In this document: in pieces, positions 1 through 64,000 of the stretch
Layout of the letters: the number at the start of each line of letters is the position of its first letter
Position numbering within the stretch: position 1 is the first letter of the stretch
Assembly (NCBI GenBank): GCA_018141785.1
Contig: CP073341.1
Coordinates: 1,969,422-2,033,421 of the forward strand
Source of the DNA: Candidatus Paraprochloron terpiosi LD05
GTDB taxonomy: Bacteria > Cyanobacteriota > Cyanobacteriia > Cyanobacteriales > Prochloraceae
Direction of reading: 5' to 3'
Length of the DNA: 64,000 nt
Notes under the pieces: model-generated
What the model saw: the letters and a program-made list of their open reading frames with translations, nothing else
The model's database searches: none
Told to the model about the DNA's origin: nothing
Position numbers and translations under genes: made by a program

Positions 1-75
1 GTGTTCGCCCCGAACTAACTAGCAATTTGGGTTGACTACTGAAATTGATTTATTTTAGCTCTCATTTCTTCGCTT

Positions 76-999
76 TTATCCTTTAGCAGGTGCAAAATCT
101 GGTTTAATTTCTAAGGCTTTATCATAGCTTGCCAGAGCGTCTTCCCACTTTTGAATGCTGTAAAAAGCATTGCCCAGGTCATACCAAGCTTGATAGTCCT
201 CTGGATCCAGTTGGATAGCCTTGGAAAAAGAAGCGATGGCTTCTTCGTACTGCCCCAGGTATGCCAAAGCACAGCCCCTATTGTGCCACACTTTGGGCAG
301 ATTAGGATTTAATGCCAAAGCTTGTTTCCAACTGGCCACGGCAGAAGTATAATCTTTATTATCTGCTTGCTGTAGACCCAGATCGAACCAATCTTCCTAG
401 GTTTTGGGAGTTATATTGGTAGCAGCGATTAATGCCTGCACCATAGCTTGAGGATCTGCGGTTGTTTCTATTCCCAGTTGCCGAGCCATTGCCTCCCGGA
501 ATTGACTATCTTGCCCGAGCCTGCCAATTAACTCTTCCACAGTCATCGTTTCTTGGGGCAATGATGAGCTATCGGATCCATCGTACTCCCAAATATCTCT
601 CTTTGGTTGCCGAGTGAGCAACTCCCTGCCGATACTATAGGCTGTCTCGCCGATTTGGTCAATATCTGGCACGGAACGGCATTTTTCCCCCAACTGCACC
701 ATGCGCATTCCTAACTGGTGGTTTAGGGCTCCAGAAGCTAGGACTTTGTTGCCAAACCGTTGTAACCAGGCAACCCATGGTCCTTGTTTGCCCCGCTCCT
801 CCAAACCAGCGAAAAATTTGACGATTCGTCCCTCGTGCCAGCCATGGACAACCCCTTCTAGAAGCTGGCTAAACAAAAATTCGTAATCTGTATCGTTTAG
901 CTGAGGCAGGTCTTTTTGGGACTCTTGTTGCCGTTTTAAGCTTTTGCCCAACAACTTTTGCCATAACCCCTTCAACCATTGCCAGATTTGCCCGAACAT
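76..999 (-). pseudogene. TPR-repeat protein interrupted by an in-frame amber codon
   Basis: Two minus-strand open frames, 397-999 (200 codons) and the stretch ending at 76, lie in the same reading frame and are separated only by a TAG at 397-399. Reading past the stop gives EDWFDLGLQQADNKDYTSAV and then about two and a half tetratricopeptide repeats (WHNRGCALAYLGQYEEAI, WYDLGNAFYSIQKWEDAL). The N-terminal 200 residues begin with a Trp/Leu-rich amphipathic stretch, are otherwise mostly helical, and match no domain I can name. TPRs usually mediate protein-protein contacts. The conserved sequence flows smoothly across the stop, so the ancestral gene was one protein of about 307 residues. A GTG at 337-339 could start the TPR part alone, but no ribosome site supports that. 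A C-to-T change (CAG to TAG) is the simplest origin. No function can be assigned. Confidence 0.7.
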
Positions 1000-1046
1000 C
1001 CCCTCTCCTCTTTGAGACTTTCTACTCTAATATACTATTATCTGTG

Positions 1047-1548
1047 AATAAACCGCAGAGACGCAGAGGACGCAGAGGAAAGAGAAGAGAGGAAAAGATG
1101 AGGGAGGAGGGGCGAGATTTAACGAGAGAGGTAATCGGGGTGGCTATAGAAGTACATCGAATTTTAGGTCCAGGTTTTTTAGAGTCTGTCTATGAGGGAG
1201 CCATGGCTCACGAGTTCAAATTGAGAGGAATCTCCTTTGAGCGGCAAAAAGAGATAGCTGTTACCTATAAAGGACATCCTGTAGGAGAAAGTCGATTGGA
1301 CTTTTTGGGGGAAAAAACTCTGGTGGTGGAACTAAAAGCAGTAGCTAGTCTAACCCCGCTACATGAAGCGCAAGTCCTCTCTTATCTCAAAGCGACTAAT
1401 TGCTCTCTCGCCCTCTTAATCAACTTCAACGTACCCCTCCTCAAAAATGGTGTCCGACGCATCATCCGCACTTAAACCCACCTCCCCCCCCTCTCCCTCT
1501 CTTCTCTTCCCTCCTCCCTCTGCGTCCTCTGCGCCTCTGCGGTTTATT
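1047..1548. repeat. 32-bp near-perfect inverted repeat flanking the GxxExxY gene
   Basis: The left arm (1047-1078, starting aataaaccgcagagacgc) and right arm (1517-1548, ending gcgcctctgcggtttatt) are reverse complements with a single mismatch over 32 bp. Each arm is made of degenerate heptamers of the cgcagag type. Both inner edges continue into purine-rich (left) and pyrimidine-rich (right) tracts that are also roughly complementary. The arms enclose exactly one gene, the GxxExxY nuclease. Other single copies of this heptamer repeat occur near 3870, 40050, 41820, 41890, 50765 and 55255. Confidence 0.85.
1098..1475 (+). CDS. GxxExxY family protein (PD-(D/E)XK nuclease fold)
   Basis: This 125-residue protein carries the family signature GPGFLESVY (G26, E29, Y32 counted from the ATG at 1098). 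It then shows the putative nuclease core: D68 in SRLDFL, E78-x-K80 in VVELKAV, and Q92 in EAQVLSYL. The family belongs to the PD-(D/E)XK superfamily; its cellular role is not established. The open frame extends 18 codons upstream to 1044, but that stretch is a translation of the cgcagag heptamer repeat, so I place the start at 1098, preceded by a purine-rich GAGAGGAAAAG. The gene stands alone and is bracketed by a near-perfect inverted copy of the repeat. Family assignment is secure; a mobile or maintenance role is only inference. Confidence 0.85.
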   Translation: MREEGRDLTREVIGVAIEVHRILGPGFLESVYEGAMAHEFKLRGISFERQKEIAVTYKGHPVGESRLDFLGEKTLVVELKAVASLTPLHEAQVLSYLKATNCSLALLINFNVPLLKNGVRRIIRT

Positions 1549-1560
1549 ATTTCAATGAAT

Positions 1561-2166
1561 TTAAAGCACAGCATGAATACTTTCAACCACCTGTTCAAGA
1601 AAATCAACAGCATCATTAACCAGTACCTCATCAATCCTCCATCTATTGCCCAAACCTAGTGTTGGATCTATGTCAGCTTCATGGGCAATTTTATGGCGAC
1701 GCTCCACGATAATGCTCAACTGTTGTTTAATATCTTTTGCTGGTTGCCTCATCAAGTTTCCCACTTCTCGCCATAATTTTTGCTCCGAAATTAATCTAAT
1801 GGCATCTGCTATACTATCTGGGTGTTGAAAGCTTTTATAGCTGTGTCGCTGTCGAATTTCATATTCTAACAAAGAATCAAAATTTGAGGACATATTTAAA
1901 GCTTGACGCGCACTTCCCAAGGAAATTTGAAAGCGAGAAAATGCAGGAGGTTCAGAGCGAGTCCCCCGGTGAATTTCTAGCATTCCTAATCTCACTACTT
2001 CATGAACGTAATAATCCAATGCACTCACACATAACACTAATGCTGCTCTCAACATGTCTGAAATATCCAGAGCGGGTGTAGATTGTGCTTTGATAGAATT
2101 ATGAATAGCTATCAAATCTCGAACCCGTCTGATGCTGATCTGGAATTGATTAAGGGCAGACTGCAT
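1561..2166 (-). CDS. HEPN-domain protein (putative RNase), partner of ParA-like ATPase
   Basis: This all-helical protein of 201 residues resembles the HEPN families first noticed in cyanobacteria (MAE_28990 / RiboL-PSP-HEPN type). The telltale site is ERRHKIAHEAD at about residues 155-165, which gives the HEPN R-x4-6-H ribonuclease motif (R156/R157 and H162). An N-terminal helix pair (residues 1-60) with SALDYYVHEVVR fits the HEPN core. Its ATG lies inside the 3' end of the ParA-like gene (17-bp overlap), so the two are very probably co-translated. HEPN proteins are commonly RNA-cleaving toxins or defence effectors; that this one is active is inferred from the intact motif. The 3' end runs close to the right arm of the GxxExxY inverted repeat. 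Confidence 0.7.
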   Translation of the reverse strand: MQSALNQFQISIRRVRDLIAIHNSIKAQSTPALDISDMLRAALVLCVSALDYYVHEVVRLGMLEIHRGTRSEPPAFSRFQISLGSARQALNMSSNFDSLLEYEIRQRHSYKSFQHPDSIADAIRLISEQKLWREVGNLMRQPAKDIKQQLSIIVERRHKIAHEADIDPTLGLGNRWRIDEVLVNDAVDFLEQVVESIHAVL

Positions 2167-3199
2167 TAGAAGTTAGATTGATTACTTTATCGGCTAATTG
2201 TGAAAAAGATTCTTTAAAATCATTTTGAGGCTTGAGAGTGTTTTCTAAAACCGCGCCACTTTGCCCAATTTCTTCGGGTGTTAAAGCAAATACAGGTGTT
2301 TGATATTCTTGAGAACGAGCAATGAGACTATTAAAATCAGACATTCGTATGAGACAGAAATCATCCTCAATTCCTTGAGCAGAATATACTTCCAGCGGAA
2401 AAACCATTTTTTCACGACTTAATTCTGGAAACAGTCTATCCTGGATAGCGCCTTTAATATCATCCATCCATTTTTTTAAAGCAACAGATGGTTTTTGATT
2501 TCTAACTCGATAATTTTGAATAATGGTTCCTAGAAAGAGAGGTGTAACTTTGGGAAATGGGTAAACAGCTTCTTTGAGAACTGGCAATTCACTGGCTTTC
2601 TTTGCCCACTGATACCATTTAGGTAGAATGGTTGCCAAGGAATCAATTGCCATAATTGAGAAAAAGTCAGGGATTGTGGGAATTATAAAGTAGTTGCTTG
2701 TCATCAGTAGATTTTGATTGATTGAGCTTAAACTTGGACTCATATCAATTAGAATATAGTCCGCAGCAAATTTCTGAGCTGTTTTCTCAAGAAGATAGGA
2801 AATTGAACCCGGAATATTCTTCAGAGTTTGAATAGAACCACTTAATTCTTGGGCAATACCCAAGGTTACTTCATACTCAGCAAATCCAACATGTCCCGGC
2901 AATAAAAACAAACCCTCCTGTCTTTCTATGGGTATACATTCAACTGCATCTATTAATTTAGGTTGAGATTCAAAAGCAGGTGCTAAACCAGCTTTTATGT
3001 GTTGATTTTTGCTGTACACTTCTTCGAGCTGCTTCTTGGTGGAAAATCCCAGTACCATTCCCGTCAGGTTACATTGGGGATCCGTATCCACCAGAATGAC
3101 TCGTTTACCTTTAGAAGCTAACATCCAACCTAAGTTAAAGGTTGTTGTGGTTTTACTAACGCCACCTTTGTGATTGAAAAGAGCAATTTTTTTAACCAT
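2150..3199 (-). CDS. ParA/MinD-family P-loop ATPase
   Basis: The 349-residue protein begins MVKKIALFNHKGGVSKTT, a deviant Walker A motif (KGGVSKTT, residues 11-18) typical of ParA/Soj ATPases. It continues with the VDTDPQCNLT switch and DYILIDMSPSLSSINQNLL, the Walker B region. The C-terminal third is longer than in plasmid ParA proteins and matches stand-alone ParA-like proteins of bacterial chromosomes. No ParB gene or parS-like array is visible; the next gene, overlapping by 17 bp, encodes a HEPN protein. ParA ATPases dimerise on DNA and position cargo; here a regulatory or sensing role for the HEPN protein is more likely than partitioning, but that is inference. Start chosen at the only ATG ahead of the Walker A motif. 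Confidence 0.85.
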   Translation of the reverse strand: MVKKIALFNHKGGVSKTTTTFNLGWMLASKGKRVILVDTDPQCNLTGMVLGFSTKKQLEEVYSKNQHIKAGLAPAFESQPKLIDAVECIPIERQEGLFLLPGHVGFAEYEVTLGIAQELSGSIQTLKNIPGSISYLLEKTAQKFAADYILIDMSPSLSSINQNLLMTSNYFIIPTIPDFFSIMAIDSLATILPKWYQWAKKASELPVLKEAVYPFPKVTPLFLGTIIQNYRVRNQKPSVALKKWMDDIKGAIQDRLFPELSREKMVFPLEVYSAQGIEDDFCLIRMSDFNSLIARSQEYQTPVFALTPEEIGQSGAVLENTLKPQNDFKESFSQLADKVINLTSNAVCP

Positions 3200-3320
3200 T
3201 TTATAATTTACATGAGCCGGATCGGTACAAATTGCCTTGTACTTGGAAAAAATCTCATTAATTCCTATTATAGTGGGTAATGTGTGAAAATATCAATAGG
3301 TAAATACTCCTAAATTATAT

Positions 3321-3337
3321 GGTGGGCAATGCCCACC
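3321..3337. repeat. Short palindrome of the ggtgggca-a-tgcccacc family
   Basis: GGTGGGCAATGCCCACC is a perfect 8-bp inverted repeat around one base. The same or nearly the same unit occurs between genes at about 13436, 23382, 23822, 40093 and 50681. It is a dispersed intergenic palindrome; it could form a hairpin in RNA from either strand but lacks a T run. Confidence 0.8.
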
Positions 3338-3347
3338 GGATTTAGAG

Positions 3348-3570
3348 CTAGCTAGAGAGGGTCTTTAATTGCTCAACTCTCTGCTGAATTAATTTTTTAA
3401 CTTCCTTGACTTCAGCCAGAGACTGGGGTGGAGCAAAAGTTTCCTCCTTCGCCGAAGCAGTAAGGCGATCCACAAATGTACTAAATGCTACTTTGTCATT
3501 GGGATGAGCTATAACGTAAGCTCGTAGATCCTTTTTAGTCAGTCATGGTGTTAAAATTAGGCTTAATCAC
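3348..3570 (-). pseudogene. DUF6887-like small protein, frameshifted by a 4-bp tandem duplication
   Basis: A GTG at 3568-3570 overlaps the stop of the upstream DUF6888-like gene (GTGA) and begins VIKPNFNTMTD, then stops. One frame over, the reading continues LTKKDLRAYVIAHPNDKVAF and runs to a TAG at 3348-3350. The break is at gactgact: removing one 4-bp unit gives the join NTMTKKDLRAYV, the usual form in cyanobacterial DUF6887 proteins as I recall them. The product would have been about 70 residues, soluble and charged. The DUF number is from memory. A non-AUG restart at CTG after the break cannot be excluded. Confidence 0.6.
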
Positions 3571-3749
3571 AAAAACCTCCAAAAACCATTGGGATAGATT
3601 TGAATCTCTATGCTGTCGCCAGCCACTATAAATACGTTAGCTGTTCCCTCATCAAAACAAACAACAAAAATAGGGGTAAAGGTATTGGTTAGGGATTGGC
3701 ACAATATGATACATATTATCCCCTGAGCAGCGGTTAGCAAAATCGACAC
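3567..3749 (-). CDS. DUF6888-like small protein
   Basis: The 60-residue product starts MSILLTAAQGIICIILCQSL and ends VAGDSIEIQIYPNGFWRFL. The pattern of a helical CxxLC-type start, a central strand region and the terminal IEIxIYPNGxWRFL matches a cyanobacterial family that normally sits directly ahead of a DUF6887 gene. Here the stop overlaps the start of that partner (GTGA). The conserved pairing and tiny size recall toxin-antitoxin modules, but I know of no demonstrated function. The partner is frameshifted, so the pair may no longer work. The DUF number is from memory. Confidence 0.6.
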   Translation of the reverse strand: MSILLTAAQGIICIILCQSLTNTFTPIFVVCFDEGTANVFIVAGDSIEIQIYPNGFWRFL

Positions 3750-3869
3750 ACCTACAACCGCACTATATTATATTAGTAGGGATAGCGATCGCCTGTACCA
3801 AAAATTTTGGTAAAATGGACCAGGGTAAGATGAATACAGATCCGCCACCGCCCTTGGGCGCTATCCTCT

Positions 3870-3902
3870 CCCCTCTGTGTCCTCTGCGTCTCTGTGGTTA
3901 AT
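3870..3902. repeat. Heptamer repeat (ctctgcg type) directly upstream of dnaX
   Basis: Copies of the heptamer unit (cctctgtg, cctctgcg, tctctgtgg) end 26 bp before the dnaX ATG. This explains the spurious in-frame N-terminal extension of dnaX. Same family as the arms around the GxxExxY gene. Confidence 0.75.
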
Positions 3903-3927
3903 CAAAAAAAGTCTATCACAAATACCA

Positions 3928-6111
3928 ATGTCCTATGAACCCTTTCACCACAAATATCGCCCTCAAACCTTTGCCCAGCTAGTGGGACAGGAGGCCATCG
4001 CCACCACCCTAACCAATGCTATAACCAGCCAGAGAATTGCCCCAGCCTATCTATTTACCGGTCCCAGAGGTACAGGTAAGACTTCCTCAGCGCGGATTTT
4101 AGCCAAGTCCCTCAATTGTCTCAAAGAGCAACAACCCACAGCTTCTCCTTGTGGAGAGTGCGAAGTTTGCCGGGCGATCGCTCGCAGCTCTGCTTTGGAT
4201 GTGATTGAAATAGACGCTGCGAGCAATACGGGGGTAGATAATATCCGGGAGATGATAGAAAGAAGCTCCTTTGCTCCGGTTCAATGTCGTTATAAGGTTT
4301 ATGTCATCGACGAATGCTTGACTGCCGATAGCCTCATTTTAACCCGTGAAGAGGAAATACCTATCAAAGATAGCAGTCTCAAAGGGAAAGAGGTTCTCAC
4401 CTATAATGAACATAGAGCAACATGGGAATATAAAAGGGTAGTGAGATGGTTAGAACGAGGTAGGAAACCCACCCTCACTATTACCACCACAAATAGTTCT
4501 CTTCACTGTACTGGGAATCATTTAATAAGAACAGAAACGGGTTGGACTGTTGCGGAAAACCTGAAACCGGGGACGAAAATCATCTCTTATCCCCATAGAG
4601 AAGTGATCCAATCTGTAGAAGAGGGGATAGTAGAGCAGGTTTACGATTTAGAAGTGGAGGAGAATCACAATTTTATCGCCAATGGGTTATTGGTGCATAA
4701 CTGCCACATGCTCAGTAATGCAGCTTTTAATGGACTGTTAAAAACCTTAGAAGAACCTCCTGCTAGGGTAGTATTTGTCTTAGCAACCACGGATCCCCAA
4801 CGAGTGCTACCCACTATTATATCTCGCTGTCAGCGATTTGATTATCGTCGTATTCCTCTAGAGGCTATGGTTGCTCACCTACAGTACATTGCTGAAAAGG
4901 AAAAGATAGATATAACAGAGGAAGCTATCTCTATAGTAGCCCAAATTGCCAACGGTGGTTTACGGGATGCAGAAAGTCTTTTAGATCAGTTGAGTCTCTT
5001 ATCCGGTAAGATAACTGTAGAGGAAGTTTGGGACTTAGTGGGAGCAGTCCCAGAAAGGGATATGTTAGCATTATTGAGGGCGATAGCCGCTAAAAATCCT
5101 GAAGCTATTATCCCTCAATGTCGTCAGATAATGGATCGGGGGAGAGAACCTTTAGCCGTACTGCAAAATCTAGCTAATTTCTACCTCCATTTAGCTATAG
5201 CAAAGTCTGCACCCTCCCGAGGTGATTTAGTTCCCGTCACAGCACCAACTTGGGAGCAGTTAATTACAGAAGCAGCAAATTGGGAATTAGGGGATATTCT
5301 CCGAGGACAGCAACACTTAAAAGAGAGTGAAGTCCAAATTAAAAATACCACTCAACCCCGTCTTTGGCTAGAAGTAACCCTCTTAGGATTATTATCTGTT
5401 GTGGAACCAAAAGTTGTACCCCAGCAGCAACAATCCAACAATACTGAGATAAGAAGAGAGAAAGAGGTTAAACAGAAGGTTACCACTGAAAGTGTCCCTG
5501 TTAAAACGGCACCTTCCCAATCCATTTCTACCCCCCCACGTTTTGTTGCTCCCGGAGAAATTTGGTCTCAAGTACTCCAGCACCTCCAACCCCCTACAGC
5601 AGAAGCATTGGTACGTCAGTACTGTCATTTAATTACTAAGACAGAGACCTCGGCGAGGGTTGGGGTGGGCAATAAAAGATTTTTGAGCATGGTACAACAG
5701 AAATTGCCTAATCTTGAAGCTGCTTTTGTCGCAGTCTGCCAACAAAAGATAAAGGTACAGTTGGAAGTGGATTCCACTACGAAAACTACTCCTGCACCAC
5801 CACCAATAACAACTTCACCTCAAAATCAGGTAGATAGTGTCAAGAAGGTAGATAGTGTCAAGAAGGTAGAAAAAGCTACTGCTTCAACTAATAATGGTAA
5901 AGATAGCAGTCCCGAACCAAATAATTATTCGGAGTCGGAGGTAAAGAAAGCTGTTCAAGCTCTTGCTAATTTTTTTAAAGGTCGGATTTATGAAGATAAA
6001 GAAGTTAAAACTCCTCCACCTCCTACCCTCCAAAAACCTCAATATAAAATTGCTAATAGACCTTATCGTAGTATAGAGGATATCGAAGATAAAGAGGATT
6101 TGGAATTTTGA
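3928..6111 (+). CDS. dnaX: DNA polymerase III subunit gamma/tau with intein
   Basis: DnaX is the clamp-loader ATPase that loads the beta sliding clamp. The precursor from the ATG at 3928 is 727 residues and the mature protein about 598 after removal of a 129-residue intein. Visible motifs are Walker A GPRGTGKTS (about 45-53), the zinc-binding cysteines C64 and CGECEVC (75-81), Walker B VYVIDE split from CHMLSNAAFNGLLKTLEEPP by the intein, and the SRC sensor in ISRCQRFDYRR. The C-terminal tau part is Pro/Lys/Ser-rich and holds a direct repeat DSVKKVDSVKKV. The frame continues 17 codons upstream to 3877, but that part is heptamer repeat and MSYEPFHHKYRPQTF is the family's usual start. Confidence 0.95.
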   Translation: MSYEPFHHKYRPQTFAQLVGQEAIATTLTNAITSQRIAPAYLFTGPRGTGKTSSARILAKSLNCLKEQQPTASPCGECEVCRAIARSSALDVIEIDAASNTGVDNIREMIERSSFAPVQCRYKVYVIDECLTADSLILTREEEIPIKDSSLKGKEVLTYNEHRATWEYKRVVRWLERGRKPTLTITTTNSSLHCTGNHLIRTETGWTVAENLKPGTKIISYPHREVIQSVEEGIVEQVYDLEVEENHNFIANGLLVHNCHMLSNAAFNGLLKTLEEPPARVVFVLATTDPQRVLPTIISRCQRFDYRRIPLEAMVAHLQYIAEKEKIDITEEAISIVAQIANGGLRDAESLLDQLSLLSGKITVEEVWDLVGAVPERDMLALLRAIAAKNPEAIIPQCRQIMDRGREPLAVLQNLANFYLHLAIAKSAPSRGDLVPVTAPTWEQLITEAANWELGDILRGQQHLKESEVQIKNTTQPRLWLEVTLLGLLSVVEPKVVPQQQQSNNTEIRREKEVKQKVTTESVPVKTAPSQSISTPPRFVAPGEIWSQVLQHLQPPTAEALVRQYCHLITKTETSARVGVGNKRFLSMVQQKLPNLEAAFVAVCQQKIKVQLEVDSTTKTTPAPPPITTSPQNQVDSVKKVDSVKKVEKATASTNNGKDSSPEPNNYSESEVKKAVQALANFFKGRIYEDKEVKTPPPPTLQKPQYKIANRPYRSIEDIEDKEDLEF
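4315..4701 (+). other. Contiguous mini-intein in DnaX (129 residues, no endonuclease)
   Basis: The insertion begins with Cys (CLTADSLILT, block A) directly after VYVIDE and ends with the LLVHN terminus (penultimate His, terminal Asn) followed by Cys+1 of CHMLSN. Block B is CTGNHL with the T-x-x-H arrangement, and block F is VYDLEVEENHNFIANG. All residues needed for the standard splicing steps are present (C1, T and H of block B, H128, N129, C+1). There is no LAGLIDADG domain, so the element cannot home by itself. 129 residues is near the lower limit known for inteins. It sits at the Walker B motif, so unspliced DnaX should be inactive. As I recall, a larger endonuclease-bearing intein is found in dnaX of other cyanobacteria. 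Confidence 0.93.
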
Positions 6112-6151
6112 ACCGCCCCTTAACGCCGATGAACGCCGATGAAGAGGGATA

Positions 6152-6187
6152 TTCCTTTGCGCCTTTGCGCCTTTGCGCGATATAATA
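6152..6187. repeat. Heptamer repeat (tttgcgc type) followed by a TATAAT-like box
   Basis: Three units of ctttgcg precede tataatataatatg. A TATAAT at about 6181-6186 could act as a -10 box for the gene downstream, which would place transcription start after the ATG at 6192 and favour the ATG at 6219. Related cgcaaag/ctttgcg repeats lie at 8865, 13040, 21272, 22482 and 53685. Confidence 0.5.
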
Positions 6188-6218
6188 TAATATGATAAAG
6201 CAAAATCACCATAGACTC

Positions 6219-6704
6219 ATGGAACCTATAACAATCGCGAACAACATCATCTTTCTCATCAAATTTGTCTGTGAAATGAAAAAAAATCCAGAGACAATCC
6301 CAACATGGGGTAATTTAATGAATTTGCTCAGACGGAAGTCTCCTGAGACAGCTTCCGCCCTTGAGTTAGCTGCACAAAACCCAGATAATGACAATATTGC
6401 CCAAAGTTGTGGTATGCTAGAGGAAGCTGCCAAATCGGACGCAGAAATTGCCGCAGCAGTTCAAAAAGTTGTTCAGTCTGAAGAATTTATCAATATTTCT
6501 AAGAAAATGTTTGTTGGTGCGCAGTTACATGGAAATGCTAAAGTCGAGAACTTGACTCAGAATAATACATTTGAAAGTCCATATCATTGTCTTGATGGCT
6601 TTCTCGTCATTAAAAGCCAAGATTCATTGCCTGAAATTGATTGGGTATCTTTGATTCGAGAAGAAAGAACGAATGATTTAATGAACTATGAAAGTATTAT
6701 TTGA
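6219..6704 (+). CDS. Hypothetical protein, putative antitoxin to the PIN-domain gene
   Basis: The product from ATG 6219 is 161 residues; an ATG at 6192 would add nine. I do not recognise the N-terminal two thirds, which is helical with an Ala/Glu-rich segment (LEEAAKSDAEIAAAVQKVV). The last 40 residues (GFLVIKSQDSLPEIDWVSLIREERTNDLM) resemble the toxin-contacting tail of antitoxins encoded ahead of PIN toxins. Its end overlaps the start of the PIN gene by 17 bp, the usual antitoxin-toxin layout. A chimera produced by an old fusion is possible because the two parts look unrelated. Confidence 0.45.
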   Translation: MEPITIANNIIFLIKFVCEMKKNPETIPTWGNLMNLLRRKSPETASALELAAQNPDNDNIAQSCGMLEEAAKSDAEIAAAVQKVVQSEEFINISKKMFVGAQLHGNAKVENLTQNNTFESPYHCLDGFLVIKSQDSLPEIDWVSLIREERTNDLMNYESII

Positions 6705-7120
6705 TACTAATATTATTGTAGCGGCAATGATTGAAACACATCCTAAATATGCTCTTAGTTTTTCTTGGGTGCAAAAAGTCAGATAATGAAGCCATATCTG
6801 GTTATATTTCAACTCATTCTCTAGCAGAATTATATTCAGTATTGACACGATTGCCTTTGCAAAAACCTATTAGCCCTCAGCAGGCTTATAATGGTATTAT
6901 GAATAACTTAAAAGGTTTTCAAACTATTGATCTAGATAGCGATGATTACCTAAACGTAATAGAAAATATTAGTCAATTGCAAATTACCGGAGGAGTAATT
7001 TTCGACGCAATTATTGCCCAAGCAGCTCTTAAAGCTAACGTAGATATTCTGTTAACTCTCAATCCAAAACATTTTAGACGATTAGGAGAATCCATCGCTA
7101 GTTTAGTGCAAGATCCTTGA
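6688..7120 (+). pseudogene. PIN-domain (VapC-like) toxin gene with a frameshift
   Basis: The first frame from ATG 6688 gives MKVLFDTNIIVAAMIETHPK and on to SFSWVQKVR, then stops. The next frame continues DNEAISGYISTHSLAELYSV to the stop at 7120. Joined, the two parts make a complete PIN domain with the first Asp (LFDTN), the central Glu (HSLAELY) and the later Asp (VIFDAIIAQA), ending LTLNPKHFRR. A single extra base in or near caaaaagtcag would cause the break. PIN toxins are Mg2+-dependent RNases. The 3' end overlaps the convergent ribBA gene by 23 bp. The toxin is probably inactive unless the A-run allows slippage. Confidence 0.65.
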
Positions 7121-8798
7121 AGCTATAAATAGTTTGAGTTTGTAACTTATCACAGAGTTGGGAAGGTTTATCACTCAAAGAGAAAGTTTGTCGTTCCAAC
7201 TTTACTTGTAAACCCAACATGGGATCCTCCCCAGGAGAAACCAGAAACTCCAACCGTTTAATGTGCTCCCAACTGATAAGATTATCTAATATCTGCCCGA
7301 ACGCCTCCACATAAGGATGATGAGTATCTTCATACCAATTCCGTGTAGCTATATGAGGTTGGTCAAACCCCAGGTGAACGATGAGAGAAGGTTTCCCAAA
7401 AAGAGCGATCGCCACTGGTCTATTTTCTTCCTGCAATAATAAATCATGAGAATTAACTAGATAGCGCAATTTCTCCAACTTCTCGTACCTTTCCCTCACC
7501 TCCAATAGTTCTACCCACTCTATTCCCAGGGTAACGAGATAGGTTTGTAACAGAAAATGTCCTAATTTGTGGGCTTTAGTAGCTAAATAACCAGAGTTAT
7601 AGTCATTTGACTCAATTAATAAAGGTACTCGTTCTACTACCTCCAACCCATAACCCTTCAAGCCGGCAATTTTCCGGGGATTATTGGTAATCAAGCGAAT
7701 TTGCTGCACTCCTAAATCGTTGAGTATTTGGGCACCCATGCCATAATCCCGCAAATCGGCGGGAAAACCCAAACGTTCGTTGGCTTCCACCGTATCCAAA
7801 CCCAAATCTTGTAAAGAATAAGCCTTCAACTTATTCACTAAACCAATGCCTCTTCCCTCCTGACGGAGATAAACCACCACACCGCAACCAGCACTTTCAA
7901 TCATTTTTAATGCTGCTTGCAACTGCATACGACAGTCACAGCGCAGGGAACCTAATGCGTCCCCAGTTAAGCATTCTGAGTGCATCCGCACCATGACAGT
8001 TTTTGCTGCAAACCCCTTTGGGTTACCCTTAACAATAGCTATATGCTCTGTATTATCCAGGGTATTCCGGTAACCGTAAATCTGGAATTTCCCAAACTGA
8101 CTTGGGAATTCTGCCACCGTCTCTCGATAGACAAACCTTGCCTGTTGGGTACCTTGGGCATCGTGTTGGAGGCGATAACTGATTAAATCGGCAATGCTAA
8201 TTAATTTAAGCTGATGTTTTTTGGCATAAACTATTAATTCAGGCAACCGGGCCATGGAACCGTCCGGGTTTTGGATTTCGCAAATCACCCCTGCTGGATA
8301 TAATCCCGCCAGTCGTGCCAAGTCCACTGCTGCTTCTGTATGACCTGCCCGTTTGAGAACACCCCCGTTTCGAGCACGGATGGGAAAGATATGACCGGGG
8401 CGACGCAAATCTTCCGGTCTGGTTTTCGGATCTATGGCTGCCTGAATGGTGCGGGCACGGTCTTCTGCGGAAATCCCTGTACTTACCCCCAGATGAGGGG
8501 CAGCGTCTATACTAACGGTGAAAGCAGTTTGATTGCTATCAGTATTATTACTTACCATTAAAGGTAAATCCAGAGCATCGAGGCGATCCCCTGAAAGAGC
8601 TAAACAAATCAATCCCCTGGCTCTCACAGCCATGAAATTAATCAAATCGGGGGTGGCAAATTGGGCCGCACAAATCAGATCCCCTTCGTTTTCTCGGTTT
8701 TCGTCATCTACGACCACAATAGCACGACCTGCCTTCAGAGATGCCAAGGCAGCATCAATTGAGTCAAATGTAAAAGAATTGTGGGGCAATGCTTCCAC
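7098..8798 (-). CDS. ribBA: Bifunctional 3,4-dihydroxy-2-butanone-4-phosphate synthase / GTP cyclohydrolase II
   Basis: RibBA makes the two starting compounds of riboflavin synthesis. The N-terminal domain (about 1-210) carries [16 protein letters not shown], the acidic metal and substrate site of the butanone-phosphate synthase. The second domain (about 215-420) has the zinc site [16 protein letters not shown] and RQEGRGIGL of GTP cyclohydrolase II. A C-terminal extension of roughly 150 residues without known catalytic motifs follows, as in other cyanobacterial RibBA proteins. At 566 residues it is full length. It is transcribed toward the PIN gene and away from argC. No FMN riboswitch consensus is visible in the short gap upstream. 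Confidence 0.95.
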
Positions 8799-8864
8799 GA
8801 GTTTTCTTGTTTAGGGAGAATTTATTAATTATAGCGCCCCTAATTTATAATATTTGCACTAAAA

Positions 8865-8893
8865 TGCGCGCAAAGACGCAAAGGCGCAAAGGA
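8865..8893. repeat. Heptamer repeat (cgcaaag type) upstream of argC
   Basis: The units cgcaaagacgcaaaggcgc and the following caaagg end seven bases before the argC ATG. They lie where a ribosome binding site should be and overlap the spurious N-terminal extension of the frame. Confidence 0.75.
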
Positions 8894-8899
8894 AGTATT

Positions 8900-9946
8900 A
8901 TGGGTTTACCAGTGGGTATTATCGGTGCATCGGGGTATGGCGGTGTACAATTAGTGCGACTGTTAACAGAGCACCCCGAGGTAGAAATCGTCTACTTAGG
9001 AGGGGATAGCAGTGCGGGGAAGAAGTTTGCCCAGTTGTATCCTCACCTGAGTCATGGGGTAAAATTAACTATAGAAGCAATCGACTTAGAGGCCATCGCT
9101 GGACGGTGTGAGGCGGTATTTCTCGCTTTACCCAACGGTTTAGCTTGTAAAATGGCACCTACTTTGGTGGAGAAAGGGTGTAAAGTGTTGGACTTATCCG
9201 CCGATTATCGTTTTCGGGACTTGAATACTTATACAGCATGGTATGGAACCGAACGAACTGATAGGGCGATCGCAAGTGAAGCAGTTTACGGTTTACCAGA
9301 ATTATATCGCCAGGAGATTCAAAGAGCAAGTTTAATTGGTTGTCCCGGTTGCTATCCCACTACCAGTTTACTAGCTTTGGCTCCCCTTCTCAAACAGGGA
9401 TTAATTTTGCCCGAAACCGTTATTATTGATGCAAAGTCTGGCACTTCTGGTGGGGGGCGTCAAGCCAAAACCCACTTATTACTGGCAGAGGCTGATCAAT
9501 CTTTGGGGGCTTATGGAGTTGCTCGACACCGCCATACCCCAGAAATAGAGCAAATATGCAGCAGCTTAATCGCTAGGGATGTGAAGGTGCAATTTACTCC
9601 TCACCTGGTTCCCATGGTACGGGGTATTTTAGCTACTGTCTACGCTACTCTCAGAGATCCGGGGTTAGTGCGGGAAGATTTGCTAACTATCTATCATTCC
9701 TTTTATCGGGCTGCCCCGTTTGTGAAGATTTTGCCCAAGGGAGTTTATCCCCAAACTAAGTGGACTATGGGTACAAATCTCTGTTATATTGGAGTAGAAG
9801 TGGACCAAAGAACCGACAGAGTCATTGTCATGTCAGCAACGGATAATTTGCTCAAGGGACAGTCAGGACAAGCAGTACAATGTTTGAATCTCATGATGGG
9901 TTGCGAGGAAACTTTGGGTTTACCTCAATTGAGCTTTTATCCTTAA
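8900..9946 (+). CDS. argC: N-acetyl-gamma-glutamyl-phosphate reductase
   Basis: ArgC reduces N-acetyl-glutamyl phosphate to the semialdehyde with NADPH, the third step of arginine synthesis. The protein from ATG 8900 is 348 residues, the normal length. The Rossmann start is [18 protein letters not shown], the catalytic Cys is in [12 protein letters not shown], and the catalytic His is in [11 protein letters not shown]. The frame runs 37 codons further upstream to 8789, but that includes the repeat and overlaps the start of the divergent ribBA, so I reject it. It is monocistronic, with a 36-bp gap to the PBP gene downstream. Confidence 0.95.
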
Positions 9947-9982
9947 GGAGGCTATAATAAATTAGGCTCCCTAGTAGCACCA

Positions 9983-12246
9983 ATGAGCAACAATCCCCAG
10001 CAACCACAAACCAGAATTTCCCGGAGAGTTACCCAGGGAGTGCGAACAGTTGTTCATTTTACAGCAACTGCGCTCAAACCCAATGCGAAAGTCCCGGAAA
10101 TTTGGGTAAAAAACCCCCAAAATCAAAACCAACCCGAAGAAAAAAAGAAGCTCCTCAAGGATAAGTATACCTTAGGGCGCAGCAATAAATGCGACATTAC
10201 GGTGAATAATGATATAGTCAGTCATACCCATTTGTCCTTGACTCAGCATAGCAAACGTACCCGATGCTTTATTCTCAAAGATGAAAACTCCTCCAATGGG
10301 ACTTACATCAAAAAACGTAGGCTGACAAAACCAGTTACGCTGTACCACGGCGATCGCTTTTCCCTCGGAAAGTCCCAACTGAAAGATGCGGTGCAAATTA
10401 AATATCACAATCCGCCCCCGTGGTGGGTATTTTTGTTGCGCTATTTTCTCTATGGTACAGGAGGTATATGTGCTCTGTTCTGCTTGTGGATAGGCTATGA
10501 GTGGAGTAAAATTGACGTCAAACCCATACCGGAAACAACTAGAAATCCTGTCCTTGTTTTGGATAGAAATGGGCAAAAACTGTCTAGTTCACCCACTGAA
10601 AGCCATCGAGAATTAGAAAAATTGGAGGACTTTTCCCCCCACTTAGTAAATGCTCTCCTAGCTTCAGAAGATAGTCGTTATTATTGGCATTTAGGGGTGG
10701 ATCCTATTGGTATTGCCCGTGCTGTGAAAGTATCCCTGGAAGGTAAGGGTATCAAACAAGGAGCTAGTACCATTACCCAACAGTTAGCCCGCAGTCTCTA
10801 TGGAAACGTAGGCAGGGAAAATACTGCTGGACGGAAGGTGCGGGAAATTATAACCGCATTAAAGTTAGAAGCTGTCTACAGCAAGGATGAAATCCTCAAA
10901 ACTTATTTGAATCGAGTATATCTGGGAGTTGGCAAATACGGTTTTGAAGATGCAGCTCAGTTTTACTTCGATAAATCGGCGTCCTATGTTAACATTTCCG
11001 AAGCTGCAACCTTAGTAGCCATTTTACCCGGCCCCAATATTTACAATCCAGTGAAGGATTACGATGCAGCGGTTCAGTTGCGCAATCGAATCATTAAGCG
11101 TATGCTTCAACAGGAGATGATAACAGAAGAAGAGGCGAAAAAAGCGAGGCGATCGCGCATTGAAGTGAGTCCAAAAGCACGGAAAGCCTTCTCTAGTAAC
11201 AGCCGTGCCCCCTACTTCTACGACTATGTATTCCAGCAACTTTCTCATCCCTCTATCTTAGGGGCAGATTTAGCTAAGGAAGGAAATTTTATCATCGAAA
11301 CCACCTTAGATATCCAGATCCAGGAGAAAGCAGAAGCAGCACTGGGAGATATAATGAAAAAAGAAGGTTCTCGTCTTGGCTTTAATCAAGGAGCACTAGT
11401 AACTTTAGATAGCAGTACCGGGGAAATACTCGCTCTCATAGGGGGGGTAGACTACAATCAGAGTCAGTATAATCGGGCGACGGTAGCTTTGCGACAGCCT
11501 GGATCTACCTTTAAAGTCTTTGCCTATGCAGCAGCCATAGAAAAAGGTATCCCCCCTTATAAATTATACTCCTGCGATCCCTTAACCTGGAAAGGTCAAA
11601 AGTATAAAGGTTGCGAACGTAGTAATACGGGGGAAATTGATATGTATCAAGCAGTAGCCCAGTCCGAGAATGCCGTTGCTTTAAGAGTAGCACAAGATGT
11701 GGGTCTCAAACAAGTAGTAGACATGGCCCAACACCTGGGAATAAAATCCAAATTGAATCCCGTACCTGGCTTAGTATTGGGACAAAGCGAAGTGAATGTG
11801 TTGGAAATGACTGGAGCTTATGCTACATTTGCCAATGGTGGTATTTGGTATTCTCCCCACCCTATTAAAACAATTCGAGATAGCAGCGATTGTGATAACC
11901 CCCAAGACTATCAAACCTGTCGGATAATTTACTCCTTCGAGAATGAAGACAAGACGTCAAAAAAGGTACTAGACAGGGAAATAGCAGATACAATTACTAT
12001 ATTATTACAAAGTGTAGTACGGCAAGGTACGGGGGCAGAGCAAAGGTGGGACGGAGAGAAGCGGGGAAAACTGGAACCACCAACAAAAACGTTGACCTCT
12101 GGTTTATCGGTTACCTACCTAACGACCAATTAGTGACAGGAATTTGGTTAGGTAACGACAACAATAAACCCACCAGAGGTAGTAGCAGTCAAGCAGCAGC
12201 ATTGTGGGGTCAATATATGAAAGCAGTGGTAACCAATAACCATTAA
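9983..12246 (+). pseudogene. FHA-domain class A penicillin-binding protein, frameshifted before the KTG motif
   Basis: The first frame (9983-12133) encodes an FHA domain (about 62-130, GRSNKCD, SSNGTY), a membrane segment (about 148-172), a GT51 glycosyltransferase (catalytic Glu in LLASEDSRYY, about residue 229) and a transpeptidase domain with S508-x-x-K511 (PGSTFK) and S561-E-N563. Near 12040-12050 the frame leaves the family sequence and ends in an unrelated tail. One frame over, AGKTGTTNKNVDLWFIGYL continues to 12246. Loss of one G in the run at about 12042-12048 (aaaggtggg) explains it. Without recoding the product lacks KTG and cannot cross-link peptidoglycan. The FHA domain suggests control by Ser/Thr kinases. 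Sequencing error is possible. Confidence 0.85.
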
Positions 12247-12263
12247 TCAAGTTGATTAATGGT
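12239..12263. terminator. 12-bp perfect palindrome at the end of the PBP gene
   Basis: ACCATTAATCAA and TTGATTAATGGT are perfect complements around a single G and overlap the PBP stop codon. A weaker GCACC/GGTGC hairpin follows at about 12267-12282. No T run follows, so a terminator role between two convergent genes is inferred from position only. Confidence 0.4.
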
Positions 12264-12290
12264 GCAGCACCCTGTTAGGTGCATAATAAC

Positions 12291-12653
12291 TTATAAATAT
12301 GTAACTCTGTTGTTATTATCGATTCGTATATGTTTTAAGCGTTGAAGTTCAGAAACTATTTGTTCTTTCTCGGAATCCGAAATCCCGCCTTGAAACTGAA
12401 ACATTGAATCTATTGAGTTTAGAAGAGACCTTGTCTTACTTGGCTTAAGCTTTTTGAGTCTTTCAATGACGTATTGAATTATTTCGACACTATCTTTGGA
12501 AATTGGTGAAGCTTTCCGACTGTTTTCAACCCGTTTTTGAGGATTTTGATTTTCCTCTTCTTTCCTAGCTAACTGTATCAATAACTGCGCCAAACGGAAC
12601 TTATCTCTATATTCAAGCTCCTTGCATAAGTCAGCTATCTCATCATAGGTCAT
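12291..12653 (-). CDS. Hypothetical cyanobacterial protein
   Basis: A 120-residue soluble protein starting MTYDEIADLCKELEYRDKF. The first 35 residues look like the short helical motif (levels of Leu, Gln and Arg, ending LIQLARKEEE) found at the start of many small cyanobacterial proteins. The second half contains KPSKTRSLLNSIDSMFQFQG, a recurring LxxSI..MFQFQGG block, then a basic C-terminus. I recognise the pattern but know no function. It is convergent with the PBP gene and lies just downstream of the damaged PadR gene in the same direction (49 bp), with which it may be co-transcribed. Confidence 0.55.
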   Translation of the reverse strand: MTYDEIADLCKELEYRDKFRLAQLLIQLARKEEENQNPQKRVENSRKASPISKDSVEIIQYVIERLKKLKPSKTRSLLNSIDSMFQFQGGISDSEKEQIVSELQRLKHIRIDNNNRVTYL

Positions 12654-12701
12654 GGCACTTCTTCTGTTGTCAACTTACTATTGCATTACATCCTGGACTA
12701 A

Positions 12702-12971
12702 TTAAAGGTAGTACTTCCGTCTTGCGCCCCCTGTTTCTTCTACGTGGTCTCCCCAACCCCAAGTAACCAGCCCTTTTTTCTCCAACCTGTTCAAAGCAGG
12801 GTACAAACTGCCAAATCCCAACTTGCGCCCCAGTCTGTCTTCCCTCTCAAAATTGAGATAATCCAGAATTTTCAGTCCGTATAATTCCCTTCTTCCTTTC
12901 AGCACAGTGAGAATATCCTCATCTATCGCTTAAAGCTTTATCGGTACTACCTTTTGCTGTTTTTTAGCCAT
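12702..12971 (-). pseudogene. PadR-family transcriptional regulator with an in-frame ochre codon
   Basis: From ATG 12969-12971 the frame reads MAKKQQKVVPIKL, then TAA (12930-12932), then continues in the same frame AIDEDILTVLKGRRELYGLK to 12702. The second part is a winged-helix PadR domain, with GSLYPALNRLEKKGLVTWGW and a terminal ARRKYYL. The PadR fold normally begins with the sequence lying across the stop, so the gene was whole before the nonsense change. A CTG or TTG restart inside the domain would drop the first helix. PadR proteins repress nearby genes; no target is evident. Confidence 0.65.
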
Positions 12972-13169
12972 GCATGACCTCCGTTAAACTTGTTCAACAT
13001 ATCCATAGTACTATAAAAACATATAATAGTCAAGTCAAACTTTGCGTCTTTGCGGCTTTGCGCGAAACAATTCTATATCTGTACTTATCTGCGGTTATAA
13101 TTTTCCTGCGAGTCGGATGCGGGCGATACAATGCCATAATAAACAATGACCCAAAATCGAGGTTGAGCT

Positions 13170-13205
13170 ATGATTTCGACAGCTCCAAAAATTATCTACC
13201 CTGAA
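13170..13205 (+). pseudogene. 5' stub of an Uma2 gene
   Basis: The first twelve codons (MISTAPKIIYPE) and at least 25 bp of leader are the same as at the Uma2 genes at 21336 and 22548, including the cgcgaaac repeat further upstream at about 13053. Directly after codon 12 the sequence switches to a copy of the small gene normally found downstream of Uma2 (compare 23405-23626). An internal deletion removed the body of the Uma2 gene. Confidence 0.75.
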
Positions 13206-13210
13206 ACGAC

Positions 13211-13392
13211 TTACTTATTTAGAAAAGCCAAAAACGCCACAACTATAGCCACTGAATCCCCTCTTCCCTCAATAAGACTTGACAAGGTAGATAAAAAGTG
13301 CTTAGACTGGTTGTCAGGTAATAAATTAGAGGGTTCATTGGCATTTACTGTATCATGGGATACGGTGGGATTAGACAATTTATTTCATTCAT
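13211..13392 (-). pseudogene. Degenerate copy of the small membrane protein gene at 23405-23626
   Basis: Reading the minus strand gives NQSKHFLSTLSSLIEGRGDSVA, clearly related to NQSKHFLSTLLSLIQGRSDSVA of the 23405-23626 product. The start is broken by a small insertion and the C-terminal membrane segment is altered. It lies against the Uma2 stub at 13170. The next 209 bp up to the ABC ATPase gene hold one ggtgggcattgcctacc palindrome and nothing else I can identify. Confidence 0.6.
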
Positions 13393-13601
13393 TTTAGGTT
13401 CAAACTCCTTGTTAAACAAATACATTGGTAGCAAGTAGGGTGGGCATTGCCTACCTTCATGAGTCTGATAGATTAAACAGGGATACCATTATGCCTCTTG
13501 AAATCCTATTATCTCCCTTAACCTAAACCCTACTTTAAATACTTGGATCTATTCCATGGAATCGAAGAGCGCTTGGTGTATTTGCTAACTTCTGTTCAAC
13601 A

Positions 13602-14378
13602 TTAATCACTATTACTAGTTGCAACATCTCTCCCACTTAAAAGATCCACAATAATATCCTTGTAATCCTGAAAAGTTGAATGACGTTTGATAGAATGGTC
13701 TCGATTCAGAGGTAAATTAATACTCAGTTTCCGTTGGATTTGTCCTGGTCGAGAGGTCATCACATAGACTCGCTGGGAAAGAAACACCGCTTCTTCAACA
13801 TCGTGAGTAATCATGAAGATAGTAATACCTAGTCGCTGCCATAGCTCTAAGATGAACTCTTGCATTGATGCTTTGGTTTGAATATCCAATGCGCCAAATG
13901 GTTCATCCATCAACAAGACCTTGGGATGGCAGGCTAAAGCGCGGGCGATGGCCACCCTTTGCTTCATCCCTCCTGATAGTTCTTTAGGGTAGGCATTGGT
14001 AAACTGACTAAGACCAACCACTTCTAAATATTCTTTTACCCGAACTCGCCGTTCTTTAGGCTTTATTCCTTGTAATTTAAGGCCAAAACCAACATTATCC
14101 ATAGCAGTCATCCAGGGGTAGAGGGTATAGTTTTGAAAGACAACCCCGCGATCCGCACCGGGTCCAATCACCTCTGCACCATCCATTTTGATTTTACCTG
14201 TAGTTGGAGTCTCCAAACCTGCAATGAGACGAAGGAGGGTTGATTTCCCGGAACCAGAAGTTCCAACAGCACCAACAAATTCCCCCGTTTCAATGTGCAT
14301 GTTGATATCTTTCAGAGCCATAAGGCTGCCCTGTCGAGTCTGAAACTGTTTGTAGACGTGAATCGCTTCCAAATGCAT
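13602..14378 (-). CDS. ABC transporter ATP-binding protein (guanidine uptake operon)
   Basis: A 258-residue ATPase of the nitrate/sulfonate/taurine (SsuB/TauB) type. Walker A is GTSGSGKST, the signature is LSGGMKQRVAIARAL, Walker B is VLLMDEPFGALD and the switch His is in MITHDVEEAVFL. It powers import by the permease encoded immediately upstream (12-bp gap). Sequence alone would suggest sulfonate or nitrate; the guanidine assignment rests on the guanidine hydrolase at the head of the operon. It is the last gene of the operon. Confidence 0.85.
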   Translation of the reverse strand: MHLEAIHVYKQFQTRQGSLMALKDINMHIETGEFVGAVGTSGSGKSTLLRLIAGLETPTTGKIKMDGAEVIGPGADRGVVFQNYTLYPWMTAMDNVGFGLKLQGIKPKERRVRVKEYLEVVGLSQFTNAYPKELSGGMKQRVAIARALACHPKVLLMDEPFGALDIQTKASMQEFILELWQRLGITIFMITHDVEEAVFLSQRVYVMTSRPGQIQRKLSINLPLNRDHSIKRHSTFQDYKDIIVDLLSGRDVATSNSD

Positions 14379-14390
14379 GATTTTGAGTTC

Positions 14391-15236
14391 CTAATCAACT
14401 GCCCAACGGCAACTTACCCGCAACAAAACTCGAAAACTCAAATCGATGGCAAAGCCTATCAATCCCAAAATTATCAGACAAGCAAAAATTTCATCGGTTC
14501 GGAAAAAACGCTGGGCTAGTTCAATTCGTTTCCCTAAACCTTCAGTGGCAGCAACCAACTCCGCCACCACAACCAAATTCCAGGATGCCGCCATATTGAT
14601 GCGGAAAGCATCAATGATATTTGGAATTACATAAGGGGTAATCACCTGAAGCAGCACTTGCCAACGTCTCCCTCCTAGGGTGTAAGTTGCTTCTATCAAC
14701 TCTTTCGGTACAAATTTCACAGCATCCATAATCATCAAGATATTGAAAAAGACTGTACCGATAAAAATCAAAGCGATTTTGGGGGGTTCTTCAAGACCTA
14801 AATAGATTATTAGTAGCGGCACGAAGGCTGGGGCAGGCATGTAACGAACAATCCCAAAGATAGGCTCTGTCAGAGAACGAATACTGGCAAAGGTTCCCAT
14901 GGCAATGCCAAGGGGGGCAGCTACCACTGCTGCGAGAAAAAAGCCTGTCCCAACCCGAAAGCAACTGGCAGTGATGTCTTGAAGCAAAACTCCTGATTGC
15001 CAGAGTCGAACCAAGGCATTGATAACTTGAGGGGGGGAGGGCAAAAACTTTGGGTGTACAAGACCTGAAGTGGAAAGAACCCACCAAGCAAGGAACGGAA
15101 CGACAACGGAGAGAACAATCAGCAAACTACTGAATGAGGGGGGAATATCCTCCCCAATGCGCCAGAAGACGGTTGGTTTTAACCCTTGTACTGGAGTTCC
15201 TGATGATTGATGTAAGGGTTTGATTGTTAGTTTCAC
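14391..15236 (-). CDS. ABC transporter permease (guanidine uptake operon)
   Basis: A 281-residue membrane protein with about six transmembrane segments and the EAA loop typical of binding-protein-dependent permeases (ELIEATYTLGGRRWQVLLQVITP). It belongs to the SsuC/TauC-like group. It is spaced 30 bp from the binding-protein gene and 12 bp from the ATPase gene, consistent with one transcript. Cyanobacterial transporters of this group next to ureohydrolases have been tied to guanidine; the substrate here is inferred from that context. Confidence 0.85.
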   Translation of the reverse strand: MKLTIKPLHQSSGTPVQGLKPTVFWRIGEDIPPSFSSLLIVLSVVVPFLAWWVLSTSGLVHPKFLPSPPQVINALVRLWQSGVLLQDITASCFRVGTGFFLAAVVAAPLGIAMGTFASIRSLTEPIFGIVRYMPAPAFVPLLIIYLGLEEPPKIALIFIGTVFFNILMIMDAVKFVPKELIEATYTLGGRRWQVLLQVITPYVIPNIIDAFRINMAASWNLVVVAELVAATEGLGKRIELAQRFFRTDEIFACLIILGLIGFAIDLSFRVLLRVSCRWAVD

Positions 15237-15266
15237 CGATATTTCTATTTCTCCTGCTAGGGTTTT

Positions 15267-16295
15267 TTAACTGTTCTCAGCAGCGTAGGCTTTGATGAAC
15301 CGATCATCAAAGATAGCTTTCAAGTCTGGGGCTTCCGGGATAAACCCAACACCAACCATGAAGTCAGCCATACGCTCTGCTGCAAAGGGCATATGCTTCA
15401 TGTTGTCTCCTGGACTGAAGGCTTCCAGATTATCTTGGAGGGTAAAAAAGCGAGTTCCGGCCTTAAATTGCTCCAATTCTTTCGGTGTCACTCCAGCTCG
15501 TTTAGCAATGATTTCATCTGCTTGTTTGGGGTTGTCTGCCATGAACTGAAGAATATCAAACCAGGTATTCACTAAGGCTTGAACTTGACCGGGCTGCTCA
15601 TTAATTAGTTTTTTACTCACCACGAGCAAATCAGGAATTGCACCAGGGTATTCTGCGGAGGTAATCAGTTCCTTACTCCCTTCTCGTTGCAGCGCAATGA
15701 GCCAAAATGGAGCAAAAGCTCCCACTGCATCAGCTTTGCCTGCTACAAATGCCGCTGCTGCTGCGCCGGTCTCTAAGGGGACAATTTCTACATCGGAGCG
15801 GGACATGCCGTTATCTTTCAAAGCCAGGGTCAAGAGAAAATCATTCACTACCCCTTCTTCGATCGCCACTTTTTTCCCTTTCAGATCCTGGATAGTGTTA
15901 ATTTCAGCAGAGACAATAATCTTGTCATTCCCTGCGGAATTATCATTCACTAAGACCGCTACTTGCCCATTAACAGCATCTGCAGCAAAGGAAATTGTGT
16001 CGTTGAGGGTTTGACAATTACCATCCAATTGCCCAGCTGCGAATGCTTCCATAGACTCAATGTAACCATCGAACCATTTTAGTTGGACATTGGCGCCGTT
16101 TTTCTCAAATAACCCTTCTTTCTCGGCGATCGCCCAAGGCCACCATCCCGCCCAACTACTGTAGCCAATTACAATAGGTTTAGGATTAGATGGTGCATTA
16201 GTTGATGTTTGCTGTGGGGCTTGGGTACAACTAATGGTGATAATCAATGTACATAGGAACACTGATACCAGGGAAAATAGACGTTTAAATTTCAA
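15267..16295 (-). CDS. ABC transporter substrate-binding lipoprotein (guanidine uptake operon)
   Basis: A 342-residue NMT1/SsuA-like periplasmic binding protein. The N-terminus is a signal peptide with a plausible lipobox (IITISC, Cys at about 23), so it is probably anchored to the membrane. The body begins VIGYSSWAGWWPWAIAEKEG, where the cluster of Trp residues could form a cation-binding pocket, a point that would suit guanidinium. It sits 60 bp downstream of the ureohydrolase and 30 bp upstream of the permease. The ligand is not proven by sequence. Confidence 0.85.
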   Translation of the reverse strand: MKFKRLFSLVSVFLCTLIITISCTQAPQQTSTNAPSNPKPIVIGYSSWAGWWPWAIAEKEGLFEKNGANVQLKWFDGYIESMEAFAAGQLDGNCQTLNDTISFAADAVNGQVAVLVNDNSAGNDKIIVSAEINTIQDLKGKKVAIEEGVVNDFLLTLALKDNGMSRSDVEIVPLETGAAAAAFVAGKADAVGAFAPFWLIALQREGSKELITSAEYPGAIPDLLVVSKKLINEQPGQVQALVNTWFDILQFMADNPKQADEIIAKRAGVTPKELEQFKAGTRFFTLQDNLEAFSPGDNMKHMPFAAERMADFMVGVGFIPEAPDLKAIFDDRFIKAYAAENS

Positions 16296-16355
16296 GACGA
16301 CCTCCTGAGCAGAATAAACAGATAGAATCTAAAAAGTTCAATGGGGTATCAGAGG

Positions 16356-17543
16356 TTACTCCCACCCATCATCGGCATCTGGTTGACCTTCTTCATGAAT
16401 GTAAGCGGGAGGTGTAGAGCGAGGCAGTTGTCCCGAAAGAATCAAGTGAGCCATGGTATCGCAGATAACGCGGGTGGCCATGAGTGAGGTGATATCACTA
16501 ATGTCATAGGGTGGAGAGACTTCAACCACCTCTAGACCACACACAGGAGCGGCGCTCACGATTTTACCTAGAAGGTAAAGTGCTTCCCTGGGTAATAGAC
16601 CACCAGGCTCAGGCCAGCCTGTCCCAGGGACAAAACCTGCATCAATGCAGTCAATGTCAAAACTAATATAAACACAGTCAGTGCCATCTAAAGCCCGTTC
16701 CAAGGCGAAATCCACCGCAGCATCTAATCCCATCTCGGTGATATCTGTCACAGTTAAGATGTTAGTGGCTCTGCTACGACAGACTTTGACTCCTGGACGT
16801 GGAACTTGCCAGCCCCCAATCCCCAACTGCACGAGATTTTTGGCTGGGGCATTCTGGATATTGGTGGCATGAAACCAGGGACAGGTGTGCATCCGCTCGT
16901 CTAGGTCCGTCTCTTGGGTGTCCACGTGGCGATCGAAGTGGATGATTCCTACTTTCTTATCACCTAAATGACGGCAAACACCCCGCACTGTGGGAAATCC
17001 AATCGAGTGGTCTCCTCCTAGGATAATTGGAAATGCTCCAGAACTGAAAACGTGGGCGATGGCCTTAGAAATCTGGTCGAATGACTTTTCGTTATTAGCG
17101 GGGATAGTAAATACATCTCCCACATCACAGAGTTTGATTTGCTCCCGCAGGTCAATTCCCAGCTCAAAGTTATAAGGTGTATACAGAGCGGAAATGCGAC
17201 GAATGCCCTGGGGACCGAAACGAGTACCGGGACGGTAGGTTGTACCGGAATCGTGGGGAACTCCTATAATTGCAACATCGTACTCTCCAACTTGGCGAAC
17301 ATCTTCGAGGAAAGGAGCCTTCAGAAACGTATTAATACCCCCATAGTGAGGGAGTTCTCCACGGGAAAAAGTAGGAATTGAACGGTCTTTAATACTGTCC
17401 GCTGCCTCAAGGCCGTATTCCAGCCCTCGGTCAACTTCCTGCTGCCAGCCTGTTAAGGGCAATTGAGCTTCTCGCTCTAAGGCCGATTGTGCCTGGGAGG
17501 GTTTGTTGGGGGTGTCCGATGGAAGTGGGTTTGAATTGGTCAT
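16356..17543 (-). CDS. gdmH: Guanidine hydrolase (ureohydrolase family)
   Basis: A 395-residue ureohydrolase of the arginase/agmatinase fold. Metal ligands are visible in GGDHS (H179), DRHVD (D204, H206, D208) and SFDIDCID. It has a long N-terminal extension (about 60 residues before the fold) and the insert DTQETDLDERMHTCPWFHATN, which I associate with the Ni-dependent guanidine hydrolases of cyanobacteria (Synechocystis Sll1077 group) rather than with agmatinase. The reaction would be guanidine plus water to urea and ammonia. The same operon encodes an ABC importer, as in Synechocystis. The hypA/hypB-type nickel chaperone genes found near Sll1077 are not in this window. An agmatinase activity is the main alternative. 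Confidence 0.82.
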   Translation of the reverse strand: MTNSNPLPSDTPNKPSQAQSALEREAQLPLTGWQQEVDRGLEYGLEAADSIKDRSIPTFSRGELPHYGGINTFLKAPFLEDVRQVGEYDVAIIGVPHDSGTTYRPGTRFGPQGIRRISALYTPYNFELGIDLREQIKLCDVGDVFTIPANNEKSFDQISKAIAHVFSSGAFPIILGGDHSIGFPTVRGVCRHLGDKKVGIIHFDRHVDTQETDLDERMHTCPWFHATNIQNAPAKNLVQLGIGGWQVPRPGVKVCRSRATNILTVTDITEMGLDAAVDFALERALDGTDCVYISFDIDCIDAGFVPGTGWPEPGGLLPREALYLLGKIVSAAPVCGLEVVEVSPPYDISDITSLMATRVICDTMAHLILSGQLPRSTPPAYIHEEGQPDADDGWE

Positions 17544-17635
17544 TGGTTTGGATTAAGAAGTGGCTCACAGGATTATAAACTGACTGCTACAATTTCTAAA
17601 GAAGAGCTATGACAAAATGACTTATCTTTAAATAA

Positions 17636-17678
17636 AGCCTATCAATAACAATATGCCATTAAAAGTATTTATTGATAC
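17636..17678 (-). promoter_or_regulatory. NtcA-activated promoter of the guanidine operon
   Basis: Minus strand: GTATCAATAAATAC at 17678-17665 is a perfect GTA-N8-TAC NtcA box. It is followed after 23 bases by TAGGCT (17641-17636), a TAN3T-type -10 box. This spacing is the standard class II NtcA promoter architecture. Predicted transcription start is near 17629, giving a leader of about 85 nt before gdmH. I looked for guanidine-I (ykkC) riboswitch sequences (e.g. ACACGG) in the leader and saw none. Confidence 0.75.
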
Positions 17679-17801
17679 ACAATTGATTCTTTAAAAGTAA
17701 CTACTCATAGTTAAAAGAGGGAAAGCACAGCAACTGGGCGATTGAGACAAAATGGCGAAACAATGCTATAATAACCCTATAACCCAAATCGAGATTGAGC
17801 T

Positions 17802-18539
17802 ATGACCATTTCGGCAGCGGCCCGATTTATATACCCAGAATCGAACGGACAACCCTTGGCTGATAATACCCTCCAATTCCGTTATATTACCACTATACAA
17901 GGGGGAATCGACGCTCTCTTTGGGGATAACCCCAATGTTTTTGTGGCTGGGGACTTGTTTTGGTATCCCGTAGAAGGGGAACCGGACACAAAACAAGCTC
18001 CTGACGTCATGGTAGTGTTTGGGAGACCAAAAGGGGATCGCCGTTCCTACAAACAATGGAAAGAGGAGAACATTCCACCCCAGGTAGTCTTTGAAATTGC
18101 CTCTATCAGTAATACCAGAAAGGAGCTAGAAGGGAAAAAACTTGAATTCTATGAACATCACGGAGTAGAAGAATACTATATCTTCGATCCAGATAGAGGT
18201 TCATTGAAGGGTTGGTTACGTCGGTTCTCTTCTTTACAGCCTATTTCAGAAATGCAGGGGTGGATAAGTCCCCGTTTAAAGGTTCGCTTGGAAGTATCAG
18301 ACGGTACACTTCAATTATATGGTCCCGATGGAGAAGTCTTTGGGACTTATGTGGAGATAATGGCGAAAGCAGAAAGAGCTGAACGAGAAAAATATCTAAT
18401 TCAACAGGAACGAGATGCTTTAGCGGACCTTCAGCGAAAATCAGTTATCCGTTTATTGGCAATGGGTTTGACGGTACAGCAAGTTGCAGCAGCCTTGGGG
18501 TTATCTGTAGAAGGAGTTCGGGAAATTGCTTCTAATTGA
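17802..18539 (+). CDS. Uma2 family endonuclease
   Basis: A 245-residue member of the Uma2 (PF05685) group of PD-(D/E)XK proteins. The core is visible as APDVMVVFG (Asp), VVFEIASIS (Glu), then K in EGKKLEFY, and GVEEYYIFDPDRG. A C-terminal helical tail (AERAEREKYLIQQERDAL) ends in a small helix-turn-helix-like segment (GLTVQQVAAALGLSVEGVREIA). Paralogue of the genes at 21336 and 22548, but lacking their 7-residue repeats. The leader shares the motif cgagattgagctatga with them. Uma2 proteins are abundant in cyanobacteria and of unknown role. Confidence 0.88.
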   Translation: MTISAAARFIYPESNGQPLADNTLQFRYITTIQGGIDALFGDNPNVFVAGDLFWYPVEGEPDTKQAPDVMVVFGRPKGDRRSYKQWKEENIPPQVVFEIASISNTRKELEGKKLEFYEHHGVEEYYIFDPDRGSLKGWLRRFSSLQPISEMQGWISPRLKVRLEVSDGTLQLYGPDGEVFGTYVEIMAKAERAEREKYLIQQERDALADLQRKSVIRLLAMGLTVQQVAAALGLSVEGVREIASN

Positions 18540-18645
18540 AAGATTGAACGAATGCGCGACAATTACCAGCTTCGTGGGGGCGCAAGTAGCTAGTTTTAGC
18601 CTCCTGAGCGTTATTTAAGTTTCTGTCCAGTTATGAGTTCATCCG

Positions 18646-19821
18646 ATGACTAAACAGCTAATTTCCCGCATGACAGGAGTGCAGTCCCCCATAATTCCCG
18701 CTGTGGGCCAACTAATGGCTGATTATCCGGGAACTATCTCTTTAGGACAGGGAGTAGTGTCCTACGGTCCTCCACAAAAAGCGATCGCCCGTCTTTCCCA
18801 ATTTCTCGCAGCACCAGAAAATCACAAGTACCAATCTGCTTGCGGTATTCCCCCCTTACTGGAAGTTATCGCAGCCAAACTGGAACGGGAAAACAAAATT
18901 AAAATAGATGCTCACAAGTCTATTGTGGTGACAGCGGGGAGCAATATGGCTTTTGTCAATGCCATTCTGGCTATTACTTCCCCTGGGGATGAAGTTATTC
19001 TCCTGGCTCCTTATTATTTTAACCACGAAATGGCCATTACCATGGCAGATTGTAAGCCAGTGGTAGCGCAGACTGATGAGAATTATCAGTTAGATATATC
19101 CGCCATAGCTGCTGCCATTACTCCTCGAACTAAAGCAGTAGTTACTATTTCTCCCAATAATCCCACGGGAGTAGTTTATTCCCAGTCAGCTTTGCGTCAG
19201 GTTAATCAAATATGTGAGGAACGAGGGATTTATCATCTTAGCGATGAAGCCTACGAATATTTTACTTATAATGGAGCGGAGCATTTTTCTCCTGGAGCTA
19301 TTTCTTCAGGGGATAAACAAACTATTTCCCTTTACAGTCTCTCCAAAGCCTATGGTTTTGCCAGCTGGCGTATCGGTTATATGGTTGTTCCCGCTCACTT
19401 GCTAGAAGCAGTGAAAAAGGTGCAAGATACCATCCTCATTTGTCCTCCGGTTATTTCCCAATATGGAGCATTGGGAGCTTTAGAAGTAGGAGTTAGTTAT
19501 AGCAAGCAGTATTTGCAGCAAATTAATGAAGTGGGACAGTTAATGAAGCAACAACTGCTTGCTCTGGATAATGTTAGTATAGGGAATGCTGACGGAGCTT
19601 TCTATTTCTTTCTGAAAGTAGATAGGTCGATGAAAGCAATGGAATTAGTAGAGAAATTGATTCGGGAATATGGGGTAGCAGTTATTCCCGGAGACACTTT
19701 TGGCATGGAAAATGGTTGTTATTTGCGAGTTTCTTACGGTGCTTTGGAGTTGGAGACAGCAGTAGTGGGAATTGAGCGGTTAGTAAGGGGTTTGGAGAGT
19801 ATTAAGAATGTGACGAAGTAG
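18646..19821 (+). CDS. PLP-dependent class I/II aminotransferase
   Basis: A 391-residue fold-type I aminotransferase. It has the ISPNNPTGVVYS motif, the PLP-phosphate and lysine site SLSKAYGFASWRIGYM, and a C-terminal arginine site in GCYLRVSYG. It is related to aspartate/aromatic aminotransferases; the amino donor cannot be fixed from the sequence. It is monocistronic, with about 100 bp upstream lacking an obvious promoter motif and a hairpin 50 bp downstream. Confidence 0.88.
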   Translation: MTKQLISRMTGVQSPIIPAVGQLMADYPGTISLGQGVVSYGPPQKAIARLSQFLAAPENHKYQSACGIPPLLEVIAAKLERENKIKIDAHKSIVVTAGSNMAFVNAILAITSPGDEVILLAPYYFNHEMAITMADCKPVVAQTDENYQLDISAIAAAITPRTKAVVTISPNNPTGVVYSQSALRQVNQICEERGIYHLSDEAYEYFTYNGAEHFSPGAISSGDKQTISLYSLSKAYGFASWRIGYMVVPAHLLEAVKKVQDTILICPPVISQYGALGALEVGVSYSKQYLQQINEVGQLMKQQLLALDNVSIGNADGAFYFFLKVDRSMKAMELVEKLIREYGVAVIPGDTFGMENGCYLRVSYGALELETAVVGIERLVRGLESIKNVTK

Positions 19822-19869
19822 CCTTTTACCAATAGTACAAACTAATAAATATAATATCCATAAGAAATA

Positions 19870-19895
19870 GCACTTCGTACTACGATACGAAGTGC
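19870..19895. terminator. 10-bp hairpin downstream of the aminotransferase gene
   Basis: GCACTTCGTA and TACGAAGTGC pair perfectly around a 6-nt loop, 48 bp after the aminotransferase stop. No T run follows; the role as a terminator is inferred from position. Confidence 0.5.
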
Positions 19896-19912
19896 GGAAT
19901 GTGGGTTACATA

Positions 19913-20090
19913 TTACTTAGGCTGCCGGATAGTCCACTTGTTATCTGTCCCTAAAGTTGCGGTCATGTGATATACATTATCAGGGAATTCGATTGGTATC
20001 ATTGGTAATTGATTCTATGTCAAGAACTTGACCCGGTTCAAATTCGCCAAAGATAATCGGGGGGTAAATTCCTCGGTATAGTTAGGTTGT
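19913..20090 (-). pseudogene. 3' remnant of an unidentified gene
   Basis: On the minus strand, FGEFEPGQVLDIESITNDTN continues after a one-base shift as PIEFPDNVYHMTATLGTDNK and WTIRQPK before a TAA at 19913-19915. The strand-like character and clean C-terminus indicate the end of a real protein. I cannot name the family; the upstream part is gone. Confidence 0.4.
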
Positions 20091-20715
20091 GCTTGAACAG
20101 CGAATGTGCCTTCCCCACTCATGCCAATACCTAAGGAATCCTCCCTGCTGGGAGTGTAGGGCCAAAAAGCTCCCTTTTTATGTAAAATTTTGTAAATATT
20201 CGTTCACAAAACTTTACATAATTCCCGCAATCATGCCTAGAATATACTTCTTAAGGGCACTTTTACCTCTGGGAGAGCAAGTTTATGGCGGTTGAAAATC
20301 TCATTGATGCAACTCTAGAATCTCACTCTCTTTGTCGGGAGATTCGATTTTAGCCTTTTGTCTTTCGGCTCGGCTTTCCTTCCCTTTCCACTCTGAAGAA
20401 GTTTTTATTTCTTGATTGCTGAAATTTTTTTCTTCTGCGGAAAAAAAAGGGGGAAAACTGACTCCAGTTCAGGGGGTTCGGCGATCTCAAAAAATTAGAA
20501 TGAAACAGCCCTGCTTGCAAACGGGATCGCAGGATATCCCTTGCTGATCGGCAATTTCAAGATGCGATCGCTCTTCATAAAAATGCAAAATAAAGGTCTC
20601 CTAAAGCGCAGCCCGCCCCTCCTGTTTCTGTCAATGTCTCATCCCGTGTCGAACTCGGCAACAAAACAGGCTGTATCGCGGTGGTTCTCTAAAAATGCTT
20701 TAACGCTGGAAAAGT
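20091..20715. other. Gene-poor stretch with an inverted repeat and a possible 22-codon ORF
   Basis: TGTAAAATTTTGT (20181-20193) and ACAAAACTTTACA (20206-20218) form a 13-bp inverted repeat with one mismatch, spaced like an operator. About 65 bp downstream, a GGGAGAG motif precedes a short frame 20285-20353 starting MAVENLIDATLESHSL. I do not recognise it; it may be a leader peptide or the stub of a lost gene. The rest, up to the Uma2 gene at 20716, shows low-complexity T- and A-rich tracts and no coding signal. Confidence 0.35.
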
Positions 20716-21249
20716 TCATTGCCTTCCCCTCATAGCCATTACCGCCTTAACCCTCAGTTCCGATATTTCCCCTAAATAAGGCAAAACATCATCCCCTGCA
20801 CAAATCTGGGGTAAATCATCTCCTTCCCACACCCAAACCTGCTGACGAGTCATATCTATTAACCAAGCAAGTTGGGTTCCGTTCCCCAGACAGTGAAGTA
20901 TTTTATTCTGTAAATTGAGAGTGCTTTGATCCGGAGAGATGATTTCAATTAACCAGTCTGGCGCTCCCACCAGGGGACCATCCTCATCAGGAAGATGTTC
21001 CCAGGAAATAACAGAAATATCGGGAACAGGGGAATAGGGAGAAACCACACAGCGTAATTCTTGCACAGCTTCATATCCTGCCAAATGCTGGTTGATGTAA
21101 TTAACCAGGTTGCGCTGTAGTCTGGAGTGAAAAAGGGTTGGCATGGGTTTTTCCACAGCGTATCCGTTAACCAACTCCCATGCTGGAGAGGCTTCAATGT
21201 TGGGTTGTGAGAGAAATTCTGCTAGGGATGCGGTTACTACAGATTCCAT
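20716..21249 (-). CDS. Uma2 family endonuclease (second subfamily)
   Basis: A complete 177-residue Uma2 protein of a different subfamily from the flanking paralogues. Core elements are PVPDISVIS (Asp), DWLIEIISPDQST (Glu), K in LQNKILHC, and TQLAWLIDMTRQQVWVW. It is divergent from the Uma2 gene at 21336, with an 86-bp intergene holding the ctttgcg repeat. A truncated copy of it lies at 22186-22461. Confidence 0.88.
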   Translation of the reverse strand: MESVVTASLAEFLSQPNIEASPAWELVNGYAVEKPMPTLFHSRLQRNLVNYINQHLAGYEAVQELRCVVSPYSPVPDISVISWEHLPDEDGPLVGAPDWLIEIISPDQSTLNLQNKILHCLGNGTQLAWLIDMTRQQVWVWEGDDLPQICAGDDVLPYLGEISELRVKAVMAMRGRQ

Positions 21250-21267
21250 AATGCTTTTTGGATAAAA

Positions 21268-21300
21268 CTTTGCGCCTTTGCGGCTTTGCGCGAAACAATG
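21268..21300. repeat. Heptamer repeat (ctttgcg type) in the divergent Uma2 promoter region
   Basis: Units aactttgcgcctttgcggc followed by tttgcgcgaaac. An identical copy lies at about 22480-22512, and a diverged one at about 13037-13065, each ahead of a member of the same Uma2 subfamily. Confidence 0.75.
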
Positions 21301-21335
21301 TTATAATTAACAATAACCAAAATCGAGGTTGAGCT

Positions 21336-22172
21336 ATGATTTCGACAGCTCCAAAAATTATCTACCCTGAATCGGACGGGCAACCCTTGGCTGATAATAC
21401 GCTCCAATTTCGCTATATTACTACTATACAAGGGGGAATCGACGCTCTCTTTGCGGATAACCCCAAGGTTTTTGTAGCTGGGGACTTGTTTTGGTATCCT
21501 ATAGAAGGGGAAGGGATAAGACAAGCACCTGACGTCATGGTAGTATTTGGGAGACCAAAAGGGGATCGCCGTTCCTACAAACAATGGGAAGAAGATAACA
21601 TCCCCCCTCAGGTAGTCTTTGAAATTGCTTCTATCAGTAATACCAGAAAGGAGCTGGAAGGGAAAAAACTTGAATTCTATGAACGTCATGGGGTAGAAGA
21701 ATACTATATCTTCGATCCAGATAGAGGTTCATTGAAGGGTTGGTTACGCAGGTTCTCTTCTTTACAACCTATTTCAGAAATGCAGGGGTGGATAAGTCCC
21801 CGTTTAAAGGTTCGCTTGGAAGTATCAGACGGTACACTCCAATTATATGGTCCCGATGGAGAAGTCTTTGGGAGTTATGTGGAGATAATAGGGAAAGCAA
21901 ATCGAGAAAGTCAACGAGCTGAACGAGAAAGTCAACGAGCTGAACTTGAAAGTCAACGAGCTGAACGAGAAAGTCAACGAGCTGAACGAGAAAATCAACG
22001 AGCTGAACAAGCTGAACGAGAAAAGTATCTAATCCAACAGCAACGAGATGTTTTAGCGGACCTTCAGCAAACATCAGTTATCCGTTTATTAGAAATGGGT
22101 TTAACTGACAAGCAAGTTGCCGCAGCTTTGGGGTTATCTGTAGAATCAGTGCGGGAAATAGGTTCAGTCTGA
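21336..22172 (+). CDS. Uma2 family endonuclease with 7-residue coiled-coil repeats
   Basis: A 278-residue paralogue of the genes at 17802 and 22548. The nuclease core has APDVMVVFG, VVFEIASIS and GVEEYYIFDP. Between core and C-terminus it carries about five copies of the heptad RESQRAE encoded by 21-bp repeats (about 21899-22025), which should form a coiled coil. The C-terminus is helix-turn-helix-like (GLTDKQVAAALGLSVESVRE). Repeat number differs between paralogues (none at 17802, four at 22548), so the tail length is evolving by slippage. Confidence 0.88.
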   Translation: MISTAPKIIYPESDGQPLADNTLQFRYITTIQGGIDALFADNPKVFVAGDLFWYPIEGEGIRQAPDVMVVFGRPKGDRRSYKQWEEDNIPPQVVFEIASISNTRKELEGKKLEFYERHGVEEYYIFDPDRGSLKGWLRRFSSLQPISEMQGWISPRLKVRLEVSDGTLQLYGPDGEVFGSYVEIIGKANRESQRAERESQRAELESQRAERESQRAERENQRAEQAEREKYLIQQQRDVLADLQQTSVIRLLEMGLTDKQVAAALGLSVESVREIGSV

Positions 22173-22185
22173 GATGGTGCGGGAG

Positions 22186-22461
22186 GGGACCATCCTCTTC
22201 AGGGAGACGATGGCAGGCAACAACAGAAATATCGGGAACAGGGGAATAGGGAGAAACCACACAGCGTAATTCTTGCACAGCTTCATATCCTGCCAAATGC
22301 TGGTTGATGTAATTAACCAAATTCCGCTGTAGTCTGGAGTGAAAAAGGGTTGGCATGGGTTTTTCCACAGCGTATCCGTTAACCAACTCCCATGCTGGAG
22401 AGGCTTCAATGTTGGGTTGTGAGAGAAATTCTGCTAGGGATGCGGTTACTACAGATTCCAT
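22186..22461 (-). pseudogene. Truncated duplicate of the second-subfamily Uma2 gene
   Basis: The first 80 or so codons repeat those of the gene at 20716-21249 (MESVVTASLAEFLSQPNIEA onward), then the copy ends at the duplication junction after the LPEEDGPL region. The catalytic Glu and later part are missing. The open frame runs on into the antisense of the neighbouring Uma2 gene, which is not meaningful. Confidence 0.8.
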
Positions 22462-22547
22462 AATGCTTTTTGGATAAAACTTTGCGCCTTTGCGGCTTTG
22501 CGCGAAACAATGTTATAATTAACAATAACCAAAATCGAGGTTGAGCT

Positions 22548-23366
22548 ATGATTTCGACAGCTCCAAAAATTATCTACCCTGAATCGGACGGGCAACCCTT
22601 GGCTGATAATACGCTCCAATTCCGTTATATTACCACTATACAAGGGGGAATCGACGCTCTCTTTGCGGATAACCCCAAGGTTTTTGTAGCTGGGGACTTG
22701 TTTTGGTATCCCGTAGAAGGGGAACCGGACACAAAACAAGCTCCTGACGTCATGGTAGTATTTGGGAGACCAAAAGGGGATCGCCGTTCCTACAAACAAT
22801 GGGAAGAAGAAAATATCCCACCCCAAGTAGTCTTTGAAATTGCTTCTATCAGTAATACCAGAAAGGAGCTAGAAGGGAAAAAACTTGAATTCTACGAACG
22901 TCATGGGGTAGAAGAATACTATATCTTTGATCCAGATAGAGGTTCATTGAAGGGTTGGTTACGCAGGTTCTCTTCTTTACAGCCTATTTCAGAAATGCAG
23001 GGGTGGATAAGTCCCCGTTTAAAAGTTCGCTTTGAAGTATCAGAAGGTACACTCCAATTATATGGTCCCGATGGAGAAGTCTTTGGGAGTTATGTGGAGA
23101 TAATAGGGAAAGCAAATCGAGAAAGTCAACGAGCTGAACGAGAAAGTCAACGAGCTGAACGAGAAAGTCAACGAGCTGAACGAGAAAGTCAACGAGCTGA
23201 ACAAGCAGAACGAGAAAAGTATCTAATCCAACAGCAACGAGATGTTTTAGCTTCCCAACAGCAAACATCAGTTATCCGTTTATTAGAAATGGGTTTAACT
23301 GACAAGCAAGTTGCAGCAGCGTTAGATTTATCTGTAGAATCAGTGCGGGAGATAGGTTCAGTCTGA
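22548..23366 (+). CDS. Uma2 family endonuclease with 7-residue coiled-coil repeats
   Basis: A 272-residue close paralogue of the 21336 gene from the tandem duplication. It has the same core motifs and four RESQRAE heptads (about 23113-23196). It differs from the sibling by replacements such as EPDTKQAPDV in place of EGIRQAPDV, where it is closer to the 17802 gene; this suggests recombination among the paralogues. Followed by a ggtgggcaatgcccaccc palindrome at about 23381. Confidence 0.88.
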   Translation: MISTAPKIIYPESDGQPLADNTLQFRYITTIQGGIDALFADNPKVFVAGDLFWYPVEGEPDTKQAPDVMVVFGRPKGDRRSYKQWEEENIPPQVVFEIASISNTRKELEGKKLEFYERHGVEEYYIFDPDRGSLKGWLRRFSSLQPISEMQGWISPRLKVRFEVSEGTLQLYGPDGEVFGSYVEIIGKANRESQRAERESQRAERESQRAERESQRAEQAEREKYLIQQQRDVLASQQQTSVIRLLEMGLTDKQVAAALDLSVESVREIGSV

Positions 23367-23404
23367 GATGGTGCGGGGCAGGTGGGCAATGCCCACCCTA
23401 CGGC

Positions 23405-23626
23405 TTACCTATATAAAGCCGCCAAACATATCACCACCAGAGCAACAATACCAACTGTAGCTATAGCTACTGAATCGCTTCTTCCCTGAATAAGACTTAA
23501 CAAAGTAGATAGAAAGTGCTTAGACTGGTTCTCAGGTACTAAATTAGCTGGAGGAATCTCTAAATTAGAGGATTCATTGATATTTACTCTATCATAGGAT
23601 ATGTTTGTAGGAGGTAATTTATCCAT
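23405..23626 (-). CDS. Small single-span membrane protein, hypothetical
   Basis: A 73-residue protein with a polar N-terminal half (NQSKHFLSTLLSLIQGRSDS) and one hydrophobic C-terminal segment (VAIATVGIVALVVICLAALYR). It lies downstream of and convergent with an Uma2 gene. A decayed relative is next to the Uma2 stub at 13211-13392, so the two genes travel together. No known family recognised. Confidence 0.5.
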   Translation of the reverse strand: MDKLPPTNISYDRVNINESSNLEIPPANLVPENQSKHFLSTLLSLIQGRSDSVAIATVGIVALVVICLAALYR

Positions 23627-23726
23627 TTATATGGTTTTAAAAGTTTGTTTACAATTATATTATAACAATTTTCTGCCATATAAGTAGTGAGGAAAACTGT
23701 ACAATAACCGTTGAAACAACTATTTG

Positions 23727-23808
23727 CAGAAAGAGCGGAATGAGAAAAATATCTAATCCAACAGAAGATGGCTTTAGCTTTAGGTTTATCTGTAGAAACT
23801 GATATAAG
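23727..23808 (+). pseudogene. 3' remnant of an Uma2 gene
   Basis: The sequence aaaatatctaatccaacag matches the EKYLIQQ coding segment of the Uma2 genes, followed by a collapsed version of the C-terminus (ALGLSVET). An in-frame stop and deletions remove coding capacity. This is the fifth trace of this Uma2 subfamily in the window. Confidence 0.6.
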
Positions 23809-23849
23809 ATGGTGCGATGAGATGGTGGGCGATGCCCACCCAACGGCGG

Positions 23850-26729
23850 TTAGAATTCCCCTTTTAATGCAGCATTGCAGCGAGAGCAAATAGTAGGATC
23901 CTCAACAAAACTGCCAACTGTTAGGGAATAATTCCAACAGCGATCGCACTTTTCCCCTTCTGCTTTCACTACTCCCACAGAAACTATTTCCGACTCACTC
24001 TTATAATCTACCTTTTCAAGAGGTTCCCCGTCTGTCAACAATTCCACCTCAGATGCTAAGAAGAAATAGCGCATCTCATCCACCCCATTCCCGGTTAAAG
24101 TATCAGCAGAATTAAAAGAGGCTAACCACTGACGCAATTCTAGATCTGGTACATAGAGTAACACTTTACTATCCAAGGAGGAACCGATAGCTTTATCATT
24201 TCGTCCCCTTTCTATAACCTTATTCACTTCCGTGCGGATAGCTCGTAATTTTGCCCAAGAAACTGCTAACTCTGGTTTTTCCCACTCCGATTTGATTTGT
24301 ACCCAACCAGACTCAAAAACTGACTTATAACCAGTTTCGTAGGGAATAAATTGCCAAATATCCTCCGCCATATGACAGAGAACCGGAGCGATTACCCGCG
24401 CCAAATTTTCCAAAATAATAGCCAATACCGTCTGACAACTGCGCCGTCGCTCTGCGTGAGGATGGGAAATATAAAGCCTGTCTTTGGCAATATCCAAATA
24501 AAAATTGGACAAATCTACCACGCAGAAATTCTGTACTGTCTGGAAGAAACGGAAAAATTGAAAACTTTCAAACGCTTCTGTCACCTCTGCAAATACTTCA
24601 GTGCAACGGTGGAGTATATATTTATCCAACTCCGGTAAATTTTCATAGGGGATACCATCTTGTGTTGGGTCAAAATCCTCTAAATTACCCAACAAAAATC
24701 GGGCTGTATTGCGAATCTTCCGATATACATCCCCCATTTGCTTGAGGATATTTTGTCCCATGGGCACGTCATTGGCATAATCTACCGAAGACACCCACAA
24801 CCTTAGCACATCTGCTCCATAGGGAGGTTCTTGTTTCTGATTTTTCCCCCCTTCAATAATAACAGCTGGATCTACCACATTCCCCAGGGACTTACTCATC
24901 TTTCTCCCTTTTTCATCCAGCACAAAACCATGAGTCAAGACTGTTTTATAGGGAGCAATACCATTAGTAGCTACACTGGTAAGTAAACTAGACTGGAACC
25001 AACCTCGATGCTGATCCGATCCTTCCAAGTACATATCCACCGGATATTTTAACTCATCGGGCGGGTTCGCCACTCCAGCCCAGGAAGAGCCGGAATCAAA
25101 CCATACATCCATAGTATCCATACCTTTGCGATACTGTCGTCCATTATGGCGATATTGTTCTGGTAACAATTCTTCTACTGACAGCTCCCACCACGCATCA
25201 GACCCTTTGTTAGCTATAATTTCTTTTACATAATCAATTGTTTCAGTTGTTAGCAATGGTTCATTACTTTCTGTATCGTAGAATACGGGAATAGGCAACC
25301 CCCAACTGCGCTGACGGGAGATACACCAATCAGAGCGATCCGCCACCATTGCCAAGATCCGGTTTTCCCCAGCAGCGGGAATCCATTTCACCTGAGCGAT
25401 CGCCTCCAGAGCTGCTTCTCGAAATCCTTTTACCGAAGCAAACCACTGTTCCGTCGCCCGGAAAATCGTCGGCTTTTTCGTCCGCCAGTCATAGGGATAC
25501 TTATGAACATAAGGTTCAATCTTAAGCAAAGAACCTGCCCTGGACAAAGCAGCAATAATTGCCTCATTACCCTCCTTGAGCACATTTAAACCCGCAAATT
25601 CTCCTGCCTCAGGGGTAAAATTGCCCTTATCATCCACAGGAGAAAGAATAGGCAAACCGTACCTAGACCCTACAATATAATCCTCCTGACCGTGACCTGG
25701 AGCGGTATGGACCAAACCAGTCCCCGACTCTGTAGTCACGTAATCCCCTCCAATCAGAACCTCGCTTTCCCTGTCAAAAAGAGGATGACCATAGGTACAA
25801 TGTTCCAAATCTTGACCCCGAATCGTCGCTAACTTAGTCAGGTTAGTGCTGAAAGTTTCTCCTAACCGTTCCACCAAATCCTCAGCCACAATCAAATAGC
25901 GATATTTAGTAATTTGCTTATCCAACTCCACCACAGCATAGGTTAAATCTGGATTCACTGCTACCCCTAAATTACCAGGAATCGTCCAAGGAGTAGTCGT
26001 CCAGATCGCCACCGCTAAATGAGGGAGAAAAGGAGCCAAAATTGCTGACGCACCAGCTCCTAATTGCCTCAACCCGAAAGCAACATAGATACTGGGGGAA
26101 GTATGACCTTCTGGGTACTCTAACTCAGCCTCCGCCAGAGCAGTCCTGGAACTGGGACTCCAGTGAACAGGTTTCAAACCGCGATAGATATACCCCTTGA
26201 GGGCCATTTTCCCAAAGACAGCAATCTGAGCCGCTTCATATTCTGGGGTTAAAGTGAGATAGGGATTGTCCCAATCCCCCCAGACACCATAGCGTTTAAA
26301 ACCCTCCCGTTGCTGTTCCATAGTCTCCAGCGCGAAGGAAGCAGCTTTTGCTCTTAATTGCAAAGGAGAAAGGTTTTGCCGTTCCTTGGACTTCATCTTT
26401 TGCAAAACCTTCAGTTCGATAGGCAAACCGTGACAGTCCCAACCAGGAACATAGCGAACCTTATACCCTCGCAGCAGTTTATACTTGTTGATAATATCCT
26501 TGAGAATTTTATTCAAAGCGTGACCCATATGGAGGGATCCATTAGCATAGGGAGGTCCGTCGTGCAGGACAAAAATCTCCCCCTCATTATCCTGGGAAAG
26601 TCGTTGGTAAATCTGATTGTCCGTCCAAAACTGCTGTAGTTCTGGTTCCCTCTTGACGGAGTTTGCCCGCATGGTAAATTTAGTTTGGGGCAAATTAACG
26701 GTATCCTTATAGCTTTTTGGTGCTGTCAC
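23850..26729 (-). CDS. ileS: Isoleucyl-tRNA synthetase
   Basis: A full-length 959-residue class I synthetase. The HIGH motif is GSLHMGH (about 64-70), KMSKS is GRKMSKSLGN, and the editing domain includes TTPWTIPGNLG. The C-terminal zinc finger is intact (CDRCWNY and CSRCN). It charges tRNA-Ile and edits valine. Upstream, 29 bp separate it from ycf66, so the two may be co-transcribed. No T-box is visible, as expected for cyanobacteria. Confidence 0.97.
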   Translation of the reverse strand: MTAPKSYKDTVNLPQTKFTMRANSVKREPELQQFWTDNQIYQRLSQDNEGEIFVLHDGPPYANGSLHMGHALNKILKDIINKYKLLRGYKVRYVPGWDCHGLPIELKVLQKMKSKERQNLSPLQLRAKAASFALETMEQQREGFKRYGVWGDWDNPYLTLTPEYEAAQIAVFGKMALKGYIYRGLKPVHWSPSSRTALAEAELEYPEGHTSPSIYVAFGLRQLGAGASAILAPFLPHLAVAIWTTTPWTIPGNLGVAVNPDLTYAVVELDKQITKYRYLIVAEDLVERLGETFSTNLTKLATIRGQDLEHCTYGHPLFDRESEVLIGGDYVTTESGTGLVHTAPGHGQEDYIVGSRYGLPILSPVDDKGNFTPEAGEFAGLNVLKEGNEAIIAALSRAGSLLKIEPYVHKYPYDWRTKKPTIFRATEQWFASVKGFREAALEAIAQVKWIPAAGENRILAMVADRSDWCISRQRSWGLPIPVFYDTESNEPLLTTETIDYVKEIIANKGSDAWWELSVEELLPEQYRHNGRQYRKGMDTMDVWFDSGSSWAGVANPPDELKYPVDMYLEGSDQHRGWFQSSLLTSVATNGIAPYKTVLTHGFVLDEKGRKMSKSLGNVVDPAVIIEGGKNQKQEPPYGADVLRLWVSSVDYANDVPMGQNILKQMGDVYRKIRNTARFLLGNLEDFDPTQDGIPYENLPELDKYILHRCTEVFAEVTEAFESFQFFRFFQTVQNFCVVDLSNFYLDIAKDRLYISHPHAERRRSCQTVLAIILENLARVIAPVLCHMAEDIWQFIPYETGYKSVFESGWVQIKSEWEKPELAVSWAKLRAIRTEVNKVIERGRNDKAIGSSLDSKVLLYVPDLELRQWLASFNSADTLTGNGVDEMRYFFLASEVELLTDGEPLEKVDYKSESEIVSVGVVKAEGEKCDRCWNYSLTVGSFVEDPTICSRCNAALKGEF

Positions 26730-26758
26730 AGTCTGCTACTGAATGAAGTTTAATAGTA

Positions 26759-27490
26759 TCAAGTTATCTTATCCTGTGGAGATTCAGTTTCATCGTTGCT
26801 TTCTGTCGTAACCTCTCCAGACTCTGAGTCTGACTCAATTACCTCTTGTTTTTCCCTTGCACTCACTTCAGCTTCTTTAGAAGTTACTTCCACTTCCAAT
26901 TCTGCGGTTGACCTTTCCGGTGTAGGAGTGGGTTCCCTTTCCAATTCTACGGTTGAAGCTGTTTCCGTTGTAGGGGTGGGTTCCCCTTCCAATTCTGCGG
27001 TTGAAGCTGTTTCCGGTGCAGGAATTGGTTCAACTTCCAATTCTGCCGTTGTGGCTGTTTGCGTTGTAGAAGTTACTTCCCCTTCCTTCGAGAAAGCTGA
27101 TTCTTCGGTTTCCGTAACTATTGTTGCAGTTTGGAGTACCTTAGGTTGAGATTTATTACGCAGGGGAGAGATAATTTGGGAAAATAGCTTTTGAAATGCC
27201 GATATTATGGAGCCTTCTAAAGCAGTTCTATCTTCGGGTTGGGCGATCGCTCGTCTTAATGAGAGAGTTTCCCAACCAAACCAACCCAAGAGAGATACTC
27301 CTGCCAATTGACCCAACAAAACGCCGCCAGTAATTCTGGACGCGCATACCCAGAGTACCAGAGCGTAAAACAATCCTACTCCACTCCAGAGGAAATCTTC
27401 CTTGCGGTGGACTTCTGGAAAAAAGAAAGCAGCCATATAAACAGCAAAACTACCAAAACCTACTGCGATCGCCAGGATGTATGCCAGCAT
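26759..27490 (-). CDS. Ycf66 family protein
   Basis: A 243-residue protein. The first 85 residues match the Ycf66 family of cyanobacteria and plastids, with three hydrophobic segments (MLAYILAIAVGFGSFAVYM, SGVGLFYALVLWVCASRI, VLLGQLAGVSLLGWFGW). The C-terminal half is a low-complexity Thr/Glu/Pro tail with imperfect repeats of TASTAELEGEPTPT. The function of Ycf66 is not established. A truncated near-identical copy lies at 37758-38306. Confidence 0.85.
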   Translation of the reverse strand: MLAYILAIAVGFGSFAVYMAAFFFPEVHRKEDFLWSGVGLFYALVLWVCASRITGGVLLGQLAGVSLLGWFGWETLSLRRAIAQPEDRTALEGSIISAFQKLFSQIISPLRNKSQPKVLQTATIVTETEESAFSKEGEVTSTTQTATTAELEVEPIPAPETASTAELEGEPTPTTETASTVELEREPTPTPERSTAELEVEVTSKEAEVSAREKQEVIESDSESGEVTTESNDETESPQDKIT

Positions 27491-27522
27491 TTTGTGGGTA
27501 CTCCTCCCTTGAATTTGTCGTC

Positions 27523-27849
27523 CTATACCAATTCTAATGGATTAGAGCTGCATTCTATATTTTTTCCTGCGCTTCCACCTATCTCCTTGTCTCCCCTGCC
27601 CGAGGGGTATAACATAATGGAATCTGGTGAAAACCAGGACTTTTGCGAAGAAATGCGATTATCTCCTGCTATAAAATACATGTAAATCCAGCGCAATAGG
27701 GGTCTAAAAGGCAAGCGGAGGGATAAATCTTTAGTTTTGTCGGTACTGAAAGAATCTACCACAATTACGTCATCTGAAAGCATTGCCGAGTCAAGACAAG
27801 GGGCAATATCTATTTCTTCGTTATAGGTAAGAATGTAGATCGAAATCAT
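27523..27849 (-). pseudogene. Family 2 glycosyltransferase with an internal deletion
   Basis: Starting at MISIYILTYNEEIDI, the product shows the GT2 nucleotide-sugar start and SDDVIVVDSFSTDKT, then jumps directly to LRLPFRPLLRWIYMYFIAGD. In intact family members this last motif lies more than 150 residues further on. The catalytic middle is therefore deleted and the frame then runs into noncoding sequence. The upstream extension to 27927 is not conserved-looking. Confidence 0.65.
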
Positions 27850-27927
27850 TAATAGTTTACTTGGCGTTTCCAGTTGGTGATGTCCACTCTTTTCTTTCTT
27901 TTTAATTGGAAAACCGCTACTGGACAA

Positions 27928-28590
27928 TCATAACAGTCCCCGATAGCGAATAAACAACAAAATCACCGCCCAAGAACCCAAAGCGACTTTAATGGCAACC
28001 AAAATGTTGAAGAGGGGAATCAAGCCGCCACTAACTAGGGTACCTAACTCACCGTGGGGTAACTCAAATCCCACTAGGGTTATCACAGCCAGAACTATAA
28101 AAATTAGCAGGGAAACCTTCTCCCAGGTGGCAGCGTGCCAGCGTTGGTAAATCCCCTCCATCCACTCTGATGATGAGGTGATGGCAATTAGCCCGATGGC
28201 AGTTCCTCCAGCTACCCCAGCCGCAAAGCCGCCCCCCGGACTCAGATGTCCCCGAATTGCCAGTTCGATACTCACCAGGGCAGCAATAGTTGCTCCCAGA
28301 CGCGCCAGTACAATGGAAGGGCCATCGCTGAATTGATAGACTGTTTCGGTGGGTTGTTCGTCTGCCAGCAGAAATTTAGCACCTACGATGGCGATTGTAA
28401 AGACGACTACTTCAAAAATCGTGTCATAAAGCCGATTCCTAAAAATGATGCCAGAAACCGCATTAGGTACGCCACTATCCTTTACTATGGATTCAACCAG
28501 GGAAATTTCTTCCCATTCTGGTGCTGGATTAGACATGAGGAGCATTTTGACAAACAATGCTATTCCCGCCGCAATATAGACCCATTTCAT
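27928..28590 (-). CDS. mnhB: Mrp-type Na+/H+ antiporter subunit MnhB
   Basis: A 220-residue membrane protein. The C-terminal 140 residues match the MnhB domain (LAIRGHLSPGGGFAAGVAGG is its hallmark loop). It has an N-terminal extension with another membrane segment. It is the last gene of the eight-gene Mrp block; its start overlaps the stop of the DUF4040 gene by one base. With the DUF4040 protein it stands in for the C-terminal part of MrpA, a split arrangement known from cyanobacterial Mrp operons. Confidence 0.85.
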   Translation of the reverse strand: MKWVYIAAGIALFVKMLLMSNPAPEWEEISLVESIVKDSGVPNAVSGIIFRNRLYDTIFEVVVFTIAIVGAKFLLADEQPTETVYQFSDGPSIVLARLGATIAALVSIELAIRGHLSPGGGFAAGVAGGTAIGLIAITSSSEWMEGIYQRWHAATWEKVSLLIFIVLAVITLVGFELPHGELGTLVSGGLIPLFNILVAIKVALGSWAVILLFIRYRGLL

Positions 28591-29141
28591 TAATGCTTAT
28601 CCTCCAGGTTTGATACAGTTACATAGCTCAGAGTTGTTACTGGTGAGGTTAGCTCGGTTTCCATAATCTCAAAGAGACGGCGAACTCTAATGGCAGTATG
28701 ATAACTTCTATCCCTCTCTGGTTCTCCTTTAGTACAGGTAGCGTGAATTTTTTTCGTCATCAATGCCTGTTCTAAAGCTTGTGAATTGGGATATTCGGCT
28801 ATCTCAAGGCGCAAATTATGTTGATTAAGAATTTTTCTGAGATTAACTATTAGTTCTTCCAAATCAATCTCTCCTTCTGCCTCCACCTCTTGAAGTATAC
28901 CCAAGCGCATCACCAAAGAGGAACGAACTGCAACTAAATAAAGGGTAATTGCCAACATCGTGCCTACCAAAGCTTCGGTTAAAGCTACATCCGCAGCCCC
29001 TAAAACCCCATATACCAATGCCGCTACTGCTCCTAAGATGGCTCGGATAACTAAAGCATGATAGGGATTGACTTGAAATACCAGCATCAAGGCTGCTAAT
29101 GGTAGGAGGGGGATGATGATATAAATATAACTATCAGTCAT
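28590..29141 (-). CDS. DUF4040 / MbhD-like Mrp subunit
   Basis: A 183-residue protein with three membrane segments and the DUF4040 core (LGAADVALTEALVGTMLAITLYLVAVR), corresponding to the end of MrpA or to MbhD of membrane hydrogenases. A soluble tail of about 90 residues follows, with a predicted alpha/beta character (LRLEIAEYPNSQALEQALM), which I have not seen in MrpA. It overlaps mnhG by 4 bp and mnhB by 1 bp. Confidence 0.8.
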   Translation of the reverse strand: MTDSYIYIIIPLLPLAALMLVFQVNPYHALVIRAILGAVAALVYGVLGAADVALTEALVGTMLAITLYLVAVRSSLVMRLGILQEVEAEGEIDLEELIVNLRKILNQHNLRLEIAEYPNSQALEQALMTKKIHATCTKGEPERDRSYHTAIRVRRLFEIMETELTSPVTTLSYVTVSNLEDKH

Positions 29142-29413
29142 TGTTCCCCCCCTCCACTAGAACAGTATGCCAAGACATACCCCAGCACCGTATTCCAAAT
29201 TGCCAAGGTAATAATTGCTAGGAGCAACAGAGGCCATTCACTAGGTATTTTTAGCAATAAACCGAAAACAATACTCATGGAGCCAAGAGTATCAGCCACT
29301 GAAAGGCTGTGGAGTTTAAATAAAACAGATCTTTTGCCTATCAGGGGCAATGTCCCCCAAAACCAGAAGATAATCCCTATAACTATACAGCTATAACTAA
29401 AAAATTCTATCAT
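29138..29413 (-). CDS. mnhG: Mrp-type antiporter subunit MnhG
   Basis: A 91-residue protein with three membrane segments and the MnhG/PhaG core KLHSLSVADTLGSMSIVFG. Small subunit of the antiporter. It overlaps mnhF and the DUF4040 gene by 4 bp each (ATGA type), so translation is coupled. Confidence 0.85.
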   Translation of the reverse strand: MIEFFSYSCIVIGIIFWFWGTLPLIGKRSVLFKLHSLSVADTLGSMSIVFGLLLKIPSEWPLLLLAIITLAIWNTVLGYVLAYCSSGGGEQ

Positions 29414-29661
29414 ACTTCGTTGAACCTTTTGATTAAATGTGCCAGTAACATTAATCCCGCATTACCCACACTCAGGATAATGACTGCCACTACTCCAATC
29501 CACCAATCATCCCGCAAAACAGAAATAACGAGGATCATAATGGAGGTTTTGGTAGCAATACTAGCAAAGGCCAGCATTTTTTGCCAGATACTATTATCCT
29601 GCCAAGCTTCATAAATCGGTATTAATAAAGCCAAAATCATGGCAATTAAGATGAAGTTCAT
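29410..29661 (-). CDS. mnhF: Mrp-type antiporter subunit MnhF
   Basis: An 83-residue, three-span protein in the MnhF position. The family pattern is weak in sequence but size, topology and position between mnhE and mnhG, with 4-bp overlaps on both sides, support the call. Confidence 0.72.
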   Translation of the reverse strand: MNFILIAMILALLIPIYEAWQDNSIWQKMLAFASIATKTSIMILVISVLRDDWWIGVVAVIILSVGNAGLMLLAHLIKRFNEV

Positions 29662-30062
29662 CTTTTTTTCCTCCGTCGAACTCGGTGTACTTCGTACCAG
29701 CCCTGTTCGTGGTATTTTAAGACAATGGTTTTGGGGGTAAAGGTAATCAGAAATATATCCAGAAATACAAGTCCTGGTGTCCGTCGAGGTTTGACTCTTT
29801 CCCTGACAATCTCTTCTTCGTTATGGGGACGAACCATAATTTGGAGCGCTTCTACATAAGCCTGGGGAATGGCAACAATAATTTCCCACAAAACCCGCAG
29901 CCAATCTTGTAATGCCCCTGAGGATGTATAACTGCGGGGTAATAAAAAGGCAATACTGACGCCAATGATAATATTAGCCAGACTGAAATCCGAGGTGAGT
30001 AAAAACCAAATTGTCAATCGTAATATTATATCGAGATATGCGATCTGGTCCATACTATCCAA
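29658..30062 (-). CDS. mnhE: Mrp-type antiporter subunit MnhE
   Basis: A 134-residue MnhE protein with the core PQAYVEALQIMVRP and the C-terminal TFTPKTIVLKYHEQGWYEVH. Its start lies inside the 3' end of the second mnhD gene (37-bp overlap from ATG 30062; an ATG at 30053 would shorten the overlap). It is a structural subunit needed for complex assembly. Confidence 0.82.
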   Translation of the reverse strand: MDSMDQIAYLDIILRLTIWFLLTSDFSLANIIIGVSIAFLLPRSYTSSGALQDWLRVLWEIIVAIPQAYVEALQIMVRPHNEEEIVRERVKPRRTPGLVFLDIFLITFTPKTIVLKYHEQGWYEVHRVRRRKKR

Positions 30063-31480
30063 AAGAGTGTAATTAACATTATAGCCATCACCCCAATCAG
30101 ATGCTTGAATTCTTCCATCGCCCTGGGTAACTTGATTGCCAACTGCTTAAAAATTAAAAGATATGCCAGCCAGCCCAGAGCTATAGTTACCAGGGGTTTG
30201 ACTATATTATTGAGGGTGTAAGCTTGGTAATAAAAACCATTAGCCAAAATTAAGCCGCCGAGTAAGATAACCATCCCCCACCAAAAACCAGGCTGTATGT
30301 CTCTTTTTTCTTGGCTTCTTTCATGGGGGAGAAAAATGAATTTAGCAAAGGAAATTGCTGTCCCCAGTGCGGCAATATTCATGGCAATTTCCTGCCAGGG
30401 TAATAGATTCTTAGTGGTTAACACCTTTGCCCCAAAGCCAGACAGTAGGGGAAACCCAGAGATAGAAAAACTAGCGATAACTAAAGCAATCCAGATTTGG
30501 GTATCAATGGGCTTATACTGCAATTCCTTAAAATTACGGCTGGGTAAAACACCGGCAATCAAAAACAGGGCAGATTTAACTAAACCGTGAGTCAGGGCGT
30601 AAAAACCACCTACCACTGGCGCAGCGAGGATAAAACCCAACTGAGAGATAGTGTGAAACGCCAGCATCCGTTTCGTATCTTTTTCAAATACGGCATAGCC
30701 CACTCCTAAAAGTGCTGTCCCAACACCAAAAAACCTCACCATGGGATCGATTTCCTCTAACATCAGGGCACAACGCACCAAGGGAAATACTCCTGCTTTA
30801 ACCACGACACCAGAAAGCATAGCCGATACAGGGGTTTCTGCTTCCGAGTGGGTTAAAGGCAACCACAAGCCCGACACAAAGATACCTCCCTTGACTAATA
30901 ATCCCAGAAAAATCAGGGCGATCGCTTCTGGGGGAGAACCCCGCAAACCTGCAAAATGAAAGGAATGATGTGCTTGATATACCAGCACCGCCCCCACCAG
31001 ATAAAACAGCATTGCCGTATTGCTGACAAAGAGATAGCGCAATCCTACCCAAATGGACTTGTCAGTACGAGGATAGGTAATCAGGAGAAAAGAAGCAATA
31101 CTGATAACCTCTAACGCCACGTAGAGACTGATAAAATCAGCACAAATAAAAGTGGCGTTAACGCTACCGTGCAGAATAACTATCTGCATGTAGAAAAAAG
31201 CCGTCTTCTCCCTGCCCCAACAGTAAAGAATAACTGCTGCTGTCACTAGAGCGTTAGTCAGGATAAAAAAGCCACTAAGTTGGTCGATGGTTAAAGTAAC
31301 GCCGAAATTATCTAGTAACTGTATCTTTAAAAGGGATGGCTGTAGAAATACCTGTAAGGCATAGCCTGCACCAACCAATGTTATCCCCAGGGCGAGAAAG
31401 CGATGGAATTTGGGTAGCAGGTAAAGGACGAACCCGACCAAAAACGGTAATGCCATCCAGGCGATGGTAATCTTGGTCAT
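30026..31480 (-). CDS. mnhD: Mrp-type antiporter subunit MnhD (second copy)
   Basis: A 484-residue proton-translocating subunit related to NADH dehydrogenase NuoM/N. Conserved Lys and Glu positions of the channel are in LLVKGGIFVSGLWLPLTHSE and ALEVISIASFLL. It is a near copy of the mnhD gene at 31676: 926 bp (30393-31318 against 32025-32950) are identical apart from six substitutions packed into 16 bp at 30644-30659. The ends of the genes differ more. Two mnhD-like genes are normal in cyanobacterial Mrp operons; the near identity is not. Confidence 0.88.
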   Translation of the reverse strand: MTKITIAWMALPFLVGFVLYLLPKFHRFLALGITLVGAGYALQVFLQPSLLKIQLLDNFGVTLTIDQLSGFFILTNALVTAAVILYCWGREKTAFFYMQIVILHGSVNATFICADFISLYVALEVISIASFLLITYPRTDKSIWVGLRYLFVSNTAMLFYLVGAVLVYQAHHSFHFAGLRGSPPEAIALIFLGLLVKGGIFVSGLWLPLTHSEAETPVSAMLSGVVVKAGVFPLVRCALMLEEIDPMVRFFGVGTALLGVGYAVFEKDTKRMLAFHTISQLGFILAAPVVGGFYALTHGLVKSALFLIAGVLPSRNFKELQYKPIDTQIWIALVIASFSISGFPLLSGFGAKVLTTKNLLPWQEIAMNIAALGTAISFAKFIFLPHERSQEKRDIQPGFWWGMVILLGGLILANGFYYQAYTLNNIVKPLVTIALGWLAYLLIFKQLAIKLPRAMEEFKHLIGVMAIMLITLFWIVWTRSHISI

Positions 31481-31483
31481 GGC

Positions 31484-31593
31484 GTATTATTCTCTTCGAT
31501 CGCCCAGTGCCTCGGCAGAGTCGAGTTCGCCCCAGTTGCCAAAGTGGGATGATCCAATGCCTTCTTCATCACATCCAGCAGCATTATTGATTT
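31484..31593 (-). pseudogene. 3' remnant of mnhC between the two mnhD genes
   Basis: ttattctcttcgatcgc, agtgggatgatcc and cttcatcacatccagcagc repeat, in order, the 3' end of mnhC (33150-33245) with a 20-bp insertion and scattered changes. This shows that the duplicated unit included mnhC and mnhD, and that the inner mnhC copy decayed. The following 80 bp up to mnhD contain nothing recognisable. Confidence 0.7.
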
Positions 31594-31675
31594 ACACATA
31601 ATTTTAATAGTAAATTGTCTGAGTTATTCAAAGCAAGAAATTAGTTTGCGCTAAGGCCCGTTGAAAGAAAAAATA

Positions 31676-33112
31676 TCATACCCGCACCATCCAGAAGACT
31701 AGAATTAACATCAAACTCATAACCCCAATCAAATGCTCGAGTTCTTCCATCGCCCTTGGTAACTTAATTACCGACTTCTTAAAAATTAAAAGATATGCCA
31801 GCCAGCCAAGAGCAATAGTTACCAGTGGTTTGACGATATTCAAAAGGGTGTAAGCTTCGTAATAAAAAGCATTTGCTGCAATTAATCCGCCGAGTAAGAT
31901 AACCATCGCCCACCAAAAACCAGCCTGTATTTGTCCTTTTACCTGGCTTCTCTCATGGGGGAGAAAAATGAATTTAGCAAAAGTTATTACTGTGCCTAAA
32001 GTTGCGACGTTCATCGCGATAACTTGCCAGGGTAATAGATTCTTAGTGGTTAACACCTTTGCCCCAAAGCCAGACAGTAGGGGAAACCCAGAGATAGAAA
32101 AACTAGCGATAACTAAAGCAATCCAGATTTGGGTATCAATGGGCTTATACTGCAATTCCTTAAAATTACGGCTGGGTAAAACACCGGCAATCAAAAACAG
32201 GGCAGATTTAACTAAACCGTGAGTCAGGGCGTAAAAACCACCTACCACTGGCGCAGCGAGGATAAAACCCAACTGGGAAATGGTGCTAAATGCCAGCATC
32301 CGTTTCGTATCTTTTTCAAATACGGCATAGCCCACTCCTAAAAGTGCTGTCCCAACACCAAAAAACCTCACCATGGGATCGATTTCCTCTAACATCAGGG
32401 CACAACGCACCAAGGGAAATACTCCTGCTTTAACCACGACACCAGAAAGCATAGCCGATACAGGGGTTTCTGCTTCCGAGTGGGTTAAAGGCAACCACAA
32501 GCCCGACACAAAGATACCTCCCTTGACTAATAATCCCAGAAAAATCAGGGCGATCGCTTCTGGGGGAGAACCCCGCAAACCTGCAAAATGAAAGGAATGA
32601 TGTGCTTGATATACCAGCACCGCCCCCACCAGATAAAACAGCATTGCCGTATTGCTGACAAAGAGATAGCGCAATCCTACCCAAATGGACTTGTCAGTAC
32701 GAGGATAGGTAATCAGGAGAAAAGAAGCAATACTGATAACCTCTAACGCCACGTAGAGACTGATAAAATCAGCACAAATAAAAGTGGCGTTAACGCTACC
32801 GTGCAGAATAACTATCTGCATGTAGAAAAAAGCCGTCTTCTCCCTGCCCCAACAGTAAAGAATAACTGCTGCTGTCACTAGAGCGTTAGTCAGGATAAAA
32901 AAGCCACTAAGTTGGTCGATGGTTAAAGTAACGCCGAAATTATCTAGTAACTGTATCTCTAAAGGAGATGGCTGCAAAAACACCTGTAAGGCATAGCCAG
33001 CACCAACCAATGTTATCCCCAGGGCGAGAAAGCGGTGGAATTTGGGTAGCAGGTAAAGGACGAACCCAAACAAAAACGGTAATGCCATCCAAACGATGGT
33101 GATACTGGTCAT
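31676..33112 (-). CDS. mnhD: Mrp-type antiporter subunit MnhD (first copy)
   Basis: A 478-residue MnhD protein following mnhC by 9 bp. It has the same channel motifs as the second copy. Over about 300 central residues the two differ by one residue (LAFSTISQ here, LAFHTISQ in the second copy). It contains about 13-14 membrane segments by hydrophobicity. The C-terminus is shorter than in the second copy. Confidence 0.88.
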   Translation of the reverse strand: MTSITIVWMALPFLFGFVLYLLPKFHRFLALGITLVGAGYALQVFLQPSPLEIQLLDNFGVTLTIDQLSGFFILTNALVTAAVILYCWGREKTAFFYMQIVILHGSVNATFICADFISLYVALEVISIASFLLITYPRTDKSIWVGLRYLFVSNTAMLFYLVGAVLVYQAHHSFHFAGLRGSPPEAIALIFLGLLVKGGIFVSGLWLPLTHSEAETPVSAMLSGVVVKAGVFPLVRCALMLEEIDPMVRFFGVGTALLGVGYAVFEKDTKRMLAFSTISQLGFILAAPVVGGFYALTHGLVKSALFLIAGVLPSRNFKELQYKPIDTQIWIALVIASFSISGFPLLSGFGAKVLTTKNLLPWQVIAMNVATLGTVITFAKFIFLPHERSQVKGQIQAGFWWAMVILLGGLIAANAFYYEAYTLLNIVKPLVTIALGWLAYLLIFKKSVIKLPRAMEELEHLIGVMSLMLILVFWMVRV

Positions 33113-33121
33113 GAATAACTC

Positions 33122-33505
33122 CTATCCGGGAAACTCCGTGGCTTTAGCGCGGGGTGCTGACGGTGTATAATTCTCTTCAATCGCTTTAGTTTCCAGAGTG
33201 GGATTATCCTTTGCCAACTTCATCACACCCACCAGCATCAAAGCTTGAATGGAAAAGCCAATGACAATGGCCGTCAAGATAACTGCTTGGGGCACGGGAT
33301 CGGCATATGCTACATCTTTAACGCCAGAAACAATTGGTGTAAATAAGCCTTCTCGCGATGCCACTAGTACGTAATAGGCAACAACCCCCGTACTCATAAT
33401 ATCCATCGATATGATTTTCATCACCAAATTTTTCTTCAAGATGATGCCTAAAAATCCAGATAATACGGTAGCGAATATACAAGCTTCTAACATTTTTCTC
33501 AGCAA
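33122..33505 (-). CDS. mnhC: Mrp-type antiporter subunit MnhC
   Basis: A 127-residue NuoK-like subunit with three membrane segments (FATVLSGFLGIILKKNLVMK, DIMSTGVVAYYVLV, AVILTAIVIGFSIQALMLVG). It is the first gene of the Mrp block. Upstream (33506-33694) lie short tandem gataggggg units at about 33572-33592 and the end of the CPA2 antiporter gene. Confidence 0.88.
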   Translation of the reverse strand: MLRKMLEACIFATVLSGFLGIILKKNLVMKIISMDIMSTGVVAYYVLVASREGLFTPIVSGVKDVAYADPVPQAVILTAIVIGFSIQALMLVGVMKLAKDNPTLETKAIEENYTPSAPRAKATEFPG

Positions 33506-33694
33506 TGAATGATATAATTGCCCGTTAATTTCCGGGTGGACGAAATTTTGAGTGGGATTAAGATGGAAGGATAGGGGGATAGGGGGATAGGGAGAATCTG
33601 TGAGATATAACAGTCGAATTATAGCAAAAACTGGACGATCACCCCATCACCCTATCTCCTACTAAGGAACAACCGAAGTTTTTTTCCCTCACCC

Positions 33695-35119
33695 TTAATT
33701 GTCCGTGGCTAAATCTGATTTCTCTACCAGTTGTCCTTCCTCTTCTTTGAAAGCAAAACGCAATAGAGGAGGAGCCACAAAAGTTGTGAGAATGACCATA
33801 ATAATAATTGCTGCTTGTAAAGGTTTATCCAAAACGCCACTAGCCGCACCAATACCAGCAAAGACTAAACCCACCTCACCACGGGGAATCATGCCAATGC
33901 CAATGGCTAAACGATTGATTTTCTCCTTACCAAGGATCGCCCAACCAGTGATAACTTTACCGATAATAGCTACTACAATTAAAAAAGTTGCAATAATTAA
34001 TCCTTGACGATTATCGATACTGGTGGGATTGAGGACGCTGAGATCCACTCTCGCCCCTACAGATACGAAGAAGATGGGAACTAAAATGTCGGCAATAGGG
34101 ATAATCTGTTGGTCTAACTCTTTGCGTTTGTCAGTTTCATCTAAAACTAACCCAGCCGCAAAAGCACCTAAAATTGCTTCTAAATGAATGGCATTAGCTA
34201 AAAACGCCATGGAGAAAGCAAAGATTAAAGCAGGGATGACTAACTTACCTCTAGTTTGTAATTTTTCCGCGATCGCCACAAAGCTTTTATTAAAAAATTT
34301 ACCCAGCAAGATCGAACCCAACAAGAAAACTGTGGCACTAATAATTAAGTAAACTAAGTTGAGCAGATCCACATCTCCAGTTTTCGCCAAACTAGCAACT
34401 ACAGCTAAAACAACGATGCCGAGAACGTCATCAATAACCGCCGCCCCGACAATAATTTGACCTTCTGTAGATTTAAGCTGTCCTAATTCTGACAGCACCT
34501 TTGAGGTAATCCCAATACTGGTAGCCGTCAACGCCGCCCCCGCAAATACCGCAGGAATAGTTGACATCCCAAAGATTAATATCAGTCCTACCGTACCGGC
34601 GATAAAAGGAGCGACAACACCCACAACCGCAACCACAGCGGCTCTGGTGCCAACTTTTTGTAATTCTCTTAAATCCGATTCTAAACCGATTTCAAATAAG
34701 AGTATGATTACCCCTATTTCGGCTAAGACAGAGATAACCTCGCTTTGAGCAGCAAAAACTTCCCCAATATTTTCAGCATTTAAACCAGCAATCTGTTGCA
34801 AGATAGTTATCACCGCTGAATCACTAGCAACTGCGCCTGTTTCAGGAAAAACTAATAAATGCAATGCCGAAACCCCAACTACTACACCAGCAACTAATTC
34901 ACCTAATACGGGAGGTAAATCCACTAATTTAGAAAGTTCTCCTCCTAGTTTGCTAGCCAGATAGATAAAGACTAAACTGAGCAAAACTCCGGCTAAAACC
35001 ATCGGCGTGGTTCCAGAATTAGGTGTGGTTGCTAACAATGAGTCAGCAAATACATAATTGGGAGCTAATCCGCTCTGAAACATTGATTCTAAATGGATCA
35101 TAGTTATTTTTTTCTCCAT
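33695..35119 (-). CDS. Cation:proton antiporter, CPA2 (NapA/NhaS-like)
   Basis: A 474-residue antiporter with about 12-13 membrane segments. The ion site is AAVIDDVLGIVVLAVV (two Asp), with GVISTEIGLE-type helices (LLFEIGLESDLREL) and the terminal GMIPRGEVGLVF motif typical of Na+/H+ exchangers. It lies between bicA (42-bp gap) and the Mrp block, all in one direction, so it probably helps to expel Na+ taken up with bicarbonate. The frame has a short polar N-terminal part and the exact start is uncertain. Confidence 0.88.
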   Translation of the reverse strand: MEKKITMIHLESMFQSGLAPNYVFADSLLATTPNSGTTPMVLAGVLLSLVFIYLASKLGGELSKLVDLPPVLGELVAGVVVGVSALHLLVFPETGAVASDSAVITILQQIAGLNAENIGEVFAAQSEVISVLAEIGVIILLFEIGLESDLRELQKVGTRAAVVAVVGVVAPFIAGTVGLILIFGMSTIPAVFAGAALTATSIGITSKVLSELGQLKSTEGQIIVGAAVIDDVLGIVVLAVVASLAKTGDVDLLNLVYLIISATVFLLGSILLGKFFNKSFVAIAEKLQTRGKLVIPALIFAFSMAFLANAIHLEAILGAFAAGLVLDETDKRKELDQQIIPIADILVPIFFVSVGARVDLSVLNPTSIDNRQGLIIATFLIVVAIIGKVITGWAILGKEKINRLAIGIGMIPRGEVGLVFAGIGAASGVLDKPLQAAIIIMVILTTFVAPPLLRFAFKEEEGQLVEKSDLATDN

Positions 35120-35161
35120 TAACAGATGATTAAAACTGGAATAGAACTATAATTACAGACA

Positions 35162-36832
35162 TTAACCACTAAAACCAACAAGGTGTTCTTCAACGTAACT
35201 TACTGCTTGCCTGAGAGCCGTAGTGCGATCGCCGATGATATTTTGAGAGGGAACTTTTTCCATTACACCCATCTTTCTTAGCCGTTTTTCGGCTTGACCT
35301 TGTAAACCAACCAGGAATACCTGACGGTCTTTTTCTACTGCTTCTGCAATGGCATTTTCTAAAGCCAAGGAAGAAGTTACACCCAAAATGGTAACTTCAG
35401 TTAAATCTAAAACCAATGCCTGATAATCATTGATTAAATTGTGTTTCCGGGAGATTGCTTTCGCTACACCGAAAATCATCGGACCGCTTAGATAGAAAAG
35501 AAGTACGCGACCGTTAGCTCTTTCTAATAACTGTTTTTCTTCTTGCTTGAGCTCGATTTCTTCATCATCATAGGTAATGGCTTTAACTTTTTCGGCACGA
35601 TGGCTAGAGAGACGATCGATAGTTAGAATGTTAGCGACAAAAACCCCAACTCCTACCGCCACAATTAAGTCAACAAAAACAGTGAGTGCGATGACTCCGT
35701 ACATAATTAGGGCTGCTTTGATGGAAATTTTGTGAGCGCGTTTGAGGAAACCCCAGTCAACAATATTAATACCTACTTTAAAAGCAATACCAGCTAAAAC
35801 TGCGCTAGGAATAACCGTTAGGTACTGACTGAACCCTAAAACTACCACTAGCAAAACCAAGGCACGAGTCAAACCAGATAGAGCAGTCCTGCCCCCAGCT
35901 TGGATATTAACCACTGTACCCATAGTTGCCCCAGCACCAGCAATACCGCCAAATAAACCCGAAACTAAATTACCAACACCTTGACCGATCAATTCTTTGT
36001 CAGAGTTGTGTTCAGTACGAGTTAAACTATCTGCCACTAATGAAGTGAGCAAAGCGTCAATACAGCCCAACATTCCTAACACTAAACCATCAGCTAACAT
36101 TACTTGCAGTTGAGTGGCACTAAAAGTAGGTACTTGTAAGCTCGGTAAACCAACTGAAATTTCCCCAATAGTCCTGATCTGCTCATTACCCAAGAAGAAT
36201 GTGGCAATCAAAGTCCCCACAATTAATGCCAGTAGCTGTGGGGGCAACAATTTCTTTAACTTGCGAGGACATAAAAAGAGAATAGCAACAGTTAAACCAG
36301 CTAATAGAGTTTCCAGGGGATTAATATTGGCTATCAATTGGGGCAGATTTTGCACTGTACCGAGTATCCCGCCTCCTGGAGGCGCTTGGCCTAAAAATGG
36401 TGCAGTCTGGAGGATAATCAGAATTACTCCAATACCCGACATAAAGCCAGATACAACTGTATAGGGCATCAGGGTAACGTATTTACCAAGTTTCAAAACT
36501 CCAAAAATAATTTGGAAAACCCCAGCCAGCATGACTACGGTAAAGGCCATTGCTAAACCATTCTCCGGATTGGCAGCCGTTAGACTAGTAATGACTGCGG
36601 TCATGACCACAGTCATTGGACCTGTTGGTTCGGAAATTAGGGTTGGAGTGCCTCCAAACAAAGCGGCAAAAAAGCCGATTATAATTGCCCCCCAAAGACC
36701 GGCAGAAGCTCCAGCGCCAGAAGCAACCCCGAAGGTTAAAGCCATTGGTAAAGCGATAACCGCAGCCGTGATACCGCCGAAGATATCGCCACGTAAATTG
36801 CGAAAGTGAATTCGATTGGTAAGTTTCATCAA
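35162..36832 (-). CDS. bicA: SulP-family bicarbonate transporter BicA
   Basis: A 556-residue SulP transporter with about 12-14 membrane segments (GDIFGGITAAVIALPMALTF at the start) and a C-terminal cytoplasmic STAS domain (about 430-545, VLDLTEVTILGVTSSLALENA). SulP proteins of this length in cyanobacteria next to a Na+/H+ antiporter are BicA, the Na+-dependent low-affinity, high-flux HCO3- transporter of the CO2-concentrating mechanism. Sulfate transport is the alternative; the Na+/H+ antiporter neighbours favour bicarbonate. Confidence 0.85.
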   Translation of the reverse strand: MMKLTNRIHFRNLRGDIFGGITAAVIALPMALTFGVASGAGASAGLWGAIIIGFFAALFGGTPTLISEPTGPMTVVMTAVITSLTAANPENGLAMAFTVVMLAGVFQIIFGVLKLGKYVTLMPYTVVSGFMSGIGVILIILQTAPFLGQAPPGGGILGTVQNLPQLIANINPLETLLAGLTVAILFLCPRKLKKLLPPQLLALIVGTLIATFFLGNEQIRTIGEISVGLPSLQVPTFSATQLQVMLADGLVLGMLGCIDALLTSLVADSLTRTEHNSDKELIGQGVGNLVSGLFGGIAGAGATMGTVVNIQAGGRTALSGLTRALVLLVVVLGFSQYLTVIPSAVLAGIAFKVGINIVDWGFLKRAHKISIKAALIMYGVIALTVFVDLIVAVGVGVFVANILTIDRLSSHRAEKVKAITYDDEEIELKQEEKQLLERANGRVLLFYLSGPMIFGVAKAISRKHNLINDYQALVLDLTEVTILGVTSSLALENAIAEAVEKDRQVFLVGLQGQAEKRLRKMGVMEKVPSQNIIGDRTTALRQAVSYVEEHLVGFSG

Positions 36833-36984
36833 ATTAATTCCCCATTGAATTTAGTATCTATTAGTGGGACGAAGGGGAAAACTTAATGCAAGATTAACCC
36901 CAAAGCAGCTTGAGACTCAGCTATTGAATCAACCTGGATTTTAAATCAAGCAATCATTGAATAATACCTATTATACTACGTTGT

Positions 36985-37506
36985 ACGAGTTTCTTTCGGT
37001 GTCTCTTCTGCTCTTTAGCGGCTTGGCAGTGTTGATACTTAGGTCTTTTCGTAGATGATTCACGTTAGGTTGTCCCGGTATTCTCCCTGTTAGCGGTGTT
37101 ACCGACGACACCGAAGGTGCCGCCCAAGGCGTCCCGCTCGTCAGCTCCAGTCCCGCCCTGCTGCCAGCTTCCGCCTGGTGATTAACCTCACGGTGGCCAG
37201 CCCGGAGGGCGCGGCTGCGCAGGAGCAGGGGATTCACGTGATTCCTTCACGGGAGAGGCTTGGTTGCACGATTTCTGACCGTTGTACTCACTCTCATAGT
37301 TCATTCAGTTGTCAAGGTTCGGTAATCCTATTTGAATCACCTAATTCCTCTCGCGTTTCCCTTATGGGTCTCGCGTTCAGGTAGGAGTCGTTTGTCCGTT
37401 TTCAGCCCCTTTCGGTGGCTTAGATTATCGGAGAAGATGTCCCGGAAACCAGGCTCCTGCTTATGTTTTGGCTTACGCCGCGACCTTCACAGGAAACGAG
37501 CCGCAC
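36985..37506 (-). mobile_element. 5' fragment of a group II intron
   Basis: Minus strand starting at 37506: GTGCGGCTCGTTTCCTGTGA is a canonical group II intron 5' end. The following domain I sequence matches the complete intron at 38845-39896 in blocks, e.g. accttgacaactgaatg at about 37309-37325 and the gggacgcc/ggcaccttcggtgt segment at 37108-37135. No domain V or VI is present downstream on this strand and no reverse transcriptase frame remains. The left edge is approximate. Open frames within it on either strand are not genes. The 150 bp left of it, up to bicA, show nothing. Confidence 0.75.
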
Positions 37507-37605
37507 AAAATTTATAATCTGTGGCTAAAGTTTGACTTATTAAACCTATTGCCCAACTATTTTGTTGCTAGAGTAGAGTAGGGTAAACGCATCAAAAAGA
37601 GAATT

Positions 37606-37719
37606 GACAGCCTTGGAGGTAGATGTAGGGGAAACCCCCAAGCAGTTTTGCAAAAAGTCGGTGACTATAGGAAAATGCAAAAAACCGGTTTGAGCGCACC
37701 GTTTATGTCCAAGGCTGTC
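37606..37719. other. 114-bp cloverleaf-like inverted-repeat element
   Basis: A perfect 12-bp terminal stem (GACAGCCTTGGA at 37606-37617 with TCCAAGGCTGTC at 37708-37719) encloses three further stems: GGGG-aaa-CCCC (37628-37638); TTTTGCA (37646-37652) with TGCAAAA (37676-37682), itself enclosing AGTC-ggt-GACT (37656-37666); and CGGT (37686-37689) with ACCG (37698-37701). The arrangement is a closed multi-branch fold that could exist as RNA from either strand or as folded single-stranded DNA. I cannot match it to a known riboswitch, 6S RNA, tmRNA or IS end. Confidence 0.55.
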
Positions 37720-37757
37720 TAACTAGAATCATCACTGAAAGATTACACTCCGAGAAA

Positions 37758-38306
37758 TTACCGACCCGAGAGTGATGGGGTGATGGGGTGATGGGGTGAT
37801 ACAGAGGGGGAGAGAGCGGTTGACCTTTCCGGTGCAGGAATTGGTTCAACTTCCAATTCTGCCGTTGTGGCTGTTTGCGTTGTAGAAGTTACTTCCCCTT
37901 CCTTCGAGAAAGCTGATTCTTCGGTTTCCGTAACTATTGTTGCAGTTTGGAGTACCTTAGGTTGAGATTTATTACGCAGGGGAGAGATAATTTGGGAAAA
38001 TAGCTTTTGAAATGCCGATATTATGGAGCCTTCTAAAGCAGTTCTATCTTCGGGTTGGGCGATCGCTCGTCTTAATGAGAGAGTTTCCCAACCAAACCAA
38101 CCCAAGAGAGATACTCCTGCCAATTGACCCAACAAAACGCCGCCAGTAATTCTGGACGCGCATACCCAGAGTACCAGAGCGTAAAACAATCCTACTCCAC
38201 TCCAGAGGAAATCCTCCTTGCGGTGGACTTCTGGAAAAAAGAAAGCTGCTATATAAACAGCAAAGCTACCAAAACCTATTGCGATCGCCAGGATGTATGC
38301 CAGCAT
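37758..38306 (-). pseudogene. Truncated duplicate of the ycf66 gene
   Basis: The first 162 codons are nearly identical to the ycf66 gene at 26759-27490, including about 130 bp upstream. The copy breaks off at EVEPIPAPE in the Thr/Glu-rich tail and ends in a frame made from gtgatggg tandem units (about 37773-37800). Duplicated segment: about 37830-38430 against about 27020-27610. The membrane part is intact, so a product with a short tail is possible. Confidence 0.75.
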
Positions 38307-38579
38307 TTTGTGGATACTCCTCCCTTGAATTTGTCGTCCTATACCAATTCTAATGGATTCTGGCTCATTCTATTTTTTTCCTGCGCTGGAACCTATCTCT
38401 TTGTCTCCCCTGCCCGAGGGTAAGCGAAGGGATATATCTTTTAATCTTCAACAACCCTCATTATTCTTGAGTTTTCGGCTCTGCAATAAATTGACGGGGC
38501 TACCAATCTCCTGTAAAATTCTGTGTATCTGAGGGGAAAACTCTATTATTAATGGAAGAAAAGGATTGAGGAAGTTGAG

Positions 38580-40003
38580 ATGAGTAATCGAAATGAAAGA
38601 CACAGTGACGAAATAGATGAGAAATTACGAGAAATAGAATGGCAAATTGAACGGGAAGAAGAGGAGCGAATCCGACGGGAAGAGGAGGAGGAAAACGAAC
38701 TGGATCACCCGATTTATCCAACGAGAAAGGAAAAGAAGGGCGGGCCGCGCTACCGCGCGGATCCGGTGTACCCACCGGATCGCTGGCCTCTGACAGTGAA
38801 ACAAATGATTAAGTTTGGTAAGCTGGGTCTCTTTGTTATCTGCGGTTCGGGTCGAAGGAGTGGTCACCCACCCCAGCTCCCTTTCAGAACCGTGCATGAG
38901 ACTTTCACCTCACACGGCTCCTATGACCTTTGTGCTGGTAACCCGCCTCTTTAAAAGGCTAGAAACCCCTTGATTACCTCTATCCAGCTGGTACTGGGGA
39001 TTGTGGCAATCTTCGCCTTTTCCTATTCCTTTTCAGTTTATCTGTTCCTACTCGGATTTATCAGAGCCTAAATTCGGATTAAATTCCTACTCGGCCATCA
39101 TATTACCTGGACCTTAAATTCAGAACCGGATTATCCTCATCGTTCGCGTCTCTGCGACGGTATATTTGGTGTTTTTCAACCTCAGGCTTCCCTTTTGAAT
39201 AGAAATTAGCTCCAACACATTGCGGGTAATTGTTTAGCTCATGGCTTTCGTTCCCGCGTCCTACCCGAATGGCCTCGATAGAAGTATGCCTGCCCTCCCT
39301 CTCCGGGTACCACCCCTAGGAGAAAGAACCATTCGTTTTTCCTCGTTCCAAATCAGAAATTGTTCTGAACCTTTAGGTCTCACCACTTCACCCACCGACC
39401 CCCCAGGGAAGCTCTTGTCCAAAACATAACAGAGCGGGGTTTTGATTGTCGATTCTTGTTGCCCATTAAGAGGTGTTCCCCTCCGACTAAACGCTGTGCT
39501 CTTCGAAATTAGGTGCTTTTTCCGGTGATTCGCTTCACCCCCGCCCCCCGCCATTAATCAATGCCGGGGGCCGGGGGATACCTGTTACACCGAAGGTGCC
39601 GCCCTTGGCGTCCCATGGATTCTCCGGCATTAGGCAGGGTCACTTTCGTGTCTGATTCCGCCCCTAGCACTGGCTTCACGCCCCGGAGGCTAACCCGGCA
39701 AGCCTGCTTGAATTCACAGTTGCGTGTGGGCAGATAGAGATTCACTTATCCCTTAAGCGGTTGGACTTGGAAAAACTGATTACTAACCAGTTGGGCACCA
39801 ACAATTCTGATTTAGTTGTCAAGGTACTTTCGTACCCAGCTCGGGGTTATATCATTCGGCTGTTAGGCCGCGACTTTCACCCGAAACGAGTCGCCCGCAT
39901 TGGTATCGTTCAGGCAGGTATAATTTTTGGGACTTGGATTGTTGGCGGCTTAATGGTGGGTGGAATAGTTTTTTTGGGCTATAAAATTTTTATTGATGAT
40001 TAA
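38580..40003 (+). pseudogene. Small two-span membrane protein gene split by an antisense group II intron
   Basis: Part one (38580-38844) encodes a charged coiled-coil-like start (MSNRNERHSDEIDEKLRE, then Glu/Arg repeats), a Pro-rich linker and LTVKQMIKFGKLGLFVIC. Part two (39897-40003) encodes GIVQAGIIFGTWIVGGLMVG and GIVFLGYKIFIDD. Removing exactly 38845-39896 joins them in frame as ...FVIC-GIGIVQAG..., a 123-residue protein. The intron lies on the opposite strand, so it cannot be spliced from this gene's mRNA. A TTG-started frame at 39761 is an artefact of antisense intron plus part two. Function unknown. Confidence 0.75.
38845..39896 (-). mobile_element. Group II intron without a reverse transcriptase gene (1052 bp)
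   Basis: Domain V is at 38920-38887 on the minus strand: GAGCCGTGTGAGGTGAAAGT followed by CTCATGCACGGTTC, 34 nt with the catalytic AGC and a GAAA loop. Domain VI follows and the intron ends ...CGACCCGAAC at 38845. The 5' end at 39896 reads GGGCGACTCGTTTCGGGTGA, with G in place of the usual T at position 2. A GCATTG (EBS1) about 332 nt in (39564-39559) is fully complementary to CAATGC (IBS1) just upstream of the 5' end, which supports the boundary. No protein-coding frame for the maturase remains. Confidence 0.85.
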
Positions 40004-40043
40004 TCTTATTTAAACTTTTTTTTAGATGAAAAAATACGGATTA

Positions 40044-40100
40044 AACCACAGAGGCACAGAGGACGCAGAGAAAGATAAGAGAGGAATTTCGTAGGGTGGG
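40044..40100. repeat. Heptamer repeat and gtagggtgggcaatgcccac palindrome
   Basis: accacagaggcacagaggac with a further cgcagag unit (40044-40072) is followed at about 40092 by the dispersed ggtgggcaatgcccac unit. Together they fill the gap between the split gene and ilvD. Confidence 0.7.
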
Positions 40101-40120
40101 CAATGCCCACTTTACCAATA

Positions 40121-41794
40121 TTAATCTGTTACAGCCCCAAGGCTACTAGAGGAGACTAATTTGGCATATTTAGCTAACACTCCCTTATTATACCTGGGTT
40201 CAGGAGGCTGCCAATAATTACGACGCCGATCCATCTCTTCATCTGATATATTAAGTTGTAATAACCGCTCCTTAGCATCAATAGTAATACTATCTCCCTC
40301 TTGCACCAAGGCTATCGCACCTCCCACAGCAGCTTCCGGGGCAACGTGCCCTACTACCATACCATAGGTACCACCTGAAAACCTACCATCAGTAACTAGA
40401 CCTACTTTATCACCCAAGCCAGCACCGATAATAGCAGAAGTGGGAGCCAGCATTTCCCGCATACCGGGACCACCTTTCGGACCTTCATACCTTACTACCA
40501 CCACATCTCCAGCCTTAATCTTTCCCGCCAGAATGGCATCCAAGCACTTTTCTTCGGATTCAAATACCTGAGCAGGTCCAGTAATCTTGGGGTTCTTCAC
40601 TCCACTAATCTTCGCTACGGCCCCTTCGGAAGCTAAATTGCCTTTTAACACGGCCAGGTGTCCTTCTCGATAGAGAGGCTTATGCCAGGGACGAATCACG
40701 TCTTGATTGGTTGGGGGTGCATCCGGTACATCATCCAGCACTTGGGCAATAGTTTCGCCGCTAATAGTTAAAGCATCCCCGTGCAATAAGTCATGAACCA
40801 GCAACATCTTCATCACTTGAGGAATACCCCCAGCTTGATGTAAATTAACAGTTACGTACTTCCCGGAGGGTTTGAGATCGCACAAAACTGGAACTCGCTT
40901 TCTGATAGTTTCAAAGTCTGAGAGCGTTAGTTCCACTCCCATACTGTGGGCGATCGCCAATAAGTGTAACACAGCATTAGTGGAACCTCCCACAGCCATA
41001 ATAACGCTGATTGCATTCTCAAAGGCTTTCCGAGTGAGAATATCCCGAGGCAGGATTTGCTCACGAATGGCATTTACTAAAACCACAGCTGATTTTTCCG
41101 TGCTTTCAGCCTTTTCCTCATCTTCTGCTGCCATAGTAGAAGAATAGGGCAAACTCATACCCATAGCTTCAAAAGCAGAGGACATGGTATTTGCAGTAAA
41201 CATTCCCCCACAGGAACCAGCACCAGGACAGGCATTCTTTTCAATAGCTACTAATTGTGTTTCGTCAATTTTCCCAGCACTATATTGTCCCACTGCTTCA
41301 AAAGCACTCACCACGGTGAGGTCTTTACCGTCGTAATGTCCCGGTTTAATGGTTCCCCCATAGACAAAGATAGCAGGAATATTCATCCTGGCCATGGCGA
41401 TCATGGCTCCTGGCATATTTTTATCGCAACCACCAATAGCTAAAACTCCATCCATACTCTGTGCTTTGCAAGCAGTTTCGATAGAGTCGGCGATGACTTC
41501 CCGGGAGACGAGGGAATATTTCATCCCTTCTGTTCCCATGGAGATGCCGTCTGATACTGTAATGGTACCGAACATTTGAGCCATGGCTCCAGCTAGTTTC
41601 AGACTGGCTTCCGCTCGTTGGGCGAGGAAATTTAACCCCATATTACAAGGGGTAATGGTACTGTAACCATTGGCGATACCTACAATGGGTTTGTTAAAGT
41701 CCTCGTCATCAAAACCCACCGCCCGCAACATGGCACGATTGGGGGAGCGCTGGGTTCCTTGGGTGATTGCTTGACTGTTTAAATTATTTGCCAT
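40121..41794 (-). CDS. ilvD: Dihydroxy-acid dehydratase
   Basis: IlvD removes water from dihydroxy acids in valine and isoleucine synthesis and uses an Fe-S cluster. Cluster and Mg2+ site residues are in [14 protein letters not shown] and [20 protein letters not shown]. The protein from ATG 41794 ([20 protein letters not shown]) is 557 residues, the family length. The frame continues 21 codons upstream to 41857 through a heptamer repeat (ECLCASARR is its translation), which I exclude. Monocistronic. Confidence 0.95.
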
Positions 41795-41817
41795 TAATGG
41801 TTCTTTCTTTATTTTCC

Positions 41818-41912
41818 GGCGCGCAGAGGCGCAGAGGCACTCCGGATTAATAAACAAGCGCTTGCCGCAGTTGAATCAATCGTATCTCTGCGCCTCGGAG
41901 TCTCTGCGAGCT
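41818..41912. repeat. Inverted pair of heptamer repeats upstream of ilvD
   Basis: gcgcagaggcgcagaggcac (41820-41839) and, about 45 bp on, tctctgcgcctcggagtctc (41885-41904) are roughly complementary arms. The interval has no gene. This is the second inverted pair of this repeat in the window after the one around the GxxExxY gene. Confidence 0.65.
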
Positions 41913-41994
41913 TCCTTTCCTTTTTTTGTTAACAAATGCTGGCACTGGTTAACAAATGCACTCAAGATTGACTCAAGAGAGGGTGTATTTACTT

Positions 41995-42063
41995 CGTAGG
42001 ATGCGTTGCGAGAATTGCTGGCAATAACATCTGGATAACTGGAAAAGTGTAACGCATCCTACG
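41995..42063. repeat. 13-bp perfect inverted repeat (cgtaggatgcgtt type)
   Basis: CGTAGGATGCGTT (41995-42007) and AACGCATCCTACG (42051-42063) flank a 43-bp spacer. It looks like a small dispersed cyanobacterial intergenic palindrome. The surrounding 41912-42225 holds nothing else identifiable. Confidence 0.65.
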
Positions 42064-42225
42064 GTTCGGCGTAGGTTTAGCACCAGGGCAAGTTGGTTTT
42101 CGATGTTGCTACTAACATAACATGGACTTTTCAGATTTGTCAACCCCTAATGTGAACTTTTTTGAGCAATTCTTGCTATTTGGTAACAAATCAGCCACTG
42201 TGTGTCAACCCTCAGAACGTGGAAT

Positions 42226-42494
42226 TTAATTTTTTTTCAGCTTGCGCTTCACTTCAACCCCTAAACTACCTGCTATGAGGGTTGCCACAATAATCGAAGG
42301 TTCCGAAGAGTTGTAGGAGCATTTGCGACAGTTGTGGTTTCAAATTGTAAATTATCCAGCCAGATAAGATTGTTGACATCTGGATCAGTTGAGATAGAAT
42401 TGACGCGAATTTTGCCAATACCGTTCAAATCCTCAAAGGCAACAAATTGCCGTTTTCCCGATAAAGTCTGAGTTTCAATAAAACTCTCAATTCA
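42226..42494 (-). pseudogene. 3' remnant of a PEP-CTERM-anchored exported protein
   Basis: Minus strand: FEDLNGIGKIRVNSISTDPD and NNLIWLDNLQFETTT are the end of a beta-rich exported protein, then after a frameshift SEPSIIVATLIAGSLGVEVK and RKLKKN to TAA at 42226-42228. The latter is a classic PEP-CTERM sorting tag: an SEP motif, a hydrophobic helix and a basic tail. The N-terminal part of the gene is absent. The 124 bp from here to mutS probably hold the mutS promoter. Confidence 0.65.
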
Positions 42495-42618
42495 ATATAG
42501 AAGGTGGATGTTGGCGATCCCGCAGCTGCGCGCCTATAAGGAAGGTATATTTTGTGTATAACTTCCCAGAGCGCTCATCTGATAGAGTCAATGAAAGCAA
42601 TTGAAACTGTAACTTTCC

Positions 42619-45225
42619 ATGAGCAAGTCCAACCCCCAGCAGAAAAACCCCGTCATCGCCACCAGAAATGCACCCCATGAAGATTACCGGGGGTTAGATA
42701 AAGAAGAGTTATCCCCCATGTATCGCCACTACGTTGAAGTGAAAGAGCAGTATCCCAACGCTTTACTGCTATATCGGGTGGGGGATTTTTTTGAATGCTT
42801 CTTCCAAGATGCGGTGATTATCTCCCAGGAACTGGAACTGGTGCGCACCAGTAAAGAGGGGGGCAAAGGTATCGGTAGAGTAGCCATGACGGGGGTTCCA
42901 GCCCATGCGGCAGAGCGCTACAGTAGACTCTTGGTGGAAAAAGGCTATGCAGTAGCTATTTGCGATCAGGTAGAAGATGCTGCGGTTGCTGCGGCCCAAA
43001 AGCGTATCCTGAAAAGGGAAGTACAGAAACTGCTCACTCCCGGTACTTTAACTGATGATGAGATGCTTTCCCCTAGCCAAAATAACTTTCTCGCTGCGGT
43101 TGTCATTGTTAAAAACCATTGGGGCTTTGCTTACGCTGATATCTCTACCGGGGAGTTTTTTACCACCCAGGGGGAAGAACTGGAGTCTCTGACGGCAGAA
43201 ATATGGCGTCAGGAACCTGCTGAAGTACTCTTACCAAGTAATGCTCCTGATATCAATGGTATCCTGCGACCGGGAGAAAAATCCCCCCATCGACCGGATT
43301 GCTTACCGGACTCCTTTTGCTATGCCCTCCGTGGAGTCCAACCCTTCACCCTCATAGAAGCCAAACAGCGATTGCTGGAAACCTTCCGAGTCCGTTCCTT
43401 AGAAGGCATGGGCTGCCAAAACCTCACCCTGGGAGTCCGGGCTGCTGGCGGTCTCTTAGAATATATTGAAGATACCCAAAAAGCAAATCGAGTGCCCCTC
43501 CAACCCCTGCGCACTTACAGTAGAGCAGATTACCTCCTGCTGGATCATCAAACCAGACGGAACCTGGAAATTACCCAAACAGTTAGAGAAGGTAAACTGC
43601 AAGGTTCTCTTCTTTGGAGCTTAGATCGCACCAATACAGCTATGGGAGCTAGGGCGTTGCGTCGCTGGTTGTTGCAACCTTTAATGGATTTAAACGGCAT
43701 CCGCGCTCGACAGGACACCATTGGGGAGTTGGTACAAAACACAGAATTGCGGGAAGACTTGCGCCAACTATTACGGAGCATTTATGATTTAGAAAGATTG
43801 AGCGGGAGGGTAGGTTCGGGAACTGCTAGACCTAGAGATTTGGTCTCCCTAGCCGATTCTCTCCTCCGCTTAACCCAGTTAGCCACATTAGCCCTACAAG
43901 GTTCTTCTCCTTATTTAAAAGCATTGCAACAAGTACCGCCAGAATTAGAAGAGTTAGCAAAGATGGTACTAAGTCAAATAGTGGAGTCTCCTCCTCTGCA
44001 CATGAAGGAAGGGGGAGTGATTAGAAATGGGGTAAACTCGGAATTAGATGAAATGCGGCGCATGTTAGAGGAGGATAAACAGTGGTTGGCGAATTTGGAG
44101 GTGACGGAAAGAGAGCGCACGGGGATTAGTAGGTTGAAGGTGGGTTACAATAAGACTTTCGGTTACTATATCAGTTTCCCCCGCTCTCAGGCAGATAAAG
44201 CGCCGGCTAATTATGTCCGCAAGCAAACTTTAACCAATGAGGAGCGTTATATTACCTCGGATCTGAAAGAGAGGGAAACTCGTATTCTGACAGGGAAAGA
44301 AGATTTGAATCGCTTGGAATATGAGGTTTTTGCCGCCTTAAGGGCGGAGGTAGGCAAAAAAGCTTTGGAGATTCGCCATCTTGCCAAAGCTGTAGCAGCT
44401 ATCGACGTTTTATGTGCCTTAGGGGAGGTGGCAGTCTATCAAGGTTACTGTCCTCCAGAGGTAGTATCCGGTAGGGAAATGGAAATTATTGATGGACGTC
44501 ATCCCGTGGTGGAAAAATCCCTCGGGGCAGGTTTATTTGTCCCCAACTCAACTACAATGGGAGCAAATGGAAATAATAACAAACCCGATTTAATCATTCT
44601 GACAGGACCAAATGCTAGCGGTAAGAGTTGCTATTTAAGACAGGTGGGACTGATTCAATTAATGGCTCAAACTGGGAGTTTTGTTCCCGCTACCGGGGCA
44701 AAATTGGGCATCTGCGATCGCATCTTTACCCGAGTAGGAGCGGTAGATGACTTATCTTCTGGACAATCTACTTTTATGGTAGAGATGAATGAAACCGCCA
44801 ATATTCTCAATCATGCCAGTGCCCAATCTTTAGTACTCCTAGATGAAATCGGGCGAGGAACTGCTACTTTTGATGGTCTTTCCATTGCTTGGGCAGTGGC
44901 AGAATATTTGGCAGTGGAGATTCGTTCCAAGGCAATTTTTGCCACTCATTATCACGAATTAAACGAACTAGCTTCCCTCCTTACTAATGTAGCAAATTAT
45001 CAAGTGACAGTCAAGGAATTGCCCGAAGAAATTGTATTTTTACACCAGGTGCATCCCGGAGGTGCAGACCGTTCCTACGGTATTGAAGCAGGTCGTTTGG
45101 CAGGTTTACCAGCAACAGTAATTAAAAGAGCCAAACAGGTTATGGGACAAATAGAAAACCATAGTAAAATAGCCTTAGGGTTGCGCAAGCAAGGAATTGA
45201 GGAGCAGGAACAGGAAAAGAATTAG
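42619..45225 (+). CDS. mutS: DNA mismatch repair protein MutS
   Basis: An 868-residue MutS1 protein. The mismatch-reading Phe-x-Glu is in [10 protein letters not shown] (about residues 55-64), Walker A is [14 protein letters not shown], Walker B is [15 protein letters not shown], and [11 protein letters not shown] follows. It ends in a short Glu/Gln-rich tail. It recognises mismatches and small loops. Monocistronic; 222 bp separate it from ptuA. Confidence 0.96.
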
Positions 45226-45361
45226 AAGAAAAAAGATAACCTAGGGCTTGGTTACAGGCTAAAAGACTGGTCTAATCCAATACACTTGTTACTTAAAGTC
45301 AGTTGAGCTGCTAAAACTTGTGCAATAACGCGATCGACCAGTTAATCCTCCTCAAGGCATC

Positions 45362-45414
45362 GGTAACCGTTTAACAACCGTCCCTAATAGATAGTAATAA
45401 AGTAAATGATAAGA
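45362..45414 (+). promoter_or_regulatory. Diverged copy of the dnaK promoter region upstream of ptuA
   Basis: ggtaaccgtttaacaaccg, then tccctaatagatagtaat and aaagtaaatgata, align with 47313-47412 and 48643-48730 upstream of the dnaK fragment and dnaK. The alignment needs a deletion of about 47 bp that removes a CAGGT/ACCTG hairpin. ptuA therefore appears to use a dnaK-derived promoter. Confidence 0.55.
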
Positions 45415-45447
45415 TAGCAGGACTTAGCTAACCAGAGAATCGGACTC

Positions 45448-46707
45448 ATGCATATCCAAACACTTAATCTCACTAACTACCGTGGGGCAAAATACTTGCC
45501 CCTCCAGCTTGATGAGAAGTTAAACGTATTCGCAGGTGTTAATGGTGCTGGTAAGTCCACTGTACTGGATGGGGCTGCTACCATGTTATCCTGGGCTGTT
45601 AGTCGTATCCGCAATCCCGGTACGTCAGGCCGTCCCATATCCGAAGATGATATTACAAATCTACAGTCTTCAGCCTCAATTGAACTTGTTTGTGCTGATG
45701 GCTCCCAGTCTATTCAATGGAGGCTCAGCAAAAGTCTTAAGGGGCGGGGTTCGCCAGCTCAGCCCAGTCGCTTGACGGAGTTAAATGACTATGCAAAAAC
45801 GCTTCAGGCAAAAATTGCGGCCAGTGAGGAGACCGTCAACATCCCTATATTTATCCACTATCCCGTAAATCGAGCTGTCCTGGATATTCCGCTGCGGATT
45901 CGAGGTAATAAAACTTTTGACCTTTTGTCAGCCTATGACAATGCTTTGACCAGCGGTGCCAACTTTCGGGCATTTTTTGCATGGTTCCGAGAACGGGAAG
46001 ATTTAGAAAACGAAAATAGGTTAAATAATTCAACCGAAAGTGATCTTCCCGATCCTCAACTTGAGGCTGTTCGTAACGCTTTGCATCAATTATTACCAGA
46101 ATTCCAAAACCTAACTGTTAGACGTCATCCACTCAGAATGGAGATTGAAAAGGATGGAGAACTTTTAAAGGTTAATCAACTGTCAGATGGCGAAAAATGC
46201 CTCATCGCAATGGTGAGTGATATGGCTCGCAGACTGGCAATTGCTAACCCCCAAGGTAACCCCCTTCTGGGTAAAGGGATTATTCTAATTGATGAAATCG
46301 ACCTCCATCTTCATCCTAAATGGCAACAAATGATAGTCCCCCAGTTACTCCAAGTTTTTTCCAACTGTCAGTTTATTTTTTCAACCCATTCACCCCATGT
46401 ACTCACCCACATAAAACCGGAAAATATCTTTCTTCTCAAGCAAACTGAGGGACAAATTACTGTAGATCAACCATCTGAGTCTTATGGCAAAAATGTCGTT
46501 CGGATTCTGGAAGACTTGATGGAGCTAGATACCACACGACCATCCAAAGTCAACTCAAAGCTGCATGAAATCTATGAAATGCTTGAGCAGAATCGATTGG
46601 AAGAAGCAAAGCAAGCAATCAGAAAGATGAAAAAGCAAATTGGAGATGACCCGGACTTAGTGAGAGCCACTGTCCTAATCAGACGAAAAGAGGTGATTGG
46701 TAAATGA
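45448..46707 (+). CDS. ptuA: PtuA-like AAA ATPase (Septu defence system)
   Basis: A 419-residue SMC/OLD-like ATPase. Walker A is FAGVNGAGKSTVLDG (about residues 28-42), the ABC-type signature is NQLSDGEKCLIAMVSDMA, Walker B is IILIDEIDLHLHPKWQ and the His switch is FSTHSPHVLTH. The gene directly downstream, overlapping by 4 bp (ATGA), encodes an HNH nuclease of the PtuB type, the composition of Septu anti-phage systems and of the PtuAB effectors of some retrons. No reverse transcriptase is nearby, so it is classed as Septu. PtuA would hold the nuclease and respond to nucleotide or phage signals. Confidence 0.85.
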   Translation: MHIQTLNLTNYRGAKYLPLQLDEKLNVFAGVNGAGKSTVLDGAATMLSWAVSRIRNPGTSGRPISEDDITNLQSSASIELVCADGSQSIQWRLSKSLKGRGSPAQPSRLTELNDYAKTLQAKIAASEETVNIPIFIHYPVNRAVLDIPLRIRGNKTFDLLSAYDNALTSGANFRAFFAWFREREDLENENRLNNSTESDLPDPQLEAVRNALHQLLPEFQNLTVRRHPLRMEIEKDGELLKVNQLSDGEKCLIAMVSDMARRLAIANPQGNPLLGKGIILIDEIDLHLHPKWQQMIVPQLLQVFSNCQFIFSTHSPHVLTHIKPENIFLLKQTEGQITVDQPSESYGKNVVRILEDLMELDTTRPSKVNSKLHEIYEMLEQNRLEEAKQAIRKMKKQIGDDPDLVRATVLIRRKEVIGK

Positions 46708-47309
46708 AACACATTCAAAAGCACCCCGAACCCCGAGCAATAAGCAATTGGAAACAACAAAGTAACCCTAATTGGCACCCCACCTATGCCACCCTTTGTC
46801 ATACTCTGAAACAAGTTCTGAAGGATGCACTGATGCGAGAGCAAGGATATTTATGCTGCTATTGTGAACGCAGTCTTACCTCAGATGATTCCCACATTGA
46901 GCATTTCAGACCCCAGAGTGATCAGACCATCGATTCCTTAGATTTTGCTAATCTGCTGTGCTCCTGCCAAAAAAGAGAACCCCTCCACTGCGGCCATCTC
47001 AAAGGGAACTGGTTTGACGATAAGCTGCTCATTTCCCCCCTTGATTCCACTTGCGAGTCCCGATTTGCCTTCACCGCCGATGGTCATATTAAACCCAGAA
47101 AAGAAATTGATCAGGCAGCAAAGACCACGATTGAAAAGTTGGGACTCAATATCCCAAAATTACGAGACCTGCGGAAACATGCCATTGAACCGTTTCTGGA
47201 TGAAAATTTGTCCGCACAAGAATTCCAGCAATTTGTACAGGATTATTTAGTCCCCTTAGTATCGGGTGAGTTTAGTCCGTTCTGGACAACGATTAAGTAC
47301 CTATTCTAG
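46704..47309 (+). CDS. ptuB: PtuB-like HNH endonuclease (Septu defence system)
   Basis: A 201-residue nuclease. The zinc and HNH region is YLCCYCERSLTSDDSHIEHF (CxxC and H-I-E-H), followed by CSCQK and HCGHLKGN, which give further ligands. This matches the TIGR02646-type putative HNH nucleases of Septu and retron systems. Its ATG overlaps the ptuA stop, indicating a tight complex. It would cut DNA once released or activated by PtuA. The following sequence is a copy of the dnaK promoter. Confidence 0.85.
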   Translation: MKHIQKHPEPRAISNWKQQSNPNWHPTYATLCHTLKQVLKDALMREQGYLCCYCERSLTSDDSHIEHFRPQSDQTIDSLDFANLLCSCQKREPLHCGHLKGNWFDDKLLISPLDSTCESRFAFTADGHIKPRKEIDQAAKTTIEKLGLNIPKLRDLRKHAIEPFLDENLSAQEFQQFVQDYLVPLVSGEFSPFWTTIKYLF

Positions 47310-47312
47310 GCA

Positions 47313-47512
47313 TAGGTAACTGTTTGAGAACCGTCCCAACAGGTTCGGGAAACTACACTACCTGAATAATATCCGGTAGCCTCATTATAGATAGTACTAA
47401 AGCAAAAGATAGACGAAAAACTTACATCGGAGCAATACGACATATGGGAAAAGTTGTTGGAATAGACCTAGGTACGACAAACTCTTGCGTCGCCGTCATG
47501 GAAGGTGCCCAA
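47313..47512 (+). repeat. Direct copy of the dnaK promoter region and first codons
   Basis: About 190 bp (aaccgtcccaacaggttcgg onward, through the ATG at 47444 and some 20 codons) match 48648-48823 upstream of and into dnaK with few substitutions. The frame from 47444 reads [20 protein letters not shown] and then loses dnaK similarity, ending at 47601 after 52 codons. It is therefore a broken dnaK start, possibly still transcribed. Confidence 0.85.
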
Positions 47513-47546
47513 GCCACCAGAACTAGCCTCTCAGAGCGATTTAGAT

Positions 47547-47738
47547 TTATCCAATCCCGCCGACACCGTTCCCAATGCCTCCATAGCGATGCTCTTTGAA
47601 AAACACCTGACGAGCATAGTAGGTTGCGCAGTTATAGATTTTATTGGCTTCGCCACAGGCGTACTCCAAAATTGCCGAGAGGTCTTTGTCGGGATGGAGG
47701 AGCACCTGCTGGCAACCCATGAGTTTGGGATTCTTCAT
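47547..47738 (-). pseudogene. N-terminal fragment of a TnpB (IS200/IS605 OrfB) protein
   Basis: Minus strand from ATG 47736-47738: MKNPKLMGCQQVLLHPDKDL, then AILEYACGEANKIYNCATYY and [10 protein letters not shown], the usual start of cyanobacterial TnpB proteins. After about 55 residues it runs into the antisense of the dnaK fragment. No TnpA and no catalytic RuvC part remain. A matching IS end lies upstream at 47794-47816. Confidence 0.7.
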
Positions 47739-47793
47739 GGCAACAATTATACTATTTATGGCTGACATAACTCGCTCTCCCTTCCTCACTGCG

Positions 47794-47816
47794 GCCCCGC
47801 GCTGAAGCGACGGGGC
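47794..47816. mobile_element. IS200/IS605-type end hairpin
   Basis: GCCCCG-CGC-tgaa-GCG-a-CGGGGC is an imperfect palindrome with one bulged base, followed by taccaagctcccgag. This is the typical subterminal hairpin bound by IS200/IS605 transposases in cyanobacteria. A partial cousin (gacggggctaccaatctcc) is seen at about 38493-38511. Confidence 0.6.
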
Positions 47817-47860
47817 TACCAAGCTCCCGAGTTTTTCTGTGTTTCGCAGCAATCTCACTT

Positions 47861-48592
47861 TTAATCAATTTCATCCGGGTTTACCCCCATTTCTCGTAAA
47901 CGCTGGGCTAACTTGTCAGCCCGTTGTGCTAAAGTTTTGATTCTGGTTTGTTCTTCTTTAATTAATTCTTCCACCAAGGGAGGAGCGAGTAGTTTTTTAA
48001 CCGATAAAAATAGCTGAGAAAACTGACTGGAAACAATGAAGGTATCTTCGGAAAAATCCGTCCTAGTATATCCTCCTTTTTTCCCAGGATTAGCAAACAC
48101 CAGCACTCTTTTCTTTTTCGGGTCTACTAACCAATACTCGGCAATTTCTGCCATTTCGTATTCATAGCGTTTAATTACATAATCATCCCGGCGATTGCTG
48201 CTCACAACTTCTACCACCAGAAGGGGTTTTTCGTCAAAATCCAAAACCCCCGCCCCGGGACGTTCGCTGATTTGCTCCCAAAGACTCTGATAACAAACGA
48301 TAGCGTCAGGAATTCGGGATGTATTGTCATCTGTTCTCACTCCTACAGTGGTTTTCGCCACCATTGATAAATTTTGGTCCGCAAAATAGCGCTGTAACTT
48401 GTACACCAAAAATTCACAGATTTTGGCGTGTTTTAGAGTAGTTGCTCCCATGGGGACTATTTTGCCTCTCACTAATTCGTAGAGAACATCCGGTTCTCCT
48501 TCATATTCGAGATATTCTTGGAAGGTTAACAGATGTTCAACTTCAGGAGATTTATTAATTACCTCTGTTGCTGAGACGACAGCTTGTGTCAT
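47861..48592 (-). CDS. Uma2 family endonuclease (third subfamily)
   Basis: A 243-residue Uma2 protein. Core: EGEPDVLYELVRGKIVPM, SRIPDAIVC (Asp), KPLLVVEVVSSNRRDD (Glu), then K in VIKRYEYEMAEIAEYWLVDP. A C-terminal coiled coil (EELIKEEQTRIKTLAQRADK) follows. It lies between the dnaK fragment and the real dnaK, pointing away from dnaK, so its leader abuts the dnaK promoter. Confidence 0.87.
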   Translation of the reverse strand: MTQAVVSATEVINKSPEVEHLLTFQEYLEYEGEPDVLYELVRGKIVPMGATTLKHAKICEFLVYKLQRYFADQNLSMVAKTTVGVRTDDNTSRIPDAIVCYQSLWEQISERPGAGVLDFDEKPLLVVEVVSSNRRDDYVIKRYEYEMAEIAEYWLVDPKKKRVLVFANPGKKGGYTRTDFSEDTFIVSSQFSQLFLSVKKLLAPPLVEELIKEEQTRIKTLAQRADKLAQRLREMGVNPDEID

Positions 48593-48642
48593 AGTTATAC
48601 CTCTCTGGGGATGGCGGATATTTTCTCAAATATAGCAAATAA

Positions 48643-48758
48643 TTAACAACCGTCCCAACAGGTTCGGGAAACTACACTACCTGAATAATATCCGGTAGCT
48701 TCATTATAGATGGTAGTAAAGCAAATGATAAAGAAAAAATTTACACCGAGTAGGACAT
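48643..48758 (+). promoter_or_regulatory. dnaK promoter and leader region
   Basis: A CAGGT/ACCTG hairpin (about 48658-48682), a TATAGA-like -10 candidate at about 48705-48710 and the leader up to ATG 48759. The same sequence stands at 47316-47443, and part of it at 45362-45414. No CIRCE inverted repeat was seen. Confidence 0.5.
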
Positions 48759-50675
48759 ATGGGAAAAGTTGTTGGCATAGACCTAGGTACGACAAACTCT
48801 TGCGTCTCCGTCATAGAAGGTGGTAAACCCACTGTTATAGCTAACGCAGAGGGTTTTAGAACCACCCCTTCTGTAGTCGCCTATGCCAAAAACGGCGACC
48901 GCCTAGTGGGCCAGATCGCCAAGCGGCAAGCAGTAATGAACCCGGACAACACCTTCTATTCAGTTAAACGCTTCATCGGACGCAAGTACAATGAAGTAAC
49001 CAACGAAACCACAGAAGTTTCCTACAAAGTTCTGCGGGATGGCAATAGTAACGTTAAACTGGACTCTCCCGCCCAAGGGAAGAAATTTGCCCCCGAGGAA
49101 ATTTCCGCCCAAGTATTGCGCAAATTAGTTGAAGATGCCAGCAAATATCTGGGAGAAACAGTAACTGATGCAGTAATAACCGTTCCTGCCTATTTCAACG
49201 ACTCCCAACGTCAAGCTACTAAAGACGCAGGTAAAATTGCTGGCATTGAAGTTAAGCGCATTATCAACGAACCCACCGCCGCTTCTCTCGCCTATGGCTT
49301 GGATAAAAAGAGTCACGAAACCATCCTCGTCTTTGACTTAGGGGGCGGTACCTTTGATGTTTCCATCTTAGAAGTAGGGGATGGGGTTTTTGAAGTACTA
49401 GCTACCTCTGGAGACACCCACCTGGGGGGTGATGACTTTGATAAGAAAATTGTAGACTATCTCGCAGCAGAGTTTAAGAAAAACGAAGGCATCGACCTGC
49501 GGAAAGACAAGCAGGCATTGCAGCGTCTGACAGAAGCAGCAGAGAAGGCGAAAATCGAACTTTCTAGTGTCACCCAAGCAGACATCAACCTGCCCTTCAT
49601 CACCGCTACCCAAGATGGTCCCAAACACCTGGATATTACCCTAACCAGGGCACAATTTGAAGAACTAGCTGCTGATTTAATCGATCGCTGTCGCATTCCT
49701 GTGGAAAAAGCCATGGGGGATGCTAAAATTAAGAAGGATGCTATTGATGAAGTAGTGATGGTGGGAGGTTCCACTCGTATTCCCGCTGTGGTAGAACTGG
49801 TGAAGCGGGTGCTGGACAAAGCCCCCAACCAAACCGTGAACCCGGATGAAGTGGTGGCAGTAGGTGCAGCGATTCAAGGGGGTGTTCTCGCTGGAGAAGT
49901 AAAGGATATCCTGCTGCTGGACGTTACTCCCCTCTCCTTAGGAGTAGAAACCTTAGGGGGTGTGATGACCAAAATTATCCCCCGGAACACCACGATTCCC
50001 ACCAAGAAATCGGAAACTTTCTCCACAGCAGTAGATGGACAAACCAACGTAGAAATCCACGTCCTCCAAGGAGAAAGGGAATTCTCCAAAGACAACAAGA
50101 GTTTGGGAACCTTCCGCCTAGACGGTATTCCTCCTGCACCCCGAGGTGTACCCCAAATTGAAGTTACCTTCGATATTGATGCTAACGGGATCCTCAACGT
50201 TACCGCTAAGGATAAGGGAACGGGTAAAGAACAGTCCATCAGCATTACCGGGGCTTCCACTCTACCCTCCGAGGAAGTGGATCGCATGGTTAAGGAAGCA
50301 GAAGCCAACGCCTCTGCGGATAAAGAACGGCGGGAGGCAATCGATCGCCGGAATCAGGCAGACTCCCTCGTCTACCAGGCTGAGAAGCAACTGAAGGAAC
50401 TGGGAGATAAAGTTCCTGCTGCTGATAAAACTAAGGCAGAAGATTTGATTAAGGATCTCAAGGATGCAGTTGCCAAGGAAGATGACGCCCGGATTCAAAC
50501 CTTAATGCCGGAACTACAACAGACACTTTATAGTATTGGCAGCAGCGTCTATCAGGAAGCAGGTGGCGTCGGCTCCGACGGTGCTGCTCCTGGAAACGGT
50601 AGTGATGCTCCTAACGGGAGTACGGCGGATAGTGGCGAAGATGTCATTGATGCCGAATTCTCAGAAACGAAGTGA
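48759..50675 (+). CDS. dnaK: Molecular chaperone DnaK
   Basis: A 638-residue Hsp70. The ATPase domain starts [15 protein letters not shown] and contains [15 protein letters not shown] and [10 protein letters not shown]. The substrate-binding domain (about 390-610) contains [16 protein letters not shown]. It ends [12 protein letters not shown] after a Gly/Ser/Asp-rich stretch. It has the length and start of the cyanobacterial DnaK2 type. No grpE or dnaJ is adjacent. Its 5' end has been duplicated at 47313-47512. Confidence 0.97.
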
Positions 50676-50678
50676 TTG

Positions 50679-50800
50679 TAGGGTGGGCATTGCCCACCAT
50701 GCAGCAGACGGAAAATTGCGCCATGTGGAGATTGGACATATATCCTTTAACCGCTATAAGATTAAACCGCAGAGACGCAGAGTACGCAGAGAAGGATAAG
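50679..50800. repeat. Palindrome and heptamer repeat after dnaK
   Basis: gtagggtgggcattgcccac at 50680-50699 directly after the dnaK stop, and accgcagagacgcagagtac with a further cgcagag unit at about 50766-50792. The rest of the 237-bp gap has no gene. Confidence 0.7.
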
Positions 50801-50912
50801 AGAGGAAGTTATTTATTGCCCACCCAGTTTATTATTCTATTTTGGAGGCGTGGGTGGGCGGTAAAACCTCGTTATGAATAAGCTTTTAACTGTCATGTAC
50901 TGGCTCTAATAT

Positions 50913-51512
50913 ATGGCCTATAGCGATTTTAAAACTCTATCCAAAGTAATAACGACTTTCGAGCTATCCGTTGATGAGACGTGTCACCTATTTACAGAGA
51001 TAGCTCCAATTATACCCAGTGATTATCTCCAAAGAACCCTAGATGAATATTTGCCTCTTGTAAATGCTATTAACACAGAAAAAGCCCGTTCTGAATTGAT
51101 TATTGCGCCAGTACTTTTGGAAGTCAGACGTATCTTCAACTTTCAGATTGGTTTTTTTTCAGGAACAGATTTTACTGTGGATCCTGAAGTTGGACTCAAT
51201 GGTTATTGTGATTATATCCTAAGTTATTCTTCAGAAATATATGAGATTCAATCCCCTGTGGTAACCCTAGTGGAAGCCAAGAATGAAAATATTAAGGGGG
51301 GGTTGGGACAATGTATTGCAGAAATGGTAGCTGCTCAAAGGTTTAATCAACAACAAGGTAATGAAATTAAAACCATTTACGGCGCAGTTACTACCGGAAC
51401 CGCTTGGAAGTTCATAAAACTTGCAGAACAAGTGGTTTTTATCGATTTAAGTGATTATTATATTAAAGAAGTGGATAAAATTTTAGGTATTTTGGCATTT
51501 CCTTTTTCCTAA
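50913..51512 (+). CDS. Putative PD-(D/E)XK nuclease-like protein
   Basis: A 199-residue soluble protein. GLNGYCDYILSYS followed about 25 residues later by VTLVEAKNENIKGGLGQCIA reproduces the D...ExK...Q pattern of PD-(D/E)XK enzymes. I know similar stand-alone cyanobacterial proteins without assigned function. It converges with the histidine kinase gene (4-bp overlap at the 3' ends). Its DNA source or target cannot be judged. Confidence 0.6.
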   Translation: MAYSDFKTLSKVITTFELSVDETCHLFTEIAPIIPSDYLQRTLDEYLPLVNAINTEKARSELIIAPVLLEVRRIFNFQIGFFSGTDFTVDPEVGLNGYCDYILSYSSEIYEIQSPVVTLVEAKNENIKGGLGQCIAEMVAAQRFNQQQGNEIKTIYGAVTTGTAWKFIKLAEQVVFIDLSDYYIKEVDKILGILAFPFS

Positions 51513-52894
51513 CAACTGCTCAAATTCTTGTGTGTAGTGCTATAGATAGGCAATCGAACGGTAAAAGTACTGCCTTTATCTAATTCGCTTTCTACTTCAA
51601 TACTACCACCATGGGAGTTCGAGATCGCCTTGGCAATAGGTAAACCTAAACCAAATCCTCCAGTTTTCCGAGAGCGATCTTCCCCCGCTCGATAAAATCG
51701 TTCAAAAATCCGCGACTTATCTTTCATCCCAATACCTATTCCTGTATCTTTCACCTTAATTAAAGCAAAACCATGACACCTATCTAAAATCAGAGTTACT
51801 TTCCCCTCCCTAGGAGTATAATTAATAGCATTAGTCACTAAATTAGCTACCATGCGATATAACTGAGCCTCATTTCCCCTCACTTGTAATTCTGAGCTTA
51901 GGTTAAAATCCACCACTAATTCTACATTAGCCTCTCTAGCTAAAGCAGCTAGTTCCTCAGCAATATCGTTAACTATATCTTGGAGTATAATCAACTCACC
52001 AGTTGCAACTGGTAAATCTGGGCGCTCCATCCCCGCTAACAGCAACAAATCTCCTACCAACTGAGAAAGGCGATTATTCTGACGCTGCACTACTTCCAAA
52101 GTACATCGCGCTTCATCTTCATTTAAAGAAGGTAGCTGCAAACTGGATTCTACTGTTGCTCCAACCGCAGCTAGAGGTGTGCGTAACTCATGAGCAGCAT
52201 CAGCAGTAAATTGTTGCATTTGTTGATAAGATTGATAAATAGGTTCCATGGCTAATGCAGCCAACCACCAACTGGCAATACCCACCAATAGCATGATTAA
52301 AGGTAATCCCACCAGGATAATCCATCTTACCGCCCCTACATAATCATCGAAGTCTGACTGGTTGCGCCCTATTTGCAAATATCCCCAATCTTGATTATTT
52401 TTAGTATGCAAGGGGAGGGTAATTTGACGATAACGGATATTTTGATTGTCTTTAAGAGTATACCATTTGGGTTCCGTTTCCGTCAATCTCACCGAGGCTG
52501 GGATAAAATTGCCGGCGATCGCCACTAACTCTCCCGAAATATTCACAAAATGGATATAATAATTATCAGATAGGTTAATTTTACTGGCAATATGCCTCTG
52601 GTTATCTATTGTATTATGGAAACAAGGAGCTGTCAATAAACACAAATTGGGCAAAAGTTGGTTTATTTCTGGCTCTAACTTACCAGGTTCTTTAAGTAAA
52701 GGTTCTATACTATCATGGAGAGTACCGGCAACAGATTCCACCTCTCTATCTATAGTTATCCTATGAGCGTGGGCGATGGCTTCATACATTCCCAAAGCAG
52801 ATATACTCAAAATCCCTCCCATGACACCCGCATACCAAATCGCCAGTCTCCCTCGTCTCTGTTTAAATAGCTTATTTTGTGACCTAAATCCCAT
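51509..52894 (-). CDS. Two-component sensor histidine kinase (RppB/NrsS/CopS-like)
   Basis: A 461-residue membrane kinase: first membrane segment at about 17-38, a periplasmic sensor domain of roughly 150 residues containing NLCLLTAPCFHN, second segment at about 190-215, H-box HELRTPLAAVG, N-box NLVTNAINYTP and G-boxes KDTGIGIG and GFGLGLPIAKA. The paired Cys with His in the sensor loop could bind metal. It resembles the cyanobacterial kinases for Ni, Cu or redox signals. The cognate regulator (53800) is separated from it by a yefM-yoeB pair. Confidence 0.85.
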   Translation of the reverse strand: MGFRSQNKLFKQRRGRLAIWYAGVMGGILSISALGMYEAIAHAHRITIDREVESVAGTLHDSIEPLLKEPGKLEPEINQLLPNLCLLTAPCFHNTIDNQRHIASKINLSDNYYIHFVNISGELVAIAGNFIPASVRLTETEPKWYTLKDNQNIRYRQITLPLHTKNNQDWGYLQIGRNQSDFDDYVGAVRWIILVGLPLIMLLVGIASWWLAALAMEPIYQSYQQMQQFTADAAHELRTPLAAVGATVESSLQLPSLNEDEARCTLEVVQRQNNRLSQLVGDLLLLAGMERPDLPVATGELIILQDIVNDIAEELAALAREANVELVVDFNLSSELQVRGNEAQLYRMVANLVTNAINYTPREGKVTLILDRCHGFALIKVKDTGIGIGMKDKSRIFERFYRAGEDRSRKTGGFGLGLPIAKAISNSHGGSIEVESELDKGSTFTVRLPIYSTTHKNLSSC

Positions 52895-52910
52895 GAATAA
52901 TTAATTTCGT

Positions 52911-52941
52911 AGGTTGGGTTTCGTTCCTCAACCCAACATTG
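52911..52941. repeat. Short palindrome (taggttgggtt type)
   Basis: gtaggttgggtttcgttcct followed by caacccaac: TTGGGTT and AACCCAA pair around a 10-nt loop. A related unit is at 61516-61552. Confidence 0.6.
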
Positions 52942-52959
52942 GCAGGGCGACCTTGGGTT

Positions 52960-53292
52960 TCACGAGCTTTCCTCATAGTGATAGCGAGCTTGGAGAAAAT
53001 CAATGCGTTCTTTCCTCACTCGATATATTAGTCGGTGTTCACGAGTGATTCGGCGCGACCAAGTATCAGGATCTAAGTGCTTAAGCAATTCTGGTTTACC
53101 GATACCTTGGAAGGGGTCTTTCATGACTGCTGTGACGAGATCAAACACTTTATCGGCTGTTTGTTTGTCGGTTCTGCACCACCAACGACAATCTTCCCGA
53201 AAACGGTTGGTGAAGAGAGGATATCGAGAAGGTATTTCTAATTCTGACGACCTTGGAAGATTAGATTTTGATTTTTTTTTCTTATCTTTCAA
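52960..53292 (-). CDS. yoeB: YoeB/Txe-family ribosome-dependent mRNA interferase
   Basis: A 110-residue protein whose C-terminal 85 residues are the YoeB fold: FREDCRWWCRTDKQTADKVF, GIGKPELLKHLDPDTWSRRI, EHRLIYRVRKE and the terminal ARYHY. The catalytic Glu, Arg, His and Tyr positions are all represented. It has an extra Lys-rich N-terminus (KDKKKKSKSN), possibly from a start too far upstream. Its start overlaps the antitoxin gene by 11 bp. Confidence 0.85.
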   Translation of the reverse strand: MKDKKKKSKSNLPRSSELEIPSRYPLFTNRFREDCRWWCRTDKQTADKVFDLVTAVMKDPFQGIGKPELLKHLDPDTWSRRITREHRLIYRVRKERIDFLQARYHYEESS

Positions 53293-53578
53293 TACCTAGA
53301 TCCTCCCGCAGTTGATCTAAAGTATGAGGGGAAGAGGGTTCAACATAATCCCACCGTCGAGACTCTTCTAATGCTTCCAAGAGACGACGAGCGTTGGTGG
53401 GCGATCGCAGCAAATAAACAGTTTCTAACAAACGGCGCAGTTCATTAGCAGTCAACAAAGCGATATCCTGATGACCAGAACGTTTAATCACTGCAATAGT
53501 ATTCTCTCTTTCTATTTGCTCTAACAGAGGGGCTAAGTTTTCTTGTGCTTGGGTGTAAGTGGTTTGGAGTTCAAACAT
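53282..53578 (-). CDS. yefM: YefM/Phd-family antitoxin
   Basis: A 98-residue Phd/YefM protein: TYTQAQENLAPLLEQIEREN then TIAVIKRSGHQDIALLTANELRRLLETVYLL is the family core, followed by a flexible acidic tail that would wrap the toxin. It precedes and overlaps yoeB. It would bind its own promoter. It interrupts the regulator-kinase gene pair. Confidence 0.85.
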   Translation of the reverse strand: MFELQTTYTQAQENLAPLLEQIERENTIAVIKRSGHQDIALLTANELRRLLETVYLLRSPTNARRLLEALEESRRWDYVEPSSPHTLDQLREDLGIER

Positions 53579-53680
53579 TTTAATTGTTGTTTCGGCGGTT
53601 TATAGAGTAAGGTATTGATAGCGGTTTTTAATTATCTACAATAAATCATTATTCGAGTTTTGTCAAGGAATTTTTTGGGT

Positions 53681-53758
53681 TTCGCGCAAAGACGCCAAGG
53701 CGCAAAGTTTCCTTATAATAAGGATTTGTTGGGTCATCTTTAAACCCTGTAGGGGTTT
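53681..53758. repeat. Heptamer repeat and AAACCC/GGGGTTT hairpin upstream of yefM
   Basis: cgcgcaaagacgccaaggcg at 53685-53704 and taaaccctgtaggggtttga at 53741-53760. The second unit recurs as aaaccccgtaggggttt at 59128. It lies between the response-regulator stop and yefM. Confidence 0.6.
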
Positions 53759-53799
53759 GATAAATGAGCCAGCAATTTAGGTTCAGGGCAGAAGGTGGG

Positions 53800-54474
53800 C
53801 TACGGTACAAAACGATATCCCAAACCATAGACAGTTTCAATCACTTTTTCACAGTTATACTGAGCTAGTTTTTTCCGCAGCAAACGCATTTGTGCAGCCA
53901 CCACATTACTCATGGGTTCTGCACCTATTTCCCAAAGTCTATCTAAAATGCGATCTCTGGTTAAAACTTGATTTGGGTGTTGGAGAAAATATTCTAACAA
54001 TTGAAACTCCTTGACAGTTAAATCAATCTTATTCTCCCCATACCAAACCATATGAGTATTATAATCCAAAGTGAAGCCCCCCACTTGTAATTGTTGGGGT
54101 TGTAACTGAGGGTAACGCCGTTGTAGAGCGCGGAGTCGTGCTAATAATTCTCTCATCCCAAAAGGCTTAATCAAATAATCATCAGCCCCGGCGTCTAAAC
54201 CCGTCACTTTATCATCCTCAGCGTCTTTCGCCGTTAGCATTAAAATGGGTATTTTATCCTTATGGGAGCGCACCCGTTTTACCAGTTCTAATCCTGACAT
54301 TCCTGGGAGCAACCAATCTACAATAGCTAGAGTATATTCAGTCCACTGATTATCTAAATAATACCATGCTTCCGTACCATCCAAAACCCAGTCTACTATA
54401 TAAGCTTCTTGAGTCAAAGATTTCTTGATTGCCCCTCCCAAATCAGGTTCATCTTCCACCAATAATAACCGCAT
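53800..54474 (-). CDS. OmpR-family response regulator (RppA/NrsR/CopR-like)
   Basis: A 224-residue regulator. Receiver domain (1-115) has the acidic pair EDE, the phosphorylated Asp in LAIVDWLLPGMSG and the Lys in LIKPFG. The winged helix (about 128-224) has VKEFQLLEYFLQHPNQVLTR and GLGYRFVP. It lies 3 bp downstream of the outer-membrane protein gene. It is the natural partner of the kinase at 51509 and probably binds the TTTCAT direct repeats at 56705-56744; both links are inference. Confidence 0.87.
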   Translation of the reverse strand: MRLLLVEDEPDLGGAIKKSLTQEAYIVDWVLDGTEAWYYLDNQWTEYTLAIVDWLLPGMSGLELVKRVRSHKDKIPILMLTAKDAEDDKVTGLDAGADDYLIKPFGMRELLARLRALQRRYPQLQPQQLQVGGFTLDYNTHMVWYGENKIDLTVKEFQLLEYFLQHPNQVLTRDRILDRLWEIGAEPMSNVVAAQMRLLRKKLAQYNCEKVIETVYGLGYRFVP

Positions 54475-54477
54475 AAC

Positions 54478-55230
54478 TCATAAAGAATGTTGAAATCCAG
54501 CAGTAATCCTAAAATCAGGAGAATCAGCCGTTAAACCAGCCCCTGCACCAACTGTGAGCACAGTTAAAGGATGAACTTGGTGACGTACTCCCAATTCTAA
54601 CACATAAGCATCCCGCTCTTCCTCCTCTTCCTGTTCATAGACAAAATCAGTCACCAAAATAGTTTCCGAACCTAAACGGCGACTATAACCCAAAATAGCC
54701 CTTAGACGATTCCTCCTTTCATCGTTACTATCGTAAGTATAAGCTACATTTAAATGGAGGCGATCTACATCAACTGCTTTACCCAAAGTTTTGGTGGCGA
54801 TTAACTTAATAGTACCCTCAAACCCTTCCTCATCAGATGATGTAGGGAAATCCACACTCCCAGAAAGAGCAAAAGCAGGAGTACTCAATCCTTCCGCATT
54901 AAAATTGTAAAACAACTCCAACCCCACATTTCCGATTCCATCCTCAACAGCAGAGCCAAACTGGAAGGGTAGAGTAATTCTACCTTGCCAATTGGGGGCA
55001 AAACCAAATTCTATTCTGGATTCTAACCCAAATTCCTCCCCATTCTCAGTTTGTTGGTACAAAAATTGTCCTTGTAACTCAATCCCTTTATAGGGTATAG
55101 GATAAGCATCCTCCACCTCCGTCGGTAGCCCTTCTTCCAAATTGAGGTGATCCGCAGCTTTTACCATTCCTGAACCCATAAAACCCCATATTACCAAGGC
55201 TATGGCTATTCTCTTCCCTATTAATTTCAT
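54478..55230 (-). CDS. Exported beta-barrel-like outer membrane protein
   Basis: A 250-residue protein with a signal peptide (cleavage after VKA, residue 25) and alternating beta strands ending in a C-terminal aromatic-type strand (FRITAGFQHSL). It resembles the family labelled 'MetA-pathway of phenol degradation', a group of small outer-membrane channels. Sits between the His/Met-rich exported protein gene and the response regulator in one operon. Possibly a metal or small-solute channel; no substrate can be given. Confidence 0.65.
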   Translation of the reverse strand: MKLIGKRIAIALVIWGFMGSGMVKAADHLNLEEGLPTEVEDAYPIPYKGIELQGQFLYQQTENGEEFGLESRIEFGFAPNWQGRITLPFQFGSAVEDGIGNVGLELFYNFNAEGLSTPAFALSGSVDFPTSSDEEGFEGTIKLIATKTLGKAVDVDRLHLNVAYTYDSNDERRNRLRAILGYSRRLGSETILVTDFVYEQEEEEERDAYVLELGVRHQVHPLTVLTVGAGAGLTADSPDFRITAGFQHSL

Positions 55231-55287
55231 TTTTCCCTTTACTCCTACTAAAATCTGCGCCTCTGCGCCTCTGTGTGAAACAATCCC

Positions 55288-56652
55288 CTAATTCATAAAA
55301 GCCCCAGCCTCAGGTTCTTGCTCCATAGAAATAGGTTCAATATCGGGAAGATTGGCATATTTTTGTTCCCAACCCTTCAACATAGCCTCAATCATTATGG
55401 GGGGAATTTCTCCAGGTTCCCGCACTGCTGGAGAAAGGTTCATATCGGGCATAATCTCCATCATAGCATCCAGAAAAGAACCGGGAATTTCTCCCTCTTG
55501 AATACCCGGAGTCAGTTTCAATTTCAACTGGGCTTTCAGTTGCTGTTGTACTTCTGGACTTATACTACCATGGTGCATAGATCCATGACTTCCATGATGT
55601 TCCATCATCTCATTCAGCATTTCCATCATAATCCCCGTCATGGCTCCATCCACAGTTTTCAACCAATCGTCATAAACCAAGGGATTGATATTGGCCTTGG
55701 GAGTAGTAAACTTCCGCACTAACTTCTCATCTCCCGGTTGATAACTCATAGCGTCCAAAACCCGATAGAGTTCCTTTCGCTTTTGAGCTATCGTCCAACC
55801 CTCATAGGCAAAAATATCGTAAGTAATACCGTGGAGCATATGCAGGTTATCAAATACATTAGCCGTTTCTGGAGATAGACGACTGTAGCGAGGAGAACCT
55901 TCCCGACTCAGCAGCATGCGCATGGGGGGGTTAGGAATGACATGTTCCCGGAATAGATCCTCCATTTTCTCAATCATCCTATCCTGCTCCTCATCATTAC
56001 CTCCTATCATCATGGACTCATAGACAGCAGGATGCCACCAGTGAGCAGCATAAAAGAAATTGTTGTTTTTGGTATAATAATTCCGGGTGAGGCTAAAATA
56101 GGGCTTCATCATTACCCCAGCGCGACGCATGGTTACATCTAAAGGAGCGGGACTGAGAACAATATCCTTGTAAGTGGATGTATAGTAGTCATAGACTTCC
56201 TTCAGCGCCTTTTCTTTTTCTTCCCAAGGAATACTTTTCGCCGCCATCACATCTTCAGTCATTTCATGGAGTAAGTGAACCGAGTCAATAGTGCGGAAAA
56301 GTCGCCAAGTGGCGCGAGCTGCATAAGGAGCATATAATTCCATTGTTGGCTCGATGCGAGGTGGGTTATTGTAGACAGCAATAATTTCCTCGTAAAGTTT
56401 AGTATCCGCTTTAGCGTGATTCTGGAAAGGAGTTAAAAGTAAAACATCGTGGAGTTTACTGTGGGCGAAATGAAGCGCTCCTGCTACCCGGTAACTACGA
56501 CGATGACGGTTGTAGAAAGCTAGTTGGTAAGGGGTGCGGGGGTGAGCGATGCCATTTCTTTGTTCCCCTCGTAGGGTTTGGGGTACTGCAACTATAGCTA
56601 AAGTAGCGGCGATCGCCGCCGTTATGAGTTTTTCGAGCCGTTTACCTTTCAT
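55288..56652 (-). CDS. His/Met-rich exported protein of unknown function
   Basis: A 454-residue protein with a signal peptide (residues 1-30). The body is mostly helical and I recognise no domain. It holds many His and Met residues, with a cluster MMEHHGSHGSMHHGS near residue 360 and Met-rich helices (MTGIMMEMLNEMM, FLDAMMEIMPDMN). Such clusters bind Cu+ or other soft metals. It is the first gene of an operon with the outer-membrane protein and response regulator, and divergent from two small membrane proteins with their own His cluster. A periplasmic metal sensor, store or carrier is plausible but unproven. Confidence 0.6.
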   Translation of the reverse strand: MKGKRLEKLITAAIAATLAIVAVPQTLRGEQRNGIAHPRTPYQLAFYNRHRRSYRVAGALHFAHSKLHDVLLLTPFQNHAKADTKLYEEIIAVYNNPPRIEPTMELYAPYAARATWRLFRTIDSVHLLHEMTEDVMAAKSIPWEEKEKALKEVYDYYTSTYKDIVLSPAPLDVTMRRAGVMMKPYFSLTRNYYTKNNNFFYAAHWWHPAVYESMMIGGNDEEQDRMIEKMEDLFREHVIPNPPMRMLLSREGSPRYSRLSPETANVFDNLHMLHGITYDIFAYEGWTIAQKRKELYRVLDAMSYQPGDEKLVRKFTTPKANINPLVYDDWLKTVDGAMTGIMMEMLNEMMEHHGSHGSMHHGSISPEVQQQLKAQLKLKLTPGIQEGEIPGSFLDAMMEIMPDMNLSPAVREPGEIPPIMIEAMLKGWEQKYANLPDIEPISMEQEPEAGAFMN

Positions 56653-56704
56653 AGTCTTTGAGAGATAATCATTTTTCTGCTTGTTTTTACCTTCTCAAAG
56701 AAAT

Positions 56705-56744
56705 GTGAAATCCCGATGAAATCCTCCTTTCATTTTCATTTCAT
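56705..56744. promoter_or_regulatory. Two TTTCAT-N5-TTTCAT type operators between divergent genes
   Basis: Plus strand 56728-56744: TTTCAT-TTTCA-TTTCAT, a perfect direct repeat with 11-bp spacing. Minus strand 56721-56705: TTTCAT-CGGGA-TTTCAC, the same arrangement facing the other way. Direct hexamers spaced by five bases suit a tandem OmpR-family dimer, one site for each divergent transcript. As I recall, a motif of this kind was described for the copper regulator CopR of Synechocystis. Confidence 0.65.
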
Positions 56745-56769
56745 ATTTTCTTCCTAAACAGGATAGAAT

Positions 56770-57063
56770 ATGAAATTGAAGCTAATCATTGCTACCCAGA
56801 CGAAGTTTGCACTCCAAACTCAACCCTTACTAGCCCACAGTGGACACCAACACGGTACGGAGCACGTTCAAGAAGAGAAAAAAGCCCTTCCCGAAGAACC
56901 AACCAGCTCCGAGATAACCCAACCTTCCCAACTCTCAGAACCTGCTATAATTTCCCATAGCAGCACCAATTTTATCCCCCAACCAGGAGAATTAATCTTA
57001 TTGTTACTATTAACTTTTCCATGGATCTTGTTTTTAATCAAACAGAAAATTAATAATCAATAG
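56770..57063 (+). CDS. Small His-containing membrane protein
   Basis: A 97-residue protein with the sequence LLAHSGHQHGTEHVQEE near the N-terminus (four His in ten residues), a Pro/Ser-rich middle and one C-terminal membrane segment (LILLLLLTFPWILFLI). The likely topology places the His cluster outside. It is divergent from the His/Met-rich gene and shares its operator region. A metal-binding accessory role is inferred. The start at 56770 lacks a classic ribosome site. Confidence 0.55.
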   Translation: MKLKLIIATQTKFALQTQPLLAHSGHQHGTEHVQEEKKALPEEPTSSEITQPSQLSEPAIISHSSTNFIPQPGELILLLLLTFPWILFLIKQKINNQ

Positions 57064-57102
57064 TAATCCTCATTTCTAGAGTTCCATTGTGCTATACTAA
57101 CT

Positions 57103-57390
57103 ATGGTAATTAATAAAGCCTCCCTCCGTCAACTCCACTCTTCCCTTGCACCCATCGTCATTTTGCCAGTGCTTTTGACACTCATAACAGGTTCCCTATT
57201 TCAGGTGGCAGTACTCACTGGCAAAAGTAATGAATTTAGCTGGCTGTTAGAATTGCACCGAGGTAAATTTGGTCGGATTAACTTAGAAATGATTTATCCT
57301 TTTCTCAACGCTTTCAGTCTTTTAATGCTATCATCAACTGGAATAACTATCTGGTTCCAAACCAGACAGCGTCGTCACAAAAAATATTAA
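57103..57390 (+). CDS. Small PepSY-TM-like membrane protein
   Basis: A 95-residue protein with two membrane segments. LRQLHSSLAPIVILPVLLTL, then ITGSLF and a later LLELHRGKFG with LLMLSSTGITIWFQTRQR, follow the layout of PepSY-associated membrane proteins (helix with His, TG, second His, helix with TG and basic end). PepSY-TM proteins often act in metal or siderophore reduction. It lies 39 bp after the His-containing gene, probably one transcript. Confidence 0.55.
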   Translation: MVINKASLRQLHSSLAPIVILPVLLTLITGSLFQVAVLTGKSNEFSWLLELHRGKFGRINLEMIYPFLNAFSLLMLSSTGITIWFQTRQRRHKKY

Positions 57391-57790
57391 CAACCATGAT
57401 GACTTTCAGAGACAGACTTTTGTTTCCAGCAGTTTTCTAACAACTGTATTCTGTATTTATACAAAAACCTGCTGGGGTTCCAAACCGACTGTGAGTTAAA
57501 GAGAGGTTGGTTGAAATATTCCCAAATAGGGAGGCACAATAGTTTTAGTTTCCGGTTCATCATTATATAATTTCCAGAATTGGTTTATTTATTAAAGACA
57601 GCTTTCATAGAAAGCCCTTTATTACTAATATGCCAAAAGTACCTTTCGAGCTGCTAGCTAGTATTGCGGAATATTAACTTCCCCCCGTCCCTAACTAAGT
57701 AATTTTACTCACTACAGCTGCCAAACCAAACTCAAAATCCCCAAACTGCTGCTTATTCCCGTAATAATTTGTAACTAATTTTCAAAATAA
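57391..57790. other. 400-bp gap with no recognisable gene
   Basis: AT-rich sequence between the PepSY-like gene and folB. I see no coding frame, tRNA, or strong hairpin. Confidence 0.5.
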
Positions 57791-58153
57791 TTAACACTTC
57801 CTTGTAATATCGATGATAATGTTACCTCCAAAGTCAGGAATAGGAGCAGCAGGTTTAGATAACTGCACCCGCACTTGCTTAATGCCATCTAATTGTAAAA
57901 TATCCTCAGCAATAACAGCAGCTAACTTCTCCACTAGGTTAAACTTAGCCGTTTTCACCAACTCCTTAACCCGGGCGATCGCCTGTCGATAATCCGCAGT
58001 ATCTTCTAGATCATCGCTTTTTCCAGCCTTGGACAAATCCAGCCATAAAGTGAGATTCACCTCAAACCATTGTCCCAATACCCGTTCTTCTTCTAAAAAC
58101 CCAGTGTATCCATAGCAGCGAATACCCTCAATCCGAATCGAATCCATTGTCAT
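57791..58153 (-). CDS. folB: Dihydroneopterin aldolase
   Basis: A 120-residue FolB with IRIEGIRCYGYTGFLEEERV (the Tyr and Glu of the active site), a central DTADYRQA and the terminal SKPAAPIPDFGGNIIIDI containing the catalytic-type Lys and Pro. It acts in folate synthesis. It follows glyQ by 29 bp and may be co-transcribed. ATG at 58147 is an alternative start. Confidence 0.92.
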   Translation of the reverse strand: MTMDSIRIEGIRCYGYTGFLEEERVLGQWFEVNLTLWLDLSKAGKSDDLEDTADYRQAIARVKELVKTAKFNLVEKLAAVIAEDILQLDGIKQVRVQLSKPAAPIPDFGGNIIIDITRKC

Positions 58154-58182
58154 TACCTTTTATCTTCCTTTTACCCTTTTCC

Positions 58183-59094
58183 CTATGTAGCTTGTTTTAA
58201 AGGAAATCCCAAACTTTCCCGCTGTTGGAGATAACCTTGAGCTACAAGACGAGCCAAATTCCGAATCCTGCCAATATAGCGAGTTCGTTCTGCCACAGCA
58301 ATAACCCCCCTCGCATCCAACAAATTAAAAGTGTGAGAGCACTTCAGCACATAATCTAAACTTGGCATTATCAAAGAGCGCTCTATTAGATCCTTTGCTT
58401 CCTCCTCATAAAGAGAAAAAAGCTTAAACAGCAAATCTGGATTAGAAGCCTCAAAATTATAAGTGCACTGCTCAATTTCTCCTTGCAGAAAAATCTCCCC
58501 ATAGGTAATCCTGTCGTTCCACTGAATCTTCACCATAGCATCCACATCTTGAAGATACATGGCCAAACGCTCCAAACCATAGGTAATCTCAATAGACACC
58601 GGACGACAATCAATGCCCCCACACTGCTGGAAATAAGTAAATTGGGTGATTTCCATTCCATCCAGCCACACTTCCCAACCTACACCCCAAGCTCCCAAAG
58701 TGGGAGACTCCCAATTATCTTCCACAAACCGAATATCGTGATTTTCTGGTTTAATCCCCAAAGCTGCTAGAGAATCCAGATATAAATCCTGGATATTTTC
58801 AAGTGAAGGCTTAATCAACACTTGGTACTGAAAATAGTGCTGAAAGCGATTGGGATTTTCCCCGTACCGTCCATCCGTCGGACGGCGACAAGGTTCCACA
58901 TAGGCTACAGCCCAAGGTTCTGGTCCCAGAGCACGGAGAAACGTATGGTGACTCATAGTGCCAGCGCCTTTCTCTGTGTCGTAGGGTTGGAGGATGCAAC
59001 AGCCGCGATCGCCCCAAAATTGATTTAATATGGCAATGATTGTTTGAAAATTAGCAGGCACGTTTAAATAAGATTTAGGCACACTTCCCCTCAT
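58183..59094 (-). CDS. glyQ: Glycyl-tRNA synthetase alpha subunit
   Basis: A 303-residue catalytic subunit of the bacterial alpha2beta2 GlyRS. Class II motifs are visible in [39 protein letters not shown] and the terminal [20 protein letters not shown]. The partner glyS is not in the window, as is common in cyanobacteria. Confidence 0.96.
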
Positions 59095-59127
59095 AGTATA
59101 GCGCTTCGCTCTGGTGTGGGGAAATTT

Positions 59128-59144
59128 AAACCCCGTAGGGGTTT
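59128..59144. terminator. AAACCCC/GGGGTTT hairpin with T run
   Basis: AAACCCC-gta-GGGGTTT followed by a T, a 7-bp perfect stem with a short loop. It lies in the 348-bp gap between divergent glyQ and mysA. The rest of the gap (59145-59442) should hold the mysA promoter, but no factor site is obvious. Confidence 0.45.
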
Positions 59145-59442
59145 TATAAGTGCTGCGAAGCCTCCCGGGTATGTTTTTCGATAATCAGGGTTTCAGCCCC
59201 TTGATTGACAATTCGTTACAATGCTTGAGACCATGTTCCCCCTTCCCGAAACAAAAATTAAAGTTACTCTCATAATATGTCCTAGTGAGATTTTGAGGTA
59301 AAACAGCCTGGTGGCAAGAGTTATAGCGATTATGAAGATTATAAGTAACTGTAATTCTATCCAAATTTAATCTAGACTGAGATTAAAATTTCGCAACAAC
59401 ATGTAATAATTATACATATTGGCCAAAAGAAAGCACATTTAA

Positions 59443-60687
59443 ATGAGTAGCATTAAAGCACAGTACAAAGCAACAGATAAAGCTTTCCACGTTGAAGGCT
59501 ACGAGAAAATTGAATTTAGCCTGATGTATCAGGATGGGGCATTCCAGATTGGCAGCACCGAGATTGCCAACAGTTACAAAGAGTTTGGGCGTTGCCTCAT
59601 GGTTGTGGATGAGACGGTTTACCAACTCTATGGGGAGCAAATCCGCCAATACTTCCATCACTACCAAATTCAGCTCAAGGTTTTCCCCATCACCATTAAG
59701 GAAACCGATAAAACAATCCAGAGCTTTGAGAAAATTGTAGATGCTTTTGCCGACTTTGGCTTAGTCCGCAAAGAACCCGTGCTCGTAGTGGGTGGGGGTT
59801 TAATTACGGACGTCACCGGATTTGCCTGTTCTGCCTATCGCCGCAGTAGCAACTACATCCGCGTTCCTACCACATTAATTGGTCTCATTGACGCCAGTGT
59901 AGCCATTAAAGTTGCCGTCAACCATGGCAAATTGAAGAATCGTCTGGGTGCCTATCACGCATCCAAAAAGGTGATTTTGGACTTCTCCTTCTTAAAGACC
60001 CTCCCCCAAAGTCAGATTCGCAACGGCATGGCAGAGCTCATCAAAATTGCCGTGGTTGCCAATGGGGAAATCTTTAATCTGTTGGAACAGTATGGTAAAG
60101 ACCTGCTCTACACCCATTTCGGCTATCTCAATGGAACTCCTGAACTGCGAGAAATAGCCCATAAAGTGACCTACGACGCCATCGACACCATGTTGCAGCT
60201 GGAGGTGCCCAACCTCCATGAACTGGACTTAGATCGGGTAATTGCCTATGGTCACACCTGGAGTCCCACTTTGGAACTGGCTCCAGAAATTCCCATGTAC
60301 CATGGTCACGGCGTCAATATTGACATGGCACTGTCCGCCACCATTGCCTGGTTGCGGGGATACATCACCACCCAAGACCGGGACCGGATCTTAGGACTCA
60401 TGAGCCGTATTGGTCTAGCTTTGGATAGCCCCTACCTAACCCCGGAACTCCTCTGGAAAGCAACCCAGTCTATCACCCTCACCCGAGATGGTTTGCAGCG
60501 AGCAGCGGTTCCCAAACCCATTGGAACTTGCTACTTCATCAATGACCTGAAAAAAGATGAATTAGAGCGAGCCTTGGTGACCCACAAGGAAATTTGCAGC
60601 ACCATGGCTCGGGATGGAGATGGAGTTGACATGTACATGACCTTGGATCAACCCAAGGAAAATAGTCCTATTTTGGTTGGGGCATAA
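59443..60687 (+). CDS. mysA: Demethyl-4-deoxygadusol synthase
   Basis: A 414-residue sugar-phosphate cyclase of the dehydroquinate-synthase fold. It closes sedoheptulose 7-phosphate to demethyl-4-deoxygadusol, the first MAA step. Visible motifs: NAD site [38 protein letters not shown], and metal ligands in [10 protein letters not shown] and [13 protein letters not shown]. Context with an O-methyltransferase and two ATP-grasp ligases identifies it as MysA. Five bases separate it from mysB. Confidence 0.95.
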
Positions 60688-60692
60688 ATTTC

Positions 60693-61508
60693 ATGGCAAT
60701 TTCTAGACCCGTTACACCCCTGGGTATTCTGGCAGAAAAGTTAGCAAGATTAGCCCACCAGGTAAAAGAGACATCAGATATTCCAACGGACATAGCAAAA
60801 GCCATCGCTGAATGTAATCAGTTAGCCTCCGGCTTAGATCCCTACCTGGAAGCCTGCACCACCAGTCCATCCAAACCTTTAGTCGCCTTAGACGAAAAGA
60901 CCAAAGCAGAAGACTGGAGCCAGCGTTTTTCTGATGGAGAAACTGTACGCCAGTTAGAACAGGAAATGCTTTCCGGGCACATTGAGGGACAAACATTGAA
61001 AATGATTGTCCACATGACCAAAGCCAAAAAGGTTCTGGAAATAGGCATGTTCACCGGCTATTCTGCCCTGGCTATGGCGGAGAGCCTTCCCCAGGACGGG
61101 CAACTCATTGCCTGTGAAGTGGATAGCTACGTAGCCGACTTTGCCCAAAACTGTTTCCAGTCCAGTCCCCATGGTAGCAAAATTACCGTTCAGGTTGGTC
61201 CCGCTCTAGATACTATGCATCAGTTAGCTGATGAGGGACAGTCCTTCGATTTAGTCTTCATTGATGCTGACAAAAAAGAGTATTGGGATTACTTCCAAGT
61301 GCTCTTAGATAGGAATCTCTTGTCCCCTGGTGGATTTATTTGTGTAGACAATACCTTATATCAGGGACAAGCCTACCTAAGCAATAGTAACCGTAGCCCC
61401 AATGGGGAGGCGATCGCTAACTTCAACCAACAGATAGCCGCAGATAAGCGGGTTGAGCAGGTTCTCCTGCCCCTGCGGGATGGGTTCACCATCATTCGAC
61501 GAATTTAG
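60693..61508 (+). CDS. mysB: 4-deoxygadusol O-methyltransferase
   Basis: A 271-residue SAM-dependent methyltransferase of the catechol-OMT type. The SAM motif is VLEIGMFTGYSALAMAESLP, the metal and substrate site DLVFIDADKKEYWDYF, and GGFICVDNTL. It turns demethyl-4-deoxygadusol into 4-deoxygadusol. It follows mysA by 5 bp and precedes mysC by 84 bp. Confidence 0.95.
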   Translation: MAISRPVTPLGILAEKLARLAHQVKETSDIPTDIAKAIAECNQLASGLDPYLEACTTSPSKPLVALDEKTKAEDWSQRFSDGETVRQLEQEMLSGHIEGQTLKMIVHMTKAKKVLEIGMFTGYSALAMAESLPQDGQLIACEVDSYVADFAQNCFQSSPHGSKITVQVGPALDTMHQLADEGQSFDLVFIDADKKEYWDYFQVLLDRNLLSPGGFICVDNTLYQGQAYLSNSNRSPNGEAIANFNQQIAADKRVEQVLLPLRDGFTIIRRI

Positions 61509-61515
61509 TGCAATA

Positions 61516-61552
61516 GTAGGTTGGGTAGAGCGCAAGCGTTACCCAACTTATT
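61516..61552. repeat. Palindrome between mysB and mysC
   Basis: gtaggttgggtagagcgcaa then gcgttacccaactta: AGTTGGGTA-type arms form a hairpin of about 9 bp. It is of the same family as the unit at 52911. It might attenuate transcription into mysC, which is only a guess. Confidence 0.55.
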
Positions 61553-61592
61553 ATTTCTGATTATGATAAAGTTAGCTTGATATTCCTGTGCA

Positions 61593-62942
61593 ATGCATCA
61601 CTTTGTAAACAAAAGTAAACTTATTCTCAAAACCCTAGGAACCCTCTTCTTACTCCTGGTAATATTTCCCTTTTCTTTGCTCCTTGTGGGGATTTCACTG
61701 TTGTGGAACTTAATTACAGCCCCCTTAAAACAAAAGGTGACAACTCCCTACCCACAGCAAACAGTGATGTTAACCGGGGGGAAAATGACCAAAGCCTTGC
61801 AACTAGCCCGCTCTTTCCAGACAGCAGGACATCGGGTAATTTTAGTAGAAACCCACAAATACTGGCTCTCAGGACATCGTTTTTCTAGAGCCGTAGATCT
61901 ATTTTGTACCGTACCAGCACCCGAACAAGATCCAAAAAGCTATTATCAGGGTCTGCTAGACATAGTGAAAACCCACAAAGTAGACATCTTTATTCCCGTT
62001 TCCAGTCCTGTAGCCAGCTACTATGATTCCCTCGCCAAGCCATTACTGTCCAACCATTGCCAGGTATTCCATTTTGATGCTCACATCACCAAAATGTTGG
62101 ACGACAAATTTACCTTCTGCCAACAAGCCCAATCTCTAGGTCTTTCTGCACCCAAGTCATTTTTAATTACGGACCCCCAACAAATTCTCAAATTTGACTT
62201 TGCAAGAGATGGCAGTGAGTACATTCTCAAGAGTATTCCCTACGATTCAGTCCATCGTTTAGACATGACAAGACTCCCCTGTCCAAACCTAGAAGAGCAT
62301 ATTAGTAAATTACCCATCAGCAAAGAAAAACCCTGGATTATGCAGGAATTTATCCCAGGTCAGGAATACTGCACCCACAGTACAGTGAGAGATGGAAAAA
62401 TTCGCCTCCATGGATGTTCCCAGTCTTCAGCCTTTCAAGTAAATTACAAACACGTAGATAATCCAGCAATTTACAACTGGGTAAAAGACTTTGTTCAGGG
62501 ATTAAATTTGACCGGGCAAATTTCCTTCGACTTCATTTTGGACCCACGAGGTCAAGTTTATCCCATCGAATGTAATCCCCGAACCCATACAGCCATTACT
62601 ATGTTCCATGATCATCCCGGGTTAGCCGACGCCTATCTCAAATCCCCCGTCAATCTCGATGCTCCACCCATTGAACCCCTACCCCATAGTCCCAGTACCT
62701 ATTGGCTTTATCACGAATTGTGGCGATTAACCGAAATCCGTTCTTGGCAGCAACTACAAAATTGGCTCGAAAAAATCACTCAGGGAACCGACGCCATATT
62801 TAGAGTAAATGATCCCCTCCCATTCCTCATGGTTCACCATTGGCAAATTCCCCTCTTGCTCCTCAAGCAGCTCTACCAGCTTAGAGACTGGCTGCGCATT
62901 GACTTCAATATTGGTAAATTAGTGGAATTAGGGGGAGATTAG
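61593..62942 (+). CDS. mysC: ATP-grasp mycosporine-glycine synthase
   Basis: A 449-residue ATP-grasp ligase. An N-terminal hydrophobic segment (about 10-42, TLFLLLVIFPFSLLLVGISL) anchors it to the membrane, as in other MysC proteins. The ATP-grasp region includes MLDDKFTFCQQAQSLGL, ILKSIPYDS, WIMQEFIPGQEYCTHS and the metal site GQVYPIECNPRTHT. It joins glycine to 4-deoxygadusol to give mycosporine-glycine. Separated from mysD by one base. Confidence 0.94.
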   Translation: MHHFVNKSKLILKTLGTLFLLLVIFPFSLLLVGISLLWNLITAPLKQKVTTPYPQQTVMLTGGKMTKALQLARSFQTAGHRVILVETHKYWLSGHRFSRAVDLFCTVPAPEQDPKSYYQGLLDIVKTHKVDIFIPVSSPVASYYDSLAKPLLSNHCQVFHFDAHITKMLDDKFTFCQQAQSLGLSAPKSFLITDPQQILKFDFARDGSEYILKSIPYDSVHRLDMTRLPCPNLEEHISKLPISKEKPWIMQEFIPGQEYCTHSTVRDGKIRLHGCSQSSAFQVNYKHVDNPAIYNWVKDFVQGLNLTGQISFDFILDPRGQVYPIECNPRTHTAITMFHDHPGLADAYLKSPVNLDAPPIEPLPHSPSTYWLYHELWRLTEIRSWQQLQNWLEKITQGTDAIFRVNDPLPFLMVHHWQIPLLLLKQLYQLRDWLRIDFNIGKLVELGGD

Positions 62943-62943
62943 G

Positions 62944-63975
62944 ATGCGAGTTCTACATCTGGTAGGTTCCAGTGTCTCAGACTTTTACTACCAGCTCTCA
63001 ATGGTATACGCCAAAGAAGTATTGCAGCCCCCCAGTGTTAGTAATTACTACGCAGTTGTAATACCCGGTGGTTTTTGGCAGTTAGGGAAATCCTTAGATT
63101 CCCTATCAGAGAAACTTTCCCTCCAAGAGATGATTTCCCGGCTACCAGAAATTGACTTAGTAGTGCCTCATATGTTTTGTATACCTGGTATGACAAGTTT
63201 CCGAGCCTTTTTTGAGGACATCCTCCGGTTACCCCTGGTAGGCTCCCCATCTAGTTGTACCGCCCTAGCAGCTAATAAAGCTCAGACACGGAGTGTTGTA
63301 TCAGCAGCTGGTGTCCCTGTTGCTAAAGCACAGCAGCTGCGCCCAGGGGACACCCTAACCATGAAGCCTCCTTTTGTAGTTAAACCCAACTCAGAAGATA
63401 ACTCCTTAGGTGTAACCCTAGTTTGGAACAAGGAGCAGATCCCGGAAGCATTGCAAATAGGCTTTCAATTAGATGACACCTTATTAGTAGAAGAGTACAT
63501 CCCTGGAAGAGAACTTCGGGTAGCCGTAATTGAGCGTCAGGGTCAGCTGTACGTCCCAGCCATGATAGAGTACCTAGTCACCGAGTCCAACCCCATTAGA
63601 ACCCTACAGGATAAGTACCAACTCAAATCAGACGGAACCCCAGCTCGTCAGCCTGAAAAGCCAGTAGCAACACCTGTCTGTCCCGCAGTCGTCACACCAG
63701 AACTATCAGAAAAACTCGCCCATGCTGCCAAGAAGGCTCATGTCGCTCTCGGCTGTCGTCATTACTCCTTATATGACTTTCGGGTCCACGCCGAAACAGG
63801 TCAACCCTACATGCTTGAAGCCGGTTTATTCTGGTCTTTCGGCAAAATCAGCATGATTTCCCGGATGATTCTTGCTGACGGCCAGAATTTAGAGGACATA
63901 GTCATGGAGTTGTGGAATAGTATAGCCTACGGGAGGAAGGACGAAAATTTAAACCCTGAAAGGTTTAAAACATAG
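62944..63975 (+). CDS. mysD: D-Ala-D-Ala-ligase-like MAA synthase
   Basis: A 343-residue ATP-grasp ligase of the D-Ala-D-Ala ligase type. KPPFVVKPNSEDNSLGVTLV, LLVEEYIPGRELRVAVIERQ and the site YDFRVHAETGQPYMLEAGLF are visible. It adds a second amino acid (Ser, Thr or Gly) to mycosporine-glycine, giving disubstituted MAAs such as shinorine or porphyra-334. A TTTAAACC/GGTTTAAA palindrome lies within its last codons (63948-63969). No NRPS-type mysE is in the window. Confidence 0.94.
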   Translation: MRVLHLVGSSVSDFYYQLSMVYAKEVLQPPSVSNYYAVVIPGGFWQLGKSLDSLSEKLSLQEMISRLPEIDLVVPHMFCIPGMTSFRAFFEDILRLPLVGSPSSCTALAANKAQTRSVVSAAGVPVAKAQQLRPGDTLTMKPPFVVKPNSEDNSLGVTLVWNKEQIPEALQIGFQLDDTLLVEEYIPGRELRVAVIERQGQLYVPAMIEYLVTESNPIRTLQDKYQLKSDGTPARQPEKPVATPVCPAVVTPELSEKLAHAAKKAHVALGCRHYSLYDFRVHAETGQPYMLEAGLFWSFGKISMISRMILADGQNLEDIVMELWNSIAYGRKDENLNPERFKT

Positions 63976-64000
63976 CCCGCAATTTATTCGCAGGCGGCCA

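Follow-up and report, generated by a model that had tools for sequence, protein, structure and literature searches.

A putative metal-response locus in Candidatus Paraprochloron terpiosi LD05: a CopR-type operator beside an undescribed exported protein and its outer-membrane barrel partner

Genes and operators of the locus

The locus lies in a 64-kb stretch of DNA from Candidatus Paraprochloron terpiosi LD05 (host genome, 3.84 Mb), referred to below as the window. The following features were assigned:

51509–52894, minus strand: rppB, sensor histidine kinase of the CopS/NrsS/RppB family (NCBIfam NF041735; 47% identical to CopS of Synechocystis pSYSX)
52960–53578, minus strand: yefM–yoeB toxin–antitoxin pair (PF06769, PF02604 and TIGR02116 over cut-off)
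53800–54474, minus strand: rppA, OmpR-type response regulator of the CopR/NrsR/RppA family (NCBIfam NF041734; 65% identical to CopR of pSYSX)
54478–55230, minus strand: outer-membrane 12-strand beta-barrel, FapF/COG4313-type channel (AlphaFold, Foldseek, PF13557)
55288–56652, minus strand: 454-residue exported protein of an undescribed family (sequence, profile, PDB and fold searches, AlphaFold model)
56705–56721, minus strand: CopR/RppA-type operator TTTCAT-N5-TTTCAC, toward the gene of the 454-residue protein (motif scan)
56728–56744, plus strand: CopR/RppA-type operator TTTCAT-N5-TTTCAT, toward the small-protein gene (motif scan)
56770–57063, plus strand: 97-residue small protein with a C-terminal membrane helix (orthologues in loci L002, L003 and L004)
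57103–57390, plus strand: 95-residue two-helix PepSY_TM-like membrane protein (PF03929, below cut-off)

All five open reading frames that an earlier note on this DNA had placed between positions 53800 and 57390 were found where it put them, but the histidine kinase RppB, separated from them by the YefM/YoeB pair, had been overlooked. The window regulator and kinase constitute an RppA/RppB (CopRS/NrsRS) two-component system at equivalog level, the former scoring 384 bits against a cut-off of 250 and the latter 619 bits against a cut-off of 400; experiments have established systems of this kind as metal sensors. In relatives the two genes are adjacent or overlapping, whereas in the window they are split by yefM–yoeB, which is probably an insertion.

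A pair of TTTCAT-N5-TTTCAT sites facing both ways, also claimed in that note, is indeed present, one per direction, between the leftward genes (those of the 454-residue protein, its outer-membrane channel and rppA) and the rightward ones. The plus-strand site reads TTTCAT-TTTCA-TTTCAT; in the minus-strand site, TTTCAT-CGGGA-TTTCAC, the final base is C and not T. The expected count in the window was 0.06, two sites occurred in none of 100 shuffles, and the only 2 motif matches in the whole genome were both at the locus. The operator was kept in L002, L003 and L004, with one mismatch in L005/L033. It has the same form as the sites that precede copM and copB on Synechocystis pSYSX and as a published putative CopR site; the same site type is found between nrsRS and nrsBACD (PMC4182526). 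Scans of the locus for promoters, terminators and repeats gave no useful result.

The rightward genes had been described as encoding a small His-cluster membrane protein and a PepSY-like protein. The former is a membrane protein, but its His cluster is not conserved in Rivularia and Calothrix, where only the C-terminal membrane part is; its signal peptide in the window is degenerate in appearance. The latter is PepSY-like as a two-helix piece of PepSY_TM, with a PF03929 match (E 2.8e-4) that does not reach the Pfam cut-off. It has conserved residues H12 and H52, and the Calothrix copy is 71% identical to that of the window; dN/dS of its gene was 0.13 between L003 and L004, and the window differed from L002 by zero nonsynonymous changes.

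The 454-residue protein and the barrel

The exported His/Met-rich protein of 454 residues had no sequence match in Pfam, NCBIfam or PDB, and a PDB fold search with its AlphaFold model was likewise without a match, in agreement with its earlier description as unrecognised. Structure prediction and a homologue search, both suggested in the earlier note, yielded 17 homologues and a folded model (pTM 0.82) of four helical hairpins, each with an HxxH-x4-[D/E] motif:

56446–56472, minus strand: repeat 1, HxxHxxxxD (H61, H64, D69); H64 invariant in the 17 homologues
56251–56277, minus strand: repeat 2, HxxHxxxxD (H126, H129, D134); all three invariant in the 17 homologues
56017–56043, minus strand: repeat 3, HxxHxxxxE (H204, H207, E212); H204 invariant and position 212 always acidic in the 17 homologues
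55816–55842, minus strand: repeat 4, HxxHxxxxD (H271, H274, D279); H271 and H274 invariant, D279 in 15 of 17
55570–55644, minus strand: Met/His-rich stretch, residues 337–361 (from the translation)

Six His and one Asp were thus invariant among the homologues. The protein contains no Cys, and its C-terminal part is rich in Met and His; the stretch at residues 337–361 varies in length across homologues and stays Met/His-rich throughout. Purifying selection acts on the genes of the locus, with dN/dS about 0.2 for this one (window versus L002). In a comparison with type-3 dicopper proteins, whose six His (three for each copper) come together in a helical core, the six invariant His were located in four helices of the model, but with HxxH spacing and with no fold match. 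A known enzyme was rejected on the basis of the Pfam and NCBIfam searches and of those against PDB by sequence and by fold. Weak matches to PF02520 (best E 0.002), seen in 4 of the 17 homologues, were judged to be due to chance because the window protein and 12 others lacked them.

The protein encoded at 54478–55230 was modelled with 12 strands (AlphaFold, pTM 0.71). FapF was its best fold match in Foldseek (E 1.1e-10), and 4rl8 was also matched (E 4.6e-7); PF13557 scored 21.2 bits on the window barrel, against a gathering cut-off of 22, and was found in 12 of 16 barrel homologues (best E 3e-9). The 12-strand fold is common to FapF/COG4313 (PF13557) channels, to which identity is only 14–15%. 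Unlike these channels, the window barrel has its own conserved N-terminus, DHxNLEEGxP, and shows no link to amyloid or aromatic genes; a barrel gene adjoins that of the 454-residue protein homologue in every readable locus. On Gluconobacter pGOX1, a distant barrel relative has a fluoride exporter among its neighbours and no such homologue annotated next to it, indicating that barrels of this family also occur outside the pair. FapF and COG4313 relatives transport polypeptide or hydrophobic molecules, not metals, which counts against a metal route through the barrel.

Homologues and known systems

The set of 17 homologues spans cyanobacteria, Planctomycetota and Desulfobacterota, and also includes sequences from Methylobacterium and Gemmatirosa plasmids. 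Searching the phyla of L007 (395 genomes) and L006 (294 genomes) brought in only a single homologue; the family is rare and patchy. Homologous pairs in L004, L006, L007, L008, L032 and L037 adjoin copper genes, their neighbours across these loci being a CopA-type ATPase, a CsoR/RicR-type repressor, CusA/CusB, DUF326, multicopper oxidase, DUF305 and cupredoxin. Most homologous pairs are flanked by a copper gene or by a metal regulator of the RppAB or MerR type; no clear copper gene was seen near the pair in L017, L018 and L035. Literature searches on the pair found nothing.

It had been claimed that the parts do not match the nickel and copper loci of the nrs and cop type. This did not hold for the regulators and the operator, which do match; the effector genes alone differ. 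The locus is probably of the metal-response type (regulator pair, operator, copper-gene neighbours of homologous pairs) and includes an undescribed exported protein, which supports the earlier proposal in part: the regulator and the motif are known, and as a pair the effectors are novel with respect to all libraries searched. Synechocystis copMRS/copBAC has the same regulator family and TTTCAT-N5-TTTCAT operator, and its targets, like those in the window, include a Met/His-rich exported protein. Conversely, the host genome has no HME-RND pump match above the TIGR00914 cut-off and no DUF305/CopM; its effectors are the unrelated 454-residue protein and 12-strand barrel, and its targets are divergent. 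Synechocystis nrsRS/nrsBACD also shares the regulator family, as well as a divergent promoter with the same site type, but the window locus contains no NrsB, NrsA, NrsC or NrsD gene, and hence neither an NrsA-type RND pump beside the regulator pair nor an NrsD-type permease. CopM, PcoE and other Met/His-rich periplasmic copper-binding proteins resemble the 454-residue protein in being exported, His/Met-rich and under metal two-component control; it differs from them in its length and predicted folded four-repeat HxxH core, and no sequence or fold relation to them was found. The RppAB family senses nickel too and in Synechocystis is tied to redox control, which calls for caution in a copper reading.

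Proposed function and alternatives

The reading we favour, with a probability of roughly 0.6, is that the locus serves copper-induced (less likely nickel-induced) periplasmic metal binding and detoxification by a new protein-plus-channel pair under RppA/RppB. Excess periplasmic copper (less likely nickel) would activate RppB, and phosphorylated RppA would bind the direct repeats and switch on both directions. The 454-residue protein may then bind copper in the periplasm and perhaps convert it by redox chemistry, while the 12-strand barrel could provide an exit through the outer membrane for the metal or for metal bound to a small ligand. In the host genome the pair would replace the CopBAC pump and CopM. 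The identity of the metal and the chemistry of the locus are what we infer in this scheme.

One alternative is that nickel (or cobalt) is the signal, RppAB here being NrsRS and the pair a nickel-tolerance module. NrsS/NrsR control the nickel operon of Synechocystis (PMC4284471), the site type is that found between nrsRS and nrsBACD (PMC4182526), and the NCBIfam name RppAB covers copper and nickel types alike. Conversely, in other phyla the genes next to the pair are mainly of copper-specific kinds (CopA-type ATPase, multicopper oxidase, DUF326, CusB, DUF305), and the tail of the 454-residue protein is Met-rich. Such tails favour Cu(I). Nickel as the signal seems unlikely.

It is more doubtful still that the barrel is a dedicated exporter of the 454-residue protein (cf. 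FapF/FapC), which would then act outside the cell as a metal scavenger or a surface polymer. FapF is a polypeptide transporter (PMC5557850), the two genes are always adjacent, and CopM is about 30% extracellular (PMC4335983); FapF, however, passes unfolded amyloid chains, whereas the 454-residue protein is predicted to be folded, its Methylobacterium homologue has a twin-arginine-like signal (by eye), and the COG4313 channels, which share the fold, handle small molecules. Least probable in our view is an enzymatic or envelope role outside metal defence (e.g., in redox or light stress), in which the proximity to metal genes would reflect chance or island clustering. It would suit the redox and pigment links of Synechocystis RppA (PMC13421787) and the pair loci with no copper gene nearby; the CopR type of the window operator and the metal regulators or copper genes beside most pairs argue against it.

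A bolder extension of the copper reading, and a speculative one, is that the 454-residue protein defines a fold class of its own among periplasmic copper proteins. Its four HxxH hairpin repeats would form one dinuclear or multinuclear His/Asp centre and, with its dedicated channel, it would accomplish pump-independent copper detoxification in at least five phyla, partly plasmid-borne. The known means by which Gram-negative bacteria defend their periplasm against copper are RND pumps, P-type ATPases, multicopper oxidases and small metal sponges. If the copper reading is true, the conserved pairing of a folded six-histidine protein with an outer-membrane channel would add an effector module to this defence, and two protein families called hypothetical in public records would gain a testable function. 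The pair adjoins known copper genes in several phyla and here is apparently alone under a CopR-type switch. As a genetic system for such work the window is compact, with one regulator pair, two operators and no rival perfect sites in the genome.

Regulator genes and operator

The five reading frames that the earlier note had described as a metal-response locus were all located, and a kinase gene was found beyond its range. The features are as follows.

51509-52894, reverse strand: RppB, kinase partner of RppA
52960-53578, reverse strand: YefM/YoeB toxin-antitoxin pair, between rppA and rppB
53800-54474, reverse strand: RppA
54478-55230, reverse strand: outer-membrane barrel
55288-56652, reverse strand: 454-aa exported protein
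56705-56721, reverse strand, and 56728-56744, forward strand: operator repeats
56770-57063, forward strand: 97-aa protein
57103-57390, forward strand: 95-aa protein

All leftward genes (454-aa, barrel, rppA, yefM-yoeB and rppB) share one strand. RppA and RppB scored far above the curated cut-offs, and are 65% identical to CopR and 47% identical to CopS, respectively. The NCBI name RppAB spans copper (CopRS) and nickel (NrsRS) systems and is therefore silent on the metal; in Synechocystis pSYSX the copMRS/copBAC genes are annotated DUF305-rppA-rppB-RND. As rppA and rppB are adjacent or nearly overlapping in Calothrix, Rivularia, related locus L005 and pSYSX, the YefM/YoeB pair was probably inserted into this operon; its presence there may separate expression of the kinase from that of the regulator. 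Further RppAB contexts, not described as nrs or cop, were seen on two Nostocales plasmids (L052:2680-5127 and L054:2987-5446): there RppAB adjoins DUF2808 genes or unnamed small genes, with cysteine synthase and an unnamed ~440-aa protein lacking an NCBIfam match nearby.

The window contains two copies of the operator TTTCAT-N5-TTTCA[TC] versus 0.06 expected, and these are the only two in the 3.84 Mb genome, both inside the 40 bases separating the divergent units. Since the window's shuffle rate would predict a few chance matches genome-wide, it is their place and not their count that is telling. The published putative CopR site reads TTCATN4-5TTCAT and is found between nrsRS and nrsBACD as well (PMC4182526); on pSYSX, TTTCATCCTGATTTCAT lies upstream of copM and TTTCATCTTGGTTTCAT upstream of copB. 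Among related loci, Paraprochloron (L002) and Calothrix (L004) have the operator facing both ways; it also precedes the small-protein gene in Rivularia (L003), rppA in L003 and L004, and the CusB and DUF305 genes in L037. In L005 and L033 a copy with one mismatch lies upstream of the 454-aa gene.

The exported protein and its barrel partner

The exported protein had been called unrecognised, and so it was found: alone or as a family it matched nothing in Pfam, NCBIfam or PDB sequences, and a Foldseek search of the PDB with its model gave no match below E 1.3. Homologues are rare, being present (seed genomes included) in 6/390 sampled cyanobacterial genomes by single-sequence search and 8/386 by profile, in 1/395 genomes in the phylum of L007 and in 2/294 in that of L006. 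Two on Methylobacterium plasmids are 44-47% identical and one on a Gemmatirosa plasmid 25%; the tree comprises a close and a remote group (L034-L037, L018). The Methylobacterium homologues (L016:11902-13269, L017:11914-13323) are the only ones in which a twin-arginine-like N-terminal signal was seen by eye, a pattern which hints that the protein is exported folded.

The mature window protein contains 11% Met+His and lacks cysteine. Its model (10 sequences, pLDDT 81.6, pTM 0.82) is all-helical: four times a long helix is paired with a shorter one (51-73/76-95, 116-137/143-160, 194-217/221-238, 261-282/288-302), after which come a Met/His-rich stretch and more helices. Every long helix carries H-x2-H-x4-[DE] (H61/H64/D69, H126/H129/D134, H204/H207/E212, H271/H274/D279), four motifs in all, whereas 2000 shuffles averaged 0.09 and never exceeded 2; the segments of the four repeats score ~7 standard deviations over random segment sets. 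H64, H126, H129, H204, H271, H274 and D134 are invariant in 17/17 homologues, while position 69 is acidic in 16/17 and position 212 in 17/17.

The barrel gene adjoins the 454-aa gene in every readable locus, near and remote (the L002 contig stops before it). The modelled barrel has twelve strands, and its fold is matched by FapF (E 1.1e-10) and by 4rl8, a COG4313 channel (E 4.6e-7); a PF13557 signal was present in 12/16 members, and the mature N-terminus is conserved around D27, H28, N30, P36 and D41. A relative with 26% identity, annotated as a shorter hypothetical protein, adjoins a CrcB fluoride exporter gene on Gluconobacter oxydans pGOX1 (L051:6001-6723). Short intergenic stretches on either side of the barrel and regulator genes (53680-53715 and 55250-55285) are rich in the repeats CGCAAAGACGCCAAGGCGCAAAG and CTGCGCCTCTGCGCCTCTGTG.

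Copper genes and a proposed function

Neighbours of the pair in related loci (some identities assigned by eye)
L004: multicopper oxidase, RppAB
L005 and L033: RppAB, MerR-type regulator
L006: CopA-type ATPase, RicR/CsoR-type repressor (under that model's cut-off), DUF326, CusB, CusA
L007: DUF326, multicopper oxidase
L008: CusA/CzcA pump and adaptor
L032: two P-type ATPase genes, DUF326, YHS
L034 and L036: MerR-type regulator immediately upstream
L037: CusA, CusB, DUF305, MerR, HMA ATPase, cupredoxin, RppAB
L017, L018 and L035: no clear copper gene

DUF326 is the copper-storage family Csp. Judged by kinds of neighbour, as distinct from a rate over background, the association of the pair with copper is strong.

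The host genome contains no HME-RND pump above cut-off and no DUF305 protein, so the usual CopR targets, CopBAC and CopM, are absent; its perfect CopR-type sites are only those serving the 454-aa and barrel genes and the two small membrane proteins. The sequence shows that the genes are present, the families they belong to, the operator, the pairing of the 454-aa and barrel genes and the invariant residues; the metal, its binding and the direction of transport we infer. In the favoured reading RppB would sense excess periplasmic copper, RppA would turn on both divergent sides, the 454-aa protein would bind or convert copper, and the barrel would supply the outer-membrane exit. The locus would work like cop, but its content is neither that of cop nor that of nrs, as the pump and CopM were tested for and are absent. 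The earlier view that the parts match neither system does not hold for the regulator and operator, which are of a known kind, whereas it does for the effector pair, which fits no described system found.

The His cluster previously attributed to the small membrane protein is not conserved in the 97-aa protein, which keeps its C-terminal helix and has no convincing signal peptide. In the 95-aa protein, a two-helix fragment of PepSY_TM, H12 and H52 are conserved. At 59443-63300, genes of a mycosporine-type sunscreen cluster were recognised by eye (AroB-like synthase, O-methyltransferase, ATP-grasp ligase); the ligase gene that follows them seems split into short frames, both in the window and in L002.
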